Below, piece after piece: positions 1 through 64,000 of a stretch of DNA of 64,000 bases. This DNA is from Colletotrichum lupini. Lineage: Eukaryota; Ascomycota; Sordariomycetes; Glomerellales; Glomerellaceae. Every line of letters starts with the position of its first letter. The stretch's first letter is position 1. The notes beneath the pieces are model-generated. The model was not told the DNA's origin, ran no database searches, and saw nothing but the letters and a program-made list of their open reading frames with translations. The stretch is from NCBI RefSeq assembly GCF_023278565.1, contig NC_064677.1:6386001-6450000 (forward strand). The letters are read 5' to 3'. The translations under genes were made by a program, and so were the position numbers.

Positions 1-441
1 AACTAGGTACCCTGCGCTTTCCGATAGGTACTTATTCTGCGCAGAATACGTAAGAAGTAGACAATCATAACAGCAGTAACAGTAGCGGTAGCAAGAGCAG
101 CAGCAAGAACAGCAATAGTAATAATACAGATAGTAGTAACAGGGCTGGTAGAATTGGAGCAATGGAAAGTATTTAGCAATAAACTATCGTGTCACTCACT
201 TGACTGAACTAGTGACCGATCATCAGTCGTTGGATAATGAAGAATGTGGAAGCTTGGGTTGGGGCGAGGGGCCGGCGCATTGCCAAGAGTTTCCGGTGTT
301 CTCGATATCAATCCCATCGTCAATGTGCGGAGCGCAAACATCCGCAGTTGCGATAGCGGTGTTTCGAGCGGGTGAGAGATAAGCCAAGAGCAAGGCAAAT
401 AACACGAAGTCCAACAGGAATTATTTTAATAATTCATGTTC
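1..441. other. Non-RIP flank without a recognisable gene
   Basis: Ordinary base composition with CpA and TpG present, unlike the AT-rich block that follows. The short open frames on both strands overlap each other and match no family I recognise. The stretch ends at the 5-bp target-site copy TGTTC (437-441), so it is the left flank of copia element E. Confidence 0.6.
66..144. repeat. Imperfect trinucleotide (AGC/AAC/AGT/AAT) tract
   Basis: A run of roughly 25 triplets of the RRY or AAY kind (AGC, AAC, AGT, AAT), interrupted by single substitutions. It is a degenerate microsatellite and no open frame uses it. Confidence 0.7.
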
Positions 442-623
442 TATCGTAGAGTTACTATAGGGGTATCGACGTATATAAAGAGAACGGTTATTTATTAAAA
501 ATAAAAAATAAGTATAAAGCTCGCTTTAGTATAAAAAGTACGAGCGAAGTAGGCCTTAGTAATTATATAACTAAGGTTATATAATATATAATAAGGCTAT
601 AAATAGTTAAAGCTATTATAATA
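442..623 (-). repeat. LTR of element E (3' LTR in element orientation)
   Basis: 182 bp, direct repeat of 7866-8047. Almost all differences are C/T or G/A, with this copy more heavily converted. Confidence 0.88.
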
Positions 624-1351
624 TACCCCCTTAGGTAAATATATATTTAAAAAAAGCGTACTTAATTACTTATATTATTATAAAAAGGTTTATTAAAAAC
701 AGAAAACTAAATACTATTATATAAGAATTTATTTATAAAAGGAATTATAAAGTAAATCGGTTTATAAGTAGAGTTATAAGCGAGGGATAAATCGGTTATA
801 AATTAACCTCTATATTTATTATTATAAGTAATTTTAAAATAATATTATTGATAAAAAGTATAACTAAGGGACGGCCTCTTATTAATTAAATAATTAACTT
901 ATAAGTTAAGGGTAATAAATATATAAATTTCTTATTATTATTTATAGTACCGACTTTTTTTCCCTTTTTAACTTATACTTATATTATTACTATATATATA
1001 TACCCTTATTTTTTATTTTTATACCCGCGTTTTTATATATATATATTATTAAAAAAAATCTTTATTAATAATATCGTTTTTATTTAAATACTATTAAAAC
1101 GATTAATTAAAAACTATATTTATATTATTATAATATAGGAAGTTAAGAAGTATAAATATAAAACTACGGTTTTAAAAAAGAGTAGTAGCTCCCCTAGCCC
1201 CCCCTATAAGCTTAAAATAAGTAAATAATATTCTTTTATTTTATACCTTAGTTATAATACGGCCTCGTTTATTTAATATTGATCTAATTATTTTATTAAA
1301 TAAGTAGTAATTTTATAACTAAACGAGTTATTTAAAAAAGTAATAAAAATA

Positions 1352-1560
1352 AAAAGGGTTTATAACCCTCTCCCTTATTCTTTTTTAAAAATTAAAAAGA
1401 CGTCCTCGTTTTTTAAGAAAATAGTATAAATAAAGAGGGTTTATAACCCCTTCCCTCGCCTCTTTTTAAATAAAAAGGAAAAAAGAAATTTTCTTTAAAA
1501 AGAATAAAAAAAAAATTAAGTTTATAGCCCCCTCCCTTACCTCTTTTTAAAAAATATAAA
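1352..1560. repeat. Three degenerate ~80-bp tandem repeats inside element E
   Basis: Three successive units begin near 1354, 1435 and 1517. Each has the pattern GGGTTTATAACCC, then a pyrimidine run such as CTCCCTTA, then CTCTTTTTAAA. They lie between the RNase H remnant and the putative polypurine tract, in the element's unusually long non-coding 3' tail. Confidence 0.55.
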
Positions 1561-4500
1561 GTAATTAATTATATATATAATACTTTTTTAACTATCGTTA
1601 TTTATAAAACTAATTCTTAATAATAGACCTTTTTAATACTATTTTTAGTATTAAAGTTTAATATAAGCTAATACTTTTACTTCCCTCGTTTAGTTATAAA
1701 TATTTTAAATATATTAAGAGCGCCCTTAGTAACTATTCGAATAGTACGTACTTCTTAAGTTCGTATATTAATAATAAATATTAACGTTATTAAACTTATA
1801 AAAAGTTAGGTTATACCCTTATTCTTAAGGGGTATATATAGTTCTTAAGTATAAAGTTCTTATATTTTAAATAAAGAGTAATAAAAAAGTTAATAATAGT
1901 TATAGTTATTAATATAAAACTACTTACATTTTATAAAATATATTCTAAACCGTCCTCGTTTTATTTATTATTTATAACTTAATATATAAACCCTAACTTA
2001 TATAATAATAGCGTTATATAAGGCCTTTAAATATAATAATCTTTTAAATAAAAATAAAAATAAGGGGGTTTATATAAACGAGGCCTTAATAAAAGAGGTA
2101 TTTATAAATACTTTTTTTATATTAAAAGTATTATTAAAAAAACTTATTAAGGACGTAATAATATTAGCTATTTTACTTATAAAAATAAATAATATTTAAA
2201 TTAGAATTAATATTTTTATTAATTTATATATCCCTCTAAATATATAGCTCGTATTTAAGTCTTTTTTAAATAAATATACGCTTACTTTTTTAAATAAATA
2301 GCCTCTTTTTAAATAACTTAACGGGGTTATTAAAATAACTTTATATTCCTTAGTTATAAGTTACGTTTTTTAATTAAAAACCGGGCCCCCCGGGCCGTTT
2401 TATTACTTTTTAAACGTCCTCTCGTTTAGTATAATTATTTTTTATATATTTTTTATATTTAAAAGTAATATAAAATACTTAAACTTCGCTTTAAAAAGGT
2501 TTTTTATAAGACTATTAGTTAGTATTTCATTTATTAATATATAAACTACTTAAAATAAGCTTTTTAAATACTTTTATTATAACTATATATTTTAAATATT
2601 AACGTAATATAAATAAGTTAAAATACGTTCCTTTTTTTTTTTATAAGTTTAATTATTTAATAATTATTATAATATACTTTTTATATATTACTAAGCTTAA
2701 GTAAGACATTTTTAAAAAGGCGTTTAAGAGCGAGTATTTTTTTAGTTATATATTCTAAACTTAGTAATTTAGCTTTTATAATTAACGTAGTTATTATATT
2801 CTAACGAGCTACTTTTTACTAAATAAAGTTATTAAAAAAAGAGATTATAAAATTTTATAAAAATCTTTAGGTCTTTTTATTACTTATAAATAAAGCGTTA
2901 TTTATAATTAATAATATTTAGTTACCCTCCGAGATTTTAAAGTATATTATTAAGTATTATATAACTTAATTTATAATAAAATAATACTAATAGGACGGGT
3001 TTATTAAGAACTAAGAGAGTAAAGTATATATAAAAGCGACGTTAGGCCGAATTATAATCGCTATATATAATATTAATCTGATCTTTTTTTAAAAAAACTT
3101 AGTCTTATTTAGAAATATAACCCCTAAGTTCTTTTTAATTAGGATTATTAATAATAAGGTTATAAGAGTAATAAAATTAATAAAATCGAACTTTTTAACT
3201 ACTTTTTCGAAATATTAATTATAAATTAAATAGATTTTCTTATTTAGTTAACTATAAACGACCCTTATCTTAAGATATTATAAAACTAGCCCCTAGTTTT
3301 TTATTTTATATTTCTTTTTAAGCCCTTTAGTTACTTAACTAGCCTCGTAAATATAGTTTTAATAATAAAAAACGAAGATATTATTTATATAAAAGAGGAC
3401 TAGGACCTTTTTAATAGAATTTTAAAATAAATACGGGTCCTTATTTATAAATAAAAGACCTAAATTTTTAAAAATTAACGTTAGTTCTTTATATTATAAA
3501 AATAGAGCGTTACGGGCGCTATATAGGGCCCGCTCGAGTTTAATATATATTCTTAGTTTATAAAAACTATTTAAAAACTGGTAAATAATAGGGGGGTTAC
3601 TTAGTTTTTTAATTATATTTAAAAAAGCGTTTATAATATTATATTAATAAACTTTTAAGTCGAATTAAATAATAATAATTATAGCTACCCTAAACGTCTT
3701 AGTTATTAACGTTATTATATAAGTTTTTTCTAAGGAGTATCGTTTTTAAAGGTCCCCCTTAATATAAATTCTCGCTTTATAACGATTAAAGTAATTATTA
3801 TTATTTAGTTTATAATTAAATACTTATTTAAAGAATATTAGTTTAAAAATAACTAACGCCCTATTAACTACTTTCTAAATATTTATTTCCTTTAGCTTTT
3901 AAATTTTTAACTATATTATTTTTATAAATTAACTTTTTAAAAGTTTTAGTATTTTAAAAACTTCCTTTTACTTTTTTAAAACAATAATTAGATAATTTAT
4001 ATAAACTTAGTTAAATTAAACTACGGTAAGTAAAACGTATTTTGTTTTATTAATTACGGTATAAACGTAATAATATAGTATTTAATACCCCTAAGTTACT
4101 TTATTAATTACTTTTTATTAATTAAGTATATACGTATTAAAAAAGGAGTCCTAGTCTCTTTTTACCTAAATATAAAAAAAGTATTACTTGAGTTACTCTT
4201 ATTAACTCGGGTTTTAAATAAATATTTTTCGTAATTAGTTTTTTAACTTCTAGCTTTATTTAGTATACCCGTCCTCTTCTTAGTTATATATACTAATTAT
4301 ATTAAAGTTACTAACTAAGTTATTTACTATTTTTATTTTTTAATATAAGCTTGCTTATTAAAGGGGTTTATTAGGGTCTAATTAAGTAAAAGGATCTTCT
4401 TTATAAAAGCTTTAAGAAGTTTTTATTTTTATTTATATATATATTATATTTTTAATTTTTTTAATAAAAAGATTAACTTCTTTTATAACCTCGCTTATAA

Positions 4501-7500
4501 CTTTAATTAGCTAAATAAGGTTTATATTTAACTCCGAATTTTTAAAATTTAAGGTTAGTTTAAGAATAAATAGTTACTTACTTTATTTATTTAAAAACGA
4601 ACTAGGCTTTTTTATAACCTTATTTATTTTTTATAAAACGAGTATAAGTAATAATAACTACTTTTTATTATTAATTAATATAACCTCTTTTTTATTTATA
4701 ATTCTAAGTAATTAGAGCTTAAGTTTAATTATTATAAATAGTTATTAAATTTTATTTATTACGGCCCTTAACTTAAGTAAACGAATTATAATTTTAATAT
4801 TATTTTTTAAGTAAAAAGCTATTTTATTAAATATTATATTTTAAATAATAATAACTTTTAAAAGCGAGGGAATTTAGATTTTATATAAGTTATAGGTATT
4901 TAGTACGTAATTTATAAAATATTTAATATATCCCTTCTATTTTATTTTAAAGCGTCTCTTATTAATTCCTTTTTTATAATCCTTTTTAAAAGGGTACGCT
5001 TTATAATTATATACGTACGTTTATTTTTAATAAAGACGTAGATTATAAATAAGCTTTAGTATATTTATTAATTATTATTACTTAAAGTAATAAATAAACT
5101 AGACTTTTTTAGTTTAAATTAGTAATAGCTAGTTAGTACGTTACTTAGGGCTAATATTATATAAATAGGCTATAGTTAATATAGTTTTTACTTAAAGTTC
5201 GTTTAGTAAGCTAGTTATTAATATTATATTAATTACTTTATTAATAATTTCCTAATTAGCTCGTTCCTCTCTTCTATTTAGTTTTTTTATATATAAAGGA
5301 GTAGTTTTTAAATCTATTCTTAGCTCTCGTACTTATATTTAGAAACGAGTTTTACTATTAATTACGATTATTATACGTTTTATATTTTATTAAATCTTGT
5401 AAATAGCTATATACTTTTATATATATATTTATTATTTAAAAAGGTATAAGACTTTAAATATTATATTATAGGTTTTTATAACTTATAAAAAGACGAAGAT
5501 CTTATTTAAATACTCGTTTTTAATTAATATTAATTACTTATTTTATTTATAAATTAATAAGTAGTTAAAGAGGTCCTATAAGATCTTATAATAAGGTTAG
5601 GTTATTTTTTATTTTAAAGTACGTTATAAGATAACTTATTTTATATAAATAGTTATATAATATTAATATTTTAAATAGTTTAGTTTTTTAATCTTTACTT
5701 TTTAAATAGCTAAGACGAGCTTTTTAAGTATTATTAATATAAAATATCTAGATTTAAAATACTAAAGCTAGGCTATATTTAATTAGTTATTCCTTAATTA
5801 ATATAAAGAACGTAGGTACTAAGCGCTACATATTAGAATTATATTAATAAATAAAGATTAATTTCTAAATAAAAAATAGGATAAATAGGGTTTATATTTT
5901 AAAAAAACTAAATTAACCTTCCTCTTAAGCTACTTAATAATAACGTTCTTAAATTCGTTACTAAACTAAAGGGTATAATTAAAACCCGAGTACTAAATAC
6001 TAGTTTTTTAAAAAAGAGCTTCTAATATAACGTTTATATAAAAGTTCTTAATAAAACCGATATTATAAAAAGTAAAGTATTTTATTTTAAGCCCTTTTAA
6101 TTTTATAAAAATATTATATATAATCCTCGTTCCCTTAATAATAATAAAATAAGAGGCCGTTTTAAAATCTATATTTTTTAAACTATTACTTTATTAAATA
6201 GAATTTAGTTTTAAAAGCGATTAGTTATTAACGAAATAAATAATACCGTAGTTATTTATAAATATATTTTTAAAAAAGAAGTATAAGTTAGTAAAGGGGA
6301 TAAAGAAGATAATAAAATTATTATTTTTATTTATTTCTATACTTAGCTTAGGGAATAGACCGACGTTAATAATTATAATTATAATATTTAAAAAATAAGT
6401 TCCCTTAAAGTTCTTTTTATTATTTAACTTATTAATTTTAATCGTTTTTTTAAAATAACTTCGGTTATTATTACTTTATTTGGAAAGGGGTTTTATATAA
6501 ATTTAACCTTTTTAAATAAAATTAGTATAGAGGTTAATATACTTTTCTGAGTTTAAATAAGAAATTATTTTCTAAATATCGTTAGTACTTAGTTAAATAT
6601 ATTTTAACTTCGTTTTATTTATTAAAATAAGCTCTATTTTTATATAGTTTATTAATTTCTAGTAATAGGTTTTTTTATAAAAATAGTTAGTAAATAAATT
6701 AAGAGTCGCTTTATTTTACTTAGGGGAATTTAAGTAACTTATTAATATTATAAATATTATAAGGGTTTATTTATAACTTTTATTATATACTACTTTTTTA
6801 TATAAAAAGTCGTTAAAAATCTTAGTATAATACCTTATATTAAAGATCGCTTCTTTTTTTTATTTTAATTTAATAATCTTAGCGAGCTTTTAATTAAACT
6901 AATTTAAAATAAAATAATATATAGTTATATAAAAAAAAGTTTTCGAAATAAGAGTACCTTAGACTTTAAGTAGTTTAAGTTACGTAGCCTAATAATAAGC
7001 TAAAAAAAAGTCTTTAATTTAAATTAATAAGCTAATACTAAAGTTCGCCCTATTTATAATTACGTTAAATTCCTTTTTTATAATTAGAAACGAACTAAAG
7101 TTACTTAGTACGTATTTTTATTTAAAAACTTAAATTATAGTATAAAGGGAGTAGTTTAAGAAATTAATAAGCTCTTTTTTTACGTTTTTTAAGATTTTTT
7201 AAGTAATTGTAAAAGAGATCTAGCGATTTATTAATTTATATAATCTCTTTTTTTATAAATAAGAGATTATTTTAAATATAGTTTATTGAATAAAAGAGGT
7301 ATATTCTTTAATAAAACGTACTTAATTTATTATTATAGCCTTTAGTTTTATTGAAATAATTAGTTACTCAATTCGATCGTTTTTATTTAAGGGTTTAATT
7401 ATAATAAAAGGTTTAATTATAGCCTCGCTTCTTAACTATTTAGTTTATTATTAAATAAACTCCTTAAGTCTTTATTAATATTTAATTAAGGCCGTTTTAT

Positions 7501-7865
7501 ATACTTATTTTTAAGTAGTATTTTATATTTTAATATACTCCTTAATTAAAAGAATAGACTTAATAAAAAGTAATAGATTTAATAAAGAAATAAAGTTATT
7601 TAGGTTTAATAAGTCCTAAACGTCCTTTAACTAGGCCTTAACTTATAAAACGAGGTATTACTTAAACTAATCTTATTAGTAATTAAGCTTTTATTTAGAA
7701 ATATTAATAATCTTTTTAAAAGATATTGGTTTATTTAAAAATAAAATTAATAAATATAATAGGGGGTTAAATAATATTATAAAAAAGGATATAATAAACT
7801 ATAGTCCTTAAGAAATAACTTTTTAATAAAAATATAGGGGTTTAAATTAGAGCTAAGTTTATAAT

Positions 7866-8047
7866 TATTATAAAGTTATTATAAGGGTATTAATATATAT
7901 AAAAAGAACGGTTATTTATTAAAAATAGGAAATAGGTATAAAGCTCGCTTTAATATAGAAAGTACGAGCGAAATAGGCCTTAGTAATTATATAACCGAGG
8001 TTACGTAACGTGCGGTAAGGCTATAGATGGTTAAAGCCATTACGACA
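7866..8047 (-). repeat. LTR of element E (5' LTR in element orientation)
   Basis: 182 bp, partner of 442-623. The outer 60 bp keep normal CpG and CpA sites (for example AACGTGCGG near 8007), so RIP was weaker at this edge next to the gene island. Confidence 0.88.
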
Positions 8048-8130
8048 TGTTCGTAGTCGATTAATGTAATTAGTAGTGCAATTTGATGCCCCATGTTTGA
8101 GACGCAACGAGTTCAAGCTCGATATCGATG

Positions 8131-8478
8131 TCACAGGTTTCCTGCCTCAAAGTCCCGCTCTCTTTGAGCCCTCCGCTCCTCGCGATGGGCTTCCACTCTC
8201 TTCCGCGCTGCCACTAACAGGGCCCTGGCTTCTTTCTTGCGAAGTCGTTCCTCGGGAGAAGCTTGGCGTTCCCTTGCCATGTCGTCCAGCATCTTTCTAA
8301 GTTCTTCGGGCGGCGTCTCGTGCTGTAGTTTGCGGAGGTAGGCGGTTGCAGTGACCATGCTGATGCCGGACATTTCATTCTCCTTGGCATTGGCGTCGGT
8401 GGGAGATGAAGAGTTGTTTGACGACATTATGGTTGTTGAAGCAGATGGTGGATTAATGTGATTCGCGGATGAAGACAT
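8131..8478 (-). CDS. Small hypothetical charged protein (115 aa)
   Basis: I do not recognise a family. The frame opens with ATG at 8478 and ends with TGA at 8131-8133. Residues 1-30 are rich in Ser, Asn, Thr and Pro and probably disordered. Residues about 48-112 are dense in Glu, Arg, Lys and Ala with almost no Gly or Pro, and would form a long amphipathic helix or coiled coil. No signal peptide, membrane segment or zinc motif is visible. Base composition is that of a normal fungal exon, unlike the RIP-mutated retrotransposon that ends 83 bp downstream. It may be a genuine small gene or the remaining piece of a larger one. Confidence 0.5.
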   Translation of the reverse strand: MSSSANHINPPSASTTIMSSNNSSSPTDANAKENEMSGISMVTATAYLRKLQHETPPEELRKMLDDMARERQASPEERLRKKEARALLVAARKRVEAHREERRAQRERDFEAGNL

Positions 8479-9190
8479 GAAGACGGCCTTGGATAGGCAG
8501 TCCGTCTCAGAATCAAGACAGAGAAAGGAGATATGTGTGAGTGAGTGGGAGGTGAAAAGATAGACGCCAAATGACGGGTAGTGCAGCCCGTTTTGTAAGA
8601 GAATGGCAGAGCCGTAGAGGTCGCGATGTCACCGGCTTGAATCCTGCAAGGGTAGCAACCCAAGCTCAGCCCTATGCATCGGCCTAGTCCGGGGGGGCTA
8701 AATCTTGGGTATTTCCGACGTTCCCCATGTTTTACAGTTTTGCAACTCTTATGCAAGGGGCGATGCCATGAACACAGGGAGAGGGAGTTGTCACTGGCGC
8801 CTATTCATACATCAATGGAGATATCATCCGCATCCTTGCAGCTAGCTACCTTACTGTGGAATTGTTGTCATAAGGGTTTCTGGAGATAAGTTTCGCTGGT
8901 TTACCTAACATGCTGTGATGTTGGCACACCGAGGTACCTCGACGACAACGACTTCGAGCACGTCAAAGTCAAACAAGCTCCCCACTTGTACAGCCTACGT
9001 ATGCCTCCTTCATCCCGATCTCCTGCAAGATAAGTTTCTCCACAAGAATTAGCACGTCGTTTCACATTAGATATCGGAAGCAGGCACGTATCGATTTGTG
9101 AAGTGAAATAGAAGGCTCGTCATTATGGATGTAAATTGTATCACCCGTGGTATCTTTTCCGTCCAGTCATTACAAATACAGGCCCCTGGT
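8479..9190. other. Intergenic region between two minus-strand genes
   Basis: Normal composition. It should hold the 3' end of the ferric reductase transcript and the promoter of the 115-aa gene. The open frames inside it overlap on both strands and look random; no RNA gene or repeat was seen. Confidence 0.5.
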
Positions 9191-11749
9191 TCAGAGGGCG
9201 TAATTCTCAGTGTGCAAGTAAATCTCTTCGAGCATATCATCGCCCCATATCGCTGCCTGAAGCCGGGCAACAGTGTTCGCCACACCAACACGCATGGCTG
9301 GCGGCCCACACACGAATACCGCCGTTCGCCTGCCGAGGATGCCTCTGCCGTCGGCACCGCCCGTCGCCCATTCTTTCAGCATGTATCCCAAGTCCGGCCG
9401 GCCATATTCGACGCTCCAGCCGCCATCGATCTGATGGGGCACTGGGAAAGCAAAGCGCATCAGGCTCTTTTGGAACTCTGTAGGCGTCTCCGGGAAGCCG
9501 AAGTCAAAGCCTGAAGGTGGGCCAAATGTGCTGGTGGGACGGGTTTGACCTGCGCTCGGGAGGTTGGTCGTCCTCAAGTGAGCCAGCTCTGGAGGCCGTA
9601 TTGGCACATCCGAGTTTCGCGGGCTTGTCTCGGGGATCTTCCTTGGGGAGGCAGGTGCGTAGTTGAAGTGCGGCACTTCGCCTTTGGTGTTGATGGGAGG
9701 GAAGTGGAACTCGCGCTTTTTGGAATCTCTCTCTTCCTCCTCGTCGTATTCGCGGCCCTCGAGCTTACGCAATGACTCTTCCTGGGCAGAGAAGCGATTA
9801 GAGGGTGGTGGTCCTGGGGGTGGAGGTGGGTATTGATGTGGTTGTAAATATTTCTGCTGCGGTAAGGCGGTAATTCTATCCTCTTGCTCGGCGCGCAATT
9901 CCTGCTCTCGATCAGGATCGCCTTGTGCTACAGACTGGATAAGAGCGGAATTGCGCTTGGAAGCAATTCCTGCCACAAAGCCATCGAGCTTGTCATGGAA
10001 CATGTGACTCAAGGCCCTCGGTGCAGGACGGTCGTGGCCAGCCATCATCATGGCACGGTTGCGCACTGCTGAAGTGACGAAAAACTTGCAAGTAACACTC
10101 TCTGGGGGCGCAGACTCGCGGCAGATTCTGAGCTCTTCACGGAACCAGTCCATGGCTTCGAGTCTTTTGAGGGCCCATACCACGACCACTTTGCGCGTGA
10201 TGGCTTTCCCATCACGCATGCGCTTGATCAAGTTGAGTAATTGCGACATCAATGCCGTGATGCCACTCCCACCGGCAATGAGGATACAGGTGTCGAAGGC
10301 TGCTAGGTCCCTTCGCATGCCTCCATATGGCCCATCCAAGAAGGCGCGGTATGTGTGGAATGGCCCCCTCTCGATGGCCATGTCGAGGACCTTCCGCGTG
10401 AAGCCACCATACGGCTTGAAAACCAGCACGCAATCACGGTACTGCTCGCCGTACTCGGAAGGAAAATCCTCGCTACAGAGCGACGAGATAGTAAAAGGGT
10501 GATTGTCGAAAAAAGCGACTCCTGGCATGCGAAGGTAAACATATTGGCCAGGCTTCCACCTCATCTGAGTCGGGATCGTAATCTTGATGGCGTTCTCAGC
10601 GAGGAGGCTAATGGCCGCTTCGTCTCCGACCATGAAGCTCAGTCGCCATGGTCTTGTCCAGTTGAGGTTTATCAGACGAATGGCATAGCAGAGAACCCAG
10701 ATGCCGACTGTTGCCCACAGGTAGTCCCAAGAAGCAAGGTAATTCTTGGTGTGCCAGAATAGGAGCCCAACATACACCATGCCAACAGGTACATGTAGCA
10801 TGACGAAGAGCTCGTATGCGACTCGGCGAATGAAGGGCAGAGATGCGACGCAAAGCCAGACCAGTGGCACAAGACAGGCTATACCAGTACCGTAGATGAC
10901 GCCGCTGCCGCCGGGGAATAGGCGAGAAAAGACATCCATGCCACCGTCGTCCCATACTGGCTGAACGTAGAATGGAATGGTATGTACAAGCGACAGAAAC
11001 AGGCAGAGGTAGCCTGCCCACCTGTGGAAGACATTGAGGCGCTCCGGCCCGATGCCAATCAGGATGGACAAGACATTTGCCTTCATGCTGGTCACAATGA
11101 TCCAAGGTGTCAATGCGACAGCAATCATTCCGGCTCGTATAGCAATGGGTGGCGAACCGAATTGAATGCTCTGCCAGTATAGTGGTTGCTGGAGAAAGCA
11201 GTAGAGCGTCACAAAAGCCAAGGCGATGAGACCGCAGGTAACTACGGCGAGGGAGGAGAATGTGAAACGGTGGCTACCCCATACAAAGTCGGGAATCGGC
11301 CGGTAAAAGACCCAACGGAAGAGGGCCAAGGTATCGTTAACGAAGCCAACTGAGGAGAAGTGAGCCCTTGGTTTGAATTGCTTCTCGCCAAGCCCTTCGG
11401 AGTCGGGGAAGAAGTGCTGTGCCTGTCCCGTATGTACGGCGTGTGCGTAGTCGGGATCCGTGTTGTAGAGGTTGGCATAGTATTCCTCCACTTCTTGCTT
11501 GTATATGGCTTGGCGAATTTTGTCTTGCCAAAAGTGCCAAGATCGCATAAACAGAACTGTTCCCATGAGGGCCAGCGCGAAGTAAGTCCAGCCCATGCCA
11601 TATTTCCCAGACTTGGACCAAGGGTCAACTGTTAAGGCCTCGATTAAACCTGGCGGACTGTCGGGTTTGGGCGTGATGGCAATGCGCTTGGCTAGTTGTG
11701 CTGCCGTTTTGGTGGCAGCGTCTGCCAGGTCGCAGATACGAGTAGCCAT
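9191..11749 (-). CDS. Ferric reductase / NADPH-oxidase-type transmembrane reductase
   Basis: An intronless 852-residue frame starting at ATG 11749. Hydrophobic segments lie near residues 54-72, 163-187, 204-222, 241-262, 283-303, 315-333 and 345-360. The paired haem histidines are H242/H256 and H319/H333, each pair separated by 13 residues as in the ferric reductase transmembrane domain. The cytosolic part carries the FAD-binding motif HPFTISS (417-423), the NADPH-binding motif GGSGIT (493-498) and CGPP (814-817), and ends in YLHTENYAL. The family moves electrons from NADPH through FAD and two haems across a membrane, reducing Fe(III) or Cu(II) outside, or oxygen in NOX enzymes. There is no EF hand. 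Residues about 565-765 are a disordered Pro/Arg/Glu-rich insert with a polyproline run near 641-649, placed between the two halves of the nucleotide domain. Substrate is not determinable from sequence. Confidence 0.93.
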   Translation of the reverse strand: MATRICDLADAATKTAAQLAKRIAITPKPDSPPGLIEALTVDPWSKSGKYGMGWTYFALALMGTVLFMRSWHFWQDKIRQAIYKQEVEEYYANLYNTDPDYAHAVHTGQAQHFFPDSEGLGEKQFKPRAHFSSVGFVNDTLALFRWVFYRPIPDFVWGSHRFTFSSLAVVTCGLIALAFVTLYCFLQQPLYWQSIQFGSPPIAIRAGMIAVALTPWIIVTSMKANVLSILIGIGPERLNVFHRWAGYLCLFLSLVHTIPFYVQPVWDDGGMDVFSRLFPGGSGVIYGTGIACLVPLVWLCVASLPFIRRVAYELFVMLHVPVGMVYVGLLFWHTKNYLASWDYLWATVGIWVLCYAIRLINLNWTRPWRLSFMVGDEAAISLLAENAIKITIPTQMRWKPGQYVYLRMPGVAFFDNHPFTISSLCSEDFPSEYGEQYRDCVLVFKPYGGFTRKVLDMAIERGPFHTYRAFLDGPYGGMRRDLAAFDTCILIAGGSGITALMSQLLNLIKRMRDGKAITRKVVVVWALKRLEAMDWFREELRICRESAPPESVTCKFFVTSAVRNRAMMMAGHDRPAPRALSHMFHDKLDGFVAGIASKRNSALIQSVAQGDPDREQELRAEQEDRITALPQQKYLQPHQYPPPPPGPPPSNRFSAQEESLRKLEGREYDEEEERDSKKREFHFPPINTKGEVPHFNYAPASPRKIPETSPRNSDVPIRPPELAHLRTTNLPSAGQTRPTSTFGPPSGFDFGFPETPTEFQKSLMRFAFPVPHQIDGGWSVEYGRPDLGYMLKEWATGGADGRGILGRRTAVFVCGPPAMRVGVANTVARLQAAIWGDDMLEEIYLHTENYAL

Positions 11750-12248
11750 TGCAAGGCGACAGAATTCGAATTATACTGCGCGGTAGAGCGACTGCGCGCG
11801 GAATTATACAGTTATGTCGACATACGGTGCAGTCTGAAAGAGTTCAATGGCTGGGGGTCGTCGGGATAGTAAGATACCTGCCCCTCGCTGGTCCGTTGAT
11901 CGTGTAGCCAGCTGAGAAGAATCGAAAGCGTAATGTGTGCAAGAACCCTTGGTAGCGGGGCCAAGATGAGTAGGTTCAATGCAATGCGATGCTATGCTTT
12001 GGCGGAGTAACGAGCGACCGGTAAGAAAACAGACGGGAGCACGGGAAAGCGCGAATTGGGGGCGCCACCAGGGGATATATGGAGGTGAGATCGGAGACGC
12101 TCCGAAGTGGAGAGGTCCCAGTGGTTTGACTCTGGGGTGTGGGCGGCGTGATGAGCACACCTCTGTTATCGACAGTCTCGTCACGTTGCCTACAGATTCG
12201 GTCGGGAAGCGGGTTCAGTCAAGCGTGGTGACATGTGTAAAGGTAGAG

Positions 12249-12261
12249 GATAAGTGATAAG
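12249..12261 (+). promoter_or_regulatory. Pair of GATAAG boxes upstream of the ferric reductase
   Basis: Two GATAAG hexamers begin at 12249 and 12256, about 500 bp upstream of the ferric reductase ATG. Fungal GATA factors (SreA-type iron repressors, AreA-type nitrogen regulators) bind such sites, often as close pairs. The motif is short and occurs by chance, so the link is inference from position. Confidence 0.3.
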
Positions 12262-14021
12262 ACGGCGAATATTCCATGTGGAGGGGGTCGGATGGGCTGC
12301 GACCTCGATGGGGTCGTGCAATGAAAAGCCAGATGGGAGATGAAGGGCTTTTCTGGGTCGGATGGGCGAGTGTGAATGGCACGAGGCCCAGCGGCTGACC
12401 GTACTTTAATATTGGCTGGCCGCGATTCTGGTCGTTCCCCGCGGGCGGATGTCACACAATGCAGGCCGGTGCGTGGGCGCTAGAGGTGTGGATGCGATGC
12501 AGGAGCAAGCTGCAAGCTCTTGGGCAAAGGTACGGCCGTTTGCTCGGCAGACAACGACTATTGAAGATGAAGACCAGGGGTGGCAAGCGGGATGGATGCG
12601 TTGGTTCCGGGCGCCATCAACGAAAAGTGTGATCGGCGGGAGGTAAGATGTCCAGATTGCCAACGTCGCCGCAGCGCTAGTTCTTGTCGATGTCGTCTGG
12701 GTCGATGTTCAGACACCTGAACGAGGGAAGCCGTAGGCAGCTGTAGAAACAGGAAACGACTTTGCAATACCGTCGGGGTAACGTCCTCGGTGACGAAGAC
12801 TGTCTGTGTACCCGGAGGTTGTCAGTCTAGAAACGTAAGCGGCAGTCGCGGCCTCCATGGCGTGGAAGATGCGGTTGCTGACGGCCACAGATATGCTTCA
12901 GTAACTTCTGGAACAGCAGAACTGAGCTTTCGTTGGTTCGGTCGTGCCATGTGCCATGAGATGATGGAAAGGGCCGGAGAGCGTAGGTAACACTACGCTT
13001 TGAACAGTTGTCATTGGAGCAACACCGGAATGACGGCAGAGCATTTTGAGGTGCGATCCGTCAAGTTGACCGCCGAAGGAAACATTGAGATGGAATTGAC
13101 CAACAGCTGGCAAAAGTGACCAAGAAACTGCAAGGCGAGGGCCTGCAGAAGCTGCATGGGTCGGCACACATGGTGGACAGGTGCATATTGGGGGCGGTTG
13201 ATGCTCTTGGTGGCGGTCGAATAGCAGAGTGAGAAGAGGATGTGACGGGCAAAGATGTGGTCGACAACTTTGACAGAAAGGCCGATGGAGGAGGACGAGG
13301 GACGGCGGAGACGGTCGAAAAAGGCGGGAGACCCCCGGCATTGCAGCGTGATTCGCAGGATTGGGAAAGGGAAAGCTCCAGTGGGGTTACCTTCCCGTTC
13401 GGACCCCGGCCACTACGGGCGGTAATTCGGTGGTTTTGGTTGGCTGGGATATTGGATTGTTCTCCACTATGCGCGTTTGTGTGCCCCTCCTTGCGCTAGT
13501 CACACCGCGGTACGTGCCCAGACACCTTCCGTCGACGAGCAGGTACGGGGTACTCGTACCTGCCTACCTACCTACTTGCACCAACGCAGTTACCTCCCTA
13601 TGTACCAACAGGTCAGGGCAACCACGCCCGTCCCGTCGCCCGCACCTTCCAGGTTCATGTCCAGTCTTTCCCATTGACTTTTGGTTGGTTGGCAGTTGGG
13701 TCTTGCCTGTTGAAGCTTTTCGGCCCAAGCTTCCGCCGCATTCCGTCCAGCACCGACCCTTGGACCCAATTGGACCACTGGACCTGCCCGGGGATGTTTG
13801 GCAACTGCACCTCACTCTATCCGTTCTTTTAACCACATGGTAAAACCAAGCTTCCTCTTGATGAACAGCTGTAACAAGATTCTTTGTTCGCTCATCAGCC
13901 GGTACCTGACTTCTGTAATGCACCACATTCCTCCGAGGACGAAAACCCGCGACCTGCAATCGCTTACTTGGACCACTCCAACGTCGCTGACAGATGACCC
14001 GTCGTACTTGTCCAAGAACCC

Positions 14022-14046
14022 CTCTTCTTTCTCTCTCTCTCTCTCC
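14022..14046 (+). repeat. CT-rich microsatellite
   Basis: A short pyrimidine run with about ten CT units. Such tracts are common just upstream of fungal transcription starts, but no gene start follows it here. Confidence 0.6.
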
Positions 14047-15221
14047 CGATGCTACAATTGCAGCATTTGAACATGGCATTCAAATCTTTACCCGAGTCAA
14101 GCACACGGTGAATACCTCCTCCTGGCCGCCGCTTTCCAACCAGATCTGGAAGTCCAGATTACCGTGCATCCCAAACAGGCGAAAGCAACAGAATTCGACC
14201 CCGCCGCCCAGAACCGCCAACCGCCAATAGCCTGGCTAAAGATGTGACAAATCTCCTTCGATCCCTGGTCCCAATAGATTGGGCTGCCAACAACATGTCC
14301 ACCTTCTATGGCTGGCTGGGGAATGCCAACATGTCTCCCACCATGTCTCCCACCATTCGAACCTACGATCATACGGACATGGTCAGACACCCTGCTGTCG
14401 TGCATGGCCTTCCAAGATATTGCTCAAGATGCAGATACCCTGCAAGCACATCATTTCTCATCACCAACCGCCAAGAAGCAAACACATGTCGAGATGCGAT
14501 ACCTATTCCTCGTCGTCTACGCCGTCCGAGTTCCAACACTCCTGTCCCAACCGCCTACTGTCCATCCGTGACCCGGCCACGGAAGACAAGCAAACGTCCC
14601 AGTCACCAGCCCGGTCTCCCGCCCGTGCCGACCCTCTACCCAGCGTGATCAGATACCGGGCTGACCCTTGCTCTTTCCTGTTGCCCAAACAGTTCGATTG
14701 ACTGAGGCCGCTTCCGATTCGCCCCGCCAGTTGCTCCTCACACGACTCCACAAGTTGAATGTGAGCTGGAAGAATGCTCGACAACTGCCACTTTCTGTAC
14801 AGCATTGCCACTAAGACCACATTCGTAGACCATTATGACGAAGGCAAGTATTATACATGACAGAATATCAGATTGCTCCAAGCTATCTAGTAAAGACTAC
14901 TACTACGTCTATCAAATTCCGCTATATCCGCATCAAACGTATGTCCATCTCACTGCCGCTGTCAATCAAATATGACGCCTCCGACATTATGCGTCATCCG
15001 TAGCCTCCTCAGTTCCCAAGAGTTGTACTCAACAACGCTGGCCTGACTCCTTCGAAAACCACCACCCAACCCTATCGTCATGTTCCAGGAGGCAATGTCC
15101 CCTGTGCTATCATTAGTCCTCTTGGTCATTCAAGGGATCGTCCCACTATCTCCCCAATGTATGATGGGGAGGCTGTAGGGCTCTGTTTACTTTCTGACAT
15201 TTCCGGTGAAAAGCTTTCGGT

Positions 15222-16292
15222 CTAATTAGCAGAGGGAACGAGCTTCACCTGCAGCTCAGAAGTACTCAGGCTAGGTGAGTGGGCCAGCTGCATCTCTACT
15301 TTGCAACGGAGGTCGTCGAATTCCGCGCTACAGGGCAGCCCTGACGTGAGGAGCATGAGCAGTCCTTCCCCAGCATTCCTCGATACCTTACAGACCACGA
15401 TGGCAACATCTGTTTCCAAAGATGAAGAGGTTGAGAACTCCTGCACGAAGCCTTTATTGAGCTCGTTTTTCAGCGCAGACAGACACTGCTGACTGTGTGG
15501 ACATTCGAAGGCCGGAATGACCAACCCTTCGAGGTTTGGGAGGTTTCCATCTTCAAACACTCTCTCACAGAGTGGGCCATCCAACCCGCCAAAGCTGTTG
15601 AGCCACTCTGAGTGATCGTGTTGTCCGTCTCTTTGAAGTGAGTGGTCCGCGGGAACATACAGCCAGCAAAACGTCGACAAATCCGTCACATGGACGTCAT
15701 CGCTCTCTAGTTGCCGCAAGTGCAGGTTCCTGACGCTGGACCAATCCATGGCGGACCAATCTCGATAGTTGCCTGCGAAGAAATCAAGATGGACTGTCTC
15801 GCGCCGCGGTGCTGATTCTAGCAGACGTCTCGCGTCGCTGCTGCCGAAGTACGGGTCATCTTCACCCGTAGCATCAAACGTTCCAAGTGTGTTCTTGCCG
15901 AGCCGAATGTCCGTAAGCGCATCGTAGCGTGCTGGAAATCCGACGCCAGTGGGGAGACATCTTAAGAATCCTTTGATATGGATGGGTAGCTCCAAGGTCT
16001 TGATGTTGCGCACCTGTAAAAGTACCATCATCGCCAAGACACGAGTTCGCTGGATGCCCGGCTGCAGCCAATCGTCCGTTACTTGCAGTCCGGTTTGCTC
16101 CGCGGCGGCTTGCAGGAACGCCATCTCCGACGCCGTGAAGGCCAGCCCATCCTCATCCCAGGGCCGACTTGACGTTCCTTCGTCTCTTTGGCACCGATAT
16201 AGAGAGACTGCACCGCCAACGGCTGTCACGGGCGGCTGGAACACCACTGGAGTTAAGTGAACAGCTGCCGCTAGAAGGACCCAACGTCTCAA
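15222..16292 (-). pseudogene. LRR/F-box-like protein fragment lacking an ATG
   Basis: An open frame of 356 codons begins at a TTG (16290-16292), with an in-frame TAG five codons upstream. The first in-frame ATG is residue 57 (16124), which would leave 300 aa. The text alternates short Leu-rich strands (NIKTLELPIH, ALTDIRLGKN, SVRNLHLRQL, NLEGLVIPAF) in the way fungal F-box-associated leucine-rich repeat proteins do; in that family an N-terminal F-box recruits SCF ubiquitin ligase. No F-box is visible, and the MFS gene's stop codon lies only 120 bp upstream on the same strand, leaving little room for one. I read it as a 5'-truncated copy or decayed gene. The family assignment is tentative. Confidence 0.5.
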
Positions 16293-16413
16293 GAGATATG
16301 GCTTCTATCAAGACAAACATTCATGTCAACTCCATTACCTCACTTGATGAGCGCCTTGAACCTGTGGTAAAGCCTTAGTCGGATGTCTCTAATCTTTATC
16401 AATTACCAAGAGC

Positions 16414-18079
16414 CTAATGGTAGAACCTCCAATATGGATGGTTCTCCATCTGGCCATCCTCGTCATAGTCAATCACTACATCTCGAGGCGGTTTCCCAAA
16501 CTCCCGATCTCGCCTCCTATTTTCCCGGATATTCATCGCCGTCACAAACGCGGCCCCAACACCAGTCCAACACGTAGCCGCAAACAACGTCCAGAACCCT
16601 TTCTTATAGCTCGGCCCATCCGTCGAAGGGAAGAGATATCCCGTTGCTATGCCCATCGTACTCCCAAAAGACTGAAACAACCTCGTCGCGATCCCCTTCT
16701 TGATATCACCGCAGCAATTACTCGTGATGTTGCCAACGCTCAACGTAACACCTGACAAAATTCCAGACAAGATCAAAAACGTCGCGCCATACCTCGCGCT
16801 CGCAGCCGTATGCGGCAACACGGCAAGCAACAAATCTCCAATAGCAGCAACAACAGAACACCCCACCAACAACCCCGAACACGACTTCACCCGATCACTC
16901 GCCCACCCGACAACAAACACCATGACAAACGCAACACAATACGGCGGCGCCGTCATCAACTGCGCCTTGACATTATCATACCCAAACGTTGCCACAATAA
17001 TCGGCGTAAACGTCGCAATCGTGTACGTCTGCAGCACCTGGCCCATATAAATCGCAATGTTCAGCCACAGCCGCCAGTCCCCCGTCAGTTGCGCCGCCGT
17101 CGTGCGCCAGTGGACTTTGCCGTGCGTGCGGTTACCGTCACGCATCATCCGCCAGGTAGCGACGTCGCGCTCGCGCGGGGTGAGCCAGCGCGTGTTGTGT
17201 GGGCGGTCGGGCAGGACCCAGATGCAGGCTATGCCGAAGAGGATGGTGACGAGCCCCTCGATGACGAAGAGGGCTTGCCAGTGCTTTATGAGCGGGTTGG
17301 AGATGTTGGAGACGCCGTAGGCTACCCAGCCGCCGAAGGCGCCTGCGAGGGGGGTTGCTGAGAGGTAAACGCTTATGCGACGGCCCCATTCCTGAGATTG
17401 TTAGGTTTTGGGGACAAGAAGAAGGTATCAAGAGGTTTGCGGGAGTAACTCACAGCTCTGGGGTAGAGAACAGTCGTCAGCTACGGTGCCCCGGAGATGA
17501 AGGCCGCTTCAAAGATGCCAAGGAAGAACCGGATCGCGAACATCCCGCTGGGACCGCCGGCAACAGCTTGCAGCGTCGCAAAGATGCCCCAGATGATCTA
17601 TGAGCTTAGTGAGCTTTCATCCATGTACTGATACCCCTCTTGCGCATCAAACTGACCATAGCCGTAGCGAGGTACACCGAAGGCCGGATATACCTCATCC
17701 CAATATTCGTAAACAGGTCAGAAATCGCCGTGCCGACAAAGAACATGCTCACGGCGAGAGAGAAGTCTCTGCTCGTGAACCCAAGATCTTCCTTGATCCC
17801 CATCAGCGCCGCGTTCCCCAGCGCCCCACGGTCCAGCCAGGTGAACATGTAGAGAATGAGCAGGAAGGGGGGCAGTCGCATATCAATCTTTCTCCGTACG
17901 CGTCTCTCCTCCTCTGGCGTCACAGGCGGATCAAGGTTGTTCATCCGCGCTACGATGTCTTCGTCTGCGTGGACCTCGAGGGGTGCCTCTGAGTGCGATC
18001 CGCCGGTTTCTTCATCGTTGAGTGAGCCATTTTTGTGTAGGCCTTTGATGTCCGTGGATTTCGTTACTTCTGCCATCAT
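16414..18079 (-). pseudogene. MFS anion/allantoate-permease-type transporter with one nonsense codon
   Basis: Three exons in frame: 17657-18079 (ATG at 18079), 17454-17597 and 16414-17391. The introns are 17598-17656 (GTCAGT...TAG) and 17392-17453 (GTGAGT...CAG). Together they give 514 codons plus stop. The hydrophilic N-terminus, MxLPPFLLILYMFTWLDRGALGNA in segment 1, the DxFTNIGMRY loop and about 12 hydrophobic segments fit the DAL5/anion:cation symporter branch of the major facilitator superfamily, which carries small organic anions or vitamins. Codon 180 is TAG (17481-17483) within FISGAP-x-LTTVLYPR, where relatives have an aromatic residue; the rest of the frame is clean. TAC-to-TAG is a transversion, so it is not a RIP change. 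I found no splice choice that removes it in frame. It is either a recent pseudogene or a sequencing error. Confidence 0.8.
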
Positions 18080-18807
18080 GTTACGCGGGCGACCTTCGAA
18101 ATCTTGAATACAGTTCCTACGAGGCAACCTGAAGGCCTCCTGGTGAGTAAAAGTGGTCGTAGACAGTTCTCGATTCTCTCTTCACAATAAGTCAGACAGA
18201 GATACCTGCACAGGAACTGAGTTTCATACGTCTCTATTAGCGATGCGCGATGATTGTCGACGGTGTTGGCAATTACAAGCTTAGTTTCATCCCAAATAAA
18301 GTCCCTGTCGTCAACCTTTTTCCGTCGAGCCGCATGCCGCGTTGAGAGTTTCTCGACCCCTCCTCGGCCTGTCCCGCGCGTACAAACACCCGAGCTCCCC
18401 AGCGTTCCCCCGCACGCGAGACCGAGTAGCGGTATACCAAAGCCGGCCAGTTGCATGAGGTGAAGCTTGATTCGCACTGATAACGCATGTGAGTGAGTTG
18501 TTCCACGAGTATCGGTCGACTACGGTGCCGATCCCTTCTCGGTTTCAATCCCCTGCGCAAAGAGTATGAGGAGAATGGGACTGATCGGATCTAAGGAGAT
18601 CCTTTCAATTTGGCCGCCAGGTTGAGCATCCACGGGAAAGAATAGCTCGTCGAGCGACACAGAAAAGAACAAGCGGCCTCGAAGCATTTTGTACGACTTA
18701 CAGGTTCTAAGATCTCGGCTACGAGGTTTGACATTTGTATCTTTGCCGATTACGGAAGGAAATCCGTACCGAACTCGGATGATACCAAGTTCAGTTTTCC
18801 ATAAAAT
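18080..18807. other. Upstream region of the MFS gene
   Basis: Normal composition and no supported gene. It contains the MFS promoter and ends at the target-site copy GTTTC (18808-18812) of copia element A, so the element lies about 730 bp upstream of the MFS ATG. Confidence 0.5.
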
Positions 18808-18812
18808 GTTTC

Positions 18813-19019
18813 TATCGGATTAGAAGTCCAATTCGACCGCGGCATATAGCCGACTACGCAGGGGCTAATTAGGGGGCCCTATTTACGATTATTATAACTA
18901 GCCTAACCTACGGTTAGAACCTCCTTTTTATACTTACGATATAGATATTTATATAGTTTAATTAATCTCTTTATTAACCTATAGTTCGAACTAACTACCC
19001 TATAATAAGAATATTAATA
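18813..19019 (+). repeat. 5' LTR of element A
   Basis: 207 bp beginning TATCGGATT (RIP form of TGTCGGATT). It carries the five-G variant TTAGGGGGCCC, shared only with the LTR at 29164-29370; the element B and C LTRs have four G. This variant ties the two ends of A together. Confidence 0.9.
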
Positions 19020-22000
19020 CTAATTAATAATTAAATTCTATTATTATAAATTAGTAAAATATCTCGCTATATAAAAAAGACGACCTCTTAATACTATACG
19101 AAATAAGAGATTTATACTAATTAACTTTATAAAAATAAAAAATAAAAAAACGATTTTAAAATACCGTACGGAGTTAAGTAATTATAGCCCTTTATTGCTT
19201 ATAAAAAGTTAACGTTTATTACGTTAAACTATATTAATTAATAAAACTGCTTAAGTAACTAGCCTTTTACTATCGCTTTAAATAGCTTTTTTATTAAATA
19301 ACTTTTTTATAACTAGCCCGTAATTAGAAATTAACTAGTTAAATTAATAAAAAGAAATACTTACGTAATAACTACTTACTTAAATAATTAGTATAACGGA
19401 CGATCTTAATAATATAATATAAAAAAGCACTGCGTAATTAAAAAAGAAATCTCTAAATATAAATATTTTTAATAAGCGTAATAAGAACTTATATAAGAGT
19501 TATAAAGTTAAGAGATTTATAGTATATAAAAAGTCCTAATATTACGAGGATCTTGTAAATATAACTTTAAAACTTATAATTTAAATAATCTTTTTATAAC
19601 CCCCTTAATTACTCCCTAAGTATTATTTAAAAATATAATATAAAGGATAGTTTAATAAAAAAAGAGGGGATTTAAAAGTCTTAATAATATTAAGTTAAAA
19701 ATATTATAGATTTTAAAAATTAATTTAAAAAAAAAGGCGGCTATTTTAAAATAATCTTATAACCTCTTATTATAATTACTATTAGTTTAAAAAAAAAGCT
19801 AAAAAAGTATAGCTCTAAAAAAAATAAAACATTTCTAAAGGGCTATTAAAAAGCTCTTTTTTATACTAGCTCTTAATACGTAATTATTAAGTTTAAGAAA
19901 TTAACTAAGTAATAAAAAAGATTACTAATAAGCGATAATTACTTAATTATAATTAAGCTATAAAAAAGACTACTTAAAAAATATAAAATAGGGTACTAAG
20001 AAGCTATAAAAAAAATCTCTAAAATATTTAGCCCTACTAAGTACGAGTAATAAGTAGTATTTTTAATAAGTCCTTAAAGCCCGTAATTTTATAAAAAAAA
20101 GGGCTTAACTTTACTAACTATACTTAATAGCCTATTTAGCTCCTTTATAAGCCGCTTAGTATCTATTTTTAACTATTTTTGTAAAATACTATTCTAAAAG
20201 AAGTAAGTTAAGAAAAAAAGCTATTTAGAAATTATAAAGAGTACGAAGCTTAAGAAGTTAGAAGTATATAAAATAATAAAAATTAGTAACTAATAAAGAT
20301 CCTAAGACTAATTATTATATTTTTTTATAATAATTTAAACGTTTATTATTATTATTAAAAAAAAGAACTACTAAAACCTACCCTTTTATACTAAATAAAA
20401 AAAAAGATTTTAATAAGTATAATAGTTAGTAATTTAAAAAGATAATAATAATCGCTAAAAATAATAAAAATAAAAATAGTAGCAAGATAATAAGAGGAAG
20501 CGAGAATCTCTTAGATCTTAATAAATTCGTTAAGTAATAGAAGCACGAATTTATTATAATTAGTGCGTAGATTAAATATATCCTTATTAAAATTAAATAT
20601 ATTAATAATTATTAATATAAGTATAAGCTAGAGCACGACCCTTAGTAAATTAAAATAAAAAAAAAGAGGATAAAACCCGATCCTAAATAGAATCCTAATT
20701 TTTTATAAATAAATAAATATTAGCCCAGATTATTAAAGAATGTAAATATATAGAATTATAAATTAACTTAATAATAAATAAATTAACGTAATATTAATCT
20801 ATTTAACTAAGGTTTATAAAAAAAAGGGGTTATAGGGGTAACCCCTATTTTACGAGATTATAAATAACTTTAGTTACTAGCTAAATAAATAGTTCGTAAG
20901 TATAAGCTTAGGAATTATAAAAGTAGTTAATAGATTTCTCTATAAGCAAGGGGTATTACTAACGTAATTATAATTATAAGAACTATATAAAATACGAATA
21001 ATAACAATTATAGAGGAGGAATTCGTATTATAAAACTAAATATAGGTTAATAAAGTATATAATCGCTTTAATAAGTTTAAAAAAAGGGTAAACGACCTAA
21101 ATTTCCTCCCTATAATTATTAATAAAAATCTATTATTATAAAAGGATATATAAAAATAAAATATAGTACTAAAAGTACGATAATTGATAATTTTATTTAT
21201 TTTAATTTATAGCTTATTACTATTATTAATATAAAGTTTAGTACTAATCGGCTGATAAAAAAAACGACCTAAAGTTATTAATAGTATATAGCGACGCAAG
21301 GATTATATATAAATATTAAAAATCTAATAATAAATATAAAATAATTTATAAACTTTAAAAAGATCTTTTTAAAAAAGAAATTATATTTTAAAGAGAAGTA
21401 TAAGGTCTTATAAAAAACCCTAATAATATTTTATAATTATTATAAAAAAGTTAGAATTAGAAAATACTAATACTATTCGGTAATTAATATCGTATTTATA
21501 AATAAAGCCTCTAATTATTATTATAAAGCGGTATATAATTTCGATCGAAACGACTTTTTTAGTATTATTAACGTAATTTAAAACTACTTTAAGACTTATA
21601 ATAAAAACCTAAAGCTCTTATTTAAGTTATAAGTAATTTCTTTTATATTTATAGCTAGGATAATAGAGGGTAAATCGTAAATAAAGGTTTTTAAAAAGCT
21701 TATTAATCGAATTAATAAGCTAATAAAAACCTAGCTAAATAAGGGAACTAACGAGTAGAAAATTAAATATCTTTATACTATAATTTAGTATATATTAAAA
21801 ATAAAAATAACCCTATATTAAGTACTTAAAGATTACGAAACGCTCTACTTAAAACTAAGATTTAGCTTTAATATTAAAATAAAAATATTATACTAAACCT
21901 ATTTCTAAGTATATAACGGCCCTTATTAATAATATTAAGTTAATTAAACGTATAATAAGAAAACAAAAGAGGCTAAATACGGTAATCGTTAGTAAAGAGG

Positions 22001-23928
22001 CCTAGATTTATTAAATAGACTAAGATTTAACTTATAAATAAAATAAAATAAAAAGTAATACTATATTTATAAAAAGAAATAGATATTGGTTAAGTAACTA
22101 TTTTAAAAAAGAGCGTATTAAATTATATGAATAATATAAAAAGTTAAGGGTAGTAAATAATAAAACTAGCCCTCGTTAATTTAACTAATTTTTTATTATA
22201 TATAAGGGTAAATCCGGGGGTATAAAACTTAGTAATAGTAGCTAAAATAATAGTTTAGAATATCCGCTCCCTATAAGAAATTTAAAAAATAAAAAAGATC
22301 TTATTCCTTATATTAATAAATGAGATTATAATAAAATTAATAATATTAATTACTCTTTTTTTACCCTGTTAATTTCTAGAGGATATATAAGGCTAAACGA
22401 ATAGAGGGTAGTAAAAGCTCTTAATAAATAGGCTTTTATTTATAAATAGTAAAGGAAGGTCCCTTAAATAATAAATATAGAGGTAGTTAAAAAAATAAAT
22501 TTAATAAAACTAAAGCCTATTCTTTTAATACTTAAGGAGAAGATATTACCTCTCTTAATATTTAAAAAAAAAAATATAATATTAAGTAAATCTAAAGGTA
22601 GTTAAAAGGGTCCTTTTTATACTACCTAAATCCCTTAAATATTAAGCTTATATAAGCATTCTATATAAGTAAAAAGTATAGCTTAGATAATTTTTATAGG
22701 ATTATCTTAAATACTAAAGTATTATAATAGTTAATAAAAAGAAAAGGGTAATTCTAAGTATTATAAAAAATCGTATTAATAATACTTCATATATTAACGG
22801 CGGGTATTATAAAAATTAGTTTCGGCCTAGGTAAAGAAATTATCGCCCTAAGTATAATAAAAATAAAAACGTACTTTAGAACGATAACTTTTTATATTTT
22901 ACTTATTAATACCCTATTTTTCTTATATTTAAAAAATATAAATTAACTAAGTATTATATTTAATAATATAAGCAATAAAATCTTTAGTAATAAGTATTTT
23001 AAGAAAGTTAAATAATAATAGGGGTATACGTTTATAAGGCTTATTAATAATACGAAGTTAATTAACTACTTAATAAAAAGTAAGCTTAGATAGCTATACT
23101 AGAAATTCGGGTACTTATTAATTACGAGGTTATATAACTTCTTAAAGTAATTAGGTAATAATAATATTAAAATAGGGGCGCTAGAGTAGTTAATAAAAGT
23201 ATATTACTAATACTAAATAAATACACAAAGCCTACGCAAATTTAAATTCAAATTACGTAATAAGCTTAATTTTAATTAAGAAATCGTTATTAATATTTTC
23301 TACTTAAATAGTCGGCTAGTCCTATATATAATTAATATAGCTATATTTTTTTAAATAAGGCAATTCCTTTGGGATCTATAAATAAAAATAATATAAATAG
23401 CCCTATAAAGGGGATAGATCGATATATACTAGGGATTATTAAATAGTATTAGAACCGACGCTAGTATTAGTTTTAAATTAATAGAATTTAAAGAAAATAT
23501 AACGGCCTATAGTATATAGTTAAAATTTATACTTATTAAAGCGTATTATAGTATTAGAAAAGTAAAAAGGGTATATTAGTAATTAAAAAGGGCGTTTAGA
23601 ATTATTAAAAAAGAAAATCTAGATTTTATTAATAACGAATGCCTCTAAATAGTACTTAAATACTGTAATAATATTATAGGGCCTAATGGACTTATACAAA
23701 CGCTATTAGTATTTAGAGTATATTTAAAAACGACCTTAGCCTTATTACTATTACTAAATATAAGCTAACGAGCCTAAGTAGTTAAAAAAATAATACGGGT
23801 ACTACGTAAAATAAGTATAAAAAAGTAAATTAACGAGGTAATTACTACGTATAATAAGCCTAATATAGAGGGTAATTTAAATATATTACTAAATTCGGAT
23901 ACATAAGTATAATACGAAATTATTTAAT

Positions 23929-24440
23929 CTAGCACGTATAGCTTTAACGAGGTAATGCGGGATATTCTTATAAAGAATATGAAAAGTGAATATTCATATA
24001 GAAGCAAGAATATATGAATATAGGGGATATAAGCGTATATAAAAGAGGTTTTTATAGTAAAAAGAGTAATATAGTTGAATTACTATATAAGAAGTTGCTT
24101 GCTTAACGAAAGGTCTAGGTAGGCAAATACACGCCTACATATAGGCATAAAAACCTCCTACTAGAATATTCCATTGCTTATTAATTATGATATAATTAAT
24201 AAGCGTATACGTAAGTGAATGCGTAATCGTAGTACGTAATTCCGCCTCGAGTAAATTCCAGATTATTTAGTTACCTTCCAGTACTTTCCATTGCTCACGT
24301 AAGCTTATATAAGCAGTATTGCTTACATAATCAATACCTATAATGATCTACAGAAATCGTAGATTAATATGGTATATAGTTTGCTTACGTAATATTGATA
24401 ATAAGGCGAATAATAAGGTAAACAAAGTTACCTTCGTAAC
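23929..24440. mobile_element. Nested ~512-bp insertion in element A, little affected by RIP
   Basis: Element B runs straight through this site, whereas A has about 512 extra bases between two copies of ATTTAAT (23922-23928 and 24441-24447), part of which is the target-site duplication. Unlike the surrounding element, the insert contains many CpA and TpG sites. Read on the minus strand it starts TGTTACGAAGGTAAC if the last base pair of the flank is included, so it may be a solo LTR or a non-autonomous element. No coding text was found. Confidence 0.65.
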
Positions 24441-26515
24441 ATTTAATAATAAGCTAGGCTATATAAATTAATTTTTATTAACGAGCGCTCTTATATAATT
24501 ATAAAAAATCGTAACAAGCTATTTAAAGTATTAATTACGGTAGTTAGACCGCATTATATAAATCTTAATAAGGTAATTTCTAACTTATAAAAAAAAAAAA
24601 AGCTACGAAAAACTATATAACCCGCAATAGAAGTATAAGAAAGTATCCTTAATAAAATCGTTATAGTAGTATTAATAAATAATAATAAAAAAGGAAATTA
24701 ATAAAAGGGTATTAATACTACTAGCGAGACGTTATAAAAGACTATGACGATAAGCCCTAACGTAGTAATTTATTACTAATAACGAGGTAATTAATACTTT
24801 TTATATAATAAAAAAGAAAGCTAATTTCGAGCTAATAATTAAACTATATAAAAAAGGCGTAATTATAATTATTAAAAAGCTATATAAGGGATTAGATCTT
24901 ATCGAAATAAACACTCTTTATAATCGAGGGGTTTATAAATTTATTTTTTATAACCTAAAGAAATATATAAACCTCTATATATTGAAATTATAAATAGTTT
25001 ATAACATTAAAAAAAAAATACCCTAACTATATAAAAAGTCTAAATATATAATTTAAAAGTACGGTAATATTAAAAAAGTAATACTACTTATATAATTACC
25101 TATTATATAGCGCTATAGCTAACGATTAATAATAGTATTAATAGTCTTATTATAAAAAAAGGGATATAAGATTTAGAGCTGTAATATTACTTAGGCCTAT
25201 ACCTAATTAGCTATAGAGCTTATAAAGAAAATCCTAGCCTATTTATTAAAAAAAATAGCTAGTAAGTACCCAAAAAGTATAATTATTAAAGTACTTAAGC
25301 TACTATATAGGCTCGTAAAATTGGGCACTTATTAATAAGCTACTTATTACGATTTTTATATTAATTAACTATTAATAGTTACCTCTACGTACGACCCGTA
25401 CTTACTAATCGCAGAGTATAAAGGTAACTAATTTAGGATTATCGGAATATAAACTAACGATATATTAGGCCTATTCGATATTAACTTTATAAAAAAAGAG
25501 GATAAAGAGCTTTAAAAAGCGGGCTTCGTAATAAAGCTAAAAAAGGTCTTTATAATAAACACCTCCCTAGTATTTAACGGTAGGATTCTTATAATTAAAG
25601 GGGAAACCGTCGTCTTTTAGTAAAAGGGGTAGGGCGAGAAGATTAACCTCGTTAATCTAAATATAACTAACGTTAAGAAATAGTATAAGGCTAAGCTTGC
25701 ATAAGGGGTATATATTATAAGTATTTATTAGCCCGAGGCGACTTTTAATTATATTAAAGTAGCGTAGGTTATAAATCTAACTAAACGAGACGTCGAAGTT
25801 CTTAATAAGTAGCTTAAATAGTAATAAATAACTCTTAATTAAGGTCTCGTTTATTACTCAATCGACCTTATAACTAGCAAGCTCTACGTCTTTATTAATA
25901 GGTTATTTATAAATAATAACGACCTTACTTTATAATTAGGGTATATTATTATCCTAGCTAACGAGAGTATAAATAAGAGCGAATTTACTATATATAATAA
26001 TATAATCTACTACTCGTTAACTAAAAGTAAGTAAATAACGAGAAGTATATTAGCGTTAAAAGTTTATAATATAATTAACGGCGTTAACCTCTCCTACGCG
26101 ATTTTAATAACGCTAAAGAAGATTACCGATCGAATTAGCCTTTTATTTATTCTAACGGTTATTTATACCGATTCCTACTTGCTATACGAATACCTCGTTA
26201 AATTAAGAATAATAAAGGAAAAGAGGCTTATAATTAATATTATAGCCCTTAAGTAATCGTATAAAAGGCGCGAGATATTTAAGATCCGTTAGATTAATAA
26301 TAAAAATAACCTCGTAAACGCTTTTATAAAAGTAGTACTAAATAAGGGATTAGAATAATTTATAAGTAGTAAAAAAGTTACTATATAAATAGAGGGATAG
26401 GTTATATAAAAAGAGTAAAAAAAGGGAAAAAAGGAGACGACTTAGTAAACGGGCCCGAGGTCGAATTATACCTCTAATTATAGTAGTTAAATCGATAAAA
26501 AAAAAAGAAAGTTAG

Positions 26516-26720
26516 TATCGGATTAGAAGTCTAATTCGACCGCGGTATATAGCCGACTATATAGGGGCTAATTAGGGGCCCTATTTACGATTATCGTAGC
26601 TAGCCTAACCTATAGTTAGAACCTCTTTTTTATACTTACTACGTAGATATTTATATAGTTTAATTAATCTCTTCGTTAACTACGGTTCGAACTAACTACC
26701 CTGTCATAGGGATACTAACA
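26516..26720 (+). repeat. Copied right LTR of element B
   Basis: 205 bp, identical to 37593-37797, with the four-G variant. It does not match element A's own LTRs at 18813 and 29164 and came in with the pasted block. Confidence 0.9.
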
Positions 26721-26768
26721 CCTAACGATTAAGAAACAACATTTCGTGGATTAAATCTTAGTTGAATT

Positions 26769-27542
26769 TTATTGTTTAGATCTCTGCTTCAACTCACCGC
26801 GCTCCTTTACCAGGGCTGAAATCTGGTTGCCCAAGTCCGAGTTCAACGCCTTGAATCCCTCGACAACACCTTGGCGATCACCCTCGCCCAACTCCTGGCT
26901 CATCTTGAATTTGCCCTGCAGCCTGTCGATGGTGATCTCAATGCCAATGATAGCCATTTTAGACAGATCAATATACCGTTGCGGGGCATCCGAGATTTGC
27001 CACGGCCCAGGACGGCCGTCTTGACCAGTGTATCTCATGATTGACTGCTCTCCCAATTGTGAGAGATCGTGGAGCTGTTTATTCAGGAAACTCGACGTCT
27101 CCTCGGCTTTGGACTCATAAAAGATCTTGGCGCGACCGTACGCCTGCACCGCGGCGTAGTTCCAGGTCGGTACGACTTTGGCCGTCGTTGGCTTGGTTTC
27201 AACGTAGAATTTCGGCGTGACATAGGAGTGGGCGGGCGTGGTGAAGAGGACCAGCACCTCCTGATCGAGAACGTTTCCGGTCCCAGTCCGGTTTTCTGCC
27301 GCTAGTGACTCGACCATCGCCTTGCACTGAGGATTTGCGCGCGCCACATGACCTCTCAGGACGCCGAGCTCGGTTTCGCTAGAGTCATCTTCGACATCTA
27401 ATACCCAGGGGATGTGGCTAGACTGGATGAAAGGGTGATCGGCCGACGGTATAGCTGTTGTAAGGACGCCGAGGGGATAGTCCTTGATGAGCTGACGAAG
27501 TACTCGAATACTATTCTCCACGTGATCTTTCCGAAGCTGCAT
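26769..27542 (-). CDS. PaiB-family FMN-binding protein, copy 1
   Basis: Intronless, 257 aa, ATG at 27542. It matches the PaiB/FMN_bind_2 family (transcriptional regulator PAI 2-type), a flavin-binding split-barrel fold: LRGHVARANP at 62-71, KVVPTWNYAAV at 122-132, SDAP at 184-187 and IDRLQGKFKMSQ at 205-216. The family is known from Bacillus PaiB, a negative regulator of sporulation and protease genes, and is common in fungi, where the role is unclear; FMN binding is inferred. There is no signal peptide, so it is probably cytosolic. The gene is identical to 37846-38619 and arrived with the pasted block. With about 0.75 kb of unchanged upstream sequence and its TATA box present, it could be expressed. 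Confidence 0.9.
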   Translation of the reverse strand: MQLRKDHVENSIRVLRQLIKDYPLGVLTTAIPSADHPFIQSSHIPWVLDVEDDSSETELGVLRGHVARANPQCKAMVESLAAENRTGTGNVLDQEVLVLFTTPAHSYVTPKFYVETKPTTAKVVPTWNYAAVQAYGRAKIFYESKAEETSSFLNKQLHDLSQLGEQSIMRYTGQDGRPGPWQISDAPQRYIDLSKMAIIGIEITIDRLQGKFKMSQELGEGDRQGVVEGFKALNSDLGNQISALVKERGELKQRSKQ

Positions 27543-27669
27543 GGTGTCGAAGACAAGAAGATGGATACAGTAAATTGGCTAAATGGCGTTGTTGTTTGTT
27601 GATATCAATGGGTTGAAATTGATAGTACTTGAGTTGATCTGATGACAGCGGTTTATGTCGGTTCACCGG

Positions 27670-27676
27670 CTTTATA
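27670..27676 (-). promoter_or_regulatory. TATA box of PaiB-like gene, copy 1
   Basis: TATAAAG on the minus strand, 128 bp upstream of the ATG at 27542, in GC-rich surroundings. The same box is at 38747-38753 in copy 2. Confidence 0.5.
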
Positions 27677-28637
27677 GGGCCGGGCGCTTCCGTGTATTTC
27701 CTCTAGTTCCTGCCGAAACGTAATAGGACATGTTTTTGAAAGGGCGTGCATGTGGTCCACTAATTATGGTTTCTAACGTCAATCGCGGAAGTTTTCGCCT
27801 CCGCAAGTACTCGCAATGGCAATATCACAACCACATCTGGAAAGTCTGTTCATTAACGCCAGAGGCCGGAAGGGCTCAATCTTCGACGATCGCATTGATT
27901 TATATTCTGATGACTTCAGCCACCTATCTCCGTATCCGTGCGTAACAAAGACCGTTCCGCGGTCTCAAGCTTGGTCGTCACTGTCGAGAGTCAGTCAGCC
28001 CCGGTGACTCAACCCCCAACATGGCATCTCCGCGGGAGGTAGGTTAGATAGCTTCGGTGCGGGTGACTCTTATCTGAATCCGCATGAAAGGTGCACAAGC
28101 AAGCAAGGTCTGCATGAGCAACTGCTTTTACACGTATACGTACACTCTGACGCATTTCGAGGGATGTTGTTTGTCAGAACTAGCCAATTACAAGAGACTG
28201 ATTACATCCAGGTGCAGGACTCCCGGCCCCGCGATGTGGATACGAGGGGCGGGGCTTCGCACCGGCTCCAAAGCCGCTTGTCTGCCGGAATAGAAGCGAG
28301 GGAACTGGTGGATACCGGGATCCGGCAACCGGTGGTCGGAGCATTCATGGTTTCATACTTACCTTACATGGAAAGTTTCGCCGCATCTCAACATAACCCT
28401 ACAGAGGCCTTTGAGCTTTGAGGAATGGAAAGATGCGGCACTCTTTTTCACTGACAAACAAGAATTTCCAGCTTTGTACATCTGACAACATTATCTCCCC
28501 GGAAAAAGCATTACCTTAGCCGATGATTTCCTTTTTTAAAAGCTGGCTATCGATGAGCGCGCTCTAGCGTTATCTCAATACTACCAAAATTCCGAGCAGC
28601 TCAAATCTCCCACCAGAGCCATCTGAGCCATCCAACA
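27677..28637. other. Intergenic part of the duplicated block, copy 1
   Basis: Normal composition. Short plus-strand frames of 62-85 codons lie here, but they overlap each other and match nothing; they are the same in copy 2 only because the whole block is. It holds the PaiB promoter and the 3' flank of the oxidase remnant. Confidence 0.5.
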
Positions 28638-28682
28638 TCAACCCACGCGTGAAATCTTGAAGCCTCCTGGGATTCGCGTCTG
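28638..28682 (-). pseudogene. Last 14 codons and stop of the FAD oxidase gene, copied fragment
   Basis: The minus strand reads the C-terminal TRIPGGFKISRVG and stop of the oxidase at 39715-43307. The rest of that gene is missing: at 28683 the sequence changes to element A. It marks the right end of the copied tract. Confidence 0.88.
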
Positions 28683-29370
28683 TAATAAGAAGTATATTAA
28701 CGTTAGAGGTCTACGGTATAATTAATAACGTTAACCTCTCTTATATAATTTTAATAACGCTAAAAAAAATTACTAATTAATTTAACCTTCTACCTATTTT
28801 AATAGTTATTTATACTAATTCCTACTTACTATATAAATACCTTATTAAATTAGGGATAATAAAAAAAAAAAAGCTTATAATTAATATTATAGCCCTTAAG
28901 TAATTATATAAAAAGCGTAAAATACTCGAGATTTATTAAATTAATAATAAAAATAACCTCGTAAACGCTTTTATAAAAGTAGTACTAAATAAGGAGTTAA
29001 AGTAATTTATAAGTAATAAAAAAGTTATTATACGAATAGAGGGATAGGTTATATAAAAAGAGTAAAAAAAAAGGGGGAAAAAGAGATAACTTAGTAAATA
29101 AGCCTAAAGTTAAATTATACCTCTAACTATAATAGTTAAATTAATAAAAGAAAAAAAAGTTAATATTAGATTAGAAGTCTAATTCGACCGTAGTATATAA
29201 CTAACTACGCAGGGGCTAATTAGGGGGCCCTATTTACGATTATTATAACTAACTTAACCTACGGTTAGAACCTCTTTTTTATACCTACGACGCAAATATT
29301 TATATAGTTTAATTAATCTCTTCGTTAACCTACGGTTCGAACCAACTACCCTGTAATAGGGATACTAATA
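28683..29370 (+). mobile_element. Copia element A, right part with 3' LTR
   Basis: Begins at a point corresponding to 26036 in the pasted copy of B, so about 697 bp of A (the equivalent of 25339-26035) are gone. The first bases read as the RNase H stretch TRSxLA-x-x-VY. Its right LTR (29164-29370) has the five-G variant of A's left LTR and is followed by GTTTC (29371-29375), the same target site as at 18808-18812. This piece and 18813-25338 are the two arms of one insertion. Confidence 0.9.
29164..29370 (+). repeat. 3' LTR of element A
   Basis: 207 bp, same length as 18813-19019, five-G variant, followed by target-site copy GTTTC. Confidence 0.9.
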
Positions 29371-29375
29371 GTTTC

Positions 29376-29928
29376 TCTTAGAAGGCAGCACAAAGCAGTA
29401 ATTCAAACCTTTTGAGGAAGAAACAGCAAGCCAAACGCAAAGTATAATTGATTTGAAGGAATGACAAAATGCTATAGCCTGCTTCAAACTCGTGTGCCAA
29501 GAGACAGGGTTCATCGTGCGCGCCCTGCCGCAAATGACTGGGGTCTGAAAACCAACAAATCAACGACTCGATATCGTAGTCGGTGGTTTTCAAGATCTGC
29601 TCGTTCATGCCGAAGTTATCAAGCATCACGAATCACCTTCAAAGTATCGCAGCTATGTCCCTTTCTCGAGAGATGTGCTCCGGCTTGCCCGAGGAACGAG
29701 ACAGAGTTGGCGATGCCGGACCACTTTGACGGGAATTATAACCCCCGATCCTCAGCGAAAGGCCAAGGCCCATTGAAAATGTAGTTTGGCTCTTCTCTCG
29801 AACTCTAGGCTCTCGAAGAGTATAAAGGGAAACGAAAGTCGTTACCTTACATTACGATGGCTGCAGCTTGGATCGAGAACCCAGGTCCTCGTGCACTTTT
29901 ACACATAATCATTCAGCCAACGTACACG
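29376..29928 (+). other. Upstream region of the EthD gene
   Basis: Normal composition; it begins at the end of element A's target site. No gene was found. It contains the TATA box at 29821. Confidence 0.5.
29821..29827 (+). promoter_or_regulatory. TATA box of the EthD gene
   Basis: TATAAAG, 102 bp upstream of the ATG at 29929. That spacing is typical for a fungal core promoter and supports this ATG over the in-frame ATG at 29857. Confidence 0.5.
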
Positions 29929-30530
29929 ATGAGGTTCACGTCAACGACGTGCGGCCTCGGTGCCCTTCTCACCCTTCTCGTTCCAGCTCTAGCGGACGAA
30001 TCTGCGCGCATCATCACTTTCCTCACCCGAAAGGCTGAAATGACGGAGCAAGAGTTCCACGATCACTGGACGAACACGCATGGCCCCCTCGTCGTGCCAT
30101 GGGCTCTCCAGTACGGCGTCAATCGGTACACTCAGGTAAGTGACGTGATATCATTGCCCAATCCTTAATCGAGAGCCTTTGGAGCTCACTGAGATGGATT
30201 CCACAGTACCACACCACCGAGGCAAATCGCACGACCCTTCAGAAAGCTCTAAGGCTGCCGGACGAATACCTCTTACAATACGACGGAGCAGCCGACTTCA
30301 CCGTATCGAGCATCGAGCAGTTCTTGTCCGCTTATGCGGACCCTTACTACAAACAGGTCATTGAGCCCGACGAGAAGTCATTGTTTGCTCATAGTGGAGA
30401 TGTGATGGTAGTTCGGGGCTCGCTGGGATGGACTACAGACATTGTTGAAAATGGCGGAGCTGTGATGGATGTCGCGGGTGGTTGCAGCAAGTGGCGAGAA
30501 ATTCATGGCAGTGCGAGCAGGGGGTGTTGA
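29929..30530 (+). CDS. Secreted EthD-domain protein (176 aa)
   Basis: Two exons, 29929-30135 and 30207-30530, with a GTAAGT...CAG intron of 71 nt that keeps the frame. The first 21 residues (MRFTSTTCGLGALLTLLVPALA) form a signal peptide with a probable cut after ALA. Residues about 24-120 match the EthD fold, a small dimeric alpha+beta barrel: RIITFLTRKAEMTEQEFHDHW, then a THGPLV motif with the family's characteristic His, and later EQFLSAYADPYY. The family includes the ethyl tert-butyl ether degradation helper and dehydratase-like enzymes of polyketide pathways; the substrate here is unknown. The protein ends SASRGC, a little early but in family range. It sits between copia elements A and B and is intact. 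Confidence 0.85.
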
Positions 30531-30939
30531 TGATTCCGACGCGCCGGTCAAATCTACCTTGTAGGCTGATTTTCTTAATGACACCGAGTCGTGAATGTTT
30601 TCTCTCTCAGCCAAAAAGCCTGGTTATCGAGGCTAGCTCGTTGGGACATCACCGAGCAATTAGGATGTCTCCTAGACTTCGTTCGCAAAGAGTATCCTGA
30701 TGAGTGGACGGGTACTTCACATAGAGCTGAGAGCCGGCCCGGTGTTGGTACTTCTACATAGTCAATAGTTTGGTCTTCAAGTGGTTCGTTGGGTGATTCA
30801 TTGCCTCGCATTGGTCGCTTGAAAATCGTACCTACATGCCATACCCTAGCTCAGCACCGGGCCGGCTACATGCGCTTGCGGCCCGTAGTATTGAACCCCA
30901 GATTTACGCTAAATACGCGGGGCAAAGGTTCGAGAGTCA
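30531..30939. other. Downstream flank of the EthD gene
   Basis: Normal composition and no gene. It ends at the target-site copy CCTAA (30940-30944) of element B. Confidence 0.5.
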
Positions 30940-30944
30940 CCTAA

Positions 30945-31149
30945 TGTCGGATTGGAAGTCCAATTCGACCGCGGCATACAGCCGACTGCGCAGGGGCCAA
31001 TTAGGGGCCCTATTTACGATTATCGTAGCCAGCCTAACCTACGGTTAGAACCTCCTTTTTATACCTATTACGCAGATATTTATATAGTTTAATTAATCTC
31101 TTTATTAATTATAGTTCGAACTAACTACCTTATTATAAGGATACTAATA
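30945..31149 (+). repeat. 5' LTR of element B
   Basis: 205 bp, TGTCGGATTGG start, four-G variant. Confidence 0.92.
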
Positions 31150-34100
31150 CTAATTAGTAGTTAAATTCTATTATTATAGATCGGTAAGGTATCTTATTAC
31201 GTAAAAGAGACGACCTCTTAATATTATATAAGATAAGAGATTTATATTAATTAACCTTATAGAAGTAAACGAAAAAGGGGGCGATTTTTAAATACCGTAC
31301 GGAATTAAGTAATCGTAGCCCTTTACTACTTATAAGAGGTCGACGTCTACTATATTAAAATATATTAATTAATAGAACCGCTTAAGCGACTAGCCTTTTG
31401 CTATTACCCCGAGTAGCTTTTTTACTAAACGACTTTTCTATAGCCGGCCCGTAATTAAAAATTAACCGGTTAAATTAGTAAAAGGAAATACCTGAGTAAT
31501 AATTACCTAATTACAATTAAGCTACGAAAAAGACTACCTAAAAGATATAAAATAGGGTACTAAGAGGCCGCAAAAGATAAGATCTCTAAAGCATCTAACC
31601 CTACTACGTACGAGTAATAAGTAAGCATTTTTAATAAGTCCTTAAAATCTACGATTTTATAAAAAGGAGGGCTTAACTTCGTTAACTATATTTAACGGCC
31701 TATACGGTTCTTAATAGCTTATATAGCTCCTCTACGAGCCGCCCGGCGTTTATTTTTAACTATTTTTATAGAATACCGCTTTAAAAGAGGTAAGTTAGGG
31801 AAGGAAGCTATTTAGAAATTATAAAAAGTACGAGGCTTAAGAAGCTAGAAGTATACGGGATAGCGGAAATTAATAACTAGTAAAGATCCCGAGACTAATT
31901 ACTATATCTTCTTATAATAATATAAACGTTTGCTATTACTATTATTAAAAAGAACTACTAAAACCTACCCTTTTATACTAAATAAAAAGGAGGATCTTAG
32001 TAAGTACGATAGCTAGCGATTTAAAAGGGCAATAGTAATCGCTAAAAATAATAAAAACAAAAGTAGTAATAAGATAGTAAAAAGAAGCGGGAATTTCCTA
32101 AACCTTAATAAATTCGTTAAGTAATAAAAGTACGGATTTATTATAACTAGCGCGCGGATTAAATATATCCTCGTTAAAATTAAATACGCTAGTAATTACT
32201 AATACGGGTATAAGCTAAAGTATGACCCTTAGCGAGTTAGGGTAAGGAAGAAGAGGACGAAACCCGATCCTTAATAAAATCCTAATCCCTTATAAGTAAG
32301 TAAATATTAACCCGGACTATTAGGGGACGTGGATATATAGAATTACGGATTAGCCTAATAGTAAGCAAATTAACGTAATATTAATCTATTTAACTAAGGT
32401 TTATAAAAAAAAGGGGCTATAGGGGTAACCCCTATTTTATAAGATTATAAACGACCTTAGTTATTAACTAAACAAATAGTTCGTAAGCGCAAGCCTAGGA
32501 ATCGTAAAAGTAGTTAATAGATTCTTTTATAAGCGAGGGGTATTACTAACGCAATTATAATCGCAAGAGCTATATAAAATATTAATAATAATAATTATAA
32601 AAGAGGAATTCGTACTATAGAACTAAGTATAAGTTAATAGAGCGTATAATCGCTTTAACGAATTTAGAAAAAGGGTAAACGACCTAGATTTCCTCCCTAT
32701 AATTACTAACGGAAATCTATTGTTATAAAAGGATATACCGGGGTAAAATATAGTACTAAAAGTATAATAATTAATAATTCTACTTATTTCGATCTACGAC
32801 TCGTTACTATTACTAACGCGAAATTCGGCGCTAATCGGTTAATAAGAAAAGAAATAAACAACCCGAAGTCACTAATAATACGCAGCGACGTAGGGATCGT
32901 ATATAGATACTAAAAATCTAATAGTAAATACGAAGTAATTTATAGACCTTAAAAAAATCTTTCTAAAAGAGAAATTATACTCTGGGGGGAAGTATAAGGT
33001 CTTATAAAAAACCCTAACGATATTTTACGATTATTACGAAAAAATTAGAATTAGGGAATACTAATACTATTTAGTAATTAATATCGTATTCGTAAGTAAA
33101 GCCTCTAATTATTATTACGAAGCGGTACGTAATCTCGATTAAAACGACTTTTTTAGTATAATTAACGTAATCTAAAGCCGCTTTAAGACTTATAATAAGA
33201 ACCTAGAGCTCCTATCTAAGCTACGAGCGATTTTTTTTATATCTATAGCTAGGATAATAAAAAGTAAATTATAAGTAGAGATCCTTAAAGAGCTTATCGA
33301 TCGAATTAATAAGCTAGCGAAAACCTAGCTAAATAAGGGGATAAATAAGCAAAAAGTCGGATATCTCTATACTATAGTCTAGTATATATTAGAAATAAAA
33401 ATAACCCTATACTAAGTACTTAAAAACTACGAAACGTTCTACTCGAGGCTAAGATCTAGCTTTAATATTAAAATAAGAATACCGTACTAAACCTACCTCT
33501 AAGCGTACGACGGCCCTTATTAATAATATTAAGTCGATCGAACGTATAATAAGAAAAGAAAAGAGGCTAAATACGGTAATTACTAGTAAAGAGGCCTAGA
33601 TTTATTAAATAAGTAAAGATTTAACTTATAAATAGGGTAATAAAAAAGGTAATACTATATTTATAAAAAGGATAAATATTAGTTAAGTAACTACTCCGAG
33701 GAAAAGCGTACTAAATTATACGAATAGTATAAAAAGTCGAGGGTAGTAGATAGTAAAACTAGCCCTCGTCGGTTTAACTAATTCTTTGTTATATATAAGG
33801 GTAGATCTGGGGGTACGGAACTTAGTAATAGTAGCTAAAGTAGCGGCCTAAAGTATATACCCCCTATAAGAGATTTAGAAAATAAAAAAGATCTTACCCC
33901 CTATATTAACGAATTAGATTATAATAAAATTAATAATATTAACTACTCTGTTTTCGCCCCGTTAGCCTCTAGAGGATATACGAGGCTAAACGAATAGAGG
34001 GTAGTAAAAGCTCTTAATAAATAAGCTTTTATTTATAAATAATAAGAAAAGGTCCCTTAGATAACGGATATAAAAGTACTTAAAAAGGTAAATCTAATAG

Positions 34101-37100
34101 GGCCGAAGCCTAATTTCTTAACGATTAAGGAGAAGACGCTATCTCTCTTAATATTTAAAGAAAAGGAATATAGTACTAAGTAAATCTAGGGGTAGTTAAA
34201 GGGGTCCTTTTTATACTACTTAGATCCCTTAAATACTAAGCTCGTATAAGTATTTTATACGAGCGAAAGGTATAGCCTAGACGATTTCTATAGGATTATT
34301 TTAAATACTAGGGTATTATAATAGTTAACTAGAGGAAAAGGGTAATTCTAAGCGCTATAAAAGATCGCATTAGTAACGCTTAATACGTTAATAGAAGGTA
34401 TTATAAAGATTAGTTTTAGCCTAGGTAAGGAAATCGTCACCCTAAGTATAGTAAAAGTAGAGACGTACTTCGGAACGATAACTTTTTATATTTTACTTAT
34501 TAATACCCCATTTCTCTTATATTTAAAAGATATAGATCGACTAAGTATTATATTTAATAATACGAGGAACAGAATCTCTAGCGGTAAATACTTCGAGATA
34601 GTTAAATAACGATAGGGGTATGCGTTTATAAAGCTTACTAATAATACGAAGTTAATTAATTACTTAACGGAAAATAAGCTCAAAAGACTATACTAGAGAT
34701 TCGGGCACCCGTTAGTTACGAGGCTATATAACCTCCTAAAGTAATTAAGTAATAATAATATTAAAATAGGGGCGCTAGAGTAGTTAATAAAAGTATACTA
34801 CTAATACTAGATAAATACGCAGAGCTTACGTAAATTTAAGTTTAAATTACGTAATAAGCTTAACTTTAACTAGGAAATCGTTATCGATATCTTTTACTTA
34901 AATAGTCGGCTAGTACTATATATAATCGACGTAGCTATATCCTTCTAAGTAGGGCAATTCCTCCGGGATTTATAAGTAAAGATAGTATAAATAGCCCTAC
35001 GAAAAAGCTAGATTAATATATACTAGGGACCGCTAGACGGTATTAGAACCGACGCTAATACTAGCTTTAAGTTAGTAGAATTTAAGGATAATACGACGGC
35101 CTATAGTATATAGCTAAAAATCGTACTCGTTAAAGCGCACTATAGTATTAAAAAGGTAAAGAGGGTATACTAGTAGTTAAAAAGGGCGTTTAGAATTATT
35201 AAAAAGGAAAATCCAGATTTTACTAATAACGAATGCCTCTAAATAGCACTTAAATACTATAACGACACTATAGGGCCTAACGGACTTATACTAACGCTAT
35301 TAGTATTTAGAGTATATTTAAGAACGACCTTAGCCTTATTACCGTTACTAAGCATAAGCTAACGAGTACGAGTAGTTAAAAAAGTAATACGGGTACTACG
35401 CGAGGTAAGTATAAAAAGGTAAGTTAACGAGGTAATTACTATATATAATAGGCCTAATATAGGGGATAATCTAAATATACTACTAAATTTAGATATATAA
35501 GTATAGCGCGAAATTACTTAATAATAAGCTAGGCTATATAAATTAATTTCCGTTAACGAGCGCTCTTATATAGTCGCGAGAGATCGTAACTAGCTACTTA
35601 AAATATTAATTATAGTAGTTAGACCGTATTATATAAATCCTAACGAGGTAATTTCTAACTTATAAAAAGAAAAAGAGCTAGGGGAAACTATATAACCCGT
35701 AGTAGAGGCATAGGAAATTATCCTTAACGAAATCGTTATAATAGTACTAATAAATAACGAAGAAGAGGAAATTACTAAAAGGGTACTAATACTACTACCG
35801 AGACGTTATAAAAACCTACGATGGTAAGCCCTAACGAAGCAATTTATTACTAATAACGAGGTAATTAATACCTTTTATATAGTAAAAAAGAAAGCCGATT
35901 TCGAGCTAGCGGTTAAACTACGTAAGGAAAGCGTAATTATAACTACTAAAAAGCTATATAAAGGATTAGATCTTATCGAAGCAAATACTCTTTATAATCG
36001 AGGGGTCTATTGATTTATCTTATACGACTTAGAAAAATATATAAACCTCTATATATTTAAATTACGAATAGTTCGTAAGATTAAAAAGAAAGGAATACCC
36101 TAGCCGTATAAGAAGTCTAAATACGTAATTTAGGAGTACGGCGACGTTAAAAAGGCAACGCTACTTATATAATCGCTTATTATATAGCGCTATAGCTAAC
36201 GATTAATAATAGTACTAATAATATCGCTACGGAAAAAGGGATACGAGATTTAAAGCCGTAATATTACCTAGGCTTATACCTAATCGGCCACAGGGCTTAT
36301 AAAGAAAACCCTAGCCTATTTACTAAAAGAAATAGCTAGTAAGTACTTAAAAAACACGATTATTAAAGTACTTAAGCTACTATATAAGCTCGTAGAATTG
36401 GGTACTTATTAATAGGCTACTTATTACGATTTTTATATTAATTAACTATTAATAGTTACCTCTACGTACGACCCGTACTTACTAATCGCAGAGTATAAAG
36501 GTAACTAATTTAGGATTATCGGAATATAAACTAACGATATATTAGGCCTATTCGATATTAACTTTATAAAAAAAGAGGATAAAGAGCTTTAAAAAGCGGG
36601 CTTCGTAATAAAGCTAAAAAAGGTCTTTATAATAAACACCTCCCTAGTATTTAACGGTAGGATTCTTATAATTAAAGGGGAAACCGTCGTCTTTTAGTAA
36701 AAGGGGTAGGGCGAGAAGATTAACCTCGTTAATCTAAATATAACTAACGTTAAGAAATAGTATAAGGCTAAGCTTGCATAAGGGGTATATATTATAAGTA
36801 TTTATTAGCCCGAGGCGACTTTTAATTATATTAAAGTAGCGTAGGTTATAAATCTAACTAAACGAGACGTCGAAGTTCTTAATAAGTAGCTTAAATAGTA
36901 ATAAATAACTCTTAATTAAGGTCTCGTTTATTACTCAATCGACCTTATAACTAGCAAGCTCTACGTCTTTATTAATAGGTTATTTATAAATAATAACGAC
37001 CTTACTTTATAATTAGGGTATATTATTATCCTAGCTAACGAGAGTATAAATAAGAGCGAATTTACTATATATAATAATATAATCTACTACTCGTTAACTA

Positions 37101-37592
37101 AAAGTAAGTAAATAACGAGAAGTATATTAGCGTTAAAAGTTTATAATATAATTAACGGCGTTAACCTCTCCTACGCGATTTTAATAACGCTAAAGAAGAT
37201 TACCGATCGAATTAGCCTTTTATTTATTCTAACGGTTATTTATACCGATTCCTACTTGCTATACGAATACCTCGTTAAATTAAGAATAATAAAGGAAAAG
37301 AGGCTTATAATTAATATTATAGCCCTTAAGTAATCGTATAAAAGGCGCGAGATATTTAAGATCCGTTAGATTAATAATAAAAATAACCTCGTAAACGCTT
37401 TTATAAAAGTAGTACTAAATAAGGGATTAGAATAATTTATAAGTAGTAAAAAAGTTACTATATAAATAGAGGGATAGGTTATATAAAAAGAGTAAAAAAA
37501 GGGAAAAAAGGAGACGACTTAGTAAACGGGCCCGAGGTCGAATTATACCTCTAATTATAGTAGTTAAATCGATAAAAAAAAAAGAAAGTTAG

Positions 37593-37797
37593 TATCGGAT
37601 TAGAAGTCTAATTCGACCGCGGTATATAGCCGACTATATAGGGGCTAATTAGGGGCCCTATTTACGATTATCGTAGCTAGCCTAACCTATAGTTAGAACC
37701 TCTTTTTTATACTTACTACGTAGATATTTATATAGTTTAATTAATCTCTTCGTTAACTACGGTTCGAACTAACTACCCTGTCATAGGGATACTAACA
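37593..37797 (+). repeat. 3' LTR of element B
   Basis: 205 bp, ends GGGATACTAACA and is followed by target-site copy CCTAA. It differs from the 5' LTR by many C/T and G/A changes but is identical to 26516-26720. Confidence 0.92.
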
Positions 37798-37845
37798 CCT
37801 AACGATTAAGAAACAACATTTCGTGGATTAAATCTTAGTTGAATT

Positions 37846-38619
37846 TTATTGTTTAGATCTCTGCTTCAACTCACCGCGCTCCTTTACCAGGGCTGAAATC
37901 TGGTTGCCCAAGTCCGAGTTCAACGCCTTGAATCCCTCGACAACACCTTGGCGATCACCCTCGCCCAACTCCTGGCTCATCTTGAATTTGCCCTGCAGCC
38001 TGTCGATGGTGATCTCAATGCCAATGATAGCCATTTTAGACAGATCAATATACCGTTGCGGGGCATCCGAGATTTGCCACGGCCCAGGACGGCCGTCTTG
38101 ACCAGTGTATCTCATGATTGACTGCTCTCCCAATTGTGAGAGATCGTGGAGCTGTTTATTCAGGAAACTCGACGTCTCCTCGGCTTTGGACTCATAAAAG
38201 ATCTTGGCGCGACCGTACGCCTGCACCGCGGCGTAGTTCCAGGTCGGTACGACTTTGGCCGTCGTTGGCTTGGTTTCAACGTAGAATTTCGGCGTGACAT
38301 AGGAGTGGGCGGGCGTGGTGAAGAGGACCAGCACCTCCTGATCGAGAACGTTTCCGGTCCCAGTCCGGTTTTCTGCCGCTAGTGACTCGACCATCGCCTT
38401 GCACTGAGGATTTGCGCGCGCCACATGACCTCTCAGGACGCCGAGCTCGGTTTCGCTAGAGTCATCTTCGACATCTAATACCCAGGGGATGTGGCTAGAC
38501 TGGATGAAAGGGTGATCGGCCGACGGTATAGCTGTTGTAAGGACGCCGAGGGGATAGTCCTTGATGAGCTGACGAAGTACTCGAATACTATTCTCCACGT
38601 GATCTTTCCGAAGCTGCAT
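37846..38619 (-). CDS. PaiB-family FMN-binding protein, copy 2 (source)
   Basis: Identical to 26769-27542 at every residue of the 257-aa product and in the flanking DNA. It is intronless, with ATG at 38619 and PaiB motifs LRGHVARANP, KVVPTWNYAAV and the C-terminal RLQGKFKMSQ. Its 3' end lies 49 bp from element B's right LTR, so the transcript may terminate in the LTR. Its upstream region is shared with the oxidase gene's 3' end (39715), both on the minus strand. Whether it acts as a regulator or an enzyme cannot be told from sequence. Confidence 0.9.
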   Translation of the reverse strand: MQLRKDHVENSIRVLRQLIKDYPLGVLTTAIPSADHPFIQSSHIPWVLDVEDDSSETELGVLRGHVARANPQCKAMVESLAAENRTGTGNVLDQEVLVLFTTPAHSYVTPKFYVETKPTTAKVVPTWNYAAVQAYGRAKIFYESKAEETSSFLNKQLHDLSQLGEQSIMRYTGQDGRPGPWQISDAPQRYIDLSKMAIIGIEITIDRLQGKFKMSQELGEGDRQGVVEGFKALNSDLGNQISALVKERGELKQRSKQ

Positions 38620-38746
38620 GGTGTCGAAGACAAGAAGATGGATACAGTAAATTGGCTAAATGGCGTTGTTGTTTGTTGATATCAATGGGTTGAAATTGAT
38701 AGTACTTGAGTTGATCTGATGACAGCGGTTTATGTCGGTTCACCGG

Positions 38747-38753
38747 CTTTATA
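38747..38753 (-). promoter_or_regulatory. TATA box of PaiB-like gene, copy 2
   Basis: TATAAAG on the minus strand, 128 bp upstream of the ATG at 38619. Confidence 0.5.
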
Positions 38754-39714
38754 GGGCCGGGCGCTTCCGTGTATTTCCTCTAGTTCCTGCCGAAACGTAA
38801 TAGGACATGTTTTTGAAAGGGCGTGCATGTGGTCCACTAATTATGGTTTCTAACGTCAATCGCGGAAGTTTTCGCCTCCGCAAGTACTCGCAATGGCAAT
38901 ATCACAACCACATCTGGAAAGTCTGTTCATTAACGCCAGAGGCCGGAAGGGCTCAATCTTCGACGATCGCATTGATTTATATTCTGATGACTTCAGCCAC
39001 CTATCTCCGTATCCGTGCGTAACAAAGACCGTTCCGCGGTCTCAAGCTTGGTCGTCACTGTCGAGAGTCAGTCAGCCCCGGTGACTCAACCCCCAACATG
39101 GCATCTCCGCGGGAGGTAGGTTAGATAGCTTCGGTGCGGGTGACTCTTATCTGAATCCGCATGAAAGGTGCACAAGCAAGCAAGGTCTGCATGAGCAACT
39201 GCTTTTACACGTATACGTACACTCTGACGCATTTCGAGGGATGTTGTTTGTCAGAACTAGCCAATTACAAGAGACTGATTACATCCAGGTGCAGGACTCC
39301 CGGCCCCGCGATGTGGATACGAGGGGCGGGGCTTCGCACCGGCTCCAAAGCCGCTTGTCTGCCGGAATAGAAGCGAGGGAACTGGTGGATACCGGGATCC
39401 GGCAACCGGTGGTCGGAGCATTCATGGTTTCATACTTACCTTACATGGAAAGTTTCGCCGCATCTCAACATAACCCTACAGAGGCCTTTGAGCTTTGAGG
39501 AATGGAAAGATGCGGCACTCTTTTTCACTGACAAACAAGAATTTCCAGCTTTGTACATCTGACAACATTATCTCCCCGGAAAAAGCATTACCTTAGCCGA
39601 TGATTTCCTTTTTTAAAAGCTGGCTATCGATGAGCGCGCTCTAGCGTTATCTCAATACTACCAAAATTCCGAGCAGCTCAAATCTCCCACCAGAGCCATC
39701 TGAGCCATCCAACA

Positions 39715-42700
39715 TCAACCCACGCGTGAAATCTTGAAGCCTCCTGGGATTCGCGTCTGGAACTTCCCTTCAGGATCATACTTGGCTGCGACCTCGCGGA
39801 TGAAGTCCACATTAGCAGAGCCATACGTCTTGATCGGATCTTGGCTTGGGTCAGCGTAGTTCAGGTAACGCCAATTGACGTTTCCATCGACAGAAATAGC
39901 ATAGTCTGCGATTTGGGCAGACGCTGAGGCCATACGTGCTCGAGCAACAGCTTCCTGAGCTTCGGTATTGATGGTAACGAGACCAAGCCAGAGAATTGCA
40001 TTCTCCTTCTCCCCATCAAGACCGAGGACATTACCACCATTCTCGGTACCAATGGCTGCGAAGTAGGCAGGCAGTGGTTGGAAGACCATCTGGGTAGTGA
40101 ACTGATCTGCCCCGACAACAACCTTCATAGCGTCGACGAAGTCCTGGTGAGCCTCGACAGCCTTCTTCAGGATTGCTTCTTCGTTCTTGAACGTTAATGT
40201 AAACCACACAGATCTATACCGTAAGGTCAATCCAGGTATTACTTTCAAAGTCTAAGGGGCAACGAGACGCTACGAACCTAGAGCCGGCAGGAGTCTGGGA
40301 GTTCAATGCCAAATCAGCCATGCTCCGATGAGTCATGGTGCTGCTGACGGCGGGAATCTGGTTTATCTTCGCGAACGATGTGGTGTTCGAATTACCCTGG
40401 GTGTTGATGCGAGAAGCAGCAATGAGTATATCGTCGCCCAAAGCAGTATTGTGGGTGTAGACAACAACCAGTGCGACGTCAGCCAAACTCTGCTCGTGGT
40501 TGGTGAAGTCGACGACAGCACTGACGACGGCATCGGAGTTATCCTTGGTCATCATGTGGATACCCGTGTAGAGATCTTTTGCCGGTAGTGCCTCGAGATC
40601 GAATCTTGTTACGATTCCAAAGTTGCTACTGCCACCCTTGAGAGCTTTGAAGAGGTCAGGGTTGGTTTCCTTGTTGGCATTGAGGACGCTGCCATCGGCA
40701 AGCACGACCTCGTAGTTTCGCACAGAGTCTGCTCCAAAACCCATGCGGCCGGTGTAATAAGAGTTGCCGCCTCCCAGAAGAAAGCCACCGACACCCACGC
40801 CTCCATCGCGGCCACCGGTCACAGTGACATTGCTCTTGAGAAGCTTGGCATACACATCCTTCCAGTGGTCTCCGGGGCCAACAGAGGCAAGATTAGTCTC
40901 CGGGTCGTAAGAGGTCTGGTTAAGGTAGACCAAGTCGATTGTCACACCGTTAGCAATGTTGTTAGTGCCTGCCCAGTGGTTGTGGCCTCCTCCACAGACC
41001 GCAATGTGCCAGTCTCCGGCACCTGATCCAGCCTCCAACAGTGTAGTCAGAGTCTTGGATACTTCGGTGGTATCCCGTGGCTGGACAAGACACCACGGCC
41101 GTAGACGAGCACTGACAGACCAGTAAGTCAAAGCACCCACTTTTGGGCACCCCCCCCTTTTGGGCACCCCCAAAAATCCCTCCCAGCCACTATATTAAAA
41201 CCCTACCTATTATTTCAATTCAACATAACAATTATAAAAATCGTCTAAATGCATTCCTTTTTAGTACACTTACTAATTAATAAGTAATAGTATCGTATAC
41301 TAAAAATGAGCTCTAATAGGTACTTAATACTATTAAAAACGGTCTCTCTATTAAAAGGGCCTCGATTGAGTTTAGGGTTCCTAGGATAATACTTTAGGGT
41401 CGAAAGAGAGGCTACTAGACGAGGGCGAGGGTATTTATAGAGCTTTAGAGGCTTCTTTTATAGTAAGAAGACTAGCTAGCTTAATAGATTCGTATATAGT
41501 ATTACCTAGGTATTATACTAACCTATAAATAGATTAAGGAATTCGCTAAGTAAGTTCTAAGGTCCTAAGGGGATAATAAACTACTTAATAAGAAATAGAT
41601 TAACGCTTTTATTAAAAAGAATCTATTAGTAAGGGTTTAGAGAAGTCGTCTAATTAATTCGCGCCGCGTTAATAAAGCTATTACTAATATAATTAAATAA
41701 TAGTTTAAATTACTTAATATACTAGAGATTAGCGGTATTAAATAGGCTAATAAGTATAATATAGATAAGACTAATATAATAGAGGGTAAGGGAGCTAATA
41801 GGCTAGTTTTAGGTATAATAAAGGCTATAATAATATAAAAAAAAGAGCTTAGTTTACGTACCTAGGTAACGATTATTAAGTATATCTCTATTAATAGTAG
41901 AGCTATTAAACTACTAGTTATTTATAAGGAAAAGTCGGTTTAATAGTAGTAGTTCCCTCTTTAACTTACTGCTTATAATAGTTAGAAGTTTATAGTAATA
42001 GATAATAGCTAGACGACCGACGAGACTGCCCTTTACTAACTAAAGGAAGTATTCTTATTATAGACTAAGACCCCCCCTATTAGAGGGCTTAGTAAGCTAA
42101 ACTAGCCTCGACTGTTAGTACTAAATAGGCATAGGAGTTATACGACGATAGAATTTATATAAGAGTGTTATAAAAATAACGTCTACTTATTATTCTTATT
42201 ATTATATACTTCCTATATCCTCTAGCTATTAAATATAGCTATCTTTAGGCCTATTAAGTCTATATATAAAAAGGAGCTTAGTAAGGAGGATATAATAAAC
42301 AATTTTATTATTATTAAAAAGCAGTACTTCTTAAGCTACTACTAGCTTGCTCGTTTAGCTAGTCTAACGTCGTTAAATATACGAAGTAAGTAGAAAGTAA
42401 TTAGACTATAGCTACTTAATATAGCTAAGCTACTTCTTAACCTAATAGTCCTACTTATATAAGTTATACTATTTAAAAGGGGCACAGAAGCTAGGTAAAC
42501 GATTAGTAATACTAATAGACTACTTAACTAGGCATTAGCGACCTCTATTATTAACTAGTTAACTCTTAGGAAGGCTAGCGAGCTCTACGATTACTTAAAG
42601 CTATTTATAGAGCTTAGTCTAGATAATAATACTTAACGACTACTATTCCAAAAGGTAAAAAAAGCTTTTAGGGAGCAGGCTTATTAATTAGCTATATCTT

Positions 42701-43307
42701 AGTACTAAGTTCGAGTTCTTAAGGCTAGGATTAAGCGCATAAGGCCTAAAAAAAAAAAGATTATATATCTAGACCTAAATACTAAGTTCGCGGATATTTA
42801 GAACGTATAGAAAGCTTAGGAGGACTTTAGTAACTGTCTAGTTAGTCCTAATCGACTCGTAGGGGTCGAATTACCTAGGGAGAATTTTGATTATATTATT
42901 ATAGCAGTAGAAGGTAGTTAATTAATTGATTGTGGTTGGTGTTGATGTTTGGATGCTATGTTTTGTTAGGGTGCCCAAAAGGGGGGGGTGCCCAAAAGTG
43001 GGTGCTTTGACTTATGTCGAGATCCGCGCCTCGTAGCCTGCTTCGGTTGCGAGAAGCAGACGATCTGCCAAGCCTGCGGCGATGAGAGCATCACACTGTC
43101 ATGGCGATATATTAGCGGCCGCAAATGATCGCATTCCGTTTCTGCAAGGGAATAGCATACAGGTAGAATACCGGTGCGTGGTGTCTCCGCGGACCAAGTC
43201 GTTACTGAATCGGGAATCCTGTCGTTTGCCGCAAAGCAAATGCCGGGAAGAAACAACGTCGAAGCGGCCAAGAGCCCCGCGCCCATGCCGGCGTAAGTCA
43301 TGGGCAT
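39715..43307 (-). pseudogene. Secreted FAD-linked oxidase (BBE family) split by a Fot1/pogo transposon
   Basis: Exon 1 is 43161-43307 (ATG at 43307). Intron 1 is 43096-43160, with branch-like GCTAATA and end CAG. Exon 2 is 43013-43095 plus 40278-41123, interrupted by the transposon. Intron 2 is 40214-40277 and exon 3 is 39715-40213. With the transposon and one TA ignored, the frame is 524 codons with no stop, the usual length of berberine-bridge-type oxidases. Visible parts are a signal peptide ending FLPGICFA, an FAD-binding-4 domain with CGGGHNHWAG (His near residue 124 for covalent flavin) and GVGVGGFLLGGG, then the BBE tail WRYLNYAD...YDPEGKFQ. The cysteine used for a second flavin bond in some relatives is not seen at its usual place. 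The family oxidises sugars, alkaloids or polyketide intermediates. The insertion sits between T76 and Y77 and should destroy expression. Confidence 0.9.
41126..43012 (+). mobile_element. RIP-mutated Fot1/pogo (Tc1/mariner) DNA transposon
   Basis: Total 1,887 bp with terminal inverted repeats of about 40 bp, identical at both ends and starting AGTCAAAGCACCC, flanked by the dinucleotide TA (41124-41125, 43013-43014), the Tc1/mariner target site. The interior is RIP-mutated. On the plus strand the DDE transposase is still readable: around 41975-42065 the frame gives a NS-x-TTDETAL-x-x-LKEVF pattern with Trp codons turned to TAG, and further on HRSYTT-x-EFI, CYKNNVYLLFL and FRPIKS, matching fungal Fot1-type proteins. 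The ends escaped RIP while the core did not. It is not active, but the intact ends could be mobilised by a relative. Confidence 0.92.
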
Positions 43308-43536
43308 GGTGAGATTAGTAGTTGCTAGTTGCTCCACGATGCTTGTGATACTGCAAGATCTTAGTGATCTTGGGCGGACATGGATATGTTGTGAAGCCCA
43401 AGTAAGAACTCGAGGCGTTGAAGGTCAACTATCGCTGGCGATTGCTCGTTTTTAAAACAGCTACAAACAGTGTTATGCTATAATTATGTGCTGCCAAGGA
43501 CGGCGAGCATTTTCAGTGTTAGGTTAATGGTCCGAT

Positions 43537-45372
43537 TGTTAGTATCCCTATTATAGGGTAGTTAGTTCGAACCGTAGTTAACGAAGAGATTAATTAAACT
43601 ATATAAATATCTGCGTAGGTATAAAAAGGAGGTTCTAACTATAGATTAGGCTAGCTATAATAATCGTAAATAGGGCCCCTAATTAGCCCCTATATAGTCG
43701 GCTATATACCGCGGTTGAATTAGATTTCTAATCCGATATTAACTTTCTCTTTTTTTTATTAATTTAACCGCTATAGTTAGAGGTATAATTCGACCTCGGG
43801 CCCGTTTACTAAGTTATCTCCTTTTCCCCCTTTTCTCTACTTTTTTTATATAACCTATCTTTTTATTCGTACGGTAACTTTTCTATTACTTATAAATTGC
43901 TCTAATCCCTTATTTAGTACTACTTTTATAAAAACGTCTATAAGGTTATTTTTATTATTAATTTAATAAATCTCGAGTCTCTCGCGCCTTTCGTACGATT
44001 ACCTAAGGGCTATAATATTAATTATAAGCCTCTTTTCTTTTATCGTTCTTAATTTAACGAGGTATTCGTGTAGCGAGTAAGAATTTATATAGATAACTGT
44101 TAGAATAAGTAGAAAGCTAATTCGATTAATAATCTTCTTTAGCGTTATTAAAATCGTATAAGAGAGGTTAACGCCGTTAATTATACTATAGACCTCTAAT
44201 ACTAATATACTTCTTATTATCCGCTTATTTTTAGTTAATAAGTAATAGATTATATTACTATATATAGTAAATTCGCTCTTACCTATACTCTCGTTAGCTA
44301 GGATAATAATATACCCTAATTACGAAGTAAGGTCGTTATTATTCGTAAATAACCTATTAACGAAGACGTAGAGCTTATTAGTTATAAGGTCGATCGGGTA
44401 GTAAACGAAACCTCGATCGAGATTCGTTTATTACTACTTAAGCTACTTATTAAGTACCTTACCGTCTTATTTAGTTAGATCTATAGCTTATACTACCCTA
44501 GCGTAGTTAAAAGTCGCTTTAAGCTAATAAATACTCATAATATATACCCCTCGCGCGAGCTTAGCTTTATACTACTTTTTAATATTAATTACGTTCGGAT
44601 TAACGAAGTTAATCTTCTCGCCCTGCCCTTTTTATTAAAAAACGACGGTTTCCCTTTCGATTATAAAAATCCTATTATTAAATACTAAGGGGGTATTTAT
44701 TATAAGGACCTCTTTTAGCTTCGTTACGAGGCCCGCTTTTTAAAGCTCCTTATCCTCTTTTATTATAAAGTTAATATTAAATAGGCTTAATATATCGTCG
44801 GTCTATATTTTAACGATCCTAAATTAGTTACCTTCGTACTCCGTAACTAATAAGTACGGGTCGTATATAGAGGTAACTATTAATAATTAATTAATATAAA
44901 AATCGTAATAAGTAGCTTATTAATAGGTGCCCGATTCTGCGAGCCTATATAGTAGCTTAAGTACTTTAATAATCGTACTTTTTAGGTACTTACTAGCTAT
45001 TTCCTTTAGTAAATAGGCTAGGATTTTCTTTATAAGCCCTGTAGCCGATTAGGTATAGGCCTAGGTAATATTACGGCTCTAAATCTCGTATCCCTTTTTT
45101 TATAACGATACTATTAGTGCTATTATTAATCATTAGCTATAGCGCTATATAGTGGGCGATTATATAAGTAGCGTCGCCTTTTTAACGTCGCCGTACCCCT
45201 AAATTACGTATTTAGACTTCTCGTACGGCTAGGGTATTCTTTTCTTTTTAATCTTACGAACTGTTCGTAATTTAAATATATAAAGGTTTATATATTTTTC
45301 TAGGTCGTATAGGATAAATCGATAGACCCCTCGATCGTAAAGAGTATCTACTTTAATAAGATCTAATCCCTC
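43537..45372 (-). mobile_element. Truncated copia element C (same family as A and B)
   Basis: One LTR (43537-43738, about 202 bp, minus orientation, four-G variant) and about 1.6 kb of adjacent interior matching the 3' part of element B in reverse. Homology stops near 45372, at the point corresponding to about 24893 in element A, where unique DNA of the transcription-factor gene starts. The 5' two thirds and the other LTR are missing, so no target-site pair can be checked. It is RIP-mutated. Confidence 0.87.
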
Positions 45373-45492
45373 GGTGCGGCCAAGAAGTGTCCACCGCTCC
45401 GTCATCTCTCGAATTTATCCCAGCCGAACTTCATCAACCTCCACACCTTCAATACAGATTCCGGAACACATATTCCAGAGGAGCAAGGCAGT

Positions 45493-48400
45493 ATGCCCCA
45501 ATCATCGAAGTCTGACGCCAAGAGGAGGCATGTCACTACGGCATGCATTTCCTGTCGGGAAAGCAAGATCAAGGTATGCGTTGCCTTCCCCAGCCTTGTT
45601 CTCAAGTTTCCATCCTCCAGCTTCGATATCACGACGATGGCTTCAGGCTAGAACCTGTGGCATCCTAGTAACAAATTGTCAATAGTGTGACGGTGCAACT
45701 CCTTCATGCTCCAACTGCAGGACTAAGCACCGAGAGTGCCGTTACCAAGCCGGAGAGGACAAGCGCAAGTTAGATTCTCTTTGCAGTCTCTTGATTTCGA
45801 GCGTTTTGGTCAAGGCTTACAAACGCTAGACTATCACTGCGCGTCGCAGTCGAATTGCTGTCGAGTAGAGTCGACCACCTTTGCCAGTTTATCAATCAGA
45901 ATGGGCTACAACTCCCGCCTATGCCTTCAGAAGAGGCCAAAAGTCTGACACGGATACTAAACACTCTAGGCCTTTCGACGACCCAATTGGCTATAGAACG
46001 CGACAAAACACCACCGATTGACCCAGCTTTGTCCCTAGAGCCGCAAACATCAGCAGTCTGCGTCCCATCTAACAATACCATACTACCTCCAGATCAACTT
46101 CCCCTAGGCTTTTCACTACCTTTCGACCCGTCTTCCTTCAACTTAGGCAATGACGCGACCGTCGGGCTCGCACCACCGGTTCAAGACGGTTTGTTGAACT
46201 TAACAACGAGAGCGATTGCAGACTGGAAATGGAGCCCTTCTGAAAATGCCGATAACATCATCACAAATGGTGGTGGCATCGCCAGCGTCCAGACCCCCAG
46301 CCATCCTCTGTTGAGCACGTACTCCGGAGAGGCTGCTTTGAGCGACAATGAAGAGGACGATGCCGGCTCAGGCACAACGGAAGAGGACCTAGTCAACCAG
46401 TTATCTGATAGACTAGGGTCTCTCCAAATTGGTCCCAATGGTCATATCTCCTATTTCGGACCAACATCTAACTTTAGCTTGATGGAACTACCTGTGGGAG
46501 CCGATACTTTGGCTGTGGATCGAACCGTGCGCAACGATGGCCAAGAACACCTCGACAACATGGGCTACGGCAAACAGGTACCGCAAGATCTCGAAGATCA
46601 TCTGATCAACCTTTACTTCACATGGCAGGACCCCTTTCAGCATGTAGTCGACAGGACTCTCTACGACGAAGCGAAGCATAGTTGGCACGAGCGAGAGGAA
46701 GACACACCATATTATTCCGAGGCACTTAGAAATGCAATGTTAGTTCAAATATTGCTTCAACCTCTCAACTCTTTTGTTGCTTGATAATGCTAATTCTTTT
46801 GCAGGTGTTCGTTAGGGGCTACCTTCAAAACACGATATCACCCGAGCTTTATAACCTTCCCAAAGTCTCTTCCAGATTTCTTCGCCGCAAGAGCCAAGAC
46901 TCTTTTAGAGATCGAACTAGACTCGCCTTCCGTCTCTACGGTACAAGCAATGATTGTTCTTAGTAGCCATGAGATAGGCGCGAATAGGGACTCTCGCGGT
47001 TGGTTGTATAGTGGTATAGTCACCCCAGCTTATCACATGCGACATGTGTGAACTACGAGACAAGAGGAACTAACAGCTCTCGATCTAGCAATGGCGATTC
47101 GGCTCGTGTTTGATTTGGCATTACACAAGGATATGACACCGTACGTAAACAAGGGTGTTCTTAAACCCGCTGAAGCAGAGCTTCGTCGCGCTGTATTCTG
47201 GAGCGCATACACAATGGATCAGTAAGCTTCTGGCGCCGCTACCAACATTGTCGGGGCTGTGGTCTGACTCTACAAATTTTCAAGGACGCTCGGATTTTAC
47301 AGAGGTCGGCCTTTTCGTATCAGCATGGATGATATCACAGTTGGGAAACCAACAGAAGACTCATCAGATGGACGGATCGAGCAATGGCTTCCTTACGTTT
47401 CGCGCCTTAGCAGCGGCAACGCCCCAGTACCCATCCAGGATTATACTGAGGTCATCAGTCTATACCGCATAGAGTTGTGCGAAATCATGGCGCCTCTTGG
47501 TCACACGCTGTGAGTAAATCGCCCGAATAACAATGTTTCTGTCTGATTTAGTGGAACTAAATGCTCTTCTGGTAGATACGGCAACTCTCGGATTCCGCGG
47601 GACATATTACAGGCCAACAACGAGAAGATTGTTTCAATATTATTTGCTTGGAAGCAGAACCTGCCACGTACGATACAAGTCGATCTAGAAGACTCAGAGG
47701 GACCATTCCTTCCTCATTTTCTTCTGTTACAGTGAGTTTAAATCCACATTGTTGATTCCTGTCGTCATGCGGCTCTCGCTCACCTTTTTGTGCCCAGTAT
47801 GCAATACTATCAAAACGTGATACATTCCCATAGGCCGTGGATGTCGTCGAGCTACATTCAACCACAACCACCTCAAGGTCCCGGCTACATGCACGCGCAA
47901 CAAATGTGCATCGAGTCAGCAGCCGCAGTGGCAAAGCTGATCCTGATTTACGAACGCCAATACTCCCTCAAGCGAGTTCATATCCAAGGCGTGGCCATCA
48001 TCTTCTCTGCAGCCATCATACTCATCTCCGCATCTATATCCCGCCGCAGACGGAAGAGGACCGCGGAGACGGCGACACACTTGAGCGTATGCTTCCGGGC
48101 TTTGGAGGAGCTTTCAGGCACTTGGGAGTGCGCCAAGCGGTCTCGGGATTTTCTTCTCATGCTGCAACGTAAGTGGGAGTTGCGCTCTCGCCGACTGAGT
48201 CAATGTCCGTCACGTAACGCCATGCTACCGTCCGGCCTCGGCACCCTACGGCAGAGCGAGCAGGCGTCTCGGAAACGAGCGCGTACCGACAGTCCGGCCG
48301 GGTCGAAGAGCATAGGCAGTTTTCAGAGCATATCTCCTGTTCATCAAGGGGAGCAGCGAGAATACCACGAGGGCATTGATATGGACATGAGATTGGATCT

Positions 48401-48500
48401 TGACTGGGTGTTTGCCGCGGGAACACAGCCCATGCCAGGCAATTGGGACCAATTGCTGAATACGGATACGCTCTATTTCAATCCAAACAGAACAGGGTAA
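45493..48500 (+). CDS. Zn2Cys6 transcription factor with fungal-specific domain
   Basis: Eight exons: 45493-45573, 45686-45768, 45830-46738, 46805-47013, 47089-47221, 47285-47509, 47576-47731 and 47798-48500. All introns have GT-AG ends, and the joined frame is exactly 833 codons (832 aa). Residues 18-45 are a complete zinc cluster, CISCRESKIKCDG then CSNCRTKHREC, spanning the first intron, followed by the linker KRKLSLRVAVELLSSRV. The middle region (about 240-620) carries the fungal transcription-factor homology domain, including ALHKDMTPY, ELRRAVFWSAYTMDQ and GRPFRISMDDI. The layout resembles NirA-like regulators, but target genes are unknown. It acts in the nucleus. The intron 4 acceptor could lie 12 nt earlier in the same frame. 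The ATG is only 120 bp from truncated copia element C, so its original promoter may be lost. Confidence 0.9.
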
Positions 48501-48778
48501 CGTGTGGCATCCCCCGTAGTCGAGGATCACATAACGAATTTAGCTTGTCATCCTGGCGTGAGCTGAGTTGGGTCTTTGCGTGATACATGGGTGCTGGATT
48601 CGATGTCTCGCGCGACGCTGCTGGCCAAGCCACTCCTGCATGAAGTGGATATAATTGGACGCAAGGTCGTGACAGGGGCGCTTACGCCCAACACCCAGCT
48701 GGACAGGCAGGATTCCAGAGCCTCGCCAACCTCACGTCTGCACCTCAACACACTAACAGTCACTCATGCAAGATCACA

Positions 48779-50950
48779 ATGTCGTTTTCAGATGATCGGC
48801 TCTGTCGCAACTGCACCAAGCTAAATCTTCAGGCAGTCTTCGACCCGGCTCGTTTCGACGGTCTTCCGGCCATTGGCTCGGCTCAGAGTTACAAGACCAG
48901 CTGGACCAAATACATCCAGCATGTTGGAGACTGGAGACCACTCACCCGAGAGGATAGGATCAGTCAATACCCCCCAGGCATAATCCCAAGTTGCCCGTTC
49001 TGTGATTTGGTCTTCTCCATCGGCTTCAACCTGAACCGCTATCCGATGGCCGAGAAGGAGAAGATCATGTTAGCGATCCCCGCCAATCTGCTCTACAATT
49101 TTGCTGAGAAGGCGAAGCTTGGAGATGGCGGGGAACGTCCAGACTTCAACTCCGTACTCCTTCTCGTCATGAATCCCTCACACTACAAGACAGCATCCGC
49201 TCAGTACTTTGGCAATACCAGTGCTGGTGGCGGCTTGACAGCGTGGATCCGTTTCGCCCATCGAGAGGCGCCAGGAAGTCTGGTCTCTCTTGCATCCACT
49301 GCTATCTTGGAACCCACTCGACCTCTTCTGGACCTTCTGATGCAAGCTAGAGTCTTGCGCGAGGAAAGAATCGACTACGGCCTCGTTCGATCGTGGATAC
49401 ACTTATGCGAGAATCATCACGATGCATGTCGTACCAGCCCAGACTGGCAAACTCTCCCTCATTTCAAGCTCATAGACTGCGAGACCCGTCAAATCATCAA
49501 CACAGACCCAGCCACTAGGTATCGCTACGTAGCGTTGAGCTACGTTTGGGGAGTCGCGCCTCCAGACAAGTACACATACCCGTGTCTGCCGGACGACCTT
49601 CCGCCAGTCATTCAAGACGCCATGAGGGCCACCATCAAGCTCGGCTTCCGCTACATCTGGATTGACAGATACTGCATCTGGCAAGACGACGCAACTCACA
49701 AGATGAGTCAGGTGGAGAGGATGGACCAGATCTACGGCGCCGCAGAACTCAGCATCATCGCCATCGGCGCCAAAGACCCGAGCTACGGGCTGCCGGGCTT
49801 GTCTCTCGGCCGAACGCAACACGTTCCAATCACCAAAACAATCGGCGAGCAAGGAATCGTGACAAATTTCAGCCACCAGTGGCAACTAGACCAGATCTCC
49901 CGATCAAAGTGGTCCACGCGGGGGTGGACGTTCCAAGAGACGTGTCTGTCGAGGAGAAGACTCTACTTTTCCAACTATGAGGTCTCGTTTGAGTGCCACG
50001 ATATGATGTGCTTTGAACACCTCACGCGTCCTCTTGCTTTGCAGGGGAATCTGGAGCACCACGAGAGGCCCGAGTGGACTCTCCTCAACACCCCAGACGG
50101 TGTCTGGGCTATACTTCAAAAGTACTGCGATCGCCAGCTGACATACTCGAGCGACAGACTCGCTGCTGTATCTGGAGTGTTGAAGAAGTGGTCACGAGTC
50201 AATCCAGGATGCTTTTCGTACTGGGGCATCCCGATAGTCGCCTCCGGCTGGCTGGTAGTAGACGCCACTGCTTCGAGACGCGCCTTTCTCGCTGGACTCC
50301 AATGGGAGATTCGGCCTGAAGGAAAGAACTATGCCAGGTTGGCAGGTTTTCCCAGCTGGTCGTGGGTATCCCAGAATGGGAAGACGTTGTTTGGTCATCA
50401 CGGCTACTTCCATCTGAGGCCTCCCAAGTTAGTGGAACTTACAGAAAATTTTGACTCAGAGGTTTGGGTAGAAACGCCTCAGGGTAACATGGTTGAATGG
50501 GCCGACTTCTTTGAGACTGGTGGTCTTGGTTCGTCAATCATGCAATGTACCAGGTATCTTCACATCGAACGCTGGTCATTCCAGACTGGGCCCCTCTGCT
50601 ATCGGAAGATCAAACGGCGTTCAGGCACCTCGCACGACGACATGTTCTATCTCCCAACAACACGCAAACCCTCTGATGGAAAAGGAGAGTTTGTTATCAA
50701 GTTCACACCAGACTTCGGATACGAAGATACCTTCCTCGACCGAAAACTTACGGCAATATGCTTCTCGCCTTTGGAGCACGCAACGTGCGCTATAGTTCTT
50801 GAGTCTGTCCCTGGCCTCACGGTGAGAATAGGGTTACTAGCATTTATGAGGATCGAAGATTTGGGTTCACACGAATCGCAAATTGCTGAGAATCTGCCTT
50901 TTTCTGGCCTTCCATTCGTTCCGCAGAGGCGTCGTTTCCGGTTGGGATAA
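48779..50950 (+). CDS. HET-domain (heterokaryon incompatibility-type) protein
   Basis: Intronless, 723 aa, ATG at 48779. The N-terminus has cysteine pairs C9/C12 and C72/C75, common in this protein group and possibly metal-binding. The HET domain spans about residues 250-387 with its three hallmark blocks: YVALSYVWG (250-258), RYIWIDRYCIWQ (291-302) and STRGWTFQE (379-387). The C-terminal 330 residues have no domain I recognise apart from a short FPSWSW motif typical of HET proteins. The family triggers cell death when unlike hyphae fuse, and many members have unknown partners; role here is inferred from family only. It is cytosolic (no signal or membrane segment). It starts 279 bp after the transcription factor on the same strand and ends 306 bp before a hAT transposon. 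Confidence 0.93.
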   Translation: MSFSDDRLCRNCTKLNLQAVFDPARFDGLPAIGSAQSYKTSWTKYIQHVGDWRPLTREDRISQYPPGIIPSCPFCDLVFSIGFNLNRYPMAEKEKIMLAIPANLLYNFAEKAKLGDGGERPDFNSVLLLVMNPSHYKTASAQYFGNTSAGGGLTAWIRFAHREAPGSLVSLASTAILEPTRPLLDLLMQARVLREERIDYGLVRSWIHLCENHHDACRTSPDWQTLPHFKLIDCETRQIINTDPATRYRYVALSYVWGVAPPDKYTYPCLPDDLPPVIQDAMRATIKLGFRYIWIDRYCIWQDDATHKMSQVERMDQIYGAAELSIIAIGAKDPSYGLPGLSLGRTQHVPITKTIGEQGIVTNFSHQWQLDQISRSKWSTRGWTFQETCLSRRRLYFSNYEVSFECHDMMCFEHLTRPLALQGNLEHHERPEWTLLNTPDGVWAILQKYCDRQLTYSSDRLAAVSGVLKKWSRVNPGCFSYWGIPIVASGWLVVDATASRRAFLAGLQWEIRPEGKNYARLAGFPSWSWVSQNGKTLFGHHGYFHLRPPKLVELTENFDSEVWVETPQGNMVEWADFFETGGLGSSIMQCTRYLHIERWSFQTGPLCYRKIKRRSGTSHDDMFYLPTTRKPSDGKGEFVIKFTPDFGYEDTFLDRKLTAICFSPLEHATCAIVLESVPGLTVRIGLLAFMRIEDLGSHESQIAENLPFSGLPFVPQRRRFRLG

Positions 50951-51256
50951 GTATAGGGTAGGAAGACTCTTTCTTTTCAACCTAATCTGTACTCTCGTCA
51001 ATAGCAGCTTTCGACAGTTTGTAGCTTCAATGAGACCTCTATTGTGATCAACGGAATATGTCTGCTACCTAGTCTAGAGAGACCTCTCTGCTGAGCAACT
51101 GGACATTCTCTAGGTACTATTGAACACAACGTTGTGTAGTCAATTTACTCTTTTTTTAATAAGGTTTAAATCCTAACTACTCTTCATTATACGTTGCTAG
51201 TCCCTCCCAAGCGTATGGAAGCTCTCCTTAGAGGCATATCAACCTCATAAACTCCC
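50951..51256. other. 3' flank of the HET gene and end of the Clr5 gene
   Basis: Normal composition without another gene. It contains the probable TGA stop of the minus-strand Clr5 gene (51245-51247) and the left copy of the 8-bp target site AAACTCCC (51249-51256) of the hAT element. Confidence 0.55.
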
Positions 51257-54200
51257 CAGCGCTTATACCCATTTAAATTAATCAAACAAATAAGTCAAAC
51301 AAACAGTCAAATATAGGAATTTCAGCAAGTCAAATAATCAAATATCATAAGGCCCTATATTTAACATATTTAATTAAATATAAGGTCGCCCGGAAAAAAG
51401 AAAATCCGGGGCCGGGCTAATTAAAAATCGATATTCCTAACTATACCCTATAGAAGTTTATAATTAAGAATATAAATACCCAGAGCGGGATTCGAACCCG
51501 CGACTCCTTACTTACGATTATAAGTTCGGTATTATACTACTTAATTAAATAGATTATTAATAATTATTATAAAAAAAAAGCCTAAGTATTATAGAGCCCT
51601 AAATTTAGCATTTTACTATATCTAGGAATCTAAAAAACCTCTAGTACCCCCTTTTTTTAATATTAATAAAACTAACGAAGTTACGCACTATTACTTCTAA
51701 CCCTTTATAACTACTATAATTATTGTTAATATTAATTAAATTATATATTAATCGATTTACTATATTATAATTAATTAATTAATAATAAGTCGTACGATTT
51801 TTAGTACGTAGCCGCTATTTCGGATTACTTCGTAGCTATAGACTCTAACTAACGCTAGCTTTGTATTATTAACTAATTTTAATAATCGTAATAGCCTCCT
51901 CGCCTTTTTAAAAATAATTTAAAAAAAAAGGACTTTTATTAATAATAATTTAATATTATAAAAGGGCGCAAGGCTAAGGAAGTCGTAGATCTGTTTAGAG
52001 GGGGTCTTTGCTCAAAAGATTTATAATAAAAATATTTAAAGTAAAGTCTTTTAGTTTTATCGTTATTATAATAAAATAAGTATCGTTACTTATTTTAAAA
52101 TAGTAATTACGAGCTTAGTAACGGCTTACTTAAGGTTAAAATACTAAGTAATAAATCTAAGCTTTAGTAAGTTATTATATTTATTAAAATCTTTTAAGTA
52201 TAACTTTATGCCGAAGAGATAAAAACTTACTTTTAGTACTATTATAAAGGGCTAAGTAATAAAAATTAAAGAATTAGTAATTAGGTATATTATTAATAAT
52301 AATAGCCTATTTATAACTTTCTATAATCCTTACCTCCGGGCCCTCCTTTATTAATTAGATTATAATACTATTAACGAACTCTTATTATTATACGGAAATA
52401 TAAAAAAGGAGCTAAGCAAGATCTTTACTAAAAAAAAAATATAATTAGGGTAGAGATCCGGAGGTTAATAATAAAAGTCTACCTATTATTCGATCTATAG
52501 ACCTTGCTAATGTAGAATACTATTATCGCTATTTTTACTTACTTTTTAAACTATACTAAGTAATAAATATAATACCTTATTACTCTACGATAATAGCATA
52601 GTACCTATAATAGGGCTAATATTACTTAGACTATAAAATTAGTAATAAACGACTAAGAATTAAGTAACTAAATTAGAGTAGTTATTTATAATAATACCTT
52701 AAATAACGACACTTACCTAGGTTACTTATATCCTATATTATCTTATACTTATACTTAAAAACATATTCTTAACTAGAGGATAAGGTATTACGGTCACATT
52801 CTTAACCTCGTTAACAGGGCCTTTTTATTTAGTAATAATAAAGAGGTATTTAAATAAGAATTAGATATATTAATTAATACTAAGTAACTTTAAAAAGATC
52901 TTAACCTCTAGCGCATAAGGGGCCTTATTAATAAGCTTCGGAACGTTATTAAATTTATTCGCTCGTCGCTTTAATAATATAAGGCCTTTTTTAAAGTTAG
53001 TAATAAAACCGACGAGAACGATATATTTACTCTTTTTAAAAAGTCGTTATAAAAGCTTATACTAACGCTTAATAACGATATAAAATAGAATTCGATATAC
53101 CTTATAATATAGCGCTCTTTATAAAAGAAAAAGCAAATCTATACCTTCTTAGTAACTAGTTGAGCTTATAAAGATCTAAAATAACGGATCCCTATCGAGG
53201 ACGTTTTTAATAATAATAATTAGTAACTACTAGCCGAGCTAAAAGTAGTACTTAAACTACTTTACCTCTAGATAATAAAATACTAAGGCTAGGGTAAAAG
53301 AGACGGTTATAACCGTTTATAAAAAATAATAATAGGTCTCGAGTACCTTATTAACTATTTTAAAAAGTAAAAGAAGTTATATAATAAACCTTTTAAAAAA
53401 AAATAGATCTTACGGCTTCTTAAATCGTAGCGTTATAATCGTAATTAATGTAAATAATACTACCTCGTTAGTAGTTAGCTCGTCGTTAATTTATATCCTA
53501 ACCTCTTTCTTAACCTCTAACCTTAAGTAGTATCCCTCGTTATATTTAGTCTAAATATATACTTAGAGAGCGAGTAGAGCTACTTTTTAATAATAATTTT
53601 AACTCGCGAGGATACTTCTAACTATTAGTTATTAATACTTAATAAGTCCTTAATAAGTATTATATTAAGTTAGGTAACTCTTTACTCTATATTATAATAA
53701 TTATTCTTTACCCTAAGTAAAGATTAAGATAGCTAGAAAAGAGGTAGGATATGCCTAAGCAGAGCTACTAGCTATTTAATATAAAAAAGGGACTTTATAA
53801 TTATTAATAAAAATAATATATAAACGAGATAGTAAGTCCTCCTCCTTTTTGTTATCTAAGTCCTCCTCTTTTATTACGATAGTTATAAGCTATTTTTAAT
53901 ACCCTTACGATTCTAAAGAGTATTATAAAAAACTCGTAGTACTAGTAATAATTAATATTTTAAATAATAAACGTAGTAATTAACTACGCGCCTAAGCTTA
54001 ATTAATATTACTTATAAATTATCCCTTAGCTAGTCCTTAACTTAATTTAATAGTAAATTAACTATTAGCTAACCTATTTAACGTTAAGTAAGCTTATGCT
54101 TAATATTTTTACGATCCTTATAATAGTAATAAACTACGAGAGGATATTTAGCCTCGTAAAGTTAACTTTAACTTTATAATAATTATTAATAAGATCCTCT

Positions 54201-54469
54201 ACGCTAAAAGAGGTTTAATATTTTAAGAACTAGCTTCGTAGCGGTATTATAGAAGTAAGAGGTTAATTTTTTAATTAGAAAAGCTAATCGAAGTAAAGTC
54301 TATAAGTTAGTATTATAAGGACTTTCGCAATAGCTTCATTTAATTCCTAATTAGGAAATCAGTCAAATCTATTAATTAATTATTAAATAATCAAATATAG
54401 CGCGAGAAATAAGCCAAACAATCAAATACGAACCTTATATTTAATTTATTTATATAGGTATAAGCGCTA
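51257..54469 (+). mobile_element. RIP-mutated hAT DNA transposon
   Basis: Total 3,213 bp with terminal inverted repeats CAGCGCTTATACC (51257-51269; 54457-54469 with one G-to-A change), flanked by the 8-bp target site AAACTCCC/GAACTCCC (51249-51256, 54470-54477). An 8-bp duplication and CAG-type tips are hAT features. Subterminal GTCAAA and AATCAAATA motifs recur near both ends. The plus strand near 52678-52720 reads a NNTLNNDTYL string, as in the transposase TDNAxxNDTCL motif, and near 52790-52860 reads RIRYYGHILNLVNRAFLF, as in the family's RIRCxGHILNL block. Stops are frequent, so it is dead. It inserted at the very 3' end of the Clr5 gene. Confidence 0.88.
51477..51554 (-). tRNA. Degenerate tRNA-like sequence inside the hAT element
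   Basis: On the minus strand there is a perfect T arm (5-bp stem GCGGG/CCCGC around TTCGAAT, a good B box), a 4-bp D stem ATTA/TAAT with an A-box-like sequence, and an acceptor stem with about 5 of 7 pairs and discriminator A. The anticodon arm around CTTATAATC is imperfect and the variable region is long (about 12 nt), so identity is uncertain (the loop could suggest an Ile TAT origin). The D and anticodon half looks C-to-T/G-to-A degraded. I read it as a tRNA pseudogene or the head of a tRNA-derived short element, and not a working tRNA. Confidence 0.45.
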
Positions 54470-54995
54470 GAACTCCCGAACGCATCCTTGGAGCCCGTTT
54501 GTTTATGCACATCCACCTGAAGACACTCCAGAGCCTCCACGTATGCAGACTGGGCCCCCATCCTCGCCTCCATTTCCTTCGCGGTGGAAGCGGCCATGCT
54601 CAAGACAGCCTGTAAGCGGGCCTTTGCAGTGAAGCGAACGAGATTGTCCCAGATCAAGCTGAGGGGGTGATGTTCGCCAAATATGGCCTGGTGCATCCTA
54701 CACACAAAGACAAGGAGCGACTCCGCGAGGTTGGGTTCCAGGTCGAAGATGTCGTGGAATGTTAGTAATAGCAACTCGGGGTCTTGTTCTCTTATAAGAT
54801 GCTTCAAAAAATCAAGTTGCTTGTTGAGAAGGCGGAAGGCAGCAGTTGTTTCCTCGCTGCTCAGCAGTACGTGTACGTCGGCCATGTCATTATGCCACTT
54901 CCGGACCCTTTGCCTGGCTGGTTTACCGTTTGGTCCGTAGAGAACACGCCCGTCAATGGCTACTAAACCTATTTCAAATGCCCCATTAAGGTAGG

Positions 54996-55220
54996 TGTTA
55001 GTATACACGTAGGCAGGTTAGACCTTTTGGTTGCGACTAGGTCAATAGGTTAGTATAGGTCTATTGCGTATATATAAGAGGGGAAGATCGTAGGTAGAGC
55101 CCGCGGTCCCTTAGTAGGTATAAGTAAGTAAAAGGGTCCGTTTATACGGGCCCAGACTACCTACTTACTACCCCTACCTAACTACCTAATAGGGCCCCTT
55201 TTCTACCTTATAATCTAATA
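54996..55220 (-). repeat. 3' LTR of element D
   Basis: 225 bp, preceded by target-site copy GTAGG. It is a direct repeat of 61683-61907 with C/T and G/A differences. Confidence 0.92.
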
Positions 55221-58200
55221 TTAATAGTCTTCTATTTTTATAATAAAAAAGGCTAGAATAGGGGCTAGGTCCCCCGCTAATAAGAACTAGTAATAGAATT
55301 TATAATTAATTCCCTATTTAAAAATACCTAAAGCCGTATACTAAAATTTTAATATAGCTTTTATTATAATTATTTATATAAAAATTTTAGTATCCCCTCT
55401 TTCTAATTACTTCTTAATCCTCTAATATATATAATTTATATACCTAAACTCTTTAAAAGTTATTAAATTTAGTATAATTAAAAAAGAGCTTTTTATTAGT
55501 CTAATTACGCCCTAAATACGTGCGTTTCTCTTTAAACCGAAGCTTAAGAAGTATATACGTTCGCTAAACGACTTATTATTTATAATATACTACTATTTTA
55601 ACTACGTATTACTTATCCTTTTATCTTAACTATAATAATTCCTTTACTAACGAATCGTTCGAGGGACTTATTTAGTATACTTTTTATAAACCCGTTAGTT
55701 AGGTTATTATCGCTACTAATCTAATAGATTTTATAAAGCTCGCAGCGTTTATATAATTACCTAAGTACTATAATATTTATTATAAGGCGCTTTTCTTTCG
55801 TAATACCTAGCTTAATAAGGTATTTATATAGTAAGTATAAATCTATATAAACTATAATAGGGATCTTTAGAACGTTAAGTTATTTAGTAATAAGGTCTAA
55901 GGTAGTTAAAATAGTATAAGTAACGTTAATATTTACGACTATTTTATAGATTTTTAATATTAATATACTCTAAGTAATCCTTTTACTCTTCGTAAAGCTA
56001 TAATAAATAATATTATTATTAATTATAAAGCTCTCGTTAGTCTATTTTTTATTCACAAGAATAATAATATAACTTAGTTATGAGGTATAATTAGCGTTAT
56101 TTACGAATAACCTATTTATAAAAACGAAGAGTTTAGCTATAATTAGATCTAATAATATAAATATAAGCCCTTAGTCTAAGTAATCTATTTATTATTTAAT
56201 ATAACGGTTTAGCGTAGCGTAGTTAATAAACGACGGATTTATTTAGTATTAAGTAGTAAACGACGTATTAAAAGCTATTTTTAATTAGTAAATTAATATA
56301 ATATAGGTACTTCGAGCTCGCTACTTAACGAATTATTATTTAGTATTTAATACCGAGGGGTTAACTTACTTAAGCTTCTTCCCTTAGTTCTTTTATCTAA
56401 GCACTATATTAATACTTTTTAATAAAATAATCTTATTATTAAAAATAAGTAGCTCGTTGGCCGATAGTTATTATTTTAATTTAGCTAATAGCTTAGCGCG
56501 CTTAAGCTCGGTTTTTTTTTTAATTAAAAGTCTTATTTAATAGTTTAATAATATTATCGGTTTATATACTAATAATACTAAATAATCCGCTTTTTCCTAT
56601 CGAGATTAGTAAGTATAGATCGAACGTAGATATTATTATCTAAAGCATTTTTAAATAATACTTATTATATATTACTTATTAATAAATACTAGATTTTATA
56701 AGACTATATAATAACTATATAACATATAAAATAGTACCCTTAGGGTATAAATAACGGATCTAAGTTAGTAATTAAATAAAAACCTTATAATAAAGAGGTT
56801 AACTCGATTATATATATACTTAAATAATATTTTATAGCTAAATAACGTAGCCTTTTTAAATTAGGGTCGGGGCTAGGGCGAGGATTAGATATTAACTAAT
56901 TCTTTAAATTATTAATAACTACGTAAAAATCTCTTTCTTCCCCTTATTATTATACTCTTATATAACTAAGTAAGACTTTTTAATAAAGTTAAATCCTAAG
57001 TTCTTAATCTTATTAACGAATTGAGACTTAAATATCCTTATATCTTTATATTTAGGGCTAAGTTAAATAAATTTAATTACCCCTCTTTTTACTAGTCCTA
57101 AAAGCTCTTTATTAATAAATTTTATAAAAAGTACTCTTAGGGTAATAATAATACCCTTATTATAGAGCTTAGTAACTAGCTTAAAATTTACCTCTTTTTT
57201 AAATATAAAATAAGTTATAGTTATAAAAATATTACTATAGCCGCGCCGTATTAATATTTTTCTAATCCTCTTATTTTATAATAAAAGGTTGTTATTAATT
57301 ATAACGACGATCTTATTAAGGACTTTATTTATAGTAATACTATTATTAGTTAGCTAGTTAATTACGGGGATTAGTAAGTAGTTAACGTACTCTATTATTA
57401 TAACTAGCGGCTCGGGGTCGACCTCTTTTAAATACTAGGGTTTAATTATAATAGCCTAGAAGCTTATTAAGCCATAAGGTAATTTTATTACGTAAGTAAT
57501 ACTATTTATTAAAACGAGCTTAAATAGGCCTTTCTATCCCTTACCTTCTTACTAGACTTTAATATTTAACTATAATAATAAATTAATAATATAAGAGATA
57601 TTTAATCCGTTTTAAATAGCTAGTACCTCGCTTACTTACTTATTAATATAAAGTCTACGGACTTCCCTTATTACTTTCTTAACTACTTCTATACGTTAGG
57701 TAATATTTAGTAACGGTAAAGATTTGTTAGAAGTGCGTAGAAAAGCTCCGAAAATAAGGAGTATAAGAACGAGGCTATTTAGGCTAATTATATCGTTAAC
57801 TACCTTAATTACGGCCTAAAGTATAGCCTCTACGCTTATTAATAAGTACTTATTTTAAATAATATCGTATACCTTTTTAAGTACCGCATAGTATTTCTTA
57901 GCCTTATTAATACTATTATAAGCTTCGATAAGTACTTTTTTAACTTTAATAAATATAGATTTAATAAAAGATTTAAACTCTATAGTACTAAAGTTCTTAT
58001 TAGTATTTATAATAATCTAGTCCGGCGGACCGAGGTAGACGTCGATTTAATATAACTAAAGAGCCTCTTATATATACTTCGTAGTTATATCCGCGAGGAA
58101 CCTTATTACTTAGAAAGAAGTAGTAGTATTAATAACATAAAGCACTAGTTAGTTAGTACCTTTATAATTTATTAAGTATATTATATTAATTACGACTTTA

Positions 58201-61200
58201 TAATTAAAATCGTAATTATTTTATAGGGTGAATTTAAATTAGCTAGGAGTAGTAGCGTTAAGTTAGTATTATTAATAAATCTTCGTAAGCTTCTCGAGGG
58301 CTACGATCTCTATATCGTTACTAAATTAGTAAAGTAGCTTTAGGAAACGAGGAACTAAAGAGTAGCCGAAGCGCTAATATAAGTAGCGTAATTTACCCTC
58401 CGTTAGGTAGTTAATAATAGCTTTTTTATTATTAAGGAGTAAAAGCTAAGGGTATCCCTATTTATAAATAATAAGTATTATAATATCTCTCTTAATTAGT
58501 AAGTTATTAATATTATTAAAGTATACTCCTAGCTTATTTATATCCCTTAGGTAGTATAAAAAAGGAGTATTAGTTAGTAAGATATAAAAAATAATATTAC
58601 TAAATAAGGTACTAACGACCGTAAATCTTAATAACTTTACGGGTTTACTATTATTAAATTAAATACTTACCTCGCTAGCTCTAGAAGTATTAAAAATAAC
58701 TTCGGGTCGTTATTACTATAATACGAGGAGTTAAGGGTAGCCTATAGTTAAGAATTCCGTAGCGCTAGTATTAAGTATAATACTTTAAAAATCCCCTAAC
58801 GAGTACTTCTTATTTAATAAAAAAGAGGTCGTTAGTTCCGTAAGCTTAGTTAACTTATTAATAAAAGTAGTATTAATAAAACTATGCTTTATTACTTAAG
58901 TAGCGAGGATATTTATAAAGGTTTTGCTACTAATAGTAGTCGTAAAGTATATTATTAAGATCTAAACTTCGTCCTTATAGTTATCTTTATAGTTAAAATC
59001 GAGGCTATTAAAGTATTAGATTATAGTATTATTATTATCGTTATTATTAATAAGGGCGGTTCTTTTATAAAAAGTAAAGAACTATAAGTATAAGCTCGGT
59101 ATAGATCTTTTATTTCTTTTTTTATTATCTTTATACTTCTTATATACTTAACGTTATTCTTTTTCTAAGTAGTTAGTTAACTAATAACCGGTTTTATAAT
59201 AAACGAAATACTTTTTATTAGTAGTGCCACGGCTGCGTTAATTTTGCTTATTAAATCGGGTCTCTTTACTAAAGCTATTATAAGTACGGTCGGTTTAGTA
59301 AGTAGCGGGGACCTCTTTATTATAAGTACGGTCTTAGAAATATTATTACTACTTACTACGGTTACGCTCTCTTTTTATAATATTAATTAAAGTACTAAGC
59401 TAGTAGTAGATATTAATAAATATAAGTACTAAGTTAAATATAATAAGTCTATATTTTAATATACTACTTACGTAGTAAAAGAGTTAATTACTTATATTAA
59501 AAATAAATCTTTAAGTAGCTAGTACTTTATAAAGGATTATAATATAGTTAATTAGCGGCTATAAAATTTATTAATTTAACTTACTTAGGTTCTTACGAAC
59601 TATAGAATATTAATAGAGGTTATAAAGCTTAGCGAGGTAGTTCTAATAGCTTATAAGCGGCTTAAAGTATTCTTAGGTCCTCTAGTATATTATATTAAAG
59701 CTAAGTAAGTTAAAAGTACTACTAAGTTAATTAAAATAAAAAGTTAACGCCCTTTTTTTAAGTATATTTAAAAAAGTATTAAAATAATATTATCCGCTAA
59801 TTCTTACCAGTTAGTATAATACTTTAAAAATCCGAAGCTTTTTATTAAAAATATCGTACTTCTTATTACTATACTTATTTTTATTATCGTAAAGCTTAGT
59901 AAGGTTAATTAATTAGTAAGTATTAGGTATAATATCGTCTTTAGTTTTTATATCGAAGTATAGTATTTAATAGGGTAGATTTTATTATTAAGTAATAATA
60001 ACTTTATTCTCTAATTCTTCCTCTTTTTCTTTTTAAAGAGGTAATAAGTCGGTTAGTTAATAGTAAGGCTAAGGTCGGAATTTTAATTACTAAGATTAAG
60101 TAAGTTAAGGTTATATAAATTCCCTTACTATTTCTCTAGCTTATTAAATAAGATCGTTAGTATTTACTAACTATAGGAGTAATAAATAAAAAAAGTAAGG
60201 ATTATAATATAATATATTAAAATATTTAATATAGTTACGGTAGGCTACGATCTTTTTAAAAGTCTAAGTAGGGAAGTATTAAGTATTAAGGGCGCTAATA
60301 ATCTTTTTGATTATTTAATTACGATCTTTAATTATTAAATTAATACCGTTATTTATAAAAAAGTCTCTTAGCTTTTTAAGAATTATACTTTTTATTTTTA
60401 AAAAGTCCCCTATTTCTTAATTTTAAAAGTCGGTTTTAAAATCCTTTTATAGCTCCTTGCCCATTAGGCCGTCTCAATAGTAATATCTTATTATATAAAA
60501 AATAAAGGTATTAAGCTTTTTATTATTTATAAGGGTAAGTATAATATTAAATAAGCCCTATTAAGTTAGGTTAACATAGTCTTATTAATAAATTAAAATT
60601 AAGTATAGTTCTATAATTTAAGAGTATAAGTAGGCTAGAGGTAATATTAACTAATTATTAGACCCTTCTTACTTATTATTAAGGCTAGCGGTTATTATAA
60701 TATATTTACGAAGTAAGTTATATAGTAAAAGATTATTATAAGATATAATTATTATATTATAATTATAGTATAACGTTAATTAAGTTAAAAGGAGTAATAA
60801 GTCGGTTATAGCGATCGTTTTAATAGCGGTAAGCGGGCTACTATTATTAATTAGAAAATTCTGCTCTTTTAACGAGGTATATAAATAAAAAATTATTAAA
60901 GTTAGTAGAAGGTTATAGAAAGGGAAGAAAGGTCTTTTATAACCGTACTTTTAATAGTAAATAGAGGATTCTATTAGCTACTAATTAGCGATTCCTTTTA
61001 GTATTTCTCGTACTTTATTTTACTAATTTAGTCTCGGAGCTTCCGTTAGGTTAGAAAGAGGTAGATTTATTAATAATATAAAATAGATCCTTACTATTAC
61101 TATTATTAAGATCTTTTCTTTTCCTTAGTATTTTAAAATACTTTACTATTAGTAAGAGATTTGCTATTAACGTATTTATAATTCCGAAGGTTTTATTATT

Positions 61201-61682
61201 ACTAAGCGCTAGTATATTAGCGATCGTCGGATTAATTTTTTAATAATTAATCTCTTCTTACTTATTACTAATTTAAAGTAGCGCTTAGTTATAATATATT
61301 TAAAATAAATTCTTTTATAAGCGGTTCGATTAAAGAGAAGTTAGTAATAGTAATAAGGCTAGCGGAGATAATATTAATAATAGAAGCGAGGTTAATAATA
61401 ATAATAAAGTAGTTAATTTTTTTATAATAGTAGTTTTAATAAAAGAGATCGTATATAATAAAGCGCGCTCTTAATAGCCTATAACTAGTTAATTAGTTAT
61501 TAGTTAGTAATAATAAAAGAGAGCTAAGGTAATATAAACTAGGCCGCTTATTATTAATTAAATAAATAGAACTAAGTTAATAAGTTAAAATAGTTAGTAA
61601 AATAAGTCGAAGCTATTTTTTTTATAGTTATATCCTTATTAACTTACGGTAGAAATATATATATAATTTAATTATTAATTAG

Positions 61683-61907
61683 TATTAGTATATATATAGG
61701 TAGGTTAGACCTTTTAGTTATAACTAGGTTAATAGGTTAGTATAGGTCTATTGCGTGTGTATAAGAGGGGAAGATCGTGGGCAGAGCCCGCGGTCCCTTA
61801 GTGGGTATAGGTAGGTAGAAGGGTCCGTCTGCACGGGCCCAGACTGCCTACCTACTACCCCTACCTAACTACCTAATAGGGCCCCTTTTCTGCCTCGTAA
61901 TCCAACA
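61683..61907 (-). repeat. 5' LTR of element D
   Basis: 225 bp, followed by target-site copy GTAGG (61908-61912). Its outer half keeps CpA and CpG sites such as TGCACGGGCCC. Confidence 0.92.
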
Positions 61908-62480
61908 GTAGGAATGGATAATCCTTATGGAGTTGTCAAGCAGGCGCAGATCTGAATACAGTTCTATCCGACGGGGAATTTCGTTTTTGAGTAAGGTCGG
62001 CGAGGGTGTAGAGCATGTGATGTCTAAACTCGTATCTAGATATCTTGCAATATCGACGCTAGACGTATCTTGTAGGTCGGGTCTATGTTTCAGATACTGC
62101 ATCACCCGTTCCCAGTTGACTTCTTGGCCTCGGAGAAAGAATTGCGAGCGCTTCCCTGCAGCGTCGCGGTCCTCCTTTTGTCGAAGCATCACCATTACTT
62201 CGGCTTCTTTAAGTTTCTTGTCTAGCTTCCACGTACTCAGTCTTGACTTGTACATCTTAGTTCTGGACGAGGTTCAGTTAGAAAGTTATAGCTGTGATTT
62301 GATGTTGACTTACGTTGCATAGAAATGATAGTGGGATTCCATGATCTCGCTAACTTGTCTCAGGGATCTATTCTCATCTCGATAGAGCTTGGTAATAGTA
62401 GGCTGCATACGGTGCCAATCCTTTTCAGTTGCATATGTCTTGCCCGCGCGGACACTTTGGGACTTCGAGAGGGTGCTCAT

Positions 62481-63255
62481 AGTGCGGGCTATGGTCTGAG
62501 ATACGGATAGTAGGCGAGCTCCGGACGAAGAAAGCAAGATTCCAAGCAGTATGAAGAGATGAGAATGATTACAAGGCGTATTTAAGTCTCTTGAAAGTTC
62601 CCCAATCGAGGATATAGCGTCTAGTCTCAACGCTTGTGTGAGCAAGATTTCATGTCAGCCTTGTCGAGTTAGGTAAGTTCACTAGCATGCAAGATCGAAT
62701 GGGCTTGCGGGAAGAGGCCAATTTTGAGATGTTGACTTCTCAATTTGGCAGCAGGATGGTTGCACAGGCTGGAATTTCTTCGGCCGTAAGCCGGGTAGGC
62801 ATGTACGGTATGTTTAAGACATATCGTTGGAAAGAAATGGACATGATCGCGCCCTGCTGCGCCGAGTTGGGGGCACAGCATTTGGAGGCTGTGTGGACCT
62901 CGCGCCTCTCCGAATCCGAAGACCGCAAATCCCCTTAACAATAATGAACTTGGCTCTCGATTCCCTTCTATAGCTACGCGATCCATGCAGTGTCTGTGAT
63001 CCACGTAAAGTGGTGTTCGCTTTGACGGCGGTCAGAATGAGATGATCGAGATCGCAGTCTGTACATTGAATCACCCGTATTACCAGCAAAGACAAGGTAT
63101 CACACCGGGACATAGTCAGTTCGCATCATTATATTTTTCGTAACATTGAACTCTTGGCTAGTTACTCGAGTGCCTTACTTGGTACTCGACTCTCGATGTA
63201 CCCCTAAATCATCATGAACTCTCCAACTCCAATCAACGCCTCAAACCCCCAAAGA
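62481..63255. other. Intergenic region between the Clr5 gene and the last gene
   Basis: Normal composition. It contains the Clr5 promoter and the 3' flank of the gene at the window end. Open frames near 62669-63113 overlap in several frames and show no domain. Confidence 0.5.
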
Positions 63256-64000
63256 TCAAAAGTATGCATGAGGCATGTTTCCCGACTCGTCATAATCCCC
63301 AAACGAATTATCCGGACCAGGCCAGCTTTGATAAAGCTCAAAGAGATCAGCAAAGGTCATCCCCGCCCCTCCTCGTCGAGCACGCGCCGCTTCCCCAAAC
63401 GCGGGACCGTACCCGTACCATCCACCTCCGTAGTGACCTGGCGGGGGTCCATAGCTCGACCGGAAGGCACCGCCGTTTCCACCGGGTCCAGAAGTTGCTG
63501 GTTCGGGGCCGGGATTGCCTTCTCCCCCACCACCACCTTGACCGCCAGGCCCATCGGTACGGCCCTGGTCAGGTTCAGGTCCAGAGCCGGAGCCGGGGCC
63601 GGGACGAGGATCGAACGAACCAGCACCGCCTCCACCGAAACTTCCAAAGATATCCCCGAACAAATCCTCAAACCGAATCTCCTCAGTCGGCCCAAAGTCA
63701 TCGTCACCCATCTCCCCAAACCCATCACCAGGGCCCAAACCAAATCCACCGCCTCTAGCATCAGCCTGCTGCTGTCTCCGCCGCCAGTGCTCTCTCTGCA
63801 GCGCTTCAAGGAACGCCCTCGCAGCAGCAGAAGCCTCTCTCACACGATCATTATCTTGTCCAGAGCCGTTCGCTTGGCTGAAGCCACCAAAAGCGGGATA
63901 CCGCGGAGGCTGATGCTGCTGCTGTTGATCGTGTTGATGCTGCTGCTCACCTTCCTCTTCTGGTTGCCATTGTGGATCGTGCCTGTGTCGCTGTTGATTC
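63256..64000 (-). CDS. Gly/Pro/Gln-rich protein, partial (5' end outside window)
   Basis: The minus-strand frame is open from the window edge to its stop at 63256, at least 248 codons. The in-frame GTG at 63843 is not a start: the upstream text continues in frame as a Gln/His-rich run (63870-64000). Further on are AAARAFLEALQREHWRRR, then FEDLFGDIFGSFGGGG, a segment resembling the Gly/Phe region of DnaJ-type co-chaperones, then a long low-complexity Gly/Pro stretch and a C-terminus containing YQSWPGP. A J domain, if present, would lie beyond the window. The DnaJ suggestion rests only on the G/F-like segment and could be wrong; a disordered nuclear or RNA-binding protein is an alternative. Confidence 0.65.
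   Translation of the reverse strand, partial: NQQRHRHDPQWQPEEEGEQQHQHDQQQQHQPPRYPAFGGFSQANGSGQDNDRVREASAAARAFLEALQREHWRRRQQQADARGGGFGLGPGDGFGEMGDDDFGPTEEIRFEDLFGDIFGSFGGGGAGSFDPRPGPGSGSGPEPDQGRTDGPGGQGGGGGEGNPGPEPATSGPGGNGGAFRSSYGPPPGHYGGGWYGYGPAFGEAARARRGGAGMTFADLFELYQSWPGPDNSFGDYDESGNMPHAYF

Follow-up and report, generated by a model that had tools for sequence, protein, structure and literature searches.

A dead LTR retrotransposon of the fungus Colletotrichum lupini carries an exact 3344 bp copy of the 3′ end of a sister element together with the host DNA beyond it. The dead transposon thereby holds an intact PaiB-type gene, identical to the one beside the sister element. The two elements, A (recipient) and B (donor), lie in the window analysed here, a stretch of 64,000 nucleotides (G000:C4:6386001-6450000) in a genome of 63,443,975 bp and 12 contigs. 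This arrangement is probably best explained by a strand of A that invaded B, was extended by about 3.3 kb of copying and was end-joined to A's other side.

Both A and B are LTR retrotransposons with paired LTRs and 5 bp target site duplications (Table 1). Five open fragments were compared with Pfam and matched no family, and none of the 53 genome-wide matches to PF07727 (Copia-type reverse transcriptase) falls within the window. The Copia label for A and B comes from the preliminary description of this DNA, and agrees only with the report that Copia is the commonest transposon in C. lupini, a fungus called asexual (PMC11645255). A third 3′ fragment of the family, inverted, lies at 43537-45371 and is 85-87% similar to the patch and to B.

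Table 1. Features of elements A and B and of the copied tract (positions in the window)
Feature	Position	Strand	Remarks
Left target site duplication of A	18808-18812	.	GTTTC
Element A	18813-29370	+	From self-comparison of the window; same orientation as B
Left LTR of A	18813-19019	+	Five-G and extra-C variants
Rest of A's left part	19020-25338	+	Heavy transition mutation; contains the insertion 23929-24442
514 bp insertion in A	23929-24442	.	Target site TTAAT on both sides; many near-identical copies
Patch	25339-28682	+	Exact copy of 36416-39759
Copy of B's right LTR	26516-26720	+	Inside the patch
Copy of B's target site	26721-26725	.	CCTAA
Second PaiB-type gene	26769-27542	-	Complete, 257 aa, PF04299
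Copied oxidase gene tail	28638-28682	-	Last 14 codons and stop
Non-homologous junction into A	28682-28683	.	0-1 bp microhomology
Right part of A	28683-29370	+	Includes right LTR 29164-29370 (five-G and extra-C variants)
Right target site duplication of A	29371-29375	.	GTTTC
Element B, donor	30945-37797	+	Target sites CCTAA at 30940-30944 and 37798-37802
Donor tract	36416-39759	+	B's 3′ end, flank, PaiB-type gene, oxidase tail

Edges, cargo and direction of the copied tract

Patch and donor do not differ at a single position, and 1382 bp of the patch are element sequence, B's right LTR included. To the left of the patch, A and B differ at ~15% of sites. Between 24443 and 25345, 140 differences were counted, gaps included, and 124 of them are transitions, an excess between repeat copies that is what RIP would leave. 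At 15% divergence, the chance of finding no difference in 1383 bp is ~1e-98. The longest exact tract that A or B has in common with 60 other loci, a set that leaves out seven loci from this window, measures 94 bp.

The left edge of the patch lies within homologous sequence. The last mismatch between A and B is at 25338, and the offset of 11077 remains constant across the edge, i.e. donor and recipient, ~85% alike at the entry point, are in register there. The preliminary description, according to which the replacement DNA enters A through homologous element sequence, is thereby borne out at 25338/25339. Self-comparison of the window yields a 4.24 kb match that runs across B's right end into host DNA.

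Copying continues past the shared homology, and 26726-28682 is B's flank. The order of the cargo is as first described: B's right LTR and target site, a complete PaiB-type open reading frame and the C-terminal codons of an oxidase with their stop. The PaiB-type protein matches PF04299 with an E value of 7.7e-48 (162.8 bits, cut-off 22.4); it shares 98% identity with a protein of Colletotrichum abscissum and 89% with one of C. salicis, which places the host within or close to the C. acutatum complex. Neither this protein nor the oxidase C-terminal piece has a match in NCBIfam. The next gene is labelled an oxidase because its upstream frame encodes an FAD_binding_4 domain; the C-terminal piece alone matched no family in Pfam, and the two are presumed here to form one oxidase gene. 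The 1095 bp that separate the PaiB-type start codon from the oxidase stop were all copied. In the assembly, the host part (26722-28682) has four matches, two at 100% and two that are 69-72% fragments on C1.

The right edge is of another kind. Beyond it, the donor continues into the oxidase gene and A into its own 3′ part. An alignment of family copies places 28683 opposite B 37113, 697 bp beyond 36416, so that 697 bp of A are missing at the junction, the very distance at which the copy had been said to rejoin A. Of the 52 loci put into this alignment, only 11 span the junction and are correctly oriented; nine of these have G, as at 28682, and two have A, as in B. Thus, the microhomology amounts to 1 or 0 bp, and no base was added.

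The direction of copying can be read from the two loci. CCTAA is paired around B and occurs a third time behind the LTR of the patch, and the oxidase frame continues across 39759 only at B, where the donor locus appears unaltered and the sequence runs on past this position. These two features identify B as the donor and rule out reverse copying from A to B. The target sites pair as had been supposed, GTTTC at A and CCTAA at B. Further along, the donor oxidase frame is broken by an insertion (41124-43014) whose terminal 46 bp, at 41124-41169 and 42969-43014, are perfectly inverted copies of each other; an 80.6% relative lies in C1:5956001-5974000.

Unity of element A and age of the copy

The two ends of A have the same target site, in agreement with the preliminary description. 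The five-G LTR variant, by the same account private to A, turned out to be rare rather than private, since it occurs in 19 of 894 pattern-matched LTRs; it is a pair of indels that marks A instead. The second indel, one additional C at another place in the LTR, is found in 20 of 954 pattern-matched LTRs and, among 51 distinct LTRs in the loci retrieved, only in the two of A. Both indels together occur only in A's two LTRs among all 19 five-G LTRs read.

Spacing adds a third element. The LTRs of A are 10351 bp apart; subtraction of the patch excess (2647 bp) and of the insertion with its target duplication (519 bp) leaves 7185 bp. Among 93 listed places on C1 (875 genome-wide), element-sized LTR spacings are 6595-6881 bp (17 pairs) and 7166-7217 bp (eight pairs, leaving out one pair of 7146 bp that spans two elements), and the corrected value falls inside the latter class. 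The family thus has two main length classes in the C1 LTR pairs, 6.6-6.9 kb and 7.17-7.22 kb; B, with a spacing of 6648 bp, belongs to the short class and A, after correction, to the long one.

Overall similarity of the LTRs is less telling. With flanks of a few bases included, A's left and right LTRs are separated by 26 transitions and two transversions, A's left and B's left LTR by 18 transitions and four transversions, and A's right LTR and fragment C by 23 transitions and no transversion. A's two LTRs are therefore not clearly nearest each other, which counts against their pairing, and heavy RIP would explain this. As heavy RIP can hide LTR kinship, the pairing of A's ends relies on target site, indels and spacing. 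Collectively, these characters of the sequence indicate that the two ends belong to one element, and the target site, the double LTR signature and the corrected spacing rule out an origin of the ends from two unrelated elements.

The same observations bear on whether the patch could be an artefact of assembly or of a chimeric molecule, which would likewise produce perfect identity. Such an origin is very unlikely. The right junction links unrelated sequences and so cannot be created by repeat confusion, outside the patch A and B differ at ~15% of sites, and A's paired ends and normal corrected spacing are independent of the patch being real.

By the rule of three, the absence of differences in 3344 bp implies a divergence below ~0.09%, and RIP has not acted on the copy since it was made. 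The 514 bp insertion in A points in the same direction: of 296 candidate matches to its 502 bp core, 40 were scored, and 39 of these are further full-length copies at 98-99%, which argues that its family has lately been free of RIP. Two copies of the insertion flank a young Copia reverse transcriptase on C2 and one adjoins another on C4; the insertion may therefore be a solo LTR of that family. The existence of a young, apparently un-RIPped Copia family beside the dead A/B family in this genome is deduced from 20 of the 53 PF07727 matches, which lie in an uninterrupted frame of 1438 aa.

Origin of the patch

In the proposed sequence of events, A was already inert and mutated when its 3′ third would have been broken or gapped. 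The left end of A, ~85% like B at this point, would have paired with B, either 11 kb along the chromosome or on the sister chromatid, and synthesis would have copied 3.3 kb rightwards through the rest of B, the LTR, the target site, the PaiB-type gene and the oxidase tail. The new strand, devoid of homology to A's right end, would then have been released and end-joined with 0-1 bp microhomology, at the cost of 697 bp of A. This is the repair model already put forward in the preliminary description. Its visible parts stand, namely homologous entry, copying out into B's flank, non-homologous exit and a fixed direction from B to A, and it is on account of these that templated repair is preferred; the break, the polarity of synthesis and the singleness of the event we infer. 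Identity, register, direction, both junctions and the unity of A's ends are, for their part, read directly from the DNA.

Several points count against templated repair. Invasion would have proceeded through ~85% identity, even though a sister chromatid would presumably have been available. The endings described in mouse cells always have microhomology or added bases (PMC5104497), and here there is 0-1 bp and nothing added. Finally, no second case came to light in the limited material inspected. On C1, two stretches of unusual LTR spacing (18 kb and 17 kb) proved to consist of separate neighbouring elements, with best direct self-matches of 91.6% and 86%. Likewise, the only pairs with 150 exact bases in common among 72 loci are loci that overlap, the patch and the insertion carried by A. 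These two stretches and 72 loci are too small a sample for a rate.

A different route would proceed in two stages. First, the 11,077 bp that reach from A's 3′ part to the oxidase tail would be duplicated in tandem by a non-homologous event, which creates the junction at 28682/28683; next, A and the first of the two B copies would recombine through their homology and delete what lies between, which leaves the junction at 25339. Reasoning from the coordinates, this yields the present structure exactly, the 697 bp loss included. Yet it requires two events, and its deletion would have to use ~85% homology beside perfect 11 kb repeats, a competition that ranks it below templated repair. Moreover, the two junctions lie at most 697 bp apart in element coordinates, which would be expected for one break and a coincidence for two events. 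The two-step route is therefore unlikely. Single-crossover integration of a circle of 11 kb was also considered and rejected: it predicts a second spacer and a second left half of B, but two 61-base spacer probes occur once each in the window and self-comparison reveals no second copy.

A template switch during replication, of the FoSTeS/MMBIR type, would need no two-ended break and would start from a fork stalled in A that moves to B by homology, copies 3.3 kb and returns to A. Junctions of the same types would result, and such switches are reported in the same class of events (PMC5104497). By sequence alone, this scenario and templated repair are indistinguishable. The return to A, however, has at most 1 bp of microhomology, which offers little guide for a second switch, and a switch of this kind is judged quite improbable.

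Significance and comparison with known systems

Later mutation usually blurs the traces of templated repair. In the present case, the dead elements' own mutational barcodes make both edges and the direction of copying legible at single-base resolution, and a whole additional gene was produced. Should sibling strains retain the ancestral state, this would date and prove one route of gene duplication in a supposedly clonal fungus. The barcode logic is applicable to the ~900 pattern-matched LTRs of the A/B family. It is tempting, if rather doubtful, to see in the hundreds of dead, mutated LTR elements of a supposedly largely asexual fungus so many homology handles, through which break repair would run out of an adjacent element into its flank and copy intact host genes with their upstream DNA as a recurring, transposition-free form of gene gain.

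A literature search found no paper on this locus. The type of event is already known, as repair-mediated duplication and gap patching, and the present case is an unusually legible fungal one that yields a whole gene copy. Entry through homology combined with exit without it is the hallmark of long-tract gene conversion that terminates by end joining (PMC5104497). In that work on non-canonical termination (Hartlerode et al. 2016), homologous invasion is likewise followed by copying of kilobases past the homology and by end joining to the second end. The system described there is a mouse-cell reporter with an induced break, sister chromatids and, always, microhomology or added bases, whereas the A/B case is natural, involves diverged repeats and has 0-1 bp of microhomology and no added base. 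In plants, gap patching with filler DNA (Wicker, Buchmann and Keller 2010, as presented in PMC3445842 and PMC4971763) similarly copies host genes during transposon-linked break repair. The plant breaks are reported to accompany transposon insertion; in C. lupini, an old dead element would itself have been broken, and homology to a sister element gave access to the template. Repair-mediated duplications of vertebrates (Pace et al. 2009, PMC2671141) also consist of proximal DNA copied into a broken repeat, and are recognisable because the acceptor is marked by repeats, but those described are at most 619 bp long with donors mostly within 5 kb, as against a tract of 3.3 kb whose donor lies 11 kb off, which was entered through homology and includes a whole gene. 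Among fungi, breaks near similar retroelements in Magnaporthe are reported to be resolved through those elements, as deletions (PMC9684475). Another fungal case is Verticillium dahliae (PMC4971763), likewise a plant pathogen, in which repeats are substrates of faulty repair and segmental duplications are recent; the events described there are large rearrangements, whereas A and B record one small event resolved to the base.
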